Assembly (NCBI GenBank): GCA_019055375.1
Contig: JAHQIW010001423.1
Span: 496,001-560,000 of the forward strand
Direction of reading: 5' to 3'
DNA from: Parelaphostrongylus tenuis
Lineage: Eukaryota; Nematoda; Chromadorea; Rhabditida; Metastrongylidae
Length of the DNA stretch: 64,000 nucleotides
Numbering within the stretch: the first letter of the stretch is position 1; each line of letters begins with the position of its first letter. This document shows positions 1-64,000 of the stretch, piece after piece. A model generated the notes under the pieces. The model was given only the letters and a program-made list of their open reading frames with translations, was not told the origin of the DNA and made no database searches. The translations under genes and the position numbers were made by a program.

Positions 1-1310
1 TTTATTCTTTGCTCCGGTCACAATCCATCTTGCAGCAGTCGGATTGGTATTGAATGATATAAGAGAGCAAACTCTTAATTGTGATTCGGACTATCGCGGC
101 TCTAATGAGGACGAAACTCCCGAAACATGGCCATAGTAATAAAGATCATTCATTGATAAAGGCAGATCATCGATCGTTCACCGATTTTCAATGAAAGATA
201 GATTTCGAGGCTTTTGCACATTTCTCAAGCATAATTACCACCGAGATAGACTAGCATGTTGCTGCTGTGAGACGACTGTCTATGGGATGTTATCATTTAC
301 CATTCCATATTAGGTAGATTCTTTTACTGCAAACGGAAAGAGGAAGTACTTATCAATGGGTATGAGTGTGGGTATGATCGCCAGGGAGTACGAAAGTATT
401 GCCAGATCAAGTTTGCGTGCAGTATGACATTGTTCGTGAAATTTATCCTGCTATTTCATCAACTTTCCACACCTACATCAATTACAGAATCTGCCATCAT
501 TTCGTGTCTCGAATTTGCCAAAATGAAATTATCAATCGCTTATACAGCGTGTTACTGTTACTAGTGAATTCTGCTAGCTGAAGGGCTCAAGTACCAGGTG
601 AGAATTTAGCGGACGACCTGAACTGCGGAGCAATTTAACATGCTAGTAAAAGAAGGACAGGTACGGATGTTTCGGTAAAAGCGTCTGAACTACGTCAACA
701 TGTCAAGATCCGATTTTACTACTGGCTCTGCTAAACATTGAAAGGCCAGTAGTTGTTCTTAGGGTAAAGACGGCGAGTGCTTGAGATCTGGTGCGGTTTG
801 CCAAATGTCTTGTAAAATATGTGGGGACGAATACATTGGCGAAACGGATAGACTACTCCGTTTCCGTAAAAGAGAGCAAGCACCCAGTTGGGAAACTTAG
901 GGCCAAACAAATTATTTCACCAGGCGCGCAGAGAGAACAAAGAGAAATGGAATTGATTCCATTGCAAAAGTTATTTTCTTCGCACAGGAACGCGGAGTTT
1001 CTGAGCAAAAATGTCTTGAATTACTTGGGATAAATGCAAAGGATCCGAAAATGATCTGCAAGCACGAGTTCCTCGTGATACGCGTAACCTCAAGTCATAC
1101 CTCATGCTAGTCTTTTCCGATCTACCAGGTGCAATCTCAGCTCATGCAAGATATATGCGACTTTTTTCTGATGACTAATAAGAGACATAAAAACATTAAA
1201 GCGGTGAGCTTCTCAAATAAGATCTTTATTATGATAACCAAAATTTGTACACCATGTCGATTTTTGCTGGGAGTTACGAATGTATTTCACAGATAGATTG
1301 CGAAATAACT
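1..1310. other. no recognised feature
   Basis: AT-rich sequence with only short, unsupported reading frames (for example 80 codons at 791-1033). I see no splice-site-flanked exon with family resemblance, no tRNA boxes and no terminal repeats. Confidence 0.5.
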
Positions 1311-1324
1311 TAACCATTTCAGAC

Positions 1325-1445
1325 CTTGCAGAAGGGAGTACCCGCCGGAACGTTAGCCGCCATTTTACTATATTGAATTGCATTCTGTGATGAATTATAT
1401 TCGATAAGCCCTGTTAATAACAAAGTAGCTTCGGCTCATCAACAG
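1325..1445 (+). repeat. degraded relic of the 62-kb foldback element (hammerhead-like core)
   Basis: The segment aligns by eye with the right arm of the foldback at 61958-62596. It shares ACCCGCC, then a GAAACGTTAGCC-like block (here GGAACGTTAGCCGCC), then diverged versions of the following 80 bases, ending in the same TAATAACA stretch. The hammerhead-like core is decayed: the CTGATGA box reads TTGCAGA and GAAA reads GGAA. There is no opposite arm nearby, so this is a solo arm. Identity is low enough that this is an inference from a colinear string of short matches. Confidence 0.5.
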
Positions 1446-3566
1446 TAACATTTAGAAAAAATATATTCGTGCAAATAAATTTTACGAGTATTAGCCGCAT
1501 ATGGATAAATGAACGTTTAAACGGCTTAGAACGATTACATTCTTCATACCACTGCTAATTTCTTATCTCACAGACTTTCGACTCGTACTCACAAAATGAA
1601 AAATTGAATCGCTTACTAATTGAGCCACGAAATCATACACAAACGTATTTTTTATAAAGAAAATCGCCCGAGTATTATCTAAATTGTCATCTAAATAGGA
1701 TGGCTTATTTATATCGCATGCTGATAGCGATATTTTCTCATTCATAAGCTGAGTAATGGCCTTGTTATGATTGCACATATATGCATTTCAAAGTATCAGC
1801 TAAATGCTATCGTTCCGTACTAGTGTCTCTCCAGTTTTTATTTAAAGCATCAACTCACCCGCATGAACTGACAGCATTGCACAAGCTCTGGAAATTTTCT
1901 GCTGTTCTCTAAGCTTTCTTTCTTGAATTTCTGAGAAATGAAAGAAGATTTTTTGTACCAAAATTTAAGTCATTTTCATCGTGTATCTTTCCTCACGCGA
2001 AGTTTTCTTTAAGTAGTTCCGCCTATTTTTCCTTGATGAAGAGACTACTGTAAAACGACGAAATTCGTTCAAATGGAAACTGCACCTTCGTCGCCCTGAT
2101 AGCCCATCAAAGCGCTCAATTACTCTAAGTACAGTACTCTGCTTCAAATGCTCTTCAGAAAGAAAGACTTTGATCTTACTTCTATGCTAAGAGCCCTCTG
2201 TTCATGAATCACTCATCTTCTCTGAGGCTAAGTGAGTTCACCATGCTCTCATGGATAAAAGTAGGTCGTATTAAGGCTATTGTAATTGATGTAAAAAAGA
2301 CGTATACATGATTTGCCAGAAAACGTTATTCACTCAAAGAAGAAGAAACAGGAGAATGAGATTAGAGCGATTCTTTCTTTTATGTTCTAGCTGACCTTAA
2401 TCTCTTCAGAGACAGATCCAATGTGCCTCGTCGCGATGTTCTTAAGTTCATCAAAGTGGTTATTGATCAATTTATGTTTCTCTAGAGAATATCAAAGAAA
2501 TTTTTTCTTGAAGAGTCATCCTAATTAAACAGTCAGATGGTAAACGATGAGACGATCAGACCACTCAATTGAGTAGTAGCTCAGTTAACTTTAACGAGAC
2601 CTCTGAACTAAGAGGGATTATATGTCGGAAGTAAATCCTATTGGACTTCCTAGCCCTTCTTCCGAAACGATTTGGAGTACGACGAAGAACAAAGTTTTTG
2701 AAACACATCACAAGCGTTCTGAACTGAGGGACCCTAGTAGTGCAATTTGTTTCAGCATGTGAGTTCCGGAAAAGCTAATCGCAAATTTGGAGTCCACCTG
2801 AAGCTCTTAGTGTTGCTCATTGTTTGGAATTCTAGTGCTCATACTTCACATCGTATGCTAAGTACTCCAAATTAATGCTTTTTAATTCGCCCATCGGTGG
2901 GATGAATTTTTTTGGCCTTGCTACTGGTAAACAGAAAGTTCAGTTTACGTTGAACTGACAGCTCAACTACCGTTTTAGTCTCTCGCTTGCAAAGCCATCA
3001 ATTCACCAATATTCCTATTAGATTGCCAAGGTATAATATCGGTAAATTCGACCAATTCTTTGTAACAATGGATTGTGCTATAGCAACTGGAACACATCAA
3101 TTCAACCATTATAAACAGAGTTCTAACATCATAGGGGTCACCAACATATGACCAATAAAAAAGTAGAAATTTAACCAAAAAACGATCTAAATGCCTTCAT
3201 AAATTCAGTGAAATTCTCTCATGCGTATCTATTACGTTTATAGATAGAATACCAAATTATCAATACGAGTCTAAATTTGAATACCATCAAAGCTTTCTAA
3301 CTCTTGGCTTTCGTGTTTTAAGTAGTGGAATTTGTTGGCCTTTGATTATTGATGGGAAAGATTAGCGTTTTGAATACGGTTTTATATTCCATTGGTGCAC
3401 GATTAATGGCGGTTTATACATTGATAAAAGTTGCCGTTTGATTCTGCGATAAATTTTATAAATAAATATGGTTACATCATGTAGCACTTTGATTACGTTT
3501 TGATGCTAACGATGTCTTAACTAATGTTTATTTTACATTTATTTTAGACTGTGGAAGGGATGTTGT
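1446..3566. other. no recognised feature
   Basis: About 2.1 kb of AT-rich sequence. Reading frames are 60-71 codons with no family resemblance. Nothing repeated elsewhere in the window was spotted here. Confidence 0.45.
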
Positions 3567-3567
3567 T

Positions 3568-4260
3568 TAGTGCAAAAGTTAGGCAGTTTCAGACTGTGAA
3601 TTCAAAATGGGTCGTAAAGCAGCAAGGACACTCGCAACATCAAAAGCGCATTTAACCCAGAAACTGCTATTGAACGTACTGCTGTAAAAGAGACACTTTC
3701 AACAATGCATGAATAGCAATTATTTTTTTACCAAGCTCATCAGAGTCACGAAATAGTAATCATCGAAGCTGGTGCTCTTATGACTAAGCGAGTTAATACA
3801 AAAACTCAACGTCGATCAATCTACTGTCGTTCACCATTGGAAAAAATGTGAAGGCGAAAATTCGGTGCAAAAGTAATGGCGTTTTTTTATAGCAAATTGA
3901 CAGCCACTTGTCGTACAACGAACGCTCCAAGTTTTACGATTGGGGCTGCGAAGCCTTGCCTCATCCTCTATATTCCCCGGACCTAGCTACTAACAACTAC
4001 CAAGCAATTCGATATTTTCCTGGAGGTAAAACTCCTCCACAATCAACAGGATGCATAGAAAGCTTTCCAAGAGTTCGTTTAGTACCAAGGCACCTATTTC
4101 CATGCTCCAGCAATAGACAAACTCGTTCCCGTTGGCTAAATGCGATGATTGTATTGGCTCTTTTTTTTATTAATAAATTGACTGATAAAGGTGTTTTTGA
4201 GCCTAGTTATCATAATTTATAATTCACGAAACCGAAACAGCCATTACTTTTGCACTGCCA
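3568..4260 (+). mobile_element. mariner relic, cecropia/Hsmar1-like, internally deleted
   Basis: Terminal inverted repeats are visible at 3568-3590 and, reversed, at 4234-4260. Both carry TGCAAAAGT near the tip, like the cecropia-type TIR of Hsmar1. Inside, 3801-3852 encodes a helix-turn-helix piece (LNVDQSTVVHHWKK) typical of mariner N-termini. The frame at 3908-4222 encodes the C-terminal region, including DWGCEALPHPLYSPDL, which matches the conserved PHPPYSPDLAP box around the third catalytic acidic residue. The middle of the transposase, with the first two catalytic positions, is missing, and the N-terminal part has stops. A third TIR-like sequence lies at 3861-3887 between the two coding pieces. 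The element is dead. It could be one deleted copy or a shorter copy joined to an older one. Confidence 0.8.
3861..3887 (+). repeat. internal third mariner-type TIR
   Basis: GGTGCAAAAGTAATGGCG matches the inner tip of the right TIR (4234-4260, reversed) better than the outer left TIR does. It marks a possible nested or rearranged mariner whose own ends would be 3861 and 4260. Confidence 0.6.
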
Positions 4261-4974
4261 GTAGCTACATGAGTTGCCTTCAAATTCTTGCTGATCAATT
4301 GAGTTTTCTTACAGTATTTGCTGACTAGTGCGAATTTCAAGTTTTCCTATGTAAGATTTGTTTGTGGTATGCCATAAGTATTCTTCCTCTGTAATTTTTT
4401 TTTTGCTTAGCTTAGTTCACCTCGTCGATTGCAATAATGTTAGTGTAGTATTCAAAACGTTTTCACTGCATTTGCCAGTAGTTTGTGGCTGCCATTACAT
4501 TTTATTAAAGAATAAAGACTGGCAGCTTTCATTATGATATTACTAGAATGTATACTTTATGTGAGCATAGATTGAGTCAGCCACTTCGTGGAAATGGTGA
4601 GAAGATCCGGTAGCTTGCCAATTATCTCGAATGTTCGGCCTTCCGTGAAGCGGCAGTGCAGTGCGATTGGAATTGTGAAAACAGTGAATTTCAAACGAGA
4701 AATCTCATGGGTTAGTCTTACATCACATTCCACGGGTTCTTTACAATATTTTTGAAAGAACTGCACATACTTATAAACTCATCCTTATAATGATATGTGA
4801 GAAGCTTTTTCAATTACAGGAACAAAGAAAGAAGTGCGGAAGACATGAGTCTTTGCAAGTTAAGTAATCATAGGCTAAGATTATTAAAGCAAAGAATGAG
4901 ATTTATCATAATTTTCATAAGAGTGTTTGTAATTATTCGGGAGCTCAATTTCTGGCTAGTTTGCCATATGGCCG
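4261..4974. other. no recognised feature
   Basis: AT-rich spacer between the mariner relic and the inverted-repeat element. Only short reading frames on both strands. Confidence 0.45.
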
Positions 4975-5600
4975 TTTTTTGAAAGCACCCTTTCATAATG
5001 CTGTAAGATTCAAAATAAAATTATGCTTCACATCAAACGCGCAATTTTCCTCTCACATAGCTGGAAGCACGGAAAGCATATGAATGTGTAGGAAAAATCC
5101 TGCAGTATTGGAGTTTCACGTTCGATCGAGAGTTTATTTTAAAGCGGGGAAACAATTTCCAATCGGATAACAAAAATCGAGCTCACATGTGACCCGCCGA
5201 AGCGTCATCGATTGATGGCCGTGTTGAAACCACGGGCATCTTCCCTGCGCCTCGTGCACAGCCGTGGGTTAGCCAAGAACACATACCGGCGTATGTGAGG
5301 CAATCTTATTTTCCCTGCTACACTGCAGAAAACAGTCTTTTTAAAAAGTAAGCACAACATTGGAATCACTGGAAACATACGCTGTCGGGTGGTTAGTAAT
5401 TGTCGAGAGAAAGAGCTCTGCCCTGCGAAAATATGCGAGTGAGAAACACAAAAGTCTTCCTTCCGCTGAAACGTTATAAGAGGATCTTTTCAAGGAGCGG
5501 CCACGTGACGCAGTAGCCAGGGATTAAAGCTTTCAAATGATTACTAAGATTCTTGTCCAGCGAAAGGGATCGGTTTTCATCTTGTGCTGGCAGACGAAAA
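4975..5600. repeat. inverted-repeat dispersed element, copy 1
   Basis: Shares an ordered set of blocks with copies at 10.86, 43.27, 29.0 and 36.1 kb: AAGATTCAAAATAAAATTATGCTTCACA near the left, GGAAGCACGG, a central block around CACATGTGA, then CCCTGCTACACTGCAG and AAAGAGCTCTGCCCTGCGAAAA on the right. The left part resembles the reverse complement of the right part (both contain an ATGTTTCACACGCG-like block), so the element is organised as an imperfect inverted repeat. No coding capacity was seen. Exact ends and target duplications were not found. Confidence 0.7.
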
Positions 5601-8135
5601 GAACTTTTTTGATCTTCAACTGCTTAACGACGTATATTTTTGACATATCTTATGAGGACTACAAGCCATTTCAATCATTGCTCTCATAAAAGAAGATCAA
5701 ATCGCTAATCAGCATCCCGAAAACATTTTCGAGGAAGGGGAGGTTCAATCTTATATAAAACTTGTTCCGGGTGTAAGCCTTTTCAAATAACCTTAAAAAG
5801 GTTGGGGAACTACTTCAGTACCTTGTAGTCCAACAATAAACATTGATAAAGTCACGTCTCTACCAAGGCTTCGACTTACGCATCACTCCTCTTAATAAAA
5901 TAGATAAAAATAAACTGGAGTGGGGTTGGTCAAAAATCGTGGTTTGTGGAAGTCGATACGGACTAGGCTCTACTTTGTTGTCTGGACCACCTCCCATCAA
6001 TCTCGGTTTCAAAGTAATAGTAAATATGAGATTATTAAAATTTGAGCACAAGAAACACTCAAAACAAACGGTATAATTCCGGTTTTGTTTAGTAAGTTAA
6101 TGTTTTGTTAAATCAAATGCTAAGATAACCCTACGCAAAAATTCAAAAATTCACCAAGGACTAGCATAACTCAGCTTCAATCGAACACCAAGAAAGTGCT
6201 TACGAAAGCCCTAAGGGTTTAGCTAAGGTCGATAAGTGACAGATAAGGCAAGCGCTACCGTGTTAGGAGTCATGACTCTTTAAGGCGGATTGTGTCCGTG
6301 ATTAGAATTGGGTTTTCTTATCAGTGCAACCTAGTTTCGAGGAAACCTCACACAAGATTGCGTGTAGGTTCTACAAGCTCTAGGTCGACTCCGGAACAGG
6401 GTTATCCTCGAAACACTAACTATGAATGAACATTACTTAGTGGTGACATTACCACTTTGATCGCTTATTAAAGCGTCTTTCAGACAGCAGACTTCAACGA
6501 CGAAGTAGGTACCAGCTTTCGCATATCTTGAAACGAAATCCTCAGAATCCTTGAGCAGTGTCAGGAGAAGAATTATAGTTCTAACCTCAAAACGGCATCT
6601 CACTGAAGCATATAATTATAATAAGTTCAAAATGTGTTGAAATCGGTTACTATCTCATTATTACCTGATGACAATGGTGCGGATATGTAATAACTTTTCT
6701 CGTCAGTTGAATTTAGACACCAAGATAATAGAGGAACATCTTCGTAATGAAACATTATTCCAGACCATACTGAGTTTTAAGCCAGATGTGATACCAAAAT
6801 AGTCTATTGGAAGGTATTGCTAATGCCGAAATCGTGGAAAGACTCTAATCTTGAACACAGAGAACGAGCACCTGTGAGAAATGTGCTTCAGAAGGCTACC
6901 AATCCCGTACAGAAAGAGATGAGAAAGGGTATACTTGGATTTATTACGACAGAAAAGCCACATCCAATAGCTACTAAACGAAGCGTCTGTGGCGCACAGG
7001 CTAAAGGTGCTCTGCGACACACATAATCGATCAGTCCATGATTCGATTTCGTTCCCAAGGCTCATTAGGCCTTCCTTTCTACGGCCTCAGTGAATTGGTA
7101 CCAAATTTGTGCGGGAGAATATCAGTACTGCCTCGACGTATCAGTGCAACCAAAGTCATTACAGAAATCAAATGTGCATTCCTATAGCTCGTAGGTTCTC
7201 ACGATAGGTTTGGGGCTAAAACCACGCTTCATCTTAAAGCATGTATAGGCAAGTTGTACACCAAAATGTTCACAAGAAATGCGCAGTCGAATTATACCAA
7301 GATCACGAAATTTTAATTACTTGTGACTGAAAATTTTCGCTTAGAAAAGTTTATAGCTCCAGTGCCAAACCTATGGAATGACCAAAAAATTTGATTTTGA
7401 GAGAGTAAAAAGAAGTCGAATCCTCCAAAATGCCGGTCACTATTGATTGATAAATGTTGACAGATTTCCATTTAATCTGGCAAAATATTAATAAATGATC
7501 AGCATTTCTTTTAGATTCAATCCTGTGGCCTTCATATCGGTTTAGTCTTGGCGTGCATGATATACATCAATATTGGTGCCATTGTATTTAGTAAATTAGA
7601 GCGTCCTCATGAGGTTAGTTGAGCAAAAAGCGAAGTTCTCATATATTTTTTTCACAGGTAGGAATAGTTTTCAATATTAGTTGATAACTAACGATGAACT
7701 TTGTTCATAACTCTAGTTTAAATGTGGTAAAGAAAAAAATTAGGGAAACTGTGGTCACTATCAACATCTTTTCTCTCACACATCAATCATTTCGAACATG
7801 AGGGACGCTGTTGGCTCACTGCTAGAGAAACGCATCTGTGCACTTTTCTACGCTACTGAAGCAGCAGTTGGAACTTCAGTGGCGCAACGTTCATGAAAAA
7901 GACTTTTAATTCAAATAGGCTGAATTACGATTGGTGGTTAATCGGCTGTTCCACCTAATAACACAGTTCTCCCTGCACTTTCAACGAAAAAACAGACATT
8001 TGAAGAGACACATGCCTATTTCTGAAGGAAAATAAGAGAATGTAGAAAAAGTTCTGTCGTACTTAGAGAATGTGTAGAAAAAATTTGGTTTTTTCCGCTA
8101 TACACATCATGTTTCGAACCCTAGGAAAAAAGCAT
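5601..8135. other. no recognised feature
   Basis: About 2.5 kb without a supportable gene. Short overlapping frames on both strands at 5843-6076 and 6817-7065 have no recognisable motif. The string TATCAGTGCAACC occurs at about 6320 and again near 7140, but I could not extend this into a clear repeat. Confidence 0.45.
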
Positions 8136-8559
8136 TCTTTGTTTTTTTTTTTCAAAGTTCAGCAGATAATCGATAGCTTAAATGAATAGAATTTGCATGG
8201 TGCACTTTATTTTCATAACGGCTTCAATATTATGCTGTACAACAAAAATGAAACTATGTTTTTCATTCGGACATTTCTCGGTGAGCAAAGCTTTTCTTTT
8301 GCACTTCTAGTAACCATTCAAAGTTTGAATATTGACAATTACGACAATATATTTGACTTTTAAAAAAGACTATTCAGTGAGCTGTGGCAGCCAGAAGAAT
8401 GTTATGTTCTGTGCAGCACAGTATTGGCACCAAACCATCGTGCTTTGATGGTATGTGGATAGGACTTCGCAATAATGCCACTAAGTCACCGTGCTTCTTG
8501 CTGTGCCCAATTTGATAAACTGAATATTCTTTCAATTGTGGCAGCTCACTAAAAAGCCC

Positions 8560-8800
8560 TTTTTTGAATTAAAGCACATTATTGGAATTATCGAGATTTC
8601 AGTTATCGAATATTCACTGAAAATTCAAAAAAAGCTTTTTTTTAGCGGGAAATATTTGGAAATAAACATAATATTTTTTTTTGCTGTTACAGCGCAGTGA
8701 TATAGCCATTTCGAAAATAAAATGCATCATTCAACTCTTTTGATTTGAGCTATCGAATGACTACTCGAACTTTGAGAACAACGAAGTAATACGTTTTTCA
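8560..8800. repeat. partial copy of the inverted-repeat dispersed element
   Basis: Contains GCTGTTACAGCGCAGTGATA followed by TTTGAGCTATCGAATGACTA, the same two blocks, in the same order and spacing, that mark the units at 29-30 and 36-37 kb. The flanks do not align well, so this is a fragment. Confidence 0.5.
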
Positions 8801-8924
8801 AGAGGTCGAAACATGGTGCAGAAAACGAAAAGTATCAAAAATTTAATTCTTCACCAACTAGGACTAAACAAAAAAAGATATTAATTGGAGTAGTCTCCTT
8901 TCGTATTAAGACAATTCACCCACA

Positions 8925-9401
8925 TGCAGATTGTCGAAGGCGCCCATTTTTCTTCACATATCACGATATGTTTCAAGTCAATCTAATCGCGGCTGTAGCG
9001 CTCAAACGAGCGAGCACAAACATTGAATTGCTTTCCCGTTGCTCTAATGTCAATTTGTGTGGGACCTATCTGAACTTCAAGCATTGTTTGCCGGTTTCCC
9101 GGAGACGTGCTAGATCGTTATTAAATCACAGTCAAACTCGTCAACCGACATCCTGCATTATCACTGAATCTTCTTCACTTCGACTGACGACTGCTTGACG
9201 GTTAACTTCTCATGGCCGCCCCTCTGTTGGCACAATAGTCTCCTTCTTTGCGGAATGTTTTGCATAAGTACTGAATTGTGCGAAGACGCAGATTGCTTCA
9301 GCGTACCCTTGCAGATTTGGCGATAAGTCTCAGAAGCGTCAACACCCACTTTTGCAGTAGAAAGGAGCAGCAGCAAAATTTTTTCTCTTAGACAGGTCCA
9401 T
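8925..9401 (-). mobile_element. mariner transposase relic (family shared with 52.2 kb)
   Basis: On the minus strand, from an ATG at 9401, short in-frame pieces match a mariner transposase in order: LREKILLLLLSTAKVGVDAS and YRQICK (N-terminal helix-turn-helix), a GRP box in one frame, VPHKLTLEQRESN (the WVPHEL region) and ICEEKW (the position of the first catalytic Asp in DEKW, here Glu). Frameshifts and stops separate the pieces. The region after EKW is lost and no TIRs were found. Nucleotide alignment with 52156-52385 is strong through the N-terminal part, including a TGA directly after GRP in both. The copy is a pseudogene; the family is mariner, subfamily not assigned. Confidence 0.75.
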
Positions 9402-9439
9402 TCTAATGGCCGTATAGGCAGATTTTCTGATGAGCTCAT

Positions 9440-10148
9440 ATACGTACGAAATACATATAAATCATTTTCTTAGCAATACGACAGAAACATTTCGACAATC
9501 TATTGTTATGAAAAGCTTCTTTGTCTAAATTCAATGCTAAAAAGTGTAGTAGGAGCGAGGTAGTGTAACTACTAGTAACACAGTGTATCAGAAAGCAACT
9601 TGCTGAGCAGTGCTTTCGTTTGGTCCCCTCTACCAACAATCCCTCACAATGAATCCACTGGGAGTCTCTAAAACGTCATAGCGCAGCTGACTCTAAGATT
9701 GCAAGAAGAATAGTCTCAACCAATTCTACGACACTGAATAAGAAAACGAAAGTCTTTAGAAGTATACGAAGCAACACGTTAAATGTTCGAAGACCTTTGT
9801 GAAAATGAATAAGAGGAAACGAGTCGAATGCAAGAAAATGCGAGGATCGACGCAGTAGATTTCGATAGTGTCATGTAAAACAAAGTAAATAAAACACCTC
9901 AGTCGTGTGATAAAAGAGAATAATTCGCGTTATAGGCGGAAATACGTCATGCGACAGCAAGACGATTTAATGAAATGCAGCGAAGGTTACTCGATAGTAT
10001 GGAGGAGTTGAGAAGTACAGGTGACAACTTTTTTAAAATGTGACGCTCCAAAAATTGTTAGTGTACTACTTATGGAAGACCTTACTACAGATATAATTAT
10101 CTTAACTTTATCACTTTATTTAGCACGCATTGCAGCCTTTCATCACTG
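9440..10148. other. no recognised feature
   Basis: AT-rich spacer between the mariner relic and the SINE. Only short frames without family resemblance. Confidence 0.4.
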
Positions 10149-10149
10149 T

Positions 10150-10372
10150 GCCCGTTACAGTACTTCTGTAATTCAATACGGTCGATATGTCCTCATCATG
10201 AACGTCGCAGAGCACATTTTGAGCACGTTTCCTTGCAATCGCGAGGATGACCTGGCTGTAGAGTCCAATAGGGCGTTTTCTGTTAACTGCCAAAGTGATA
10301 GGAAGGGGGGAGAAGGGTAAAGATCGACCCCCGCGCTGCAACGACCATCGCAGCCACTCGGCTAAGCCCCGT
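10150..10372 (-). repeat. tRNA-derived SINE (family 1), copy 1
   Basis: Read on the minus strand, it begins with GGGGCTTAGCCGAGTGGC, whose TAGCCGAGTGG fits the polymerase III A box (TRGCNNAGYNGG) as in tRNA-Ser/Leu. A B-box-like GGGTCGATC follows about 35 bases later. The body (GCAGTTAACA, a GATTGCAA block, GACGTTCATGAT and AGAAGTACTGT) aligns with the copies at 15.06, 18.54 and 24.59 kb. Protein-length frames across this interval on both strands are chance. Confidence 0.7.
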
Positions 10373-10374
10373 TT

Positions 10375-10850
10375 TCCACCATTATAGCTGTAGCTACAGA
10401 TGGTTTCTAAGGTGTTCTAAAGTAACATAGGATTGAGTTCAAATTTTACATGTCATTCATAGCCAGACAAATGGATAAGCCAGTACACGGTTAATACATC
10501 TATTAACATGACAATAGTTTTTGATGCAGATGACGAGAGCATTAATGCGACAGCAAACGTCTTACTCGATCAGTATCTGGAGAGCCTCTTCAACAAATTT
10601 AAAAATCCAGTGAGTCGATCATAGCCTTAGTTTTTGCATGAGCACTGTGCACCGTTTACCGTCATGCACAACTTGCCATTACAGCGGTACGAAGTTGCAG
10701 CAATGCGAAAGAGCAAATGACTTTGAGCATGAAATATGGCTCTTCTCCGTTGTCCGGAAAAAGATGAAGAAACTATCCCTTTCTCCGAACAAGGATTTTC
10801 TATTGTACTTCTAGCAATCATGCGAAAGCGTAAATCTCTGGCAACTGCGA
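10375..10850. other. no recognised feature
   Basis: No exon, RNA or repeat signature recognised in this spacer. Confidence 0.4.
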
Positions 10851-10854
10851 CAGT

Positions 10855-11440
10855 GCTGCTTTTTTGAAAAGATAATTTTATGAGATTGTAAGATTCATAA
10901 TCAAATTATCTTTTGCATCGACGACGCAATACTATCACTTCTCTGGAAGCACGGAGAACATATGAACACGTTGAAAAATAGTACCAAAGGCACACGTTTT
11001 AGAGTTTCTTATGAAGTGGAGAAAAAATCTCCTAATCAAATAACAAACATTGCACGCCACATGTGTAGCTCATCGTAGTCGATCCATCATCGTATTGAAA
11101 CCAGGAGCAGTCCCCTTGCTGTCTTTACCCAATCCACGCATTAGACGGAAAACAAATGCCCGAATATGTGAACTCAATTTTATTTTCCCTGCTACACTGC
11201 AGTGAAACTGTTTTTTTTTTTCGTAAATTGAGTGCAGCGTTGTATTCGCCAAAATTTGCGCTATTAAATGGTTATCATAATTCCAAGAGTAGTTCAGTCT
11301 TGTGAGAAATATGCGTATGGGGAGCACAAAAGTTTTCTTTCTGTTCCAGCGTTAGAAAAAAACTTTTTTAAGAAACGGCAGCGCGGCGCAGTAGCAAACG
11401 AATTAGGTTTTGAGACATTACTGGAACTACAATGGAAAGT
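10855..11440. repeat. inverted-repeat dispersed element, copy 2
   Basis: Aligns block by block with 4975-5600: TGTAAGATTCATAATCAAATTAT on the left, CTGGAAGCACGGA, a centre with CCACATGTG, then TTTTATTTTCCCTGCTACACTGCAG, GCGCTATTAAATGGTTA and AAATATGCG. Several short frames here belong to the repeat rather than to a gene. Confidence 0.7.
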
Positions 11441-11444
11441 CTCT

Positions 11445-14400
11445 GTGCATTTTGTGCAGCGGAAGGGAACGCTTTTTCAATAGTTTGCGGATAGCAAAAA
11501 CGAACTCGAGGGCATAGTTTATACCCTAAATCGGTCTCTGGAGGGCATGTCACGTATTGGGGTCCAAATAATAATTGTAGGAGTAATAACGCACACTTGG
11601 GCTGCGCAGTAACACCCAAAAGCCTGTCGACGCATAAATAGAGCACATAATCGAATCAATGATTTTGTTCACAACAGGGATTTCTGAATGCACCACACAC
11701 GTTGATTATAAATGGGATCTCAGATATAGCTGTATGGGATTTTAGATAATAACTTTCTTTATTAGCAAATAGATAACAAATGTAGCTTTCTATTTTGATC
11801 AAGTTAAGTGACTTGGTGAATTATTTGTGAAGCTCCTATGTTGATTGTTGCAAGTGTTTTAAATAGAAAAAGCTAGTAAAATGAGACTTTCCAGAGTTTT
11901 TATAATACCTCCGATACAACATTTTCTATAGTGTTCATGTTTTATTATTAATTAAAGTACGATCTCATCGCAGTTCTACATACACCTTCCTTTTGGATTG
12001 CCAGAAACTACTTCGACTCGCTTTTTATAAACAACAACGAATACGTCGAACTTTGGACTACAGATTCTGCGGTACTGTTCACTGCAACTACAATAGTGCC
12101 AGTAGGTAAGTAAGGGAATTGAAACAATTCAATAGACCGACTTTTTTGTACCTCGGGCTGAGTAATGGCGATCATCTTACCAGTTGTTTTCTCTTATCGC
12201 TGAATGCTATTCTTCTTCCAAATTCGGCGGATTCGCTTTCCACATAATCAAAATGATGGGCTAAGCCAAGCCATGTGCAATTGTTCAGTAACAGTTCCCA
12301 TATATAATGACAAAGAACAAAAAAGCCAATTCAAATGTTCACATATTACATGAAATCACAGTTTAGTTAGTTGTAGAGCAAAAGGTACTCGTGCATTGTT
12401 ATACAGTGAAGTAGCGGATCAGTCGATTATTGTAGCTGTGAATGTGATTTGCCACCAGATTATTTGAGCGGTTTATCGCCCCATCGTGGCAGGGAAGTGT
12501 TCTTGGGTGCTGGACTGTAAAGTACAACGAAGAGTTCACCCCTAGAAGGAGCACACAAGCTGAGAAGGTGTTTGACCTTTTTACCCGAAAAGTCTAGCTA
12601 AGAGTAAACCGTACCGGGAACCGTCTTGGTATAGTAGTCGCATGGTGGTAATCTTCCTTTGGTTCACAAGGGCTGGCGACTGCTCTAATGCTGTAACGGC
12701 CTAAGGAAAGCTAGTCTAGCATACTTCGGAACTCCAGGAAATAAAACCGCTTAATCAGCACAATTTTACCGCGCTAGAGCCCACACTGTCAGTGAAGACG
12801 GGTCGTTCAAATGCCAAGTAAGTATATAGGAGAATGATCGACTTTGACGACACACATTGTGAAAAATGAACTTTGCACAAACTACAAGATCAAGGTGAGA
12901 AAGGGTGCCATACCACTCGTTATGTCCCGACACTCTCTCCTTTTGTTCATTCCTGTACTCTTACGACTCACCATCCACGTGGCCTCAAGGGTTTTTTGCT
13001 CCAACGCATTTAATTCTTGTTTGTCCCACAAATCTTATTACCTCAGAGTATTCATCGTTGTGCCTTTCCGTCCTATGCAACCTGAAAAAGTACTTGTCCG
13101 GCTTTTCGGTGTTCTTTGAAAGGGACCCAAAGTGATCTCCCTGTTTTGGCTTGTATTGGGTTCTTCCGTGATTTTTTTCGCTTTTCGACACCACTGTTGA
13201 TTCAGTTGTTATCTATTTTTAGATACCACTTAATCAAATAATATGGCCATCATCGTTATCTATAAATGCAGCCAATTAGGAGAATGAATGCCTTGCTTTC
13301 AAAAAGAATGAGACTGGCGTTCAAGGGAGTCGGTGATGGCACTTTTAAGCTAGCCGTAGTTTTCAATTTGTTTCTCGCTCAGATTTTGCTCCAGTGAGCA
13401 GAAGAGATGGCAGTGCAGTGGAGCAATGTCACGGCTATACGGAGATGTGGTTCTGTGGTTCAACCGAATTTCTTCATAATTTGGTAAGTCGACTCTGGAG
13501 GGTTAGGTGGTCGGTCTATTCATGAGGGCCCGGCGAGGTATGAGTTCGCGATAACTCATTCTACCTAGATGGTGAGCGATGGTGTTACGGTTGTATCCAA
13601 GTGTCTGACCAAAGCTACTAGAACATTCTACAACATAAGTAAGCTTCTGGAAAAAGCTCAATTGGAACTAAAAGGAAAACGAATGGACAATAAGGCTAAA
13701 GAAATAATGGAATAACCCAATATTCATCATCAAATGTCGTGCACAAGAGTTCTGGTATACTGCGTTTGAACACATGACCTCTCCGCCTCTACAATCAGGC
13801 TATATTATGCTATCTTCTGTCCTACATAGGCTAGACGGTCATATAGGTAGTTCCAGTTCATACAAAGGCGGAACGAAAAGACTACTTCAGGTCCACATCA
13901 AAAAATACTTGAATGATGGTTAAAAGTCGGGTGAGTATTCCTGTAGGTGACATGGAACATAAAGGCATAATGGTGAAGATTTCGAGGCCATAGAATCCTG
14001 GGGCAAGAATCAAAAGTGTCAATGAGAAAAATCTCAAGGCTTTCTGGATAAGCCACAAGAGACCAAGAATGGATAGAAGATAAAAGTACTTGCACATAAT
14101 AAATGATACGCCGCCTTATTTAAATTCGTCTTCGAGTCTTAGTATGGTTTATTTATCACAGTGCGTCACAAACACACCGGTGACGTCCCCATATAAATGT
14201 TTTAGCAAAAACCAGACTAGTGGATTCGATTTCTAAGAAATTTGTTATATGTACGAAATATTAGCCGTATAATTAGATATGATATAATATAGTCCGTCTA
14301 GACTTTGACGAAGGCGAAAACTCCGTAACCTTAGTTCTCAAATCTAAAGGAAGAAACAACAACCTTGCGCAGGCCTTATTCAAAGCGTAATCCACAACAA

Positions 14401-14560
14401 AGTGTCCTAAATTCTACTCCTGTTATGCTCGCATTTTCTTATTAGATTACATTTTTGTGTGTATTCATTGATGGTTGGCCACTCTAGCTGTTTCTTTGAA
14501 TTTTGAACAGAGTAGTAAAGATCCTGCTAGTGTCTTTCCAAATGCTCGTGGTTTTATCTA
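11445..14560. other. no firm feature; possible lost 5' part of the channel gene
   Basis: No exon could be assigned in this 3.1 kb. The first transmembrane segment and first pore (TTIGYG-type) expected upstream of the exon at 14562 were not found. Two overlapping minus-strand frames at 13882-14097 are rich in hydrophobic residues but match nothing I know. Confidence 0.4.
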
Positions 14561-15054
14561 GGATTTGGCCTTGATCACTCCCCTAACTTGGAGTGGGCGG
14601 CTATTCCTTGTCATCTATGCTGTTGTCGGTATTCCACTTGCCCTTGTTACAATATCGGATATTGGTAAATTCCTCTGTGATGTCGCATTCAAATTTTTTG
14701 AAGAGGTTAGTTTAAGCTTTTATTGATTTCTGTGACTAGAATATGATACCCAATTATTTGCAGTCGACTGTCTCTTTCATGACAGTACTTCTCACACTAC
14801 TTTTACTGTAGACCAGTTTGTTGGAGGTGTTTGTATTCATTATGTTTCTCCGCTGTCACTACTTGACAGTATTTATTACTGCTGTATTACGATTCTGACC
14901 GTTGGCTTTGGTGATATTGAGTGAGTTCGTTTTCTTCTCAGTAGTAAAACTGTGATTTGATACTTCAGCATCGTCGTGACCTCTATAGGAGTCACACGAT
15001 GCAGGAATGGTCGCTTTCGGCTTCACACCAAAGTGTTTGAGCTCATAGTTAATT

Positions 15055-15336
15055 CCTCTTAGCACTTTATTTGATCCGTCATGACAGTGTTTTTTTCTTT
15101 TTTTCACTGGGCGGATTCCAGTACTTCTAACATTTAATTCGTTTTTCGTATTCTTCTTGAAACGGCGTAGAATACTAGTCGAGCCAGTCTGCTTACAATC
15201 TCGAGCATAGCCTTCTGTAGCGTTCCAAAGGGCTTTGTTGTTAACTGTCGGAGAGGGTTTGAGGTGGAGCTCGGCTTCCCGAGCGCCGCGATGAGCATCA
15301 CAACCACTCGGCCATAGTGCCCCCCTACTACTTAAT
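15055..15336 (-). repeat. tRNA-derived SINE (family 1), copy 2, with target site duplication
   Basis: The insertion is bounded by a perfect 12-bp direct repeat, TCATAGTTAATT, at 15043-15054 and 15337-15348, as expected for target-primed reverse transcription. On the minus strand the head reads GCACTATGGCCGAGTGGTTG, an A box of tRNA-Ser/Leu type. The body matches the copies at 10.15, 18.54 and 24.59 kb, and an A-rich stretch lies toward the 3' end (minus strand of about 15090-15107). It sits in the intron between exons B and C of the channel relic. A 193-codon minus-strand frame covering 14859-15440 is read-through of this SINE and its flanks. Confidence 0.85.
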
Positions 15337-15349
15337 TCATAGTTAATTT

Positions 15350-16850
15350 TATTGAAGAAAATTTCTACAATAACCATTTCACTTCCTACAAGGGGTTTCA
15401 TCGTCCCTTGATGAGATCCTAGTCTTTTGGAGTAGTCCATGATCCCTAATTGGTTGGGACTGTCTAGCCCGGAATAGGAGTGCTTCAGCCTTCTAGGGTC
15501 ATCACTTAGTTAGTCGCCGTACCTCCTTATCCCTTTAGGAACATAGTGCACAATTTCTGGTTACACACGCATACACGCCAGTTCGTGACGACTTATGAAG
15601 GTTGTTACTGTACCAGATGAGCAATGGCACTGTAGAACAAGATATAAAATAAAAACTTTCATATTACTATTTCAATAAATATCACTGAAGAGACTTTCAG
15701 AAGGTATTTCTAATAGGCAGAGCACTCATACTGCCAGATGATATTTGAAAAAAAAGTAACATCATTGCGGAAAAAAACATATTTCTTGCGGTTGTTGAAC
15801 ATTGTCTTCTTAAATATATGCTTCCGTCGTGCGAACTTCACATAGCACTTGGAATTTGTTGGTACTTATATATAAAAAAATAGACTTTAAAGGCTCATTG
15901 TTGTAGCGAAATGAAGGAATATCAATGAAAAAACTTCAGCGAAAAAATTCTTTAGTAGAAAAAAAGAAATCCCACACGTTTAAAAATTTTCACTTTCAGT
16001 ATAAAGGCCGCACAAATGGAAAACAACTCATTTCCAAATCTTACTGCCCTTTCCTCTGACAATATTGCAAAAGTGTGATTCAGAAAACACTTTTACAGCA
16101 TTCAGAGAGAAAACTTATTTGGAGATGGTTGTAATATGTAATTTAGGTGAACTTTCATGGAGTTATCGGTGATCAATTGGTGTCAAGTTTTTGGGAAAAA
16201 TTACATATTCTAGCTAACATCTTTCGTCATTTCACTGATCTTTTGAATCTTTCCCATATGCTAATTATTTCAATAATAGACTGCCCTTGTTTCGGAAAAT
16301 TCGTATATAAAGAGCTAAGTTAGCATATTTGGTTGATAATCAACTTTGATGTCGAACTTAATAGAAAGTTGATCTCTGGAACTTTGAAAATTAGTACTCC
16401 GTGTACTTTCATTAGCTTATTAGTAGATAATCAAAAGCTCAAAATTGGAGATTTAGTACCGGACTTGGTTTTTGGGAAATTCTTTCTAGTGCACTGCACC
16501 AAACGCTCTTTGTTCCCGTCCGAACCGCCAGCCTGCCAGAAAGGTTCTCGTCTCAAAGAGAATCATTGAAGGAAGATTTTCTGTTTCTACAGGACCGCTG
16601 TGATTGTCTACCGACGTATCGTCGAAATTTCAGCAGAATGAACTAACTCATAGAAACTGAAATTTGTACTAATGATCGAACCAAATGCATATGCTAGTTG
16701 ATATTGCAGCGCACACGCCGTATCTCTAATCCATTTTTCAAATTCGTACTGAGCAATAAACGGGTATAGAAACAGCGTTAGTAACCATACCGGCAGAATA
16801 AAAACATTTGCGTAGTTGACATGGGGCTCGAAACAATGATGCTGATACCT
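15350..16850. other. intron sequence of the channel relic; no other feature recognised
   Basis: AT-rich, with no repeat shared with the rest of the window and no supportable exon. A 78-codon frame at 16333-16569 has no family resemblance. Confidence 0.4.
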
Positions 16851-16939
16851 TTTTTTCGAGTGTTTTCTCAAGACCACGCTCAAATTTCAATAGATCTCTT
16901 CATTATTATTTGAGCCAACATGTCATGTGGTCTGGTAAT

Positions 16940-17002
16940 GGGCTCTTGTACAGCCCGATACACGTCTTTCGACCTTATAGTCTCGTCAGTCGGGCAGAAC
17001 CC
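16940..17002 (-). ncRNA. hammerhead ribozyme motif, left arm of copy 1
   Basis: Minus-strand order: GGGUUCU and GCCCGA (stem I 5' side), CUGACGA (core), GACU-AUAA-GGUC (stem II and loop), GAAA, GACGUGUA, then UCGGGC, bulge UGUACA and AGAGCCC (stem I 3' side). Stem I pairs 6 bp, then 7 bp (one G-U) beyond the bulge. Stem III (AGACGUGU) has one mismatch compared with the right arm. The predicted cut is after GUA, which obeys the NUH rule. Activity is not shown by sequence alone. Confidence 0.75.
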
Positions 17003-17032
17003 GTTGTCTTTCAGAACGTCTTTCAAGATGAA

Positions 17033-17095
17033 GGGCTCTGCCCGACTGACGAGATTGTAAGGTCGAAACACATGTATCGGGCTGTACAAGAGCCC
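17033..17095 (+). ncRNA. hammerhead ribozyme motif, right arm of copy 1
   Basis: GGGCTCT (17033-17039) pairs with AGAGCCC (17089-17095), and GCCCGA (17040-17045) with TCGGGC (17077-17082). A 6-nt bulge, TGTACA, lies on the 3' side. The core is CTGACGA (17046-17052), stem II GATT-GTAA-GGTC (17053-17064), then GAAA (17065-17068) and stem III ACA-CA-TGT (17068-17075). Predicted cleavage is after A17076 (GUA). All conserved core positions of a hammerhead are present and stem I totals 13 bp. Confidence 0.82.
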
Positions 17096-17845
17096 ACTAC
17101 CAGACCGCATGACATGTTGGCCCAAATAACAATGAAGAGATCTAATGATGATGATAGTTTCTTGACTTTGTTGAAGAGCACTGATTTATACTCTGCGGTC
17201 GCACAAAACCATGTATACATTGATTTGTATGTTCGTATGCAGGTTTTGTTCTGAACATTCAAAGAGCAAATAATTTTTAAGTTAGTGGCAGGTGCATAGG
17301 AGAAGTCAAAAGTCACTACCAAGAAGTTAAAAGTATTTAGAGTGAGAAAAATGGTGACTGTTATGTGCTCAGGGAGCTTACGTGGTAGGAACAATGCGAA
17401 AGCTCAAGTCGTGAAATTTTTACCACATTTATGGGAATTCAAACTGAGTAGACATTTTGGAAAAATTGTACATGTCATCCTTAAATATTTTTTCTCTCAT
17501 CCCAAAAATTTCATTAATTCCTTGAGGTTTTTCAGTCCACCTATTCCGATCCCGTGTCTTATACTGTTTATTTTTGTTGGCGTGACTTTAGTGACAATAT
17601 CAGGTGAGTATTGAATAATGCCCCTTTAAGATCTTTTAGGATTTGTAATTAAGGAGAATTCTGACAAATTCGACTAACTTCAAAGGGAGTTATAGTGACT
17701 TTGGATATGAGTAGCTCTCAGTGTAACTCTAACCTATAATAGAAAGTAGCGTCTATTTCAAATTCTGCTTATTGCTTAATTCATGTCTAACCGCAATGTA
17801 TGCAGTGAAACATGTGTAACTATAAGTTAATATATCATATTATGC

Positions 17846-18219
17846 GTTTTGAGTGTTTTCTTAAGACCACGGCTCAAATTTCAATATGCCAAAGAATCGT
17901 TTTTGAGCCCACGCATGTCATGTGGTCTGTTGAAGATGGGCTGACTTATAGAGCTCGATACACGTGTTTTGATCCACAATTTCATAATTTCATTTCTCTT
18001 GTCTTGATAATTTTACTGGACACAGAGTGTAAAACGTTCGTCGTCGCTTACTCTTAGTGTGGGGAAGGGGCACCCACAGAGATTAGCAAAAGACGAGAAT
18101 GAGTAACTGCCCGACTGACGAGATCGTAAGATCGAAACACGTGTATCGGGCTTTATAAGTCAGCACATCTTCAACAGACCACATAACATGCGTGGCTCAA
18201 AAATGACTCTTTGGCATAT
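17846..18219. mobile_element. hammerhead-bearing foldback element, copy 2
   Basis: Starts with GTTTTGAGTGTTTTCTTAAG and ends at TTGGCATAT. The arms pair left CCAAAGAATCGTTTTTGAGC and following blocks with the right-hand reverse copy (GGCTCAAAAATGACTCTTTGG). A middle region of roughly 110 bp, with GTGTGGGGAAGGGGCACCC, is shared with the 56.8 kb copy, so this is the longer subtype. The left arm's ribozyme core has been disrupted. The right arm keeps an intact core. Confidence 0.85.
18106..18160 (+). ncRNA. best-preserved hammerhead ribozyme motif (copy 2)
   Basis: ACT (18106-18108) and GCCCGA (18109-18114) form the 5' side of stem I; TCGGGC (18146-18151), bulge TTTATA and AGT (18158-18160) form the 3' side. 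CTGACGA is at 18115-18121. Stem II is GATC-GTAA-GATC, four Watson-Crick pairs capped by a GNRA loop. GAAA is at 18134-18137. Stem III is the self-complementary ACACGTGT at 18137-18144. The predicted cut follows A18145. The short palindromic stem III suggests that dimeric forms may be more active, as reported for other short-stem-III hammerheads. Confidence 0.85.
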
Positions 18220-18539
18220 AAGTCAACATTATGATTTCAACGACACTTTCATCGTTGAATTTATTGACAATTTTTGCGTCCCACATCAGTCCCGTTGACG
18301 GGTGATTGCTGAAAGCGACCGATAAGATTAAAAGACCTTTATGAGCTAGTCGGAGAGAGGATCTCCATGGTTATAACGCGCACGCCTGTCGGCTTGGAAA
18401 GATTTAATAGTGCTTCAAGATCAATAAGCATACATAAAGGTACATTGCTCAGATCTCAACACTATTGTGATTATATTTTGATCGTATGCTAGAAAGATTT
18501 GAGAAGTGCTTTTTGATACTCTATTTACCCGCCTTCGTA

Positions 18540-18778
18540 GTGTTTTCTTTCCCACTATACTCATCCCAGTATTTTAGCATTCAAATCGTTTATTAGCCTT
18601 GTTCTTGAACGTCGTAGACTACTGGATTGGACTCGCTCGTCTCTTTGCAATCTCGAAGATAGCGGGATGTGGCGTTGCATGGGGCGCTGTTGTTGACTGC
18701 CGAAGAGGGTTGGTGGTGCCACTCTGCTCCATAAGCTACGCGACAAGCATCATAACAAGTCGGTCATGGCTTCCCCGA
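18540..18778 (-). repeat. tRNA-derived SINE (family 1), copy 3
   Basis: Minus-strand reading gives a diverged tRNA-like head (CATGACCGACTTGTTATGAT) and a body with GTCAACAACAG, CGAGATTGCAAAGAGACG and CTACGACGTTCAAGAACAAG, matching copies at 15.06 and 24.59 kb. The A box is more decayed than in copies 1 and 2. No target duplication was identified. Confidence 0.65.
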
Positions 18779-18789
18779 AAAGTGCTACT

Positions 18790-21760
18790 GAATAAAGAAA
18801 TCCGGAAAGCATATGATTATTCTTGAAAATCTAATTTCATTGTGAATTGAGAAAAATCGAGTAATGATCAAAAGAAAATTTGACCATACGACACATCACA
18901 TCAGCAACACTTATTTTCCGTTGCTCACTCAACTTGAATGCATTAATGGAGGAGCAACGTAATGTAGATGATTTTGAGCCAAAAAGTTAGCAACGATATC
19001 AGCTATGGAACTTCATCTCACGCTTCCTAACTTACACTTGTATTAAGTGGATGTAGTGGCAACCAACATTATTCACCATGTCCACTACATGGGAAGACAA
19101 ATGGGCAAAGCGACGGCGATCGCTGAAAAAGTGCTGGTAAGATTGTATTTGTTCAAGCCGCCTCATTGAGATTTTCGACAAGACAGTTTCTGATAGAATG
19201 CCATATTGACGATACTCTTTAGTAGAACACAACAGAAAATGCTTTTTTGAAGTACGTTTACAATGATTGTCATTTGTTCAGATGGCTCAGAAGAGCAGCA
19301 TCAATAAAGGGCTCAGGATCGGCATTGCACAGCTGGGCGCGCTTGCTAAAATGGGCATGGCGACTGATGTGAGTTCAGTTGAAATCACTGATTTAGAATT
19401 ATTCTTTTGTAAAAACTCTATTGATTAACATTTTAGTAATCTAAAGTGATAATGCGTCATCGAAAGCCATTTCTTATTTGATCTTATTGTAATTTATCAT
19501 CAACCATTTCCGGACGATGAGGATCACTTTGATTCGCAATTTTGACCCTGACAATTTCACGAAAATTTGAGGGCCTTTTTCGTTCGACGGAACTTCTTTC
19601 ATCAGAGTTAGCAATAAGTTACAAGCTAAAATTTCGACAAACTGTGTACTATGACTGGTTTCTGAGAAAACCTATTAAGTGCGCTGTAGCAGTAAAAAAT
19701 AAAATTTGTTTCACTTTCGGTGTGCTTGTTTGCACTGTTAGGATCTGTGGATGGCTTTTCATTAGATAAACTGATACTTCTCTGATAGCACAAGCCCCGG
19801 CAATTCTGAAGCTTAATTTGGCTTTTGAAAAGGTCTTTATAGTGCTTTGTACAAGCGGAGATAAAATTACGTTTTATTCATAGTTCCTCTCTCATATTAG
19901 AGTTATATTTACATAAGAGGTTTATAGGAGTGTGAAGAAAATTATGGACTATTAGAATAACGCAAGACATCTAAAGTTTTGCTTCCGATAGAAAAACTTC
20001 TTGTTAAGTAGCGAAAATCTCGCGCCGCGTGTAATATCGTCTGCGCCGTCGTCCCGAAAGAGTTTCTAGGTTCGAAAGGGTTAGGAAAGTTTGTGCCGTT
20101 AGTAAAATTTCTTGAACAGCCTTTGATTCCTGTACTTTATTCACACCGCATTTACGAACCAATAGTTAAATTGGTTATAATAAATACAGTTAGAATGTCT
20201 TATCGGTCGCATGGAAGAGACATATAGTGTTTTTCAAACATTTAGAAATGTTGAATTTTAAGTTCTTCTTTATGCTACATATAAACTAGCGTATAGATTT
20301 TCTAGGTAACTGCAAGTGGTGACATAATCAATTATGAGAGTATGAATGGAAAAGAAGGACGACGGAAAAAATACTGCTTTCGATCCGGGAATCGAAATTG
20401 ATCTCATCGACCATTGCTTAGGTAATACGAACGCTAGCTTGGGAGAGACTACTTGACTGAATATCTAATAACATCACTGAACTCAACTAGTACTTATTAT
20501 TTTGATAGAAGTAAAATAAATGATTTCTTTGAAATTACAGAAATTTCAGAAGTTTCTTGCCTGAAAATTCCAAATCATCCAGACTGCAAAACAGTGAAGC
20601 CAATCCCAGCTTTTAGAGGTGAAAAGCACGAAACAAGTACAGCCAAAGGTTTCAGATTCACTTTATCACAACCTCGCGAAGAAATAAGGCAATAAAACGC
20701 CCTGTGTCGAACTATCCGGTTCGGGATTGATTACTGACTTTGGTTTGTATTATTTCAAGTAATCCGCATAATCCTTATCACTATTTGTATAACTGCACTT
20801 TTATTGTAAATCTAAGTGGAATGCATAATTGATTGTAGGAAGAACTAGAGTTTTGAATAGTGTTATTGCAGCATCGTGAAGAGCGTGTTGTTAATGTTTC
20901 CTTTTCCATAGTTAGTTGAACGAAATTTAGATGTATTTTGGAGATTCTCCTTCGTGTATAAATTATGAATATATCAATAAATATGAAATTTGTCGCAAGA
21001 ATATTGCGGCTACTGCGACTTTGGATTTTGAAACACTATGCTTCAATGAACATTCATTAATCGATCATACTATGTACTGCCATGCATTAACGAGTAATCC
21101 CTGGTACTCAACTTTACATGACCGACGTCTGTTGGTTTTTAAATTCGTTTCAGTTGCGGACTTTGACCACTCATCCGTCATTCTGAAATAGTAGATAAAT
21201 GAGGGTACTAATTTTTTGACAAACGCGATCATTTTCCGCTAACTAAGAGATTCGAGTGTTTGACAACATCAAAGTGCTGTAAAAGGATTTTTGTTTCAAT
21301 ATCCTAAGATTATATTGTAAGCCACGAGAATTCAGAACAAATATCATTCAATCATATTGCCCTTGTGACTTGGAAACTTTTTGAACCTTATTTCAGATCA
21401 CTCTTACGATTTTCACAAAACCGTGTCGTATGACAGCTAAGATGGATAGCAGCGCCAATGAAACAACAGTCAATTAACGGTAGGAGAGTTCAAATACATC
21501 TCTCATGCAATGGATGGCGGTAGCTTTTCATAAATCTCCACGATTTTTCAGCAACTAAAAGGCTTGAACTAGTAGACATGGATCTATTCTATCACTATGA
21601 GGGTGGAGGTATTGGGTTCATCAAAAAGAACTAAGCGCAGGGAGAGAAATAGCAGAGCATGTGTTCATGTGGAATCCCATGTGAAACATCCCATTCACCT
21701 TTACGTGAGTTGATTTGGTTAGACTCGGTTGGTTGACGGAGAGGAAAAGAGAGAGAAAGG
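18790..21760. other. no recognised feature apart from a possible exon at 19282
   Basis: About 3 kb of AT-rich sequence. No repeats shared with other parts of the window and no protein family match in the short frames. Confidence 0.4.
19282..19368 (+). CDS. possible 29-codon exon, product unknown
   Basis: An 87-base open segment lies between an acceptor-like TTTGTTCAG (ending 19281) and a donor-like GTGAGT (from 19369). It is an exact multiple of three and locally richer in GC than its surroundings. Read from its first base it gives MAQKSSINKGLRIGIAQLG followed by ALAKMGMATD. I do not recognise the sequence. Joined to exon C of the upstream channel relic it would run into a stop after a few codons, so it is not the next exon of that gene unless another exon intervenes. 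It may belong to a different gene or be chance. Confidence 0.3.
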
Positions 21761-21761
21761 T

Positions 21762-21764
<3 letters not shown>

Positions 21765-21828
<64 letters not shown>
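21765..21828. repeat. (GA)32 microsatellite
   Basis: A perfect dinucleotide run of 64 bases, with impure GA-rich sequence just to its left. The 86- and 114-codon minus-strand frames across it (Leu-Ser runs) are artefacts of the repeat. Confidence 0.98.
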
Positions 21829-21829
<1 letters not shown>

Positions 21830-21831
<2 letters not shown>

Positions 21832-22964
21832 GGATTGCGTTAGTGCGGGTATAGGTGCTAGGTGTGCACTGCGCAAGCTTCTCGTTGCCTCGTCGAGTGT
21901 CCTTGTGATGATCCTGCCTTTGCCAAAACGAAACCTTCTGAGTCCGACGGATAAGCTCAAAACTATGGTAATCAAACATTTATAAACATAGATACAATGT
22001 TATTACATCAATGACAGTATCACTATAATACAATGAAGCAACAAAATATGAGCTTAAGTGTATAACTATCCTGCCCCACTGGTTTTTGAGCGACATTAAT
22101 GCATTGACAAAGGCATGGAGTGGTAGAGAACGCCCATATCTAAACGAAATCAGCAAATATGTGGTCAGTAAGGATGGTTATAGATTGCGAGGTATGCTAC
22201 TAGTAGAGGCACGTTGGAACAAACTGATGAACCTGCCTATAAGCTGTGATAAGATCTCTAACGAGCTGCATGAAGTACGATAGCGCAATTCGCTATAGGC
22301 TCCTCAGAAATTGTCAACATACGCTCATTATGAGCTGTATGGACTAAGATTTACATGAATCATAATTTGATAGACAGAGATGATGAGCTGAACGATCAAT
22401 CGTGGTGCAATGGGTTATGAGCAGGAATTAGTGGTAGAGTATGAATAAAATGATGAAACGTCATAATATCAGAGCCTGCCTACGATTTCGCTCAACGACT
22501 ACATAGGATAGCTGTGCTTATAAACTGACCCATTCAGTACGATGTTGATTTTGCCCCGACATGCGGCACGGTCGGCGTGTATGTGGGCGCGTTACCATCA
22601 TAATGCTGTATGATTTTAAGACTTTTTTCGTCATGAGAGGGGGTTTTGTACTTACTAACTTTGCGATATTACTGATGAGGCTCCAATAAGACTATAATGG
22701 TAAGACGGCGCCAATGCAATTTAATGAACAGAGCAGCATTGAATTGTTTGTCAAAACGATAGACTGCAAACTAAATTCGTGGTCTACGGTGCAACTGCCC
22801 ATTATGAATGCTTTCAGGAAGTGCTCGACAAACCCTTTCAGGAAGTGCACTTTGTTAAGAAATTGTTATGAATTAATGTTTTTAATAAATGTGAAGTTAT
22901 AAATTTTGTATCGTAGATGTCGTAAGAATAATCAAATAAGTAAGATGCAGGGAACGGTTACGGA
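21830..22964. other. no recognised feature
   Basis: Contains a 65-codon frame at 22086-22283 without family resemblance and a short duplication of TTTCAGGAAGTGC at about 22815 and 22838. No gene can be supported. Confidence 0.4.
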
Positions 22965-22965
22965 A

Positions 22966-23219
22966 TTGATCGGTTGTGGAGGGATAGGCTATGATATGGT
23001 CTCCAATATTTAGCTTCGTTTGAGGTACTGAATGTTTATCACAACGACTTGTGGTGATCTGCCAATGTATCAAGTCAGTGCTTATCCTCCCTACGTCTGG
23101 TACCTGTATACCGACCACAGAGAGATGAAAGACTTGGTGGAGCGTGGTAACGAGACAGAAATGATCGACTTTGTATGCTAAGCAAAGCGCCTCTAACCAC
23201 CGCGCCACGTGTGCTCCTA
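22966..23219 (-). repeat. tRNA-derived SINE (family 2), copy 1
   Basis: Minus-strand head GTGGCGCGGTGGTTAGAGGC contains an A-box-like TGGCGCGGTGGT. The body aligns with 63047-63341 through shared blocks: CACTGACTTGATAC-like, a region with CACAAGTCGTTGT, and CCTCAAACGAAG near the far end. The B box is less clear here than in the 63 kb copy. The 103-codon minus-strand frame over this interval follows the repeat and is not a gene. Confidence 0.7.
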
Positions 23220-23256
23220 AGTAGAATAAGAATAATAGTGATCAAAAATACCTCCA

Positions 23257-23530
23257 TTCGAGTGTTTTATTCAGACCACGCTCAAATTTCAATATAACTC
23301 ATGATTATTATTTGAGCCATCATGTCATGTGGTCTGTTAACGGGCTCTTGTATAGCCCGATACACGTGTTTCGAGCTTACAGTCTCGTCAATCGGGTAGA
23401 ACTCGTCGTCTTTTAGTCATTCCTCTGTGGGTGCTCCAGTCCCCACTTTAAGAGGTAGCAACACGGACGATTTACATTGTAAGTCAAGTGAGATTATCAC
23501 CGAACATAGAGTGTTGTACACTCGATTACA
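23257..23530. mobile_element. hammerhead-bearing foldback element, copy 3 (right arm missing)
   Basis: Begins TTCGAGTGTTTTATTCAGAC and continues with the left arm found in the other copies (TTATTTGAGCCATCATGTCA and CCCGATACACGTG). Middle sequence related to the long subtype follows (CCTCTGTGGGTGC reversed). No matching right arm was found, so the 3' boundary is approximate. Confidence 0.7.
23342..23404 (-). ncRNA. decayed hammerhead motif, copy 3
   Basis: The 63-nt span and overall layout equal copy 1. On the minus strand, stem I CCCGA/UCGGG, bulge UAUACA, outer stem GAGUUCU/AGAGCCC (one mismatch), GUAA loop and GAAA are kept. The core starts UUGACGA instead of CUGACGA, and stem II has one C-C mismatch. 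Loss of C3 should strongly reduce cleavage. Confidence 0.6.
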
Positions 23531-23559
23531 CCTTGGTTGGTAATTATGTGATATACTTT

Positions 23560-23819
23560 TTTTGAATGTTTTATTAAGACCACGTTCAATTACTATTTAA
23601 GTTACTATTACTACTATTTACTCCTGATTACTATTCAAGCCAACAAGTCATGTGGTCTGGTAATGGGCTTTTGTACAGACCGATACACGTGTTTTCGACC
23701 TTACAGTCTTGTCAGTCGGGTAGAACCCGACGTCTTCTAGCCATTATGACTTTTAGCCAGAGGTCCTAAACCATAAGATATATTGAAATTTGAGCGTGGT
23801 CTTAATACAACACTTGAAA
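23560..23819. mobile_element. hammerhead-bearing foldback element, copy 4
   Basis: The left end, TTGAATGTTTTATTAAGACC, has a reversed counterpart at 23781-23819 (ATATTGAAATTTGAGCGTGG and CTTAATACAACACTTGAAA). It is therefore the one copy with the outer terminal block at both ends. It holds a single ribozyme-like arm. It is only about 30 bp from copy 3. Confidence 0.75.
23665..23728 (-). ncRNA. decayed hammerhead motif, copy 4
   Basis: Minus-strand order is preserved: GGGUUCU, ACCCGA, CUGACAA, GACU-GUAA-GGUC, GAAAA, CACGUGUA, UCGGUC, bulge UGUACA. Two defects are visible: CUGACGA has become CUGACAA, and one extra A follows GAAA. It is probably inactive. Confidence 0.6.
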
Positions 23820-23829
23820 TAAAGGTATA

Positions 23830-24588
23830 ATGTCTCAAGCAGTCCCATGAATGTGGTCTTTCGTCGGAACAGGAGAGCAAACTGGCTCATTTATCCGTAC
23901 GGCTGTGACAAATAGAGTTGTCGTTGCTCACTATTCAACTATATATCACCCGAAATTAGCAAATGACTCAAAAAGTAGTGCAGGAAGAATGTACCACTCC
24001 TCAAAACATTGCTGATATTCTGATAGCGACTTATATGAGTGCCTTAGAACAACTAAGTCTAGGCAGAACATGGTGTACTTCATTATTCATTGTTTAGTAG
24101 GACTAATCGTTTGCCATGTTCAATTTAATTCGTAGAATTCAAATTATTCGGCTTGTCCTCGACGATTTGATTATCTAGAAGATTAGACTGAGCAGTTTTG
24201 AAGTGTTCGCCAGTGAGTTTACATGACAACATAACCAAACGTGCTCTCGTTTTCTACTGCCAGCATTTTTGAAGAGAAATCTTACTTCTTTTCCGAGTAA
24301 AAAGCTAGACTTTTGTTAAACTTAGAAGACTTCAAGTCATTGTTTGATATCTTTTGAGCTTGGAACTTATTGTAATCGACAAGATTGGTTGGATCAGTAT
24401 TATATTTTTTCCTGTTCTCAAAACAATTATAGTATTCCATGATTTCGAGGATTATTTTTAGTGTGCAGTACTGCCTTATTGTCTTTAGGTAGTTCAATTT
24501 GTGGATAGAATTACATTCGTGAATGCATTTAAAATTGGATTTGGAATTGGTAATTGTACTTCAGCTACAACTAGATTCCACTTTTTTT
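23830..24588. other. no recognised feature
   Basis: AT-rich spacer between foldback copy 4 and the SINE. No gene or repeat recognised. Confidence 0.4.
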
Positions 24589-24589
24589 C

Positions 24590-24830
24590 TATTTGATCCG
24601 TTTTTCACAACTTTGTTCACCTTGAGGATCACAGTACTTCTATCTTAGTCCGTTTTCTGTCTTGTTCATGATCGTCGTAGATGCTGGTCGACCACGTCTC
24701 TTTGCAATACTCGAGGATAGTCAAATAGCGCGTTCCGTAGGACTTTCGTTGTTGACGCCCGGAGAGATCGCCCTTCGACCGCGTCATGTCGTGCATCACA
24801 ATCACTCAGCCACGCCCTTTTCACCTCCAC
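24590..24830 (-). repeat. tRNA-derived SINE (family 1), copy 4
   Basis: Minus-strand head GGCGTGGCTGAGTGATTGTG carries an A-box-like TGGCTGAGTG. The body (CAACAACGAAAGTCC, TATTGCAAAGAGACG and CTACGACGATCATGAACAAG) matches the other copies. The 3' end shares AGAAGTACTGTGATCC and ACGGATCAAATA with copy 2, so both extend to the same 3' boundary. Confidence 0.7.
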
Positions 24831-24834
24831 CCTG

Positions 24835-27110
24835 ATTGCAATCTACACTCATGTGAACTATATTTACCGTTTCGAAGCTCCTGAAATGACGAATCAAAAG
24901 GCAATGATAGGAGTTTCCGTGCAATGCACGAAATTCGCTCCAATGGCTCGACTACTCATCTACAAAGCAGCCATCCACCTAAGGCCACCCATCTCGAAGT
25001 TAAGGTCTTGGCCACACCTTCCTCAATTGCAGGTGCAAGGTAACGTTTCGAGAAAATTCTTGGATCCACACATCATGCAAACACAGGTCAGAATTAATTA
25101 AGAAGAATAGAATTCGAAAAAATAAAATTCCGTGCAAAATTATCGTAGCGGTTCCCTAAAAAAGTTAGTAGCTTATACCCAGCAAAGGAATTGCCTCAGT
25201 GACAGCTCCGAATTTTCTGAGGTCAGGGTTTCACCCACACAAAAAACTTTTTGGAAACCAGCCGCGCTCCGATAATAGGCTATGCTGACAAAGTGATATA
25301 ATCTTCTAATAGCTTATCTTTGAAATGTCATGTATTACACGAGAATATATGTTATGCGCTATATGGCCATGTTAAGAACAGTCAAAATCTATCTTTATTG
25401 TTACCAAAATGTAAAAAAAACCACATAATGACAGCAGTGGTCGCAAGTTTAGTAAGTCGATCTGCGATAGTCAACGAAATCATAAGTTTTCAAGTGAAGC
25501 TTCTCCACGGCAAAAAATCTGAACAGATACATTTTAATGGAGAACCCGTACGCTGGATAGAAGATAAGTCTATGGATTATTACGCAACTCACCAAACTCT
25601 GTTCAGATAACTATTCAGGAGAATGTCTCGCAACCGCGATTTGCCAACGGCGTGCTTCTCAACAACGTGAGTCCTGGAGTCTAAAATTCGCAGCGATATT
25701 AAAGAAAACTCACTTTGATTCATTAGATATTTCACTTTGGAGTTCCGCAACTCCAATATTTTGAAGGAGTTCGGTCAAATTGAAATTATATTCTACTGCT
25801 TCTAAGGTCGCGAAACGATGCCCTCTGCTGATAATCTGGTTCTACATCAAAAATGGTCATAAAACTTTGGACAACTGGTGAACTCAAGAAATGTAAGCTG
25901 TACAGATATGCTACTTAAGGGATGCCCATGGAATGTTGAATCTGTGCTAAAGAATAGAGGTGTACGAAAGTTTGAAAAACGCACATCTTGCAGCCAACTC
26001 CAAATTATTCCTTTTGTACTTTTGATCGATGACAGGAGTGAGATGAGATGGCCGGGTAGTTAATGATGCAAGCTATCAGGAAGCAAGGTATCGGTTCGGC
26101 TCCGAGGGTTAGTTCTTTCAATGCTTCATCAAGCAATGGCTCAAATACTGTACTATCATACTTCAAAACAAAGACTATTTCACGAAGCTAGGCGTTGCAT
26201 CACTACTTACCATGCCCGATATATAATGACAATTTTACTGGCCAAAATTTGGCTTCCAAACAGCAATTTTGACAAGTCTAAATGTGGTGGTTCCAATTCC
26301 AACGGACGCAGCGCAAACAAATAAAATAATTACTAGCTGTGTAGTCAAGCAAGTGTTGACGAATGCAAAGTGAGACATTAGTTTTGAAAAATCCACTCTT
26401 TCGTTGTCCTTTTTTCGCCTACTTTTCAGAATGAGTCAAACACTGCATGTTGAAGGGAATAGGAAGCCTCAGAATTACACGATTTCATACGATTTTACAA
26501 ATAATAATATATTGGACTACTGGAAATGTTGAAGGTGAACAGCAGGTGTTAGTCAGATACTGGGTAAATGTCTCTGCTCTGCAGAACTGAGAAGCTTTAA
26601 ATCTGCTGTTGGCTCAGTTTAAATGGCTGCTTTGGCAGAGAAACAGAAGCGATTTCCCAATTATCTCGTTGAGAGAATTTGAAATAGACTTGCGTCTGTA
26701 TTGGATCAGCGTCACCCATTTCCTACTAATAGCTTTCTTTGAAACTCTTAGGAAGATTTTGAAAGATGAAGTACCATCTAAACAATAGTCGAGGTTTAGT
26801 CGATGCACAATCGTTTCTATACAACTCATGTCGCCGTGACAAGCAGAAGAAAGTACGTCACAGTCGATGGGAGCGCCTGAATAATGACAGAATACTCTTA
26901 AAAATTATGTAGTAGTTTTATGAGTTTTATTATACTATAATGCGACTGAAATGTTATCTACCCAGAGCGCTGCGAAAATTTTACAGATGGCACCATTCAT
27001 GGGGAACTTTTCTCAGATTCTCGAACTACTCATTAAGCTGAATAATCAATTCTCAGCAAAATTCACTACATGCTTCATAGGGAGATAATTTTTTAATGGA
27101 TACTTACTCG
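24835..27110. other. no recognised feature
   Basis: Contains plus-strand frames of 60-96 codons (24853-25101, 25320-25610, 25878-26063, 26121-26324). None has a motif I recognise, and none is flanked by a convincing pair of splice sites. Confidence 0.4.
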
Positions 27111-27117
27111 AATACTT

Positions 27118-28455
27118 AGATGGACTGTCTCCATTGGCTCTGCGGACCCAGCATAGTTTCCATTCGTTTCTCTCTTCGCGCAATTGTCATCAATGGTGAT
27201 GTACCGAGGCTCGATCCGTGATTCCAAACTCATTGGCATCTGGTGAAGCAGATAGTTGAAAAATCACAATATGTTCGTTTCTTAGAGTTCACTTCGCTGC
27301 TCTGTTTGTTCAACTACCACATGTTCTTCTTGTCGGGTATCCTGCCCATCTGTGCTTCGCTATCGATGCAATCTTTCTGATCGCGAAGATGGGATTGAAG
27401 ATCTGACCGCAGCCATTGTAGATGTGGGTTGCATAAATCGGCTACAGGTTGTGAGTGTTTATTAAATGTCACATGACTTTACTCGAGCACCCTGTTGATA
27501 AAGCGCTCAATTCTCAATGTGGGAGTAGTATCAGCCTACGTCTATGCTGCGTAGAAGACCGCTTGGTGGACTATTGGATCAAAGAGTTGAGCACAAATTC
27601 TGAGCTCCGTTAATTGGTGAGGTGGCTTTTATGAGTGGCCCAAATAAGGCTCGTGCTAGTCTCCATCTTCTGAATATTCTCCCTTCCTTCATGCTGCTTT
27701 TCATAATCATTGAACGTTCAAGATATACGTGCGAGGTGCTCTTCGCAATCATGATACTACTCAGTTCAATTCGTTCGCCCCGCGTCATTAAATTTCCATA
27801 AATTGGGTCTTCGTCTTTTTATGAGTATCCCAATATTTTTTTCGCTTCGCCAATTTTATTGAACATCGCCTCTACCTTACTGGTATTCTTTGAAAAAATG
27901 GAATCGTCCTCAGAGCAAAAATTTGATAGGAGCTTTCCATTGATGCTGAGGTCTTTCTTGTCCCAGTTGCGGGACTTCATTATCCACCGTAGTGCAGTAG
28001 TGAACAGCTTTATCAGAGTGTCGCCTTGTCGAACCTCTTTTTCTATAGCTATGACAAGCAGTCAGTTGAAAACCGTCTTTCTTTGCCGCAGTTTCGTAAG
28101 CAGTCAGCTAATATACGTATGTAGGACGGTTTATACTTTGGATGAAATACGCTGACGGGATTGCATTCGTTTCGACGCTGTCAAATGTTGCTTGTAGTCA
28201 ATAAAGGAAAGAACAAGAGGCATACGATTTTTCAGACAGACTTCAACGACCGTAACACATTCTGGATGTGCTCCATGCAGCTAGATCACTTCAGAACCTG
28301 CTTGTTCAGCTGGCTGCGCCTCATTTAAGCCCTTCAATATGCACAAGGGAATGAACCTCGTGAAAAGCTTGTACATTTTACTCAGCAAGCATTTTGGAGA
28401 GAAATTATGAAGATCCGCTTTTCGTCGCCATTCTTAGCTAGGATGTCTGTGCAAG
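27118..28455 (-). mobile_element. RTE-type non-LTR retrotransposon relic (reverse transcriptase, C-terminal part)
   Basis: On the minus strand, frame-broken pieces follow RTE reverse transcriptase order. EAQPAEQAGSE is at about 28322-28297, an IRILADCLRNCGKE stretch follows, and the VRQGD box has become a frame-shifted VRQGDTL remnant near 28037-28014. IMKSRNWDKKDLSINGKLLS leads to a damaged FADD box (SEDD) at 27924-27900. SHVYLERSMIMKSSMKEG is at about 27735, AKHRWAG near 27358-27341, and REERNEWKLCW, the C-terminal motif, near 27185-27150. Many stops and shifts make it dead. The N-terminal endonuclease was not found; diverged linker sequence may continue to about 28660. Plus-strand frames at 27859-28155 and 28471-28659 are shadows of it. 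Confidence 0.85.
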
Positions 28456-28999
28456 AAGTCCTCAATTGGTTTGGCATTCTTTATTTCTGAAGGTATGACG
28501 CCATCAGTCTTACGCAAGTACATCAAATTGTGGCCATTAGCTCCGAAGAAATCGGTAGTGATATTAGCAGGTTCTGAATCTGTGCCTCTCTTCAAGCCTT
28601 CGACCAAAACCTTCAGAGGCTACAGTTTCACGCGCAACCTAACCAGTGAGAATTTGTGACCCAAGACGGGATTGAGGAACAGAACGTTGGTATGGAACTT
28701 TTCAGTTATCAATTTCATTTCATGGCCGAATGTAGTAATGATCCATTTTAATTTACCAACATGGATTATTAGAATGAAGAAATCAGAGTTAGCCAAATTG
28801 AGTATAACTAGAAATTTCGTGCAGCGTCAGCCACCAAAACGGAGCTGTCGCTTTGCAAACCAATTTTCTTCAATTGCCACTTATCTCAACTTCAGTCCAA
28901 ACAGAACACTTTTATATAATTGTTTTCCGTCATCCGGTACGGATTTGTAATAGGACCCTTTTCGTAGACAAAGAGTCACCCTCAGATTCAACAGCTTGA

Positions 29000-30080
29000 A
29001 ACTCGACTAGCTCCTAATTGTTTTTTCATTCGAGAACGCTTTTTTTGCAGCGCTGTAGCACTAAAAGTAAAATTATGTTTCACACGCGTTGCATTTTTCT
29101 CGTTCTCGCGCGTTATCGCTCGTTTTTTTTCGCAGGACAAAACTTTTTCTTCGAAGTGTTGGAAATCGTTCGATAGCTCAAATTTCGGAAGATCAAAAAT
29201 GTACTTGATTCTCAGAAAGGCTATTGTACGCATTTTAGCAAGAAAACATTTCTGTTTCACACAAGTGCATTTCTGCCGTTACTGAGCTTATTGCTTGAAT
29301 TATAAGTAAGCATTTGATAGCATAAGAATTGACTATTCCAATGCTGGCTTACCTTCTGAAAAGCCGTATCACTCCAAGGTAACAGTGAAATAAGACTATG
29401 TTTGAAACATTCCGCGCCTTGCTCGCCCATTAAGGTGTGTGAGTTGTGGATCGACAGACCACGCAAGCACGATTTACATGTGGGGTACATTTTTTTTGCC
29501 AGATATAATATGAAAATCTGATACTGTAAAAATTTACTCTACATGTTATGCTTGTTATACCTAGTATTCGGTTTAGGTTTAGGCTTTGTAGCGGGTTTTT
29601 TGGCATTACGAAATCAAAAGAAGAAGCCGAATTCCAGGAAAGTTAGAAGAAAGTTCCTCCTACAATATCATACGAAAAACTTAGAAATCTTTGCAAAACA
29701 AAGGTAATTTTCAAATAAATAACAAAAATTCGCACATTTACGAGCGCTGAATGAAATCTTTCCCGCTGCACAAAAACCTATCCTGAATCAACTGCACTTT
29801 TTGACTTTCTCAGATTTACACTATTTCAAGGTTAATAATAGGCTAGCAGAGTAGGTTTGTCCAGTGAAATGCAAGCGTGATTAGAAGCGCGACGCGTGTG
29901 AAACATAATAATTTTTTTAATACTACAGAGCTGTAAAAAGGCCTTAAAAAACTGTTAAACAGTTATCCGACTACTATCTTTTCAAATAATTACAAATACT
30001 CCTATGGAAAGCTCTTGTCCAACGACATTCTGCTTTACAAATTTATACCGGGTATCAGAAAAGAACCTATCATGTTGATT
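29000..30080. repeat. inverted-repeat dispersed element, long copy 3
   Basis: The left half contains TTGCAGCGCTGTAGC, AAAATTATGTTTCACACGCG, AAATCGTTCGATAGCTCAAA and, near 29433-29495, a GTGTGTGAGTTGTGGATCG block. The right half (29870-30010) carries related blocks reversed: GACGCGTGTGAAACATAAT and TACTACAGAGCTGT. The order matches 36140-37340, so the two are copies of one element of about 1.1 kb. A short stretch with TTAGGTTTAGGC lies between the halves at about 29565. Minus-strand frames at 28988-29260 and 29257-29490 read through the repeat. Confidence 0.65.
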
Positions 30081-30084
30081 TGCT

Positions 30085-31610
30085 CATCATATAATACGCA
30101 CTAGGAGACTCTACTTCAAATAATGGTTGGATCCAAGCACTTTTGCTCCAAACTTTGTCCTCTTGCAAAGTCATCTGCTGCATGAGTCCTGTCTGTTTAC
30201 GAGTTCGGTCGACGCAAGATATTTCATTTCAAAAAATGTTGAACACTGATAGGCGTAATACAATACTTCAGTATGCTTTATGCATGATATTCATTCAAAA
30301 CATTTTGAATTTCTTTCAAAATTCACAATAATCCTTCAAATTTCCACTTCACTCAGTTTGATTCTTAGTTAAATATTAATTAATATCTCAACAAGAGATT
30401 GAACTAGTTACTGAGTAAGCGCAGCAACCATACACATGTAATTCATCTCGTAAAATCGAGAAAATCACTGTGTAAGCTTGACTGCATCGAGATCAATATG
30501 CTGCATTACTTCAAAATAAAACCTTTTCTACGCTTCCTAAATCATCAGTTAGATTTCTTACATACTACAACATCTATGCAAATATGAAGAAATTGTTAGG
30601 ACTTGGATCTGGCAAATAAATCCAAATTCTACTCCTTACTTCTGAAAACTACACGTTACAGGCTTCGTTTTGTTGCCAAGAACACCATTATTGAAATAAA
30701 TAGCCTGATAAATGGCTTTTGCTGTTTTGTATTTCTACATTCAGAGAGCAGTTTAACGCGACTGAAAAGTTGAGCTCGTACAAACGGATGGAATAGTTAG
30801 AAGTGTTGAAAATTGGGAAGTTTTTCAATAAATAATCAAAAGGGTGTTCCCTGATTTGCAGATGCTTCAATGTTTTCTACCCAGCTTCGCGTTTTTCATA
30901 AGATTAACGAAGTGAGAAGCAAATGTAAACGATACTGGGTCGTTCTCATCCGAGCATAAATGACCTTGGGAATTGACGGCGACGGTAAAACAACGCAGAG
31001 AGCAGAAGTGCTGTGAACATTGTTTGCTCCAGGAATCTAAATAATAAACACAGTTTACAAAAAGAGAAGCGACAAAAATGATGCGCAAAAAAGCGAACAG
31101 ATGTAAACATCAGCATTCACAGGCGTAAAAGTTGATTAAGTTCATCGGCAAAGAAGGCGACAATGGCTTGACATGGCTATGTCCGCCAATTATATAATAT
31201 CATGATAAAGAGCTTTTTGTAGTCATCAATAGTACGGAAATCGGCTAGAATCAGATGATCTTAGAATTGAAAAAATGAGAAATCAACCGAAGATTTTGTG
31301 TTTTCCACTGTCATTTTTGAGATATCAAATTTATGAGACATGGAAATGTGAAGCATTCTTTCAGCAAACTATGAAGTGTCCGGAAATTAGATAAATGATT
31401 GTGAACCATCCTCTTTCAGATATCACAATTATTTGCTACGTAGAGAAAGCCTTATTATGTATAATTCTCCATTCTCGATCTCCCAGTATCATTCATTTTA
31501 CGCCGCAGTGCCATAACAACTAAGTAATTCTCATTCCAGAAACACTCGTAGTTTGCTCAGCTATTATAGAGGAAATATCTCAGTTTGCAGTGCGTGTAAA
31601 GGATAAACCG
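30085..31610. other. no recognised feature
   Basis: AT-rich, short frames only, no shared repeat blocks. Confidence 0.4.
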
Positions 31611-31616
31611 GATGAT

Positions 31617-31719
31617 AGACCCCATTCTTTAGAGCATAAAATTCTACAAGAGCGGGTCGTAGATCTACTACTGGCTGTAGAAAGACCCCAAACTTTAGAG
31701 CATTGAGTTTTACAAGAGC
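31617..31719. repeat. two imperfect direct repeats of about 37 bp, 66-bp period
   Basis: AGACCCCATTCTTTAGAGCA with its continuation to CTACAAGAGC (31617-31653) is repeated with about five substitutions at 31683-31719. It is a small local tandem duplication. Confidence 0.85.
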
Positions 31720-31909
31720 TAAAATTATCTATGCACTTTTTCTAGTACAGTTGTACTAACTGCAGAGTTGCCTCACTCATCACCAACATAGAATAGACCG
31801 TCCTATTCGTTTAAACTCATCTCATAGACAGAAAATTAGCATTTTTAACAATTGGTTTTAGTGAGCTGACACGAGATTGGTATGAAGTGTTGTGGTTGTT
31901 GGAGAAGTT

Positions 31910-31937
31910 CTGGAGAAGGTGATTTGACCGAAACGTC
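31910..31937 (+). ncRNA. hammerhead-like core, solo
   Basis: CTGGAGA, one extra A, GGT-GATTTG-ACC (3-bp stem II), then GAAACGTC. The last four bases with the preceding AC give the same minimal ACGU stem III and cleavage-site arrangement as the 62 kb element. CUGGAGA departs from CUGANGA at one fixed position. CAA/AAC-rich sequence follows. A decayed or coincidental motif. Confidence 0.35.
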
Positions 31938-32319
31938 AGTTATCAAATCATAATAACAACAAGAGCACCAAGAACAACAACAGCGACAACTTGTAGCGAT
32001 CTTAATGACAGTCTTCAAAATCTACAAACATCAATCGTCAATGCCAAAATTCGTGAAAATTCAGCTTTTGGAAATCAACAATGCTTTTATATACGTCTTT
32101 TAACAGAGGAGTATTTCTTCTCAACGCAGTTCACCGGAGAAAGATTCGAAATATCAGTGTGCTAGTATTATTCTAAAGCAAAGGAATAAAACCCTGATAA
32201 TATTCTCCACAGTTATTGCTCTTAAGTTATGCTTTAAGGAAAAAATTCTTTCTGGTTATTCAAATTTACACTGCTTCTTACGCGTGAAATATATTGAAAC
32301 CTCGATATTGAACATGACG

Positions 32320-32628
32320 CTAGCAAGCTCTGGAGCGAGTAGGACCCATTAGACTACTATTCCACACAATAATATCATGTAAAGGTCCACTTATGGTGTT
32401 CACGAGTACCACGACGTCCAAACGCCAAACGTAATAACAAATGATGCAAATGAAAATTTTTGTATTCGCTACCCAATCATAAACCCAAGCAGGCACTACT
32501 GAGTACCCTACCAACCTTGGGGCGTGATGAAAGCAGGACGGGAAAAATTTAGATAAGCTAAATGAAAACTTCTTCCGTAGTAATCTAGAAAAAGGAGTTG
32601 CTCTTTTAACTTTTCCATAGAAAACCAT
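32320..32628 (-). CDS. unrecognised minus-strand frame, possible membrane segment
   Basis: A 102-codon frame whose second half has a strongly hydrophobic stretch (TKIFICIICYYVW) after VPAWVYDWVAN. The N-terminal third is Lys/Phe-rich and unlike a signal peptide. No splice sites could be assigned with confidence and I do not recognise the family. It could be one exon of a membrane protein or chance in AT-rich DNA. Confidence 0.2.
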   Translation of the reverse strand: MVFYGKVKRATPFSRLLRKKFSFSLSKFFPSCFHHAPRLVGYSVVPAWVYDWVANTKIFICIICYYVWRLDVVVLVNTISGPLHDIIVWNSSLMGPTRSRAC

Positions 32629-32639
32629 GTCAGAAGAAC

Positions 32640-34425
32640 AAAAACTTATATGAGAGTCAAAAAAGCTAAGTAGGAAATCAATTTGAAAACAACGAGCGTT
32701 TCTTCAGCTTTTTTTGCTCGGAACATCTCTCAAATGAGAAGTCGCTACTCGAAAAGGATGATAGCAGTTGAGCATCTGATCTGCTTGACTGCGTCATGGC
32801 TTATGCGGACTATATACTCGCAATTAAAGATTGATTTATTTCTAACACTTCCATTGTGCCATTGTTTTGCACTTTATTTGAGTGCGGCATTTTTCTTCTT
32901 AAAGAATCCATTCATCTACGTATTGAGAAAAACCTCATTTTATGGTCTACAAAGTAAAACACAAATTGCGAATGTAAAGAATACTCTCCAAAGAAAATCT
33001 CATTCATTTGTAGATGGAAGATAGACGACACTCTCAGAAGAGTACCAGCTTCATCAAAAGCCTCCAAAACTAAGTCAGACATACTTTAGTGAAATAATAA
33101 AAAAAGAAAAAAAAAGAAGTAAAGAATAAGGACAGCTTAGTTTCACGAGAACAGATATCACAGGAGTGGTAAAAGATGCCATCCCGTATAGTCACTGGTG
33201 GATTTGCGATGGCATTAGAAAAAGCAAACTAGAAATGGCTCAAAAATTGAATGTTGTGAAATCGCCAAGAATATGATATCTTATTAATCTTCTGTAGACT
33301 GAGAAGAGATGGCCTTTGTTCACCATCAGCCCATATGAAAATGATAACGAGTAGGGTTCGATGTACTTTCCTCGGTTTCACATCTCCTATTTGAAATCTC
33401 TAAATTCGACCGGAGAAATTCCAAGGCGAACTCTTACTTTTGAATCTATGGTTGTAAACAAAAACATGAATGGAGACTGTTTGATAGGGCCTCATTATCG
33501 CTTATTGATATATACAGCAAAATCGCCATATGAACTGCACAGTCACCCTATCATGAGGAGTAATACCAACTATAGAAGAAGCTTCGTATGTCTTCAGATG
33601 AAAGCCAAATCAGTGAATCGCTATGTTCGAAAGATGAGCAACTTGAATTGCGTGATTTCTACTATGGCAAGAAAAATGTTCTAGGTCATTTTAATTAGCT
33701 TAAAATAATTCCCACGCATGTCATGGGAATATCAGTTTCTTATGTGGGATTTTCTCATGGAAAGCCTCGATATTATTTGTCTTTAATTTTATTTTGTTAC
33801 AAGCCTCCGTCATGTCCAGCGATACAGTCGAAGTTCGTGTTTTAGTGAGTCGTTATTGAAGTAAGTCTTTCACAGCAAGCCGCAGCCGATGAAATCGATG
33901 AAGTTGAAGGATCGTCTAGATACGAAACTTGGCGAACCGATGACAGAAAGTCGTTGAAAATGGTGACCTTTATTTTGTGGGCTAGTTAATATTGATTTCA
34001 TCTGGATTTCATGCATAAATTTCCATTCTTTACATGTGCCCCATAACTTTCTTTCCAAACTACCAACTCTAGGGATACCACTTGACATGCACTTAACCCG
34101 TTCCAGTCGTCATATTCCACCGCAGAGCGCGTGCCGTATTGCCTCTACAACGTGCGTCACAAGTGGTCTCACGTATTTTGGAAATATCATCTCTTGAAAG
34201 TACCGTTTTTGATCAGTTTTCTGTCTGTAGGGTTTTTTAGGCTGAACAATATGTCTATGAGAAATAGATAGAAATCAAATTAAAAGCACTACCGGCTATT
34301 GATAAGTAGAGCATAGTAAACTGCAACACAGAAGGACAAAGCTCAAACTGCAATATGCACTTTCTTGGCAGCGGTCAAGCGTAAACACCTTCTGCAAACG
34401 CCTCGGTTCACAATGGGGCTAATGT
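32640..34425. other. no recognised feature
   Basis: Plus-strand frames of 113 codons (32683-33024) and 107 codons (33361-33684) have no recognisable motifs. Nothing else seen. Confidence 0.4.
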
Positions 34426-34427
34426 AT

Positions 34428-34775
34428 TAAGTTGGCGAATAAGGAGAACTGCAGAAAGAATAGAAGACGAACGTGCATTAAGGCGGCGCTTCTTTCATAA
34501 GTTCTTCGCGTTCAAAACATTCATGGATTATTTAGTAGAGGGAAAGATAACAAATATGGAGGCTGCCAAGGAGTACTGCCTGAAAAGTGTGTAGTGTAAT
34601 AATTCGAAGTGCTCAAAAAAGGACAGTCATTCTCTTGATTCGTTTTCGCACCCCGAAAGAACGGAACTCTCCAACTCAACGACTTTTGAAAATGCTAGCA
34701 ATCTCGTGCGTGAAGGTGCAACACTGACTCGGTATATCGCGAGGATCTAGCATGTTATTGTGTAGGGTGAATCAT
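34428..34775 (+). mobile_element. mariner/Tc1-like transposase N-terminal relic (third family)
   Basis: Begins at a TIR-like TTAAGTTGGCGAATAAG, resembling cecropia-type mariner tips. It then encodes FAFKTFMDYLVEGKITNMEA followed by AKEYC, which fits the first helix-turn-helix region (fk.G.s..eAA..I). After a stop, ERTELSNSTTFENASNLVRE and GATLTRYIARI fit the GRP-linker and second helix-turn-helix. No catalytic part or second TIR was seen. The match is moderate and rests on pattern, not on a database search. Confidence 0.5.
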
Positions 34776-35332
34776 ATTTCACTTCTACGATGCTCAGTGG
34801 AATATCACGCATGGAGCCGAACAGATTATCCAGCACCGAATTTCGTGTGCTTCTTCTCAGAATGTTAGAGCAGGTAGACAGTACCGCATGTGAAGAGCTA
34901 ACAGTGCAAGAAAATAGCCAAATCCATTCTATGGGTGAAAGAAAATTTCACAAGCATTCAGGAAAATTGAGAAGAAAACGTATCGAGCTCGAATCTCTTT
35001 TCTTTAAAAAAAAAAACTGGACCAAGGAACAAGTCATTTTCTCATCAAAAATGAGATGAATAGCCATTAATCATTTGGATATCCGAAACAAAAGTGATTT
35101 AATGCCAAAACTTCAGAAGAATTCGTGTCAGAGTGATTTTTATTCGCGAGTGGCATCGCACTGTGCTGCGCTCACAACATCATACAATATTCCAGGTTGA
35201 ATGAGTGCTGACTTACATAAAAAATACCCATGCATAATTAGATTGCAAATGAAAATCTCGAAACGCGATGTTTACGCGAGCAAAATTTGCTTTTGGTGCT
35301 CTATTCACACTTGACAGAATGAATATCTCCAA

Positions 35333-35566
35333 ATGATCGAGATGTGCTATTTTAAACATGAAATCATCAATGCGATGAATGAATTGGTTGCGGAGCAGTG
35401 CCCAAGAAAAGAGCAGTTTCGTGAGCATTTCAGCAGAAGCTTCCAGGATGTGGTGAAGAGAACGATGAACATCCTTAGTGAGAGGGATAAGCGGAAGATC
35501 AACGAAACAACAACTAATGCACAGATGACAGATGATAAACATCAACATGCTATTACATCGGTCTAA
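35333..35566 (+). CDS. unrecognised frame, possible exon
   Basis: A 77-codon frame with a charged composition (NAMNELVAEQCPRKEQFREH followed by FSRSFQDVVKRTMNILSERD) that looks helical. The opposite strand is also open for 153 codons (35213-35674), so one of the two is a shadow and both may be chance. No family is recognised on either strand. Confidence 0.2.
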   Translation: MIEMCYFKHEIINAMNELVAEQCPRKEQFREHFSRSFQDVVKRTMNILSERDKRKINETTTNAQMTDDKHQHAITSV

Positions 35567-35839
35567 CCAATTCGCGACTAACGGATCATGACGCCCGTCT
35601 TTGGTGTTGCCCTCCAATTGTGTGTATACGTACACCCAAATGAGTAATCTGATTATCAACCAAGGAGATTTCAAAGGTCTTCGTGTTATTGTTGGAACCG
35701 ACTCTTTTCTTGTAATGGAAAGAGAATTTTGGCCATTGGGCGAATTTTCAGGACAGCAAATCGGCGGATGTAGAGAAATCTGTGCATGTGTTCATGAAGT
35801 TCAGAGCGCTAAAGACACTACACTATCCATTTCGTGAAT

Positions 35840-36138
35840 GGGCTGTAGTTAAATGTGGCTACCACTCGCATGCGTTCTATGCGATATTTCGGGCATTTAA
35901 GAAAGCAAAACAAGAAGAAGTTTTCCATTACCGATTTTGACAAACCTTAAGGCATATTTTTTTTTCTTTTATTTTTTGAATTTTTTTACTTTATTTTATT
36001 TTTCATTTTTTCATTTTTTTCAATATTTTTCGAAAGAGAGTTTTTCTTGGACAAAAATTTTCCACTATATCTCGAGCGGGTATTCGAAAGCTCAAGTCCC
36101 GAAGACTTCAAAAATGCACTCTTTTCCAAAAGCCTCTC
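35840..36138. other. T-rich low-complexity tract
   Basis: The sequence at 35957-36050 consists mostly of T runs broken by single A and C residues; the Phe-rich 72-codon frame across it is an artefact. Confidence 0.7.
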
Positions 36139-36139
36139 T

Positions 36140-37340
36140 TAATGCTTTGTTGTAAAAAAAAAAAGATTGTGTTCAATAAGCGTTACGAGATATTGCGTGT
36201 AATTCTTGCAAAACAAACCTTTTTCCGCAGATTGCTGGTAATTATTCGATAGCGTAAATCTTGTAGATTTTAATGAATACGACTTTTGAAAGACTTAAGA
36301 AAACAGTGCTGTAGCTATGAAAATAGATTTGTGTTTCAGACACGCGTACTTCTCGCGATACACAGCTCCTTTCTTCATCTTTCAGAAAACAAATCGATAG
36401 CGCAAGTTGCGCAAATTTAACATACGCTCATTTCTGAGATCATTCTACGACATTGTAACAAAAAAATAAGATTAAGTTTGTAACGCGTCCCGCATTTCTT
36501 GTCGGCTAGAGTGTGTGAGTGGCTGTGGATCGATGGCGTGATCGATAGACCTCGCAGATGTCACTCACATGTGGAGTGCTATTTTCGTTTTTGAATACAG
36601 GATTTTTCCCGCTTCGAAAAAAACCAAATAAGAAGGACGACTCTGATTATTTGAGATTTCTTCTACACTTAAATTATACACTGCACTCATAAAGTTTTTA
36701 TGCATAGACTGAGGTTGCATTAGGCTTAAGCTTAATAGTGAGTTCATTTGTCAGTTAAAAAAATGAAACGGAAAGCGCAAGTACGCAAGAGGAAGGAGAA
36801 AGGTTACTTTGCATTTAGAATACGAAAAATCTACTTTCCGCAGAAAAGCGAAAAAAATTATAGATAATCCGTGCGATGGCGCGCGTCGCTTGTGAAACAT
36901 GCTTTATATTTCCTGCTACAGCGCTGTCCAGAAACCTTTCTGAAAATCTAACACTGTTTGGTAATCTTCAAAATTTACGCTATCAAACAAGTTTTTATAG
37001 CTCAGGAAAAGAGCTCCGCCCTGCGAAAAATACGTGTAATAACGTGTGATTACGCGAAGCGCATTTAGAACACATTTTTATTCTTCCTCTACAGCGCTGA
37101 TAGCCTTCCCAAAAACAAATATATTTTGAAGTCTACGAGATTAACGCTACTCTTTGTTTAGCTAAAGTTCAAGGAAAAGTGAAACATAATTTAATTCCCA
37201 GTGCTGCAGTGTTATAAAAAGACCTTTTCAAAAAACAACTATAATTTGGATTCTCTAGGATTTAGCTTTCTAATGCTTATTAATAGTTTAGAAAGTTGTT
37301 GCCTAGTAAAAGAGTTTCACTTGAAAGCGCTTGCCAGATA
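36140..37340. repeat. inverted-repeat dispersed element, long copy 4
   Basis: The left part has CAGTGCTGTAGC, TGTGTTTCAGACACGCG, AAATCGATAGCGCAAG and GTGTGTGAGTGGCTGTGGATCG (about 36511). The right part has GCTTGTGAAACATGC, CCTGCTACAGCGCTGT, TTACGCTATCAAAC, AAAGAGCTCCGCCCTGCGAAAA and then a second CTACAGCGCTG unit, so the right half is a short tandem of diverged units of about 170 bp. The order equals that of 29000-30080. TTAGGCTTAAGC lies between the halves at about 36721. Confidence 0.65.
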
Positions 37341-37344
37341 ACAG

Positions 37345-37935
37345 ATCAATACCCTTGAATTAAATTAATTCAAAATTTTCGAAATGTTTCTAGTTAAGCC
37401 TTCACTAGAAATCAAGAAAAAACAGTTTTACATATGAGATTTGAGATAAAATGGAGGGAGCGGAAAGCTCTAGGCACTCATAAATGCAGGCAAAAGAAAG
37501 ATAATTATTCGAGATAAAACGTTCAAAATACATTATTTAAATTATCTAAAATAACGGCGTTTCAGTTACTCATGACTGTGTAATTCGGTTAGATCATCCA
37601 TTTTAGAATAAACATATCTTAGCAAATTGTGAGCGAGCATATCACTAGCGAATAATCACTGAAATAGACCATTTCCTGTTGTGGTTTATTGATCATTTTC
37701 ATTGCATATTATCATTTTGACATGTCAATGGGGCTTGCAGAAATCGATTTGGTAATGTTCAATCATCAGAAGCACTTCACTGACTTAAACATGCTTGTCA
37801 AAAATAATCTTCTCCAACTTATCAGTGCATTCGAAGGCCGCCAACTTTCTATCGATTGTAGCAAATATCAACATATTCTTGTACTAATGGTGTTACAAAA
37901 TTTGAAACGTAAGATCGTCTTCCATCGACTCACAA
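37345..37935. other. no recognised feature
   Basis: A 114-codon frame (37689-38033) ends in a Thr/Gln/Asn run derived from the following microsatellite; no family resemblance upstream of it. Confidence 0.4.
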
Positions 37936-37938
37936 CGA

Positions 37939-38014
37939 GAACAACAACAACAACAACAACACAACAACAACAACAACAAAACAGCAACAACAACAACAAC
38001 AGCAACAACAGCAG
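37939..38014. repeat. impure (AAC)n microsatellite
   Basis: About 76 bases of AAC/CAG trinucleotide repeat with a few interruptions. Frames across it code poly-Thr/Gln/Asn on one strand and poly-Leu/Cys/Val on the other; neither is a gene. Confidence 0.95.
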
Positions 38015-38024
38015 CGACATTCGA

Positions 38025-38215
38025 GACGTGTAGCGTAGTGGTGGGGATATCCCATTCATTGAGCGGGTGGCCTAGCTTGCACAGTCGCTAGTTCAATTTC
38101 GTATTCAGGTACACGAAGCCTGTCATGGTTCTGGTGCTTGCGGATCGGTATCAGACTTCCTTAGAACCAGATCCTTTCCCAACCCATTTGACGTTTCAAC
38201 ACCGCTGATTCAGAA
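38025..38215 (+). repeat. tRNA-like head, SINE candidate
   Basis: TAGCGTAGTGGT (38031-38042) matches the A box at 11 of 12 positions. AGTTCAATTTC (38090-38100) is B-box-like, 49 bases downstream, a normal tRNA spacing. Acceptor-stem pairing was not evident, so it is not a functional tRNA. On the minus strand at 38190-38213 lies CTGAATCA ... GAAACGTC, a weak hammerhead-like remnant. Confidence 0.4.
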
Positions 38216-38219
38216 TTTT

Positions 38220-40320
38220 GAATTGAAATAAACTAAACTCAGCTCTAGCGACATTCTAAGAATATCAGAAGTCCTCGAGTAGCAGCTGTATCTTCAATGA
38301 AATGTTCAGACACCGTCTTGGATAGTGGTTGCGCAGAAAAAAGTCGATTACAACAAATAGGTACTGCGTTTTGCATTTGTAGCACGTGTTATCCCAGATC
38401 ATTCGGTATCAAGTTATGGTAATAGACTCCAGACTCTGTACATGGGTTGGTTCCTAGCCCTTAATCACTCTTTGCGAAGGCGCAAGTGTTGTCCTCTCTA
38501 CCACCATCGGGGTCCTCCATCTGCCATTCTGTCACCGCGCCTGTGCTCTTGACAATCACTCCTCAGCAAAGTTGACCTGATGAAGCTAAATCGGCCTACG
38601 ACCTCGGTTAAAGAGAAGCTATAATAGATATCACGAGGTTTAGTTTTTATATACTGGCTATTCTATTCTCGTGATCGAAACGGTGTTGATTACGACCATT
38701 AGAAACGAGCTAGAGAGAAAGTCAAAATATTCTAACTTATTCACTACTCATTTCTTCTTATGACAGAATGCGATAGCGTCAGCCAAACTGAGTTCAACGC
38801 CAATTTGGGCTGATTAGGTCAATGGCATGTTGTTGTTGGGTGATAGCCGACAGCACCGATGAACTAAGAACATAACCCAAAGCAAGAGCTCCGATGGTGT
38901 AGCGGATATCGTAAGATAACCCAGGAAAGGATAATCGTGGCATCGAAGTCATCCCAGACTCCATGCTGTGCTAGTATTTCAGAACTAATATGGTTGCATT
39001 TCATATCGTACCCTTCCAGACCGATAGAAAACAGGTAAAACTTGAATAATGAAAAAATTAATGTCCGGAAAAACTTTCGGTGTTCAATATCTCTTTGATT
39101 TTGATATTTTCACGCGAGTGCCAACCGTTTTTGAGTGCCTTCGCATTTTTTTTGCGCAGTAGTGGCTGCAAACACCATACTAAATCTTACAAAAGGAAGA
39201 AAAGCCACAACACTAGCCAAGAATAACAGAAAACTAGCTATGTTCTATTTTCTGGTTTTGCTCAGGAGTTTTTGTGTTGAATCATGTAGCCGATTTTCAC
39301 TATGCGTTCGTTCCATTTTTGATCATTACGCCATTACGCGGATGAAGTGAGTGAAACAGCTGCATTTGCTCTCAGTGTTTCGAGTGCCTCACTTGTCCTC
39401 TCATTCATCATCGAAGTTGCGTATTGTTGTGAGCTTGCTCAAGGAAGAACATGAGAAGCACGGAGGGCACCGTGCTCTCATCTCAGTTTATTCATAAGAA
39501 ACTCAACTATTGGGTCGGTAAACTAGTGCTTTTTGTTTGCCCTGCAGTCAACGATTTCTTTATATGTATACCTCGACTGGTTGAACTCTTAGATTAGACA
39601 GCATTCCCCTAATTTCTGATCGACGTCATAAATCAAAGGCTAAGTTTTCCTATTCAATTTTTTCCATACAAATAGTTAATATCACCATCACCTTTGTTGT
39701 GCTTTCGGTAGCACAATTAAGTGAGATTTCATTGAGCTGACATAGTTTTCCAAAATCCAGAGCGTGGGTTGGCAGGATTACGTAGTGAAAAATCAAGGCA
39801 CAAGTTCGCTTAGTAATGGCACTTTTATTTGTTAGCCTTATGTCGATGTAGACTACCTAAGTTTCTGCTGCCCTGGCTTTCTGCGAACTATATACTACCA
39901 CTGGGTCATTTACTTAATCAAAACACCTATGGTTGGAGAAATTGGAAGTGTTCCTCGGTTGAGTGTGAATGGGCTCATTCATGGATGAATTATGGTGCAC
40001 AATGTGCTGCGAATTTTCAAAAATAAATAATTCATTCGAGTGCGCGTTAGTGATCTATTGCTGATGGAAATCCATGTTCAGTACTAAGATTGAATCGACA
40101 AGAGCGCAAACGTTGCAGACTCCCCTTCTGTCAATCATTTCTTTCAGGCACTCCTTTTTTGATATGAAACGTTGCGCTGTCGCTTGCTTTATTTAAATCA
40201 AATGAATCAAAGATTTCGAATAAGCGATGTCGCAGTTGTTTCAACATTCTACATGGGATGAAATCTTGCCTCCTTCGTAAAATATTTCATTTTTCACGAA
40301 AAAAGGGATAGCTGTCAACT
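38220..40320. other. no firm feature
   Basis: The short frames at 39135-39350 and 39829-40026 are not recognisable. CTGATGAAG occurs at about 38580 without a downstream GAAA. No repeat from this window was identified here. Confidence 0.4.
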
Positions 40321-40964
40321 TCAAAGGGCAAAATTGCAGAACCATCGCAAACTGGGACATTCAAACTACTATTCGGATCTTGAGAAGATACCATTATCAA
40401 CGGCATTTACGAAGAATCCGACCGATCCTTCCAATATGTGCACCTTAGCGCTATGATAGCGGAAGATCTAGAAGTCATCATGAAAGTTTGTCTCCAGAAA
40501 CACTTGAGCTGATAGGCCAACGTGAAATTACATGCACAGTAGGTGAAGGACAGCCATGCATACAAGCAGGGTTCAGCATAGGATTACTATAAACCACATC
40601 CACACAATCACAAGACTGATTAAAGTTTCAGGAAAGTACAAGGAAGTGCTCTATTCCACTAAAGGTCTTTGATCCAGTAAAGACAAAAGCAGTCATAGAA
40701 GTTCTGGACAAACAGGACTTCTGTTCTCAGTATATACTGATTTTCTAAAAGTTGTTTATGAATTATGCAACAAAATATCACCATCCTATCACAATATCAC
40801 TATCGACATAAGAGAAGGGTCCAAAAGGCGATACCATCTCGTGAAAATAAATCTCAACTACCCTTCAAAAAAGTCATATGAACTAGAATTTTTTAATTTA
40901 GCGAATTAAGCGGTGATAGACGTTAGAAGTGCAGTCCAGTAATATTGAACGGTATAAAGAACTT

Positions 40965-41165
40965 TAAACGGCAAATGAAAATTAAACCCGCATTTTACCC
41001 TTTTCGGGACGCGTGCTAAGCAAATGCATTACAGGCGCTCTGTTGCGCCATCACTATTTCTGCCATCGAGGCGTAGATCTGTTAGCAATCGACGGTCAAA
41101 GGTTTGGCCTGCCAAGAACTTATCGGCATCAAACTCATTTGCACTGACATATATCGGATATATGT
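40965..41165. mobile_element. tRNA-like foldback element, copy 1 (inside the RTE relic)
   Basis: The left, minus-strand arm contains a tRNA-like head ending GGGTAAAATGCGGGTTTAAT, a decayed B-box region. The right, plus-strand arm contains a diverged version of the same sequence (GGTTTGGCCTGCC ... TATCGGCATCAAA ... TTTGCACTGACATATATC). The centre shares CTGTTAGCAATCGACGGTCA with CTGTTAACAGACAACCGTCA of the 50 kb copy. It sits between two conserved RT motifs, so it inserted after the retroelement. Confidence 0.55.
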
Positions 41166-41265
41166 ATACGTTAGGTAAGCTTGCTAAGCCGAATAGTTGA
41201 CGATTGGTTGTTGACAGATCGATGCCTCATGTCGGACAAAGGGTGATGGCACAACAGGAGCGTCT

Positions 41266-41345
41266 GTAGTGCAGTTGGTTGGCACGCGCACCAGAAAATG
41301 TAAAATGAGTGTTCATTTTCTATCTGGCGTTCAAAGTTCTGTATA
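41266..41345 (+). repeat. tRNA-like A box, SINE candidate
   Basis: TAGTGCAGTTGGTTGGCACG resembles an A box and D arm, with GCGTTCAAAGTTC about 50 bases on as a possible B box. No cloverleaf was found. Weak. Confidence 0.25.
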
Positions 41346-42244
41346 CCACTCAACGTTGTCGTCATAGGAGCATTAAAATATAATAATAAAGAAATTTCGG
41401 TAGTCTACAGTAGCATCATTTTGTTTCGCCGATGATATCGATGATATAACACTGAGCATTAGCGAGACGAAACATACTGATCGACTTTGAAGTGCTTTTG
41501 GACAATTTAGTCTTCAGCTTAATCTGACGAAAGCTAAGAAATGGACTGACTTTTATTACCCCATTTACACTCAGCGGAGCAAATATCTTTGAATTCTCCA
41601 AACACGTCTGTCTGGATTGGGAAGTCATTATGATGAATGACTAGCTTCAAAGTTAAGAACGAGAAGGCGAGCGACTTAAGGAGCGCTTGAGAGCATTGAG
41701 GATATATAAAGAGAAAGAGGAACATCCGACACCGTGCCCAATTTTTTGACTCAGCGGTTATCTCTGCCTTAACGTATGCTTCACGAACCTGGTCGTTACG
41801 TAAGCAGGATAAAAGATCACTTGACGTCCTTAAAAGCGCAGTCGAATGGTCAGTGGTAGGAGTATCCCGTATCACAGATGGGAGAAAGGAACCGTAGTTC
41901 CTAATTACGTCAACTATCAAATATCAGAGATGCCGTTCAACACGCTAGGCTATCAAAGATAAGGTAAGCTGGACACATAATGAGTTTTCATTGACGACCG
42001 ATGAGCGAAAGCCGTTACAGACTGAATTTCTCAAGATATGAAGCGTACCAAAGGCGGGCCAGTGATCCGATGGTTTGATGTCTTTACGAAAGGTTCAAAA
42101 GGAAGGAGCTCAGTCAAATCCTATAGCGAACATGACACTCTGCGGTGCCTTTGCACTGAGTATGGAAAGGTGGAAGTTTCACTGGTGCGCGCCCGAGTCG
42201 CCCGAAGATCAGCGGGACGATAGGTGAAACAGGTGGCGATACCC

Positions 42245-43260
42245 TACATCATGCATATTTTACGTGCTCATATATATGTTCAATGATCAAAACGTCCCTG
42301 CACAGAATTTTCAGCAGCTTCACAGCGCATTTTTTCAGCTGCGAATTTTATCCATAGTATACGTTATTTTTATAGGCCTCTTTAAGCCATCTATCACACT
42401 GCTGGTTGAGCTTGTGTCACACAGCGATGCCATTTAGGTTGTGATATGCGTATATCCATGGAGAGTACAACACAATGGTAGTGCTTCAGTCATTGAAACG
42501 AGCTAAGCCTCTCGTCCTCCAGGATTAAGAAATTAGTAGTGAGCATGTCTACGACACGATTCTACATTTTTAGCGGAAATCATGGAATAATACAATCAGC
42601 ATTTAACAAAACTCATAACAAAGACGAAAATCTCTAATAACAGACGAAGCTAGACGAAAAAGGTAAAGCTGGAAGCCGTTTTGAGATAATGAATACAAGA
42701 AAGTGAAGGCAGTGTTGTGACTTGCACAATGTCATACGTATAATGTTTCATCATGCAATGAATAAATGATATTAACGCTTGCTCACATAGGTATAAACAA
42801 ATGCATTTTTGTGTAAGACTGAGTTAGGCGCAAAATTTATAGTCTTTGAGAAAGTTATCAGTCGTTATTTTAAAATTATTATATTATATTTCAGTCGTGG
42901 CAATAACTTGGCGTACCTTCGCTTTGATGGTTTCGCCATCTTCGGTGCCTTTCCTCTACTACTCGCCCTTTGCCATAAATAACGAACACTGAAGAATGGT
43001 AAACTGTTGTCGAGTGAGATAATCACTGACTGTCAGGAAATATAATGCACGAAACCACTTTTACTGACTTCAGATAACCTCGCAAGATTGCCTCGCTGCC
43101 ACTGTAGCCAAGGACCTTTCACTGAGTGAAATTTATATGATCTATCCAAATTTATTTACCTCATGTTAACTCAGAAATATTTTTTGCCATTTCGGTGGAC
43201 AGATAATTTTCATATGAGTGCTAGTACTTATTAGAATGCTTAAGCCTCTGGCTAACGCGG
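42245..43260. other. no recognised feature
   Basis: AT-rich spacer after the RTE relic; no reading frame or repeat could be assigned. Confidence 0.4.
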
Positions 43261-43264
43261 TGCG

Positions 43265-43860
43265 TGGTCGCTTTTTGGAGGAGACCTTTTATAATGGTGC
43301 AAAATTCAAAATAAAATGCTTCACATCGGCCGCGTAATTAAACTGTTACTTCGCTGTAGCACGGCAGGCACATGATTTGATATCACTGCCATACGTTTGT
43401 TCTGGAATTTTTTTCAAAGCGGAGAAACATTTTCTGATGAAATTAAAAAAATCGAGCGTCACATATGCGCCATCGATCGACGATCGCGCCGACCCTCCTC
43501 CTCCTGTCGCCTCAGCTCGCAACCCGTGAACTGGCCAAAGTACGCTTGCATGCGTATGCGAATCAGTTTTACTTCTTCTGCTACACTACACAGAAATGGT
43601 CATTCCAGAGAATAAGCACAGCGTTGGAATACTCAAATCTTACGCTATCGAATGATGATTGTTAGTTCGAGGAAAGTACTCTGCTTTGCGAGAAAACCAC
43701 GTGTGTGGAACAAAAATACTTTCTTTTCCTTAACGTGTTACAATTGGAACTTTTCCAGAAATCGGTCATGTAACAGTAGTCAGAGACTCAAACTTTTGAA
43801 TGATTACTGACACTCTTTAGAAAGTTCTTGTACAGAGCGAGGGATCGTTTCTTCATTCTG
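43265..43860. repeat. inverted-repeat dispersed element, copy 5
   Basis: Shares blocks with 4975-5600 in the same order: CAAAATTCAAAATAAAATGCTTCACA, GTAGCACGGCAGGCACATGA, AAGCGGAGAAACATTTTC, CATCGATCGACGATCG at the centre, CTTCTGCTACACTACACAG, TTACGCTATCGAATGATGATTG and TTTGCGAGAAAACCACGTGTG. Short frames at 43397-43665 belong to it. Confidence 0.7.
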
Positions 43861-43936
43861 TGGCGTCTAATCGAAAATTATCGCAATAAATTGTAGGTAA
43901 AGTGATGATAAATATATTTTTGCTTTCGACAGTGGT

Positions 43937-44407
43937 TTATAACTTTGGATCGAAGTTCGAGATAATTTTCCAAATTGAAGTTGGCTCAATTAAAAGAAAG
44001 CAGTTAGCTAAGGCTTCTCTTGAACTTTCCACTACCCTGTACTGCGAGGAGTTCGAGCTTACAAAAATGAAGTAATCATTTAGTATAAGAGTACTATTCG
44101 GTTTTGGCAGTGAACTTTCAGGACGCTGGTCAAAAGTTTCATCAAGAAGTAAGTTTTCCTTACACCTTAATGATATTTTGTGAGGAGAACATGTAACGAT
44201 CCATGCTATCATACCAAGTAAAACACAAAGGTGTTCCTCAAAGACAGCAAAAATTCCTTGGTTCACTAAAGTGATTTGTGAAGATACTGTAAACGTAGTA
44301 TAAAAGCAGCTTGCAATCTTCTGCCCTTGAGGTACATCCCGGTTTATTGCGTGCCATGGAGCCCGGCATCGCGTCTCGGGAGAAATTTGTATTGGCTGCA
44401 CCCACAA
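43937..44407 (-). CDS. 156-codon unrecognised reading frame
   Basis: The longest open frame in the window that does not lie in a recognised repeat. Its N-terminal part (WVQPIQISPETRCRAPWHAI) comes from a locally GC-richer patch at 44330-44400. A moderately hydrophobic stretch (LCVLLGMIAWIVTC) lies in the middle. No family is recognised, no Kozak or splice evidence supports it, and the remainder is AT-rich. It could be a decayed exon, part of an unidentified repeat, or chance. Confidence 0.25.
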   Translation of the reverse strand: MWVQPIQISPETRCRAPWHAINRDVPQGQKIASCFYTTFTVSSQITLVNQGIFAVFEEHLCVLLGMIAWIVTCSPHKISLRCKENLLLDETFDQRPESSLPKPNSTLILNDYFIFVSSNSSQYRVVESSREALANCFLLIEPTSIWKIISNFDPKL

Positions 44408-44409
44408 TG

Positions 44410-45430
44410 GGATTAAGGGAATTTATCTACTGAGTGACTGTTTAAGAGGACATTAAACATTGATGGAGTCTCATCTGAATGACTTCTATGAAGGTTTTTT
44501 TGGTTAAAACAACGTCCCTGTGTTTGAAAATGCTCCTATGTTTTAACAAGAAAACCACATTAAGCAAGAAAAAACATCAATTTTACGGTTTAATGACTTT
44601 TTTTCCCTATTCTATTCATGTTATTGCAGCTATTTAATAGCACACTAAATGCGCATTTTAATTTCAGCTTGTTATTCGAAAAAGCCTTCATAGTACGTTC
44701 TAAGAAAATGGAAAGAAGATCAAGTTTGCACTCAGAGTAAATAGCCGTTGCTTGTTTAAACTTTATCTCAGATTTATTAGTACTTGCACAATAAAATTTC
44801 GATTTTGGGGCTATTTTATTGACAAGAAAGAGCATAAATCACTAGAAGGCCTCTTACAAGCGTAGTTTTTGTGTAAAAAGAAACGTCGAATAGGCCTAAA
44901 AAGCCCCACTTTTCATTACAAAGTGTGCGTGATGAAATTCCATTCTGGAGATTGCGGTCATGTTTCTTTGCATTTTTTTTTACCACATAGAGCTTTCTTG
45001 CAGACTACTGGGATGCATCCGATCTCATGAGAATCCAAGCTCTTAGCAATGGTCGTGGTTACTGAGAGGGTTTTCTCAGTGTACTCTAAAAACTGAAAAG
45101 GCCACTACTCTGAATTGCTCCATGCTTCAGCTGCAGACCAATTATTGATATATACTAGTGGAATTTTTATAGCAAGACTTTATTGTTAAGTAGGGTTAGA
45201 TCGTTTATCAAACGAGCATATTTATAGCATAACAATGCCCAGTCGCCCAAAAAAATCCGCACTTTTCAATAGAAAAGCTACATTTTTGCATGCTATAAGC
45301 AGTATCATCTTTGACACAAAATCCAACGTCTTGTAGCTGGTTTGGCCTTATTTCTACGATCAATAGTTTTGATGAAGTCTCCTCTATCACACCTTACCAT
45401 TTGCTGATCATCTTCCTAGTAAAAATAAAG
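44410..45430. other. no recognised feature
   Basis: Short frames only. Confidence 0.4.
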
Positions 45431-45431
45431 C

Positions 45432-45670
45432 TCTGATAAGGATATAACATTTTTTCAGCTGTTACGTCTAGGGCTATACAGGCGCCTATTTTGTCGATTT
45501 GGGACTCATCAGTAGCAGCTAAGCAATCCTTTATAAAGGAATCGACGCCGAGTAAAGAATATCACCGAAAGTCAGATATTGGGGGTGTTACTGATGAGTC
45601 TTAATAGGACGAAAGAGGCGTCTGTACAGCACTAGGCCTAACGGCTCAAAACATGTTTTATCCTTATCAG
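45432..45670. mobile_element. foldback element with hammerhead-like arms (family B)
   Basis: Two arms of about 85 bp, 45432-45516 and 45587-45670, are inverted copies: the tips CTGATAAGG and CCTTATCAG match exactly, and AGGCGCC/GGCGTCT and ACTCATCAGTA/TACTGATGAGT blocks follow. The spacer is about 70 bp. No coding capacity. Each arm holds a hammerhead-like core on opposite strands. Confidence 0.75.
45591..45622 (+). ncRNA. hammerhead-like motif, right arm of family B foldback
   Basis: CTGATGA (45591-45597), GTCT-TAATA-GGAC (stem II, 4 bp with one G-U), GAAA, then GAGGC and GTC at the cleavage position. CTGATGAGTC ... AATAGGACGAAA closely resembles the Schistosoma satellite hammerhead as I recall it. 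Stem III is weak (only the A-U pair next to the core) and stem I pairs only partly. The left arm (minus, about 45512-45481) has AAAA for GAAA and GCC for GUC. Confidence 0.6.
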
Positions 45671-45674
45671 ATTA

Positions 45675-46745
45675 TATGATTTTGAGAGGGTCTGTAAGAG
45701 AGTGGTCGAAAGGAGAGGTATAAAGCTCTGAATTACCCATGCGAAACTACAACACGATGATGGTAACGTCTGCAGGCCGATAGCGACGACCATTATCACT
45801 AAAGTTTAGCGTGGTCGGTACCAAAAGGTTAAATCAACTTTAATATAACGAATAAAATAGATTTTTAGCAGCTGACGATAATTCTCCAGCCACTAGAGGA
45901 TCTAAAGCTTGATTCTGACAGACTTGTGGACGAATTTTTTTTCGCGCTTGCAGTCGTATACAAATCTTTGCATAGTATCCTTTCATTTCTGAATATGATA
46001 ATTTGAAAATCGCAGAGCAAGTAGTTTTTTCATGGTTTGGTTCAACCTACGAGGTTAATAGAAAAACTTTATTCGGCTAGCATTTAGACATCTTTGCTTT
46101 CCCAGCGCCCATGAAAATAATACTGCGCACAGTGCTACTTGGTAACGGATTCAAATTACCAAATCCATTACTACGCCACCAGCTATAAGCATGAATGATA
46201 GTTTGAGTTGATCGTTGTGTTAAGCAGCATGAAATCTCAAACAACGGAGGAAAAAAATTTCTAAATAAACAACGAAGATCGCGCTGCGTGCAGCGATCAA
46301 AAGCTGTTACCACGAGAAGAACGCGATTTTCGTTACTATTTAGAAATTTTATTCCGAAAAATCTTCAGATTTCTTGACTTCCTGGCGCAAAATTTCTCCT
46401 ACCTGGTCATAAGCTTTTGGTACCTATATCTCAGTATAAAATATATGACTTTTTTTGTTTTATAAATACCTATTCAAAAGCTAAACCGTTTCCAGATTCA
46501 TCATTTGTTAACCAATCGAATGAGTAGTGGAACCCTGAAAAAACCATCCACATAACCGATCAAAAACTGCGCTCCGAAGATGAGACGTAATCTTATTCTT
46601 GCTGCTTTGTAGCGTCTCATGTTAAAATGTGTGATAGGGACCCAAAAACAGTAATGAACTCACCTAGATTTGAGCTATAGAATAATTAACAAAAGTCCAG
46701 AGCAGAAGGTATATTATATTTCATACATTTGGGGCGTGTCAGTGT
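45675..46745. other. no recognised feature
   Basis: No repeat block or family-like frame seen; a 78-codon minus frame at 46077-46313 is unrecognised. Confidence 0.4.
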
Positions 46746-46797
46746 TTGATTAAAATATTTGTGAAGCGTTCAAAATCGTGGGACACTGATTGACATA

Positions 46798-46932
46798 CCA
46801 CTTAGATAAAAGGAGAACAGCTCTTGTACGATTGGGAACACGAAGGACAGAAGTAATTACTGGAACATGCGCTGAAGCACAATAAATGTTTGCCGCTCCA
46901 CCCAGTAGTGCAGACCAAACTCCGCCTGCCAT
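46798..46932 (-). CDS. possible exon of a membrane protein, unrecognised
   Basis: From an ATG at 46932 the minus strand reads MAGGVWSALLGGAANIYCAS and then AHVPVITSVLRVPNRTRAVL, small-residue-rich and hydrophobic, with a GTATGT donor-like site about 135 bases downstream. A further minus frame upstream at 47141-47374 could be another exon, but phases cannot be checked without knowing the family. Confidence 0.25.
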
Positions 46933-46934
46933 CG

Positions 46935-48660
46935 TATAGTCATTATTTCAGTTGCATGAATGAAGTATTGAAACTCTCGATCTAAATAAAACCAATAATG
47001 ACTTAAACTCAAATTCAGTTTGTAAAGAGCGCAGTAAAAATTTTATTGAGGAAATTTCTCTGAGGAAAATAAAGTGTTTATTTTACCCATTTTGCAACGG
47101 ACGATCACGAATTGTCTGGTTAACATTGAGATCCCGTTCTTCAGAAGCAGTTCTCATGTGCGCCAAAATCAGTACTCATCCAGCATTCAGGAATTGATAA
47201 AGGAGCGGCAAATCGGTTTTTTGAAATCGCCAATCCAATTTTCGATTTGATATCATCGATTGTTAAAAAAAAACCAGTTTTCGGCCAGAAATAGGAAGAC
47301 TGTAAAGCCCGTAATTTTGTGAGGCTCAGTTGACGCATCTGTAGAAGAACCGTGATGGCCGTGATGGGGCACAACGGGTTACGAACAGCTTAGTGTTCAT
47401 ATTCCTGTGCTGGCTTGAGTTAACCAAGTCAAAATGTAGTCCTACTGAATATGAAAATAAGCACTGTGACGAGATGATGGCACGCCGCTTGTATTTTCGC
47501 GTCTAAAGTAGTCGCTGCTTCATTTTGATCCTCCAGGTTTCGAGCTTAAGAAAAGGTGCCATTGTTTTCTATAGCAAGCAAATAATTGCCTTTGAATTTG
47601 TTTTGAAACCATTACATGAAAATTTTATTCAGCGATTGAATACTGCGTAAGCAGAAAATTATAGATAATTTAATTACAGAGAATTAACAAGTTGTAGCTA
47701 TAAGTGCACGTGCAATTATAATCGCATGTCTAATTTAGGAACAAGTCTTTAAGAGGATACTTGAGTAGCGTAATCTAGCTGCTCTCAAATCCGCGACATC
47801 TATGTTGGATTGTCAAGTCTTCTGAAGTAATGAGACACACTTTGAATGCTGCCGAACATTTCCCACTATACCGAATCCTCTCGGAGTAACTCGCATTTAG
47901 ATTGTTGTTATTTGGTTAAGCCGGCGAACAGAATATTTACTTGAGATATATTTCGGATTTGACTTTGAGCTCAATGTATGTCTCTCCATGTAGTAGTAAT
48001 TCCCAGCTATCTACCCTCAAATGCGTTTGAACAAAAAACCAATAGGATATAGTGTTTACATTGAATTTAAGCATACACTTGTACAACATATCCATTTTTT
48101 GTGGCAATTATAGGAGCTACTTCTGCTGTTTCTTGAGGAGTGACAAAATGTCATTATTCAAGGCCTGCATTACCGTGAGTGATATTACAGCAGACTTTTC
48201 TATAAGACTTGAAAATACTATGATCACCGACATTACACTGAATGAAAAGTTATCTAAAATATCCCGAAGAGCATTACCGAACTAAACTCGGGGAGTTTTT
48301 GTGATCTTAAGAATAAACAATGAGGAGCTTTGAAATTCTTGACTCATTAGCGGACCTCGTTTTCTTTAGTAACGCTTGTTCTGTCGCTTTATTTCTACGA
48401 TATTGATAACATCTTCAGTCTCAGTGATAAAAAATGAGTTCACCCTGACGATGGTTATTGACAAGTAAAGTATTAGGTTATTAACCTCCTCTCAGGTCAT
48501 TATTAATGTATAATAGACCCTAAAAAAGGCTCTGTTCAGAAATGTTATGGGCCAACAAGCAAACTAAATTAGCGAGCACGACTTCGTCATAATCTCCTTC
48601 AGAAATAAATTGTCATCATTGGTGTCCCATACAAATGAAACCATGGAAGGCTATATATCA
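46935..48660. other. no firm feature
   Basis: AT-rich; frames of 77 codons at 47141-47374 (minus) and 48052-48285 (plus) are unrecognised. Confidence 0.4.
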
Positions 48661-48666
48661 ACATTT

Positions 48667-48714
48667 GTATATATATATAATATATATATAGGCTGTAAAT
48701 AAATAAATAAATAA
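48667..48714. repeat. (TA)n and (AAAT)n short tandem repeats
   Basis: An AT run of about 24 bases, interrupted once, is followed by GGCTG and four AAAT units. Confidence 0.95.
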
Positions 48715-48719
48715 CTTGT

Positions 48720-50000
48720 ATATGTACATCGGTACGAGATTCAGAGCAGTCTTAAGATCTATTTCTATTGGCTGCCTCAAAGTTACTGTTGATGTAAAAA
48801 TATATATCTAGTTCAATAAAAAATATTCAAGGGTTTGCGAGTTGGTTCCAGCTATATTTCGGAACTTCTACACTTTATGTGAAAAATTTTACCATTGTTT
48901 GTCGATCGTAACAGCGTCAAACATTCAGTGAGACCTTCTGTTGTGTTTATTTCTAAATAAAATATCTTTGCTGTGTTGATGAATGCTCTCTTCAGGCGAC
49001 TATTTAGCGGTCATTGTGATAAAACCTCAAGGGCTCTTCATAACTTCAGTCGCAATCATAGCTATAGTGAAACCTTTGTATTAGATCATCAATGCGTAAG
49101 TCAGGCAACAAATAGTTTATCAATGCTCTATAGGAACTGAAATTCATTTGTTAGCAGATAATTTTGACGATCGGGTTTATAGATTATTTTCAATAGTGGC
49201 TACAGTTTGGGGGAGTCGTGGTCATAGAAGACGAGGATTCCTATGAGCCACAAGGACTCTTGAAGGAAAAAAAGAGTGGCTAGAGCTTGATTCAAGAGAA
49301 AACGACGATCAATGGTGAGCCGTGCACAACTAGACCGATGATAATCAAGGATGACGGTACACAACAACTAATTATAGCGGAGAAGTGCTTGAACCTGCGC
49401 GTGCCGCGGAAATATGGCGACTAAAGAATAAACTTAGTAAAAATCAAATAACAAAAGGTAATACACAATATGTGACTCTGTTGCTGGAGAAGTTGGCGGA
49501 ATTTTGATGGTTCTTTTGAGCAATGATACTTTGTGTCAAAGTGAGCAAGCGATACTTATCAAATAACGTTTCTTTGGCATGGTGAGAATAACTTTGGTTT
49601 GAAGCATCATCGTGAAGTTCGCTTTTCTGCTTGTTCGACGAGGACAACCACTGTCGCAAACTGTAGATGATGGGAGCTTGTGAGAAACACTTACAGATAT
49701 AGAATTCTGCAATATATATTCCTCCTGAATACCGCAAGCAATTCAGCTATGTTAACGCAGATCTGTTATCGTTTCTTAATTAGAAACAGCAGTAGGCATT
49801 AGAAAGCGGTCGAAAGAAGAAATAGGCATTAGTTTGGCCCACATGCAGCGGACTGTTCCTTAAGCCAACTTCAGTTCAAGCAAACATAAATAATTAACAT
49901 CGATTTTTCCATTTTCTATCCCCACCTTGAAAAAAAAATTTCATTATTACTTCACTGTGCTAATGCCGACTGCTGCAAAATGAACTGTTCGATGAGAACA
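48720..50000. other. no recognised feature
   Basis: A 97-codon minus frame at 49444-49737 is unrecognised; nothing else seen. Confidence 0.4.
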
Positions 50001-50004
50001 AATT

Positions 50005-50340
50005 AGTATCAGCAGATATTCAGTGCCTTGGAAACCTATCCTGCATGATATGCCCGATGATAAAGAATAATGTGCAAAAACATTTGCGTTAGGTGGGATT
50101 CGAAACTATATTTCACCCTATCCGGGGCGTGTGCTGAACCGTTGCACTACCTCCTACGCCCGTTTTGACACCACACTTTTTATGCTACACCACGTTATCT
50201 GTTAACAGACAACCGTCACGGTCTGGCGTGGGTAACCGCTATCGATATGAAATGGGGGCTCAGATCTCACCTGACGCAAAGATTTTTGCACATCACTCAT
50301 TATCAGGTGTATATTACAACATCTTACCACCCCTAAAGGC
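50005..50340. mobile_element. tRNA-like foldback element, copy 2
   Basis: The left arm (minus, about 50160 to 50005) reads from a tRNA-like head to TTTCGAATCCCACC, a good B box, then CTAACGCAAATGTTTTTGCA. The right arm (plus, about 50190-50340) reads GGCGTGGGTAACCGC ... CTCACCTGACGCAAAGATTT followed by TTGCACATCACTCATTATCA. Both arms continue into the same tail, so they are head-to-head copies of one tRNA-derived sequence. The organisation is shared with the 41 and 54 kb elements. Confidence 0.6.
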
Positions 50341-50344
50341 GGTC

Positions 50345-51600
50345 AAAGAAAAAGAACTCTGACTGATTATCCTGCATCAAAGAGTATAGCCGAGGGAAGT
50401 GACCGTACACTTGGTTCCCGATGACCAACATCGCGAGGACGAGCGGCTATGGCCCTTTAACTATAATCATCGCAGCTCCGAAGAATAAGAAGCGGCAGAA
50501 TTGTCCAGTAGAGAATTTTTGTAAGAACACCGTGTATACTTACAGATAGACAAAGTTCGAGAGTAATTTTTTGCTTTCAGCAAGTTGTTTTGGCTCAGAA
50601 GACAAAGCAATGTAATCCAGCAATTTCCACATAATAAACAATCACAACAATTACTTTTCGTTTTATTTATAAAAAGGAAAAGCGTTTTGAAAGAGAGCTT
50701 GGGAGGAGTCAATGGAGAACAAGGAAAGAAATCAGACTCAGATGATAATTGGAGGCGTAACATTTTAAAGAAGTCATGGTCACTATAACAGTGCTTGACA
50801 GCAATGTACGTCAAAGCTTCATTAGCAGCCTTTTCTCGCATGATGACCAGAAACTTTTCTCGGGTGTGTATTTAGGAAAGACTGCAATATCTGGAGTGAG
50901 CATGTCATGTAAAAATTTTAGCCTTCTTCTAACCTATTGGGTGGTTGTCAGGAATGGCCCGCCAACGAGACTGATGAAGAGAGTACAAATCGACATGAGC
51001 CTGCAGTTAAGCTAAAAGCGTAGTAAAAATCACAATCTTTGCCTTTTATTTCCTGTATAATTCATTTAACAGTAGGGTACGATGTGAAATATAATAATGA
51101 AAACGTTGCACGATATGCAATACTTTGAAAGTTGTACAGACCCGCTTTTAACCTTCGACAGTCTCGTGCTAATCACTGCATTATCAGAGAAAGGTTCTGC
51201 TAGCACTCTTTTTGTCATAATTTACTGAGACGCAGATTCAACTCCACCCTGAAGTTTAAGGTTTTGCACACTACTGAACATTCTTGAGCACAGAGTTATA
51301 ACATTATATGACTGTTACTGAAGCGTTAAGAGACTAGGATCATTGCCATTATTGGGTGGGGATTTTTTTTTCAAGAAGAATTTTCCGCTGGACGAAGGCT
51401 TTCCATTTGACTATTAGGAATCAGTTGGAAGCTTGAATTTCGAAAATTCAAAGATTTACTTTTTTTCAAAAAGGTCTCCTTGCATCTCACCCTCATGGTG
51501 GACGCTTGCTAATCACTATGCTGCCAAGTTCCTCGTTCTCCTATCACTCGTTCTATGATATGGGCTATCTAAACTGTCAGTAATTAAAGGTAGTGTGGAA
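50345..51600. other. no recognised feature
   Basis: Overlapping open frames on both strands (124 codons minus at 50467-50841, 67 and 79 codons plus) lack recognisable motifs. Confidence 0.4.
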
Positions 51601-51628
51601 CAATAGCTTCTTGGTGTAGTTATAGCAG

Positions 51629-51823
51629 ATGCCCGGATTGGTGTCAGACGCAGGTTCAACTTACGGTGTGTTTCAGAGTTTCGCAACTCTCGTTCACAGA
51701 CCTCGTTTTGTCATTGATCCTTTCACAACCGTTCTAAAGGAGAATACAATTTCAACACGGTATCCATGTGCACCAAAAACAGTGCATGTTCTCCGTGGGA
51801 CTGAAGAAGATGGAGCTTACTGA
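51629..51823 (+). CDS. 64-codon frame, possible terminal exon, product unknown
   Basis: Preceded by an acceptor-like TTATAGCAG and ended by TGA at 51821. The reading MPGLVSDAGSTYGVFQSFAT is followed by LVHRPRFVIDPFTTVLKENT and ends RGTEEDGAY. The composition looks like a soluble conserved protein, and the interval is GC-richer than its flanks. I do not recognise the family and found no upstream partner exon. It may be a last exon, a processed fragment or chance. Confidence 0.35.
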   Translation: MPGLVSDAGSTYGVFQSFATLVHRPRFVIDPFTTVLKENTISTRYPCAPKTVHVLRGTEEDGAY

Positions 51824-52155
51824 ATTTTAGGGCAGACGTCTTGTAATTCAGCACAAAGAAAGAAAGAAGGAAAAATTTACAAGCAAGAGAAAGGTGGTTT
51901 TCGAAATGTGATATCTCAAAGAATTGCTTGATCGTGTGCAGACTAAACTCAGATTACGCACTCTAACGAAAAGGTTGGCAGAGTGTCATACTTAAAAAAT
52001 TGGTAATATCAAGGTGATAGGCTATAGAAAAGGTTTTGTCGTATTACTTGAGAAAACGATCTTTACACAAGTAATTTTTTGCGGATTTGAGCACACCAGA
52101 AAGCTCATTTCGTAGCGCATCGAACGATATCTTATTTTTCTACACAGTCTCTGGA

Positions 52156-52385
52156 ATGGAACTATCTTGGGAAAAAATGCGACTTCTGCTCCACTTCCAC
52201 TAAAAAAAATGGTTGTCATCGGTTGTGAGGCTCATCGACAAATCTGTAAGGCGTATGGTGACGAGGTTCGCGATGTTCGTACAGCTCGTTTTTGGTTTAA
52301 GACATCCCGTAAAGAAGGTGACTTGTTGACTGACAAGTCAAGAGAGGGACGTCCATGAAAAGTCGATCGTCAAGCATACGTCAGA
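52156..52385 (+). mobile_element. mariner transposase N-terminal relic (same family as 8.9-9.4 kb)
   Basis: From an ATG at 52156, frame-shifted pieces read MELSWEKMRLLLHFH, then AHRQICKAYGDEVRDVRTAR and FWFKTSRKEGDLLTDKSREG with RP: the paired helix-turn-helix region and GRP linker of a mariner transposase. A TGA follows GRP directly, at the position where the 9 kb copy also has TGA. No catalytic domain or TIRs follow; the sequence is lost by about 52385. Confidence 0.75.
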
Positions 52386-52652
52386 TTTTTGCTATGCATT
52401 TTAAAAATATGAAAGAACTTTTTCATATCCTAATATAAAAAGCGGCGCTTTTTATGCCTTTAAAAAAAAAGGAAATTGCCCGCATAATTGCATCGTATAA
52501 TCATTTTGAACCCAGTTTCGCTCTGTTATAGAGACTTACTCGCTACAAAAGATCTATTCATTCTTGTGAATGCTCCAAATCAAATATTTCCAAATAATCT
52601 GGTAGATTGTTTTAAACCTTTCATCGAGTCCAGTATAGCACCAAGAGTGCTG

Positions 52653-52687
52653 GACGTACGCTTCGGCTTTCTAGGAAGTCTCATCAG
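52653..52687 (-). ncRNA. hammerhead-like motif, left arm of family C
   Basis: Minus strand: CUGAUGA, a GACUUCCUAGAAAGCC stem II with mismatches, GAAG (for GAAA), then CGUACGUC. This gives a 3-bp stem III and a GUC site. The fourth GAAA position is changed and stem I next to the core does not pair. The right arm (plus, 52719-52753) has CTGACGA, a 6-bp stem II and GAAA intact, but GCC at the cleavage site. Together they imply an intact ancestor. Confidence 0.55.
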
Positions 52688-52718
52688 TAAAGGGCGAGTA
52701 GCTGCAACGGATGTTCTA

Positions 52719-52753
52719 CTGACGAGACTTCCTAGGAAGCCGAAACGTACGCC
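52719..52753 (+). ncRNA. hammerhead-like motif, right arm of family C
   Basis: CTGACGA (52719-52725), stem II GACTTCC-TA-GGAAGCC with one mismatch, GAAA (52742-52745), then CGTACGCC. The residue that should pair next to the cleavage site is C instead of U, so this arm is probably inactive. Confidence 0.5.
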
Positions 52754-52859
52754 TACCACTCGAGGTGTTATATTAGACCTCACGAAAGGCCGGAAGCTTT
52801 CTACCAGACTATATTGAATTTTTGAGAGAAGTCTCTAGAAAGCCGATCAAAAGGTATTT

Positions 52860-53790
52860 CAAAATAATCTAGGTTGCCCATTGTTTTTTTTTTTTGGAGA
52901 TTTCTCAGTCTCCTACATTTCCTGTATTATATTTATACGTTGCATGACTAAATAGAGGAAAAAACAAATTGTTGTTTGACTCAATAGCTCCGAGTGGAGC
53001 TAAACGTACATTCATCTATTCAATGGACTTTTTGAGAGGAAATATGCCCTGGGGCATATTTCAGCAAATACGAGAGTTCTAATAAATTTATTCCTGAGTT
53101 TTACATATACATTGATGCAAATATTTGTATAATTCAAAGTAAAGGATGGGTAATGATTCAGAAAAATTTATGGTATACTTTTTATACTGATTTTGAAATA
53201 AAGCAGCAATGAATTGGTATTGCCAACATTTAGAACGTCTTGTTTAATCAGGGAAAGGATGGACTACGGTTGAAACTTACTATCACAATTTAGGAAAGAG
53301 AATCTGTAGACAATGAGTTTTTAGAAACAAAAAGAGCTATCATCATTCCTTTGTTAAACTCTCTGTGTTTTGAAATCCTTATATCCCGAATGTGGCAGAT
53401 CTCCTGGTTATTACAAGAGTGCTTCTATTAAAAAAGCCACAGAGGTTACTGGACTAAAAATTTTTTAAAAGTAGGTGGAAAAAAGAAGATTATGAATGCT
53501 ATTGTTATTTATTTCAAGTCATCATCAAAAAAAAAAGTAAAGCACTACAAAGCCTTATGTCATAAACAACTACCTATTGCTCTGCTCTGACTCAAAAAAA
53601 ATCTGCTCATTTGACGTTTTATATAAAATGACAAAAAAAAATTGAGCTGTTTCCAACAACAACTAAAATTTACTGAGGGTCAAGATGAGATTAAACGATC
53701 CACCAGCCCGTACAGATTTTGTGTCGGCTTTAACGCGAATCATTCGTTTCTAGGTGGGAAGCTCTCCACTGAGGTAAGAGGAGCAGTTGA
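52860..53790. other. no recognised feature
   Basis: AT-rich, many short A/T runs, no frames or repeats of note. Confidence 0.4.
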
Positions 53791-53794
53791 TCTA

Positions 53795-54235
53795 ATAGAA
53801 ATATACATCTAAGAAAGCTGAGAGGTAGGCAAAACTTGACCTTAAGCGGAAGTTGAACCCGTGTTTCACCCATATAGGCGCGCGTGTTACCACTACATTA
53901 CCAAGACCATCACTTTGCGACCACTCTTTCTTCAACATAAACTATAGAAGCTGTCAGCAACCAACTCTTGATTGATTTGGTCTAGTGGGCACATACCGGC
54001 ATTGAAGCCAGTGAAGCAATCATTTTCTATATGTGTAACCGAAATTTCTCTGATTTTACTGCTCTCTAACGGGAAAAGCAGAAAGAGTGGTCGCAAAGAA
54101 GTAATTTTGATGGTGTAGTGGTAGCATGCGTTCCTTGTATGGGTGAAACACGGGTTCAACTATTGCCTGTGGTCGGACTTTTGCGTATCACTCAGTCTTC
54201 TTGGGTGTATATCTCAACATCTCCCCACAACTAAT
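53795..54235. mobile_element. tRNA-like foldback element, copy 3
   Basis: The minus arm (from about 53915 down) and plus arm (from about 54106 up) both read as a tRNA-like head: TGTAGTGGTAACACGC and GGTGTAGTGGTAGCATGC, then GGGTGAAACACGGGTTCAAC in both, identical over 20 bases and including the B box GGTTCAA. A perfect 19-bp inverted repeat (53913-53931 with 54080-54098, CTTTGCGACCACTCTTTCT) lies inside the heads. The spacer is about 150 bp. No functional tRNA cloverleaf was found. Confidence 0.7.
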
Positions 54236-54239
54236 AAAC

Positions 54240-56765
54240 ATTATATTCCAAGAAATCTGAGTTATTTATATCAGAAACTTTTAATTTTAGGCTACAGTGA
54301 TGAATGAGAAGAAGATAATGTTTGAATTTGGACAATACAAAAATTTCCTGAACCGAATGAGAATATTCTGTCTATGTTTTACGCAACATGAAAAATTGCC
54401 GGCTAAATCAATATTTAATAATTGATATGGGCACTAATAACCAGTTGGCAATTTAAAATCGCTATATTAAATTCTTTATTTACCATTGCCACGAAAGTCT
54501 ATCGTAACAGATGATAGAAGAAAAACGTTTTAAGTGGTAATTAGATAACTTATCAACAATTTAAATGACATAATAAAAGGGAAATACTTAATTTCAGGTA
54601 AAAAGTAATATCCTGGTTGAATGTCAGCAATCTACTGTTACTGAAGTGCTGAGTTTTACTGCTGATAACAAGGCACTGTGAAGTCGATTCTTTTCAACAA
54701 ATGGCGGCAAAAACTTGCTTTAGCTGACCATAAAAGGAAGGAAAAGACTCAATCAAAAAGAAATAGAAATTTCGCAGAGAGTATTTAGAATCATTATAGT
54801 TAAGTCTAAGAAGAAATTCTCTAGTGGACACAAAAGCCATTGGAATTTGGACACTACAGCGAATAATAAGTATAGTTTTTTTTTTGGTAGAGCGTAATAG
54901 TGAAGTCCTTAAAGGATTATTTTTGTTCGGAAAAGACAACGGTTTACTGATTGCTTTGTGGTGACGTTCGCTGAAGACTGGAAAGAAAATGGGATATGAA
55001 GCCTATTTGACAACCGACGACGTTCATTGCAGCGGCTTGAGTGAGACAACACTTTGTTTTCATTTCTCTTTTTTCATTTTTTTTTCTGCTTTCAAACATT
55101 TTCTGATGTTGGATTTGCACCAATGAAAGGCTACAATGATCTTTTGGTGGTCCATATATGGAACGACTTATCACAACTTTGCGAATTTTGACAAAACTGT
55201 GACAGGCAAGTATTGCTAGAAAGCGGGAAACATTAACTACTGCATACCTGTCCAATGTCAATGAGTGTGGTAGTCAGCAAGTAAGACCTATTCCTCCTGC
55301 GCGCTAAAGCTGACCACAAATCACTTATTACTGCCATTACAAAAGTTGAACGCGCTGGGCTGGAGGACTCTGCCATGCTTATTATTCCAAGATACGTTTC
55401 TCCAATCGCCTAATACCTTTTCGAGATTTTCCGTTTTATGATGAGCTTAACCAATCAACTCAGGGCTCAAATGTTAATGTGATCTTAGTAGTGAGAAAAT
55501 AGTTATAGGAATTGCAGTCGCAACGCGGATCGCTGTCAACCTGATGAATTTGAGTTACAGTATCACAATACCGAACTCCCAGTTGAATGCGACCGACAGT
55601 TTTCTGTTGCGGTGACCTGTGGAACGTCAAACTGAATATCTCGAATTTCTAAAAAATCACAAGTGATCGGGATTCAGCACGTCAATAAGAAAGGAAGGAG
55701 GATAAGTTGCTTTTGAAGTCACAGATAAAGTTGGCCCATGTTTTTGATAACGGGTGCAAAATGGCAAAAGCTACAGAGTCATATTTTTGCTACCCGTTAG
55801 AACATCAAAAAATATTTAAGTATTGAATATCTCTGCCAGATAAACAGACAATTCTTCTTGAAAGATAATGTGCAGTTAGTACAACCTTCCAACTTTTTCT
55901 ATCAACTCAGATGGGAGTGATGCTGCAAGCGAATAGTGGTGCCTCACTCCATAAGTCATTGAAAAAAGACCCTCTATTTATGACTTCTAATTTGATCAGA
56001 CGAAAGGAAAAAAAAGATTATAGGATTACGAGACATTGAAAATAAGAGAATGTTCACAAGCCTAAAGAAAGCAGAAATATGGTAGGGAATAAGAAAGTGA
56101 CAAAAAATAGAAAAATATGAAATGCAACAGAGAGAATGCAAAATTGTGGAAGGTCTGGAAAAAATAAGAGAAAGGAGAGCAAATGAAAAGAGTACAAAAA
56201 GCGAAAGCGAAAGTTTCGTGACTGCTAAGAGCATCATTGTTGCCGACAGAGAAGGTCGCGTTTATAGGAGCAGCATAACAATTATTTGCCACTAACACCA
56301 TTGCTTCATCCGTTTATGGACACGAAACAAAATTTGCGACTTCGTTCAAAGTATTGATGAGCTGGAAGAATGTTGTTTCGGATAATCTGCGGGCAAATGA
56401 ATACAAGCTGCTTTCGAATGAGTTAGAAATGAAATGAATCTCCTAATTCACCCAAACCTGGAATAGACTTATCATGGGATACCTTATGATATCTTTATTA
56501 TTTTGGTTAGACTTCTTTATGGTTTCGCGCATTAACTTACTCTCTTGTTTGTCGAAAGATCGTCTTCACAATTTGCACGTATCTCCGCCACAAAATCTTC
56601 AAATCTAATCAACTTGGATTATCTTGATTGCGTGAGTTTTTCCTGGTTTTTCATAAGGGCAGCATTTATAGCACTCTCATTAGATCGATTTCACGTGTTC
56701 CAAGGGGATTCGCCCCTTCGCAACTAAACATCTAACAAATGATTACTATACTTGGTATATCATAT
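54240..56765. other. no recognised feature
   Basis: Frames of 75-105 codons on the minus strand (54694-54939, 54944-55261, 55974-56301) are hydrophobic or Lys-rich without known motifs. Confidence 0.4.
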
Positions 56766-56770
56766 CTTTC

Positions 56771-57162
56771 GTTTCGAGTATTTTCTTGAGCCCACAGCTC
56801 AAATTTCAATATGCTACAGAATCATTTTGAGCCACGCATGTCGTGTGGTCTGTTAGAAAAGGGGTGACTTATGAGGCTTAGACTCGAAAGGAAAGAAATG
56901 ATATATTCAACTAGCCACGAGCAATCGAGTGGGCAAAACTCTGTGTTTGGTGATTATTTCACTGGACATAGAGTGCCAAAACGGTCGTCGCTAAGATTTA
57001 GTGTGGGAAGGGCACCCACAGAGAGTAGCAAAACACGAGAAAGGGTAACTGACCGACTGACGAGACTGTAAGGTCAATACACGTGTATCGGGCTCTATAA
57101 GTCAGCCCTTTTCTAACAGACCACACGACATGCGTGGCTCAAAAATGATTTTGTGGCATATT
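56771..57162. mobile_element. hammerhead-bearing foldback element, copy 5 (long subtype)
   Basis: Begins GTTTCGAGTATTTTCTTGAG and ends TGTGGCATATT, the same two ends as copy 2. The arms share GAGCCACGCATGTCGTGTGG and its reverse. The middle contains GGACATAGAGTGCCAAAACG and GAAGGGCACCCACAGAGAG, also found in copy 2. The short frame at 56871-57071 is part of the element. Confidence 0.85.
57048..57102 (+). ncRNA. decayed hammerhead motif, copy 5
   Basis: Stem I GACCGA/TCGGGC (one mismatch), CTGACGA, GACT-GTAA-GGTC and CACGTGTA are kept, but GAAA has become AATA. The essential G12 and A14 are lost, so no cleavage is expected. Confidence 0.65.
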
Positions 57163-57169
57163 CTTGGTA

Positions 57170-58195
57170 TAAATTAATTTTTCACTTCCTTTATAGATGA
57201 GATTTTGAAGCTGTCTTCTGATATTCATGTCTACGTGACTGTTAAACTCTCAGTCTTTGTCGTACTTTGTCAGGAGATAAGTTGATGCACGAAACACCTT
57301 TCATGCTTTCTCAACAAATCAGGCGGTAAGAGATTGACGAGATGACAATATGCAACTCAATTTGATCTGTTCTTATCACATGGACTAACATCACAAATAT
57401 CACACCGTTCATATTCAAAACTTCATGAATTCAATTCGTTGTTTTATGCATCATGAGCAAAGATCATTGAACCTCTTGAGTGTGGGTTTGGCTGTTGTTT
57501 GCGGATTGATTGTTTTCGTCCTCGGTGCTGTTGAATGCTAATCGAGTCGATTTTCCCTGGAATTTGGCAAAACGTTTTAGGACACTTCTATGTGTTTAGG
57601 GAATTGAATTATTTCAAACATGCCCAGTACCAATTTTTCTACACCAACAGAGAAATGCTTAATGCGTCCACGATGGGAGCTGGTATGCACCTGAGAACTT
57701 AGCACCGTCTGTGCCTGAAGACTATCACTACTAATGTTTTACGTATATACAGATTTCACAAACTAGTCTCTCAATTCGGTTTGTTCTAAGAATTTGTCGT
57801 ACAAAAAATTTGAAATTTTCAAAAATCTAGCCTCAGTAGGCAAAATGAAAATCAACGTACAACATCATCGTGTGCTGCTGGACGAAAACTGCGTCTTTTA
57901 CTCATTCGTGGTAAAAATATGAATAATGAAGGGAAGAGTGTAGAACTGAATTTTATAAATCTCAAAAAATCAGAATTTCATTTTCGTAAAGTGTTGGGAC
58001 TGGCATTACATAGGGAAGGATTTTAGTTTTTAATGATATATATCAAAACTAATGAGGACCACTGTTAACATGCTATTCAAACAGCAAAAGAGGCCACAGT
58101 TTTTTTTTTTCTTGAAAAGCAGTCGATGATATGGATCATTTTGTAACTATCAGCCGCAATCCATCTACTGAAAAGTGATAGTACAATTCATTGGA
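57170..58195. other. no recognised feature
   Basis: AT-rich spacer with no assigned gene or repeat. Confidence 0.4.
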
Positions 58196-58250
58196 CGTTG
58201 TGCTGTAGTCATAGGCGCCTTTCTCCTTGCCACAATGCAAAGCTTAATGT

Positions 58251-58283
58251 GGGGGGGGGGGGGGGCAGGGGGGGTAGGGGTGG
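58251..58283 (+). repeat. G-tract, potential G-quadruplex
   Basis: G15, CA, G7, TA, G4, T, GG. At least four separate G runs are available for a quadruplex on the plus strand. A 76-codon frame with a Gly run across it is an artefact. Confidence 0.95.
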
Positions 58284-58519
58284 ATCACTGACGAAGAGGC
58301 GGAAACCTTCGGAACACGTGTGTGGCTCCGACGTAAGAACATCGCTTAGGCTTCGAAAATTCCTAATAGTAATATTGAATGTATATTGTGATGTTGAAAA
58401 TAGTCGACGATATGGATTATTTGTTTGATGTTCTGTCTTTTTTTATGCAAAATCTGACAGATAATAGGTGTTTTCACTGTTACGGTCTAAACATAGCTGT
58501 GAGAAAGATAGATGGAGAG

Positions 58520-58605
58520 CCTCAATGGTGTAGTGGGTAACACGTGAGATTTCGTAGAAGGTAATTGGGAGTCAGAAGTCACCTCAAGTTCCGAACTCTG
58601 TTCGC
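58520..58605 (+). repeat. tRNA-like head, SINE candidate
   Basis: CAATGGTGTAGTGGGTAACA resembles the tRNA-Val A box and the heads of the 54 kb foldback. A clear B box is missing (AAGTTCCGAAC is the best candidate). Probably a decayed solo arm of that family. Confidence 0.35.
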
Positions 58606-58809
58606 CATCTGCGCCACTGTAGTAAAGGAGAGCGTTATTTTCACACAATGGGCATTGAAGCCAACAAATTTGGAAAATATAATTAGACAATACAATAAAC
58701 GGCAGTACAATAAATAGGAAAGAGCAAAGCTGCAATATCGCTGTCGGAGCTCAAAAGGTTTATCTAAGATTTTTTTCTTGCAACCATGGACAATTAGCAC
58801 TTTTTTCAT

Positions 58810-61745
58810 TCGTCTACTTCACTTATCCTGTAGTAGTAGCATAATGTATTTGAAATTACTTGTGAGGTCTTGAATTTTTTGATATCTGATCGCTTGTATG
58901 TCAACTGAAATTGACTTAGAGTTTCTCAATACTTTTTCACCAGCACTATCCACAGCGCTGAGCTTTTGTAAACTTATAGTTCTACAAAATTATCTCTGCT
59001 CAAGATGATTATTTTCTAAAGATTTCTTTATATGAGATTACTAATCGAACTCATGAAATACAATAGACGAAAATATTTTCCATTTTCCATGACCTTCATA
59101 GACGACAGATCAACAATGAAACTTGTTATGGACGCAAATACTGTACGTTGTCACAGTTCAAGCAGTAGTCTGTACACGACTTTTTTCGGTGTTTGAGATG
59201 CATAACGGGTTGCATGGCCAAGTAGAACGCTTTTGTATTTTTAGTGAACTTAGATCTCTTTTCGGATGAAATTAGCCTCCTTAATAGAATTAAGCAAGTA
59301 TCGCCTCATATTATGAATCGCCAAATGTCTCCGAAATGAATAGTTAAGTATCCTTGTAGTGAGCAACTTTAGAACAAGTGAACTACACTTTATATACGCT
59401 TTATAACGCTCTACGCTCTACGCTTTATAAAATCGATGACCATCCATCAGAAAATCAGATACTTTCAAGCAACATCTCTTCAAAATTCGGAAGAGCTTCC
59501 CCGTGCATCAAGCAATAGCTAGAATACTCATTTCATCGCATTTTATTTAGTTTGATTTTCTTCATGTCGATATTACTGAGTTTAGAGCATAGGCCGCTAA
59601 GAATGTTCGACCTTTAATCCTTGAACAAAAAAGCTGTGATATCAAGCTGTGGCAATTGAGTTAGAGAACCATCTGGTTCTTCACATCTCTGCCAGAAAAA
59701 TGTAAATTTATTTGATTTGTTGTAGTAACTTTACATGAACTTAGATGTTACAGTGGTTCTACCGAAAGCAAAATAGTCTAACAACGTCATCTGTGCTCAT
59801 TAAGTTCTACATGACATTTCAGTGCGTTATTTCTGGCGATTTCTTGCCCGTAACGACGTTTTATGACTTTATGGCTTGTCTCGAACTTGGACGAAGGAAT
59901 AAATTATTTTTTAGAGGCAATACTTGAGAAAATTCATAATCTGGTGTCCTCGGCATTCACTTCATCAAAGATGGGACTCTAAGCATCACGACATCCATAT
60001 ATTCGGATTTGTGTCAGGGTCTATGTCATTTATGAAGATATCTCGTTTAAGTATCCAAATACAAAAGATTAATTGTAAACGAAAGGCACAGGGCTGCAGC
60101 GCAGACGTCACATATTTGAAAACATCCTTTTTCCAATGACTTGATATTGGAAGCATTTCTTTCATTTCTTGAAAAAGCCGAGAATAATCTATGAGGATAA
60201 ATGTTTGGCGAGTCCAGTATATTGGATATCCACCAAAGACGGATGATGCACCAGCTATTACCGCTGACGGTAAGGGGCTGAAAGATGTTATAAAACTTTA
60301 CACTGAACGATTTTTTACCAGTAAAAAATGAAAAAGACCAAATATTTTCTATAAACACAAAGGAAATTGAGTGCCAGATGACATAGAAATTGATTGTTTA
60401 TCAAAATGATACCTTGGAAACTCTTTCGTTGAATATTAACTCCATATGAACAATATACCGTCTATACATAATTACCTAGTGCTTTGAATGCGCCGAACTG
60501 GTTCAATTTTGTGGCTTATAATTTCTTCTTTTCCAGCTTTGCTTTTTCACATGAGAGCGATGGGACGATAATCCTAAGAAACCCAAAGTGTCCCACTTTT
60601 TTAGGTTAGGAAGTGTTAATGGCTTCGGAAATCAATGTAATCAATACAGTCGTGTCAAGTGATTGCCGTAAAAAAAGCAAAAGTTTGCACGTCTAGAAGA
60701 AGTGTTTATAAATTGGATTTACTCAGACATCGTGCCGCTAACTTACTTTACAATAAGGCGGATTTTTCCAACAATGGACGTAAAATCTTCAAGAGATAGC
60801 AAACTGTTGAGGTTGAGAGCAATGCCGAATCATGGGAAAGAGTGCCAGAATGTTCCGTTCGTTGAAAATGATAGATGATAGATTTTGGTTGAATAACACT
60901 ATTTTTTTTCGGCGAGATGTTTCACTAAACTCACATTGAATTCTCCTTCGCGATTCGCTGCACAGCGACAATACTGTTTTGTCGCAACGTGTTGCAATTT
61001 TGTTGGTTTTGAACACCTATAAGCTGTAAGAACCAGTTTATATTTTCATCTTTGTCATATCTCCACAGGACAAACAGATCAAGATTGTCGTCATTGGACC
61101 AAAGCACCTGCGATAAGCCGTAATAAGCGCGAAATTGTTTTATGTGGATAGTTTGTCTCCATGTTTTGATTTTTTGCCTAGACACTATACAATCTGCATT
61201 AAGAAAGAGTGATGTGATTTCCAACATCTTGGGAATAAAACGCAGGTGCTAGAAAATGCTATGAGAAGTGCTAGAAAATGAATAGCGATCAAACAACCAA
61301 ACCACTAACCATACCATGCACAAAATAAAATACCCTCAGAGTCGGAATTCCAGCGAAACAAAACAGATAGAATAGAACACCTTGTGAGTATCTATTTGAG
61401 GGCAATCTCATGTTTGGAGTACGCCTGCGCTTCCGAGATTTGTCCATATTTCGGCATCCTTGTGGTAATACTTTACATCGAACTCGGTCGTGAAAGGAGA
61501 GGCAATGGACAAAAGCTGAAACACATAGAAATCGCAGTGAGTTTTCTATGATTCATAAAAACGGATAATCAAGTTTACAAGCAGCTTGACCGACTAAAGG
61601 CATCTTCTGAGGAAATGTCAGGAGATCGCGATAAATTCGTAATGAAAAGCTGGAATTGGCTTAGTGGAAAGCATGACAGCAGTAATTTGTTTATAAGGAA
61701 CTCTATGTCATGCACAAACTACTGAACATGATAAGCAAAAACTTA
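58810..61745. other. no firm feature
   Basis: A 103-codon minus frame at 60047-60358 overlaps a segment that on another minus frame reads like an exon (SAVIAGASSVFGGYPIYW after an acceptor-like TCTTTCAG), but no family is recognised. CTACGCTCTACGCTTTATA at about 59413 is a tiny local repeat. Confidence 0.35.
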
Positions 61746-61747
61746 TT

Positions 61748-61890
61748 GTTTCGAGTGTTTTCTTAACACTTCGCTTAGATTTCAGTATGCCTGATAATTA
61801 TTTCTGAGTCAAGCATGTGATATGTTATGGGCATCTATCTAGTGGAATACACGTGCTTCACCATTGCACCTCGTCAGAAAGGCGAAGGTT
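61748..61890. mobile_element. hammerhead-bearing foldback element, copy 6 (degraded)
   Basis: Begins TTTCGAGTGTTTTCTTAACA and follows the left arm order with many substitutions (CAAGCATGTGATATG, AATACACGTGCTTC). The minus-strand core is still CUGACGA (61879-61873), but GAAA is GAAG and stem II is not clearly paired. No right arm. Confidence 0.55.
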
Positions 61891-62075
61891 TTTTGATAGT
61901 AGCAAACGTTAAAATTCTTGAAATTTCTTTGCTAAATCTTTTCTCAGATATTTCGATAATGAATAGTTTCTTCTGTTTAGCCGTTCCGAGGTGTTATTGA
62001 TGTTATTTATTGAATATTAGCGAAGCATACAGCAATACAGTCAGTAATGCAGCTTGAATACACAATATTCGAGGT

Positions 62076-62110
62076 GGCTAACGTTTCGGCGGGTCGCCTT
62101 CATCAGAGCC
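62076..62110 (-). ncRNA. hammerhead-like motif, left arm of family D
   Basis: Exact reverse complement of 62444-62478; see that entry for the structure. Confidence 0.5.
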
Positions 62111-62443
62111 TGGAAAGATCAAATTGATCCACAACTCACTAAGCCAAAAACCTCCATGACCCTAGCAGAAAACGTTAGAGATGTGTTTTGGATCGCATAG
62201 TAAAAGCTTCATTTTACCATACCTCAGGCTGATTTTTCCGGCCCGAGTGAGGCACAGCCCACTGATGCACTGACCTTAAGCTGCTTGTCTTCAATTAATA
62301 ATTGATAGACCCAAATATCAAAAAACGGTGAGTGTTTTAAAATGAAGCTTTTACTATGCGATCCAAAACACATCTCTAACGTTTTCTGCTAGGGTCATGG
62401 AGGTTTTTGGCTTAGTGAGTTGTGGATCAATTTGATCTTTCCA

Positions 62444-62478
62444 GGCTCTGATGAAGGCGACCCGCCGAAACGTTAGCC
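62444..62478 (+). ncRNA. hammerhead-like motif, right arm of family D
   Basis: GGCT (62444-62447) pairs with AGCC (62475-62478) as a 4-bp stem I. CTGATGA is at 62448-62454, then one extra A, GGCG-ACC-CGCC (4 bp), GAAA (62467-62470) and CGTT. Stem III is only AC/GU with no loop, so cleavage could occur only in a dimer, and the site would be GUU. The inserted A before stem II deviates from the hammerhead consensus. Confidence 0.5.
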
Positions 62479-62599
62479 ACCTCGAATATTGTGTATTCAA
62501 GCTGCATTACTGACTGTATTGTTGTATGCTTCGCTAATATTCAATAATAACATCAATAACACCTCGGAACGGCTAAACAGAAGAAACTATTCATTTATT

Positions 62600-63045
62600 C
62601 AGACTATGCCGAGGTTAATAGATAGTCGGTCTTGGAATTATTTCGATAATATTGTTCTAATGCCAGAACATGTTTTGCTCCATTCAACTGTCAATCTGAA
62701 ACTCATCGCTGAATGTTGAGGATATTTTCCTTTCAAAGAATGCCTTAGTTTGCTCAAGCAAGCATTCAGGATGTTTGAAAAGCTCTATTCGGGGGAAAAC
62801 ACCAGTTTCAACACCATCTGTGACTGGCACACCAAAATTTCTCCTCAGAATTTTTAGTTCAATAACTATCAAAAATTGCTCACCCAATCTTTAAGAAAAC
62901 CTTATTTTATCGTTTTTAGCTGTGTTACAACATTGTAATCGTATCTAAGAATGCTGGGTGATATGCAAGCCATTCGACCTCAGGGAGAAATGAACCAGCG
63001 CTCTCCACTCATAGCGTGGGTTATGAAAGAATCAAAAATAAAGCT
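62600..63045. other. no recognised feature
   Basis: Short frames only. Confidence 0.4.
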
Positions 63046-63046
63046 C

Positions 63047-63341
63047 TCGGAGTTGGTCAATCCCTGACCCTGAGGGAATCGTCATACATTCGTCTTCAAT
63101 TTTTAACTTCGTTTGAGGTGATTTAATGCATATCTGGCCCTTACAATGACTCGTGATGGCCTCCCGTTGTATCGAGTCGGTGCTTCTTATCTTCTTAGAC
63201 AAGTCTAAAACCAATCTGATAGCAGTTTTGCGACCCCGGACGGATGGATGGCTTGGTGATCCATGAGCACATGGTCGAACCAACGATCTTATGTGCGATA
63301 CAGAGCACCTCTAATCACCGCTCCATATGTGTTCTCTGCGG
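63047..63341 (-). repeat. tRNA-derived SINE (family 2), copy 2
   Basis: Minus strand: A-box-like TGGAGCGGTGAT (63326-63315), B box GGTTCGACC (63281-63273) about 40 bases on, then a body sharing CACCGACTCGATACAACGGG, a block ending in CATTGTAAGGG and CACCTCAAACGAAGTTAAAA with the copy at 22966-23219. The 83-codon minus frame across it is not a gene. Confidence 0.75.
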
Positions 63342-63344
63342 GTT

Positions 63345-64000
63345 ACATCCCCAGTCAAACATTGCCACCAATGCTAGTTAACACATTTGAAGAAATAGAC
63401 TGCAAATTACTAAAAGAATAAACGAAATTTATTTCTCGTCAGAAAAGAATGCATTCAGCAGTAGAGAAATGGCTAATACTCTTATATAAAAAATCTTCAC
63501 CTTATGTCGCAAGTCAAAGTCATTCAATATTAGCTTTACAATGTGCAATGAAGCTCTTTTGCTATTTTCTTCAATGAGATTTGACAAGAGACAAAGGAAA
63601 AGAAGAGCTGCACTGCACACTATAGTTTCGAGTTTATTCCGAAGCAAAATTGAGCAATTTTTCTAAGTCACTTGAATCGCAAACTGGCTGTCCACCGATT
63701 AACGAAGACAAAAAAATCGGCTCGACTAGCATTCATCAACATTCATGAAGATGACGAAGTGCACAATTTACGGCAAATCTGAAGATGTTCAGCGATGATC
63801 GAAGAGAGAGAAGGGAATTTGAATGGTGTAAGTGCTGTGGTTTTCACACTATGTCAGCTAGTATTACAAATATATAATTTTTTTCGTTTTCGAATAAATG
63901 TGGTAAGTTGACCGGAATCGTTTATGCATATCAAAATGACGAAAATATTTTCAAGTTGCAAAATAAATGCCGCTTGAGAAATGTGACCACGAGCGTCAAT
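63345..64000. other. no recognised feature
   Basis: AT-rich window end; a 72-codon minus frame at 63429-63647 is unrecognised. Confidence 0.4.

Follow-up and report, generated by a model that had tools for sequence, protein, structure and literature searches.

Hammerhead ribozymes in one-tailed, head-to-head inverted repeats of the nematode Parelaphostrongylus tenuis, elements best placed beside metazoan retrozymes

Minimal hammerhead ribozymes were reportedly found in Penelope-like elements by Cervera and de la Pena in 2014, and long inverted repeats around a loop are a feature of Foldback and MITE DNA transposons. Among the features already known are a self-complementary helix III, minimal type I hammerheads that are dispersed, and retrozymes in tandem (PMC3088659, PMC7761336, PMC7229834). 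The metazoan non-LTR retrozymes (Cervera and de la Pena 2020, PMC7229834) have type I hammerheads in units of ~150-450 bp that occur as tandem copies, together with low GC, target-site duplications (TSDs) longer than 4 bp and no described LTRs, and reading round a circle has been proposed for retrozymes (PMC7229834, PMC7761336). Penelope-like elements combine a short or self-complementary helix III with a link to retroelements and occur as tandem or partial tandem copies with pseudo-LTRs (PMC11167929, PMC7761336), dimeric hammerheads with a palindromic helix III have been described (PMC3088659; newt satellite, PMC6155905), and the W-elements of Schistosoma mansoni are satellite-like and putatively mobile, with type I hammerheads in some families, TSDs, and internal inverted repeats around predicted miRNA and snoRNA parts (PMC8490949).

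Here two families of hammerhead units, F1 and R45-type, are described from P. tenuis, starting from a stretch of 64,000 nucleotides (assembly GCA_019055375.1, contig JAHQIW010001423.1, positions 496,001 to 560,000), referred to below as the window. The units resemble the metazoan retrozymes in their type I hammerheads, unit length, tandem copies and low GC (0.39-0.46 for the window copies); the tandem copies fall within the ~150-450 bp arrangement of retrozymes, whereas the foldback copies are not tandem. They differ in that many adjacent copies form inverted dimers, head-to-head and with one 3' tail, where PMC7229834 describes tandem repeats and never uses the word "inverted" in its accessible main text. 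The nearest published likeness found is the W-elements, for which the accessible text of PMC8490949 describes neither an inverted dimer with a hammerhead in each arm nor a one-ended tail, and does not use "head-to-head" or "foldback". The short or self-complementary helix III and the link to retroelements are shared with Penelope-like elements, which are recognised by an ORF for reverse transcriptase plus GIY-YIG and by pseudo-LTRs; the units here are of ~300 nt and have no such ORF. Compared with Foldback and MITE transposons, the termini are mostly not symmetric and the TSD length is not fixed. Both F1 ACACGUGU and R45-type AUAGGCGCCUAU are self-complementary, a likeness to the dimeric hammerheads, so that two ribozymes could share helix III; since the units lie head-to-head, such a dimer would need tandem or separate RNAs. 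As they occur in tandem too, the F1 and R45-type units are best placed beside the metazoan retrozymes, rather than as a separate transposon. The preliminary description knew of no hammerheads in elements of a foldback type, and none in foldback or head-to-head elements were found in the open-access literature, with few subscription papers covered.

The elements and motifs of the window are as follows.

16848..17143, tail at the 3' end of the minus strand: F1 copy 1, a one-tailed foldback (inverted repeat of 124 nt, 90%)
16848..16892, minus: 3' tail of copy 1 (tail score 74, versus 13 at the other end)
16953..16995, minus: hammerhead 1L, core intact, stem III pair 2 a G-G mismatch; 69.1 bits with a model trained on 1L
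17033..17095, plus: 1R with outer stem I and the 6-nt bulge (17083-17088)
17040..17082, plus: hammerhead 1R, core and stems intact, predicted cut after 17076
17839..18216, minus: F1 copy 2, a foldback with its tail at the left (arms of 66 nt, 92%; tail score 71)
17954..18010, minus: degenerate left-arm hammerhead of copy 2 (17.4 bits, E 0.042)
18109..18151, plus: hammerhead 2R, core and stems intact, predicted cut after 18145; top descriptor score of the window, 43.5
23249..23829, minus: F1 element 3, two hammerhead units head-to-tail, 324 nt apart (BLAST of units)
23355..23397, minus: hammerhead 3a, C3 mutated to U
23678..23721, minus: hammerhead 3b, G8 mutated to A and one A inserted
45432..45716, plus: R45-type foldback, an inverted repeat with the tail at the right end (about 45672-45716)
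45471..45518, minus: R45-type hammerhead of the left arm, G12 mutated; descriptor 32.0 (maximum of 60 shuffles 31.5)
45585..45632, plus: R45-type hammerhead of the right arm; descriptor 35.5
52580..52855, plus: G52, a third foldback, with hammerhead-like cores at 52719 (plus) and 52687 (minus) and a tail-like right end
56759..57158, minus: F1 copy 4, aligning with copy 2 over its full length (76% over 413 nt), left-arm hammerhead lost
57051..57093, plus: hammerhead 4R, GAA core mutated (AAT); 68.2 bits
61750..61900, minus: F1 copy 5, a decayed sense arm and tail (tail score 56; hammerhead 11.5 bits, E 1.2)
61958..62595, no strand assigned: palindrome with arms of 210 and 50 nt (100%) and a 121-nt centre

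The dispersed foldback family with hammerheads proposed in the preliminary description is borne out, with six clear F1 units in the window and more genome-wide. Its three motifs (1R, 1L and 2R) do have the CUGACGA, GAAA and GUA core boxes, all have stem I as GCCCGA/UCGGGC and between them show the three stem II pairings GAUU/GGUC, GACU/GGUC and GAUC/GAUC. A 6-nt bulge on the 3' side of stem I is confirmed, reading UGUACA in both arms of copy 1 and UUUAUA in copy 2, with outer pairing GGGCUCU/AGAGCCC beyond it in copy 1. The cuts predicted in 1R and 2R would leave new 5' ends at 17077 and 18146, the positions given before. The core C3U4G5A6-N-G8A9, G12A13A14, A15.1-U16.1 and H17 is complete in 1R and 2R, the only F1 units of the window in which every core box and stem is intact, and the motifs have three helices with stem I open, as type I hammerheads do. 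In the minimum free energy fold of the extended 1R region (-21.2) both parts of stem I form and stems II and III are not as drawn. The six units, in copies 1, 2, 3 (two units) and 4, score 64-72 bits with a model built from these same units, and further decayed F1 units are found in copies 2 and 5.

With a strict descriptor the window has 3 matches, versus 2 in 100 dinucleotide shuffles together. A graded one, written after the motifs had been seen, scores the first three motifs at 43.5, 39.5 and 39.0 against a maximum of 31.5 in 60 shuffles, which five window matches exceed. At descriptor scores of at least 24, nine of ten matches lie inside eight local inverted repeats that make up 4.4% of the window, a set that includes the tandem element 3; with element 3 excluded, seven of ten lie in foldbacks. 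Among six hand-registered window units (copy 5 being omitted as too decayed) two-sided changes affect 2 of 19 pairs, and the observed number of paired positions is attained in 55 of 2000 shuffles. Rfam microRNA matches on the foldbacks (mir-6131, mir-74 and others) were rejected, being expected of near-perfect hairpins.

That pairing is kept despite substitution had been argued from the first three motifs, which alone make a thin case with just one stem II pair truly two-sided; the claim gains from the genome copies. From the 481.5 Mb host assembly 109 F1 units (103 distinct) were aligned from 45 sources, namely the window and 44 of 60 F1 loci after overlapping or look-alike places had been dropped, the genome copies being the best 40 of 5345 and the best 40 of 5413 candidates and hence best matches, not a random sample. 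Standard pairs fill 90.7% of 1212 pair cells across the 103 units, and at most 49.6% when the structure is slid, in an alignment that was fitted to the hammerhead structure and so favours it. Two-sided changes occupy 29 cells versus 8.5 +/- 2.5 in shuffles, of which 0 of 500 were as high; they fall in stems I and II, stem III having one-sided changes only, and most are accounted for by stem II pair 2, which is A-U in 72 units and U-A in 16 and may represent a single inherited change. With the structure slid by +1 there are still 20 two-sided cells in 7 pairs, and two of five covariation measures lie within the shuffles (two-sided pairs, 6 vs 4.2, 75 of 500; further pair types, 44 of 500). Outer stem I does not co-vary: cognate flanks have no pairing advantage over swapped flanks, which equal them in 30 of 200 swaps, and therefore the genome-wide copies lend no support to the neat outer pairing seen in the window. 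The nine fixed core letters are kept in 58 of the 103 distinct units, with a mean consensus fraction of 0.93 for the CUGA.GA letters, 0.88 for G12 and 0.92 for A13A14; these are close to the 0.84-0.92 of stems and loops, which indicates that most copies are decaying.

It might be supposed that the core boxes are accidents of palindromic repeats, and indeed RNAalifold returned no consensus structure for the F1 alignment, and the window copies lie below the Rfam gathering scores, the best on F1 being 19.7 against 48.5 (HH_3) and the best in the window being HH_1 (RF00163) at 45585, with 23.9 bits (E 0.0013 for 331 nt x 4227 families) against a cut-off of 34 bits; element 3 has no Rfam hammerhead match. 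The preliminary description had regarded scores below threshold as grounds for rejection, and for the window copies this is literally the outcome. It is not fatal because the sister type exceeds the cut-off in the same genome, where Rfam Hammerhead_1 has at least 31 matches at E <= 0.001 and at least 20 above the cut-off among the best 74 of 119811 candidates, which were those scored, and none in 14 control genomes. Taken with the five descriptor matches beyond all shuffles and the two-sided changes in the genome copies, this makes an accidental origin exceedingly improbable.

In the loci read, the matches above the Rfam cut-off are R45-like, and the consensus of 22 Rfam-found loci, GTGCTA-CTGATGA-GTCCCCAATAGGAC-GAAA-TAGGCGCCTAT-A-TAGCAC, is of the R45 type. 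Inverted repeats contain 20 of 30 fetched Rfam loci and 7 have tandem copies, although some of these loci repeat each other. Among all loci fetched, L103-L105 and L039/L040/L046 are apparent duplicates, and L063/L064 are the two arms of one foldback. L110/L118 on contig C989 and L061/L062 on C821 look like mirror copies on the same contig, which suggests a large palindrome or an assembly artefact. Of 28 hammerheads taken from viral contigs as a control, none is located in an inverted repeat, whereas a tandem partner accompanies 4 (L008, L021, L027 and L028 on IMG/VR contigs, with pairs 150-455 nt apart). Pattern searches of IMG/VR and GTDB with the F1 and 62 kb cores gave 0 matches.

The 62 kb cores belong to the palindrome at 61958-62595, whose CTGATGA..GAAACGTT at 62448 (plus) and 62106 (minus) is a candidate minimal hammerhead only; it has no Rfam match, no descriptor match and no shared tail, and is the sole place in the window that resembles the Penelope-like motif, with CTGATGAAGGCGACCCGCCGAAACGTTAGCC in both arms, like the minimal hammerhead that starts Penelope-like ORFs plus one extra A. 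The third foldback, G52, has cores scoring 30.0 and 26.0, inside the shuffle range, and a tail score of 31 that 0 of 17936 background windows reach, with neither an Rfam hammerhead nor a flanking repeat (p 0.61). Some ~280 nt from it, at 52227-52301, lies a faint relic of the HTH of a mariner transposase (Pfam HTH_48, 22.6 bits, cut-off 24.1). An inverted repeat at 53876-54135 has arms that are tRNA-like by eye and no hammerhead-like match inside; ARAGORN finds no tRNA genes in the window. Exons of a two-pore-domain potassium channel lie at 14540-14935 on the plus strand (Pfam Ion_trans_2, E 1.2e-10), and in the frames scanned Pfam gives just this ion channel, the sub-threshold mariner HTH and a sub-threshold DUF3915.

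The usual order of the elements is an antisense hammerhead arm, a loop, a sense hammerhead arm and a tail of ~45 nt, so that in head-to-head pairs the sense strands point away from the loop. The preliminary description was right that the units are inverted, with the correction that F1 units occur in tandem too: besides element 3 (324 nt) there are four pairs at 278, 309, 318 and 319 nt, and three at 485 that are probably one duplicated locus, whilst 5 of 9 R45-type tandem pairs are spaced at 283-285 nt (range 227-687). Loci fetched with an F1 monomer query comprise 8 head-to-head, 5 tandem and 0 tail-to-tail pairs, and the Rfam-found loci 12, 9 and 4 respectively.

The tail, TTTGAGCG..GGTCT...AAAA..TCGA..GGTAT, lies 3' of the sense arm and is common to F1 and R45-type. 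Tails were scored pairwise against background windows; the R45-type foldback of the window scores 56 at its right end and 14 at its left, and 0.08% of background windows do as well as its tail. An F1-like tail at the 99% level is present in just 9 of 27 R45-type units, many others ending before the tail; several tail-less ones have nearly the same end point, following ...CCTTATC. The idea that the 3' end is A-rich and variable was considered and dropped, since many tails finish with ...GGTAT or a similar sequence. Of the 26 head-to-head pairs sampled outside the window, 21 carry the tail at a single end, as do both of the pairs scored inside it. Exactly one tail is found in 8 of 8 F1 pairs (7 independent), in 9 of 12 R45-type pairs (3 without any) and in 4 of 6 pairs from loci L030-L054, a set with a bias towards foldbacks because its query was itself a foldback, the other 2 having it at both ends.

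This anatomy bears on two other origins. A Foldback- or MITE-type DNA transposon that had acquired hammerheads would have inverted repeats, and tails at both ends in inverted orientation are found in element 3, whose hammerheads are nevertheless tandem and not inverted, as well as in the 2 pairs of the biased fetch just mentioned. The one-ended tail of most pairs, the variable TSD length in place of matching termini and a fixed duplication, the tandem copies of recurrent unit length, and the lack of any transposase found bar the unrelated mariner remnant all speak against such a transposon, to which we give very little credence. Nor does it seem at all probable that the pairs are by-products of two independent hammerhead-unit insertions that happen to adjoin in opposite orientation. 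Such neighbours could account for the 4 tail-to-tail pairs among 25 adjacent R45-type pairs and for the 3 R45-type head-to-head pairs with no tail, but not for the excess of head-to-head pairs, the mostly single tail per pair or the single TSD that encloses the whole pair in 11 of 20 cases.

These 11 TSDs, all longer than 4 bp as in retrozymes, lie at or above 95% of a swapped-flank null; nine are perfect over 10-13 nt, one is of 16 nt with a mismatch and one is longer and gapped, and in the other 9 of the 20 one-tailed foldbacks a clear TSD is absent. The test took in 20 of 23 one-tailed pairs, omitting L091 (at a locus edge) and two window pairs; an earlier test in which copies were placed by homology to copy 1 gave 7 of 17, two of which may be one duplicated locus. 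In the window the direct repeat flanking copy 1 is equalled by 0 of 500 random pairs, those of copies 2 and 4 have p 0.018 and p 0.002, and none was found for element 3 (p 0.56) or the R45-type foldback (p 0.60). The outer ends are stereotyped and the turnaround varies between loci, from about 1 to 226 nt upstream of the core, with loops of about 12-259 nt (18 of 19 loci). Turnarounds were placed by the best BLAST piece only, in 19 pairs with L118 omitted, L099 giving no match.

It could be that a foldback was founded once per subfamily and then retrotransposed as a ready-made inverted-dimer RNA hairpin. Stereotyped outer ends would be expected of this, and the match between copies 2 and 4 runs from end to end and takes in the loop. 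Between these two copies the left hammerhead (17951-18005) has 64% identity and 22 gap columns versus 83-88% elsewhere, the left one being eroded and the right one kept; the region is the sole strongly diverged stretch between them. Furthermore, an arm seldom has its partner in the locus as its nearest relative, identity within the locus beating the best match elsewhere in 2 of 13 F1 and 0 of 10 R45-type loci, and R45-type arms cluster weakly by class (0.904 between loci for arms of the same class vs 0.893 for different classes; 0 of 2000 swaps as high). A single founder per subfamily is at odds with the wide variation of turnaround points and loop lengths, with the lack of an arm-class effect in F1 (1520 of 2000 label swaps as high) and with F1 arm identity that averages 0.904 within a locus and 0.85 between loci, and we consider it unlikely, if still a serious contender. 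Some foldbacks do appear to have spread as ready-made units, as the R45-type arm-class effect and the match of copies 2 and 4 through the loop imply.

We lean instead, with modest assurance, towards F1 and R45-type being short non-coding retroelements of the metazoan-retrozyme kind that are often inserted as head-to-head inverted dimers, mostly arising during insertion. The inverted form probably comes from snap-back during target-primed reverse transcription. A unit of ~280-320 nt, comprising a type I hammerhead and the ~45-nt 3' tail, would be read by a common reverse transcriptase, presumably through that tail, with reverse transcription primed at the target and the RNA copied through the hammerhead. 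The nascent cDNA would fold back at a variable upstream point and be copied again up to the tail boundary, and the joining of its end to the target would leave a duplication of ~10-16 nt. Fixed outer ends, a variable turnaround and the class-blind identity of F1 arms are what repeated cDNA snap-back would be expected to produce. The hammerhead may cut multimeric RNA into monomers, circular monomers being the likely template, and tandem copies could come from reading round a circle, which the recurrent tandem spacing fits (283-285 nt in R45-type, 278-324 nt in F1). Counting against this reading are the distant kinship of arms within a locus, the R45-type arm-class effect, the 9 foldbacks that lack a clear TSD, the absence of co-variation in outer stem I, and the full-length alignment of copies 2 and 4, in both of which the intact or better hammerhead is carried by the tail-less strand. 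The reading frames scanned, which cover part of the window, yielded no reverse transcriptase.

In full-length folds the pairing probability of local stem I is <= 0.001 for all seven cores found. This near-zero pairing also tells against the main reading, but since the seven include 3b of the tandem element 3, foldbacks are not alone in burying their hammerheads. The conservation of pairing is most likely owed to RNA made from source or tandem units, and cutting would be expected from shorter, processed or partly eroded RNAs.

Hammerhead elements have been known as head-to-tail arrangements, and what is new here is the mirrored form, with a hammerhead in each arm and a tail at one end. The finding bears on how metazoan retrozymes return to DNA and by whose enzyme, for which PLEs/Terminons are called likely candidates in PMC7761336. 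The insertion step can be read from the precise TSDs, the varying turnaround and the tail that two families have in common, and this tail names the sequence to seek in an autonomous partner. A tentative and wider reading, which may well prove wrong, is that in one lineage of retrozymes tandem insertion has given way to snap-back, every hop leaving a one-tailed mirror copy with its own turnaround. If so, the genome would have been filled with hammerhead hairpins carrying a ribozyme on both strands, which would give long double-stranded RNAs when transcribed from either side and from which the ribozyme would be freed only by arm loss, RNA cutting or circular RNA; two families with different ribozyme sequences would share a tail, and hence one reverse transcriptase. 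The elements provide a natural supply of ribozymes inserted next to their own antisense.
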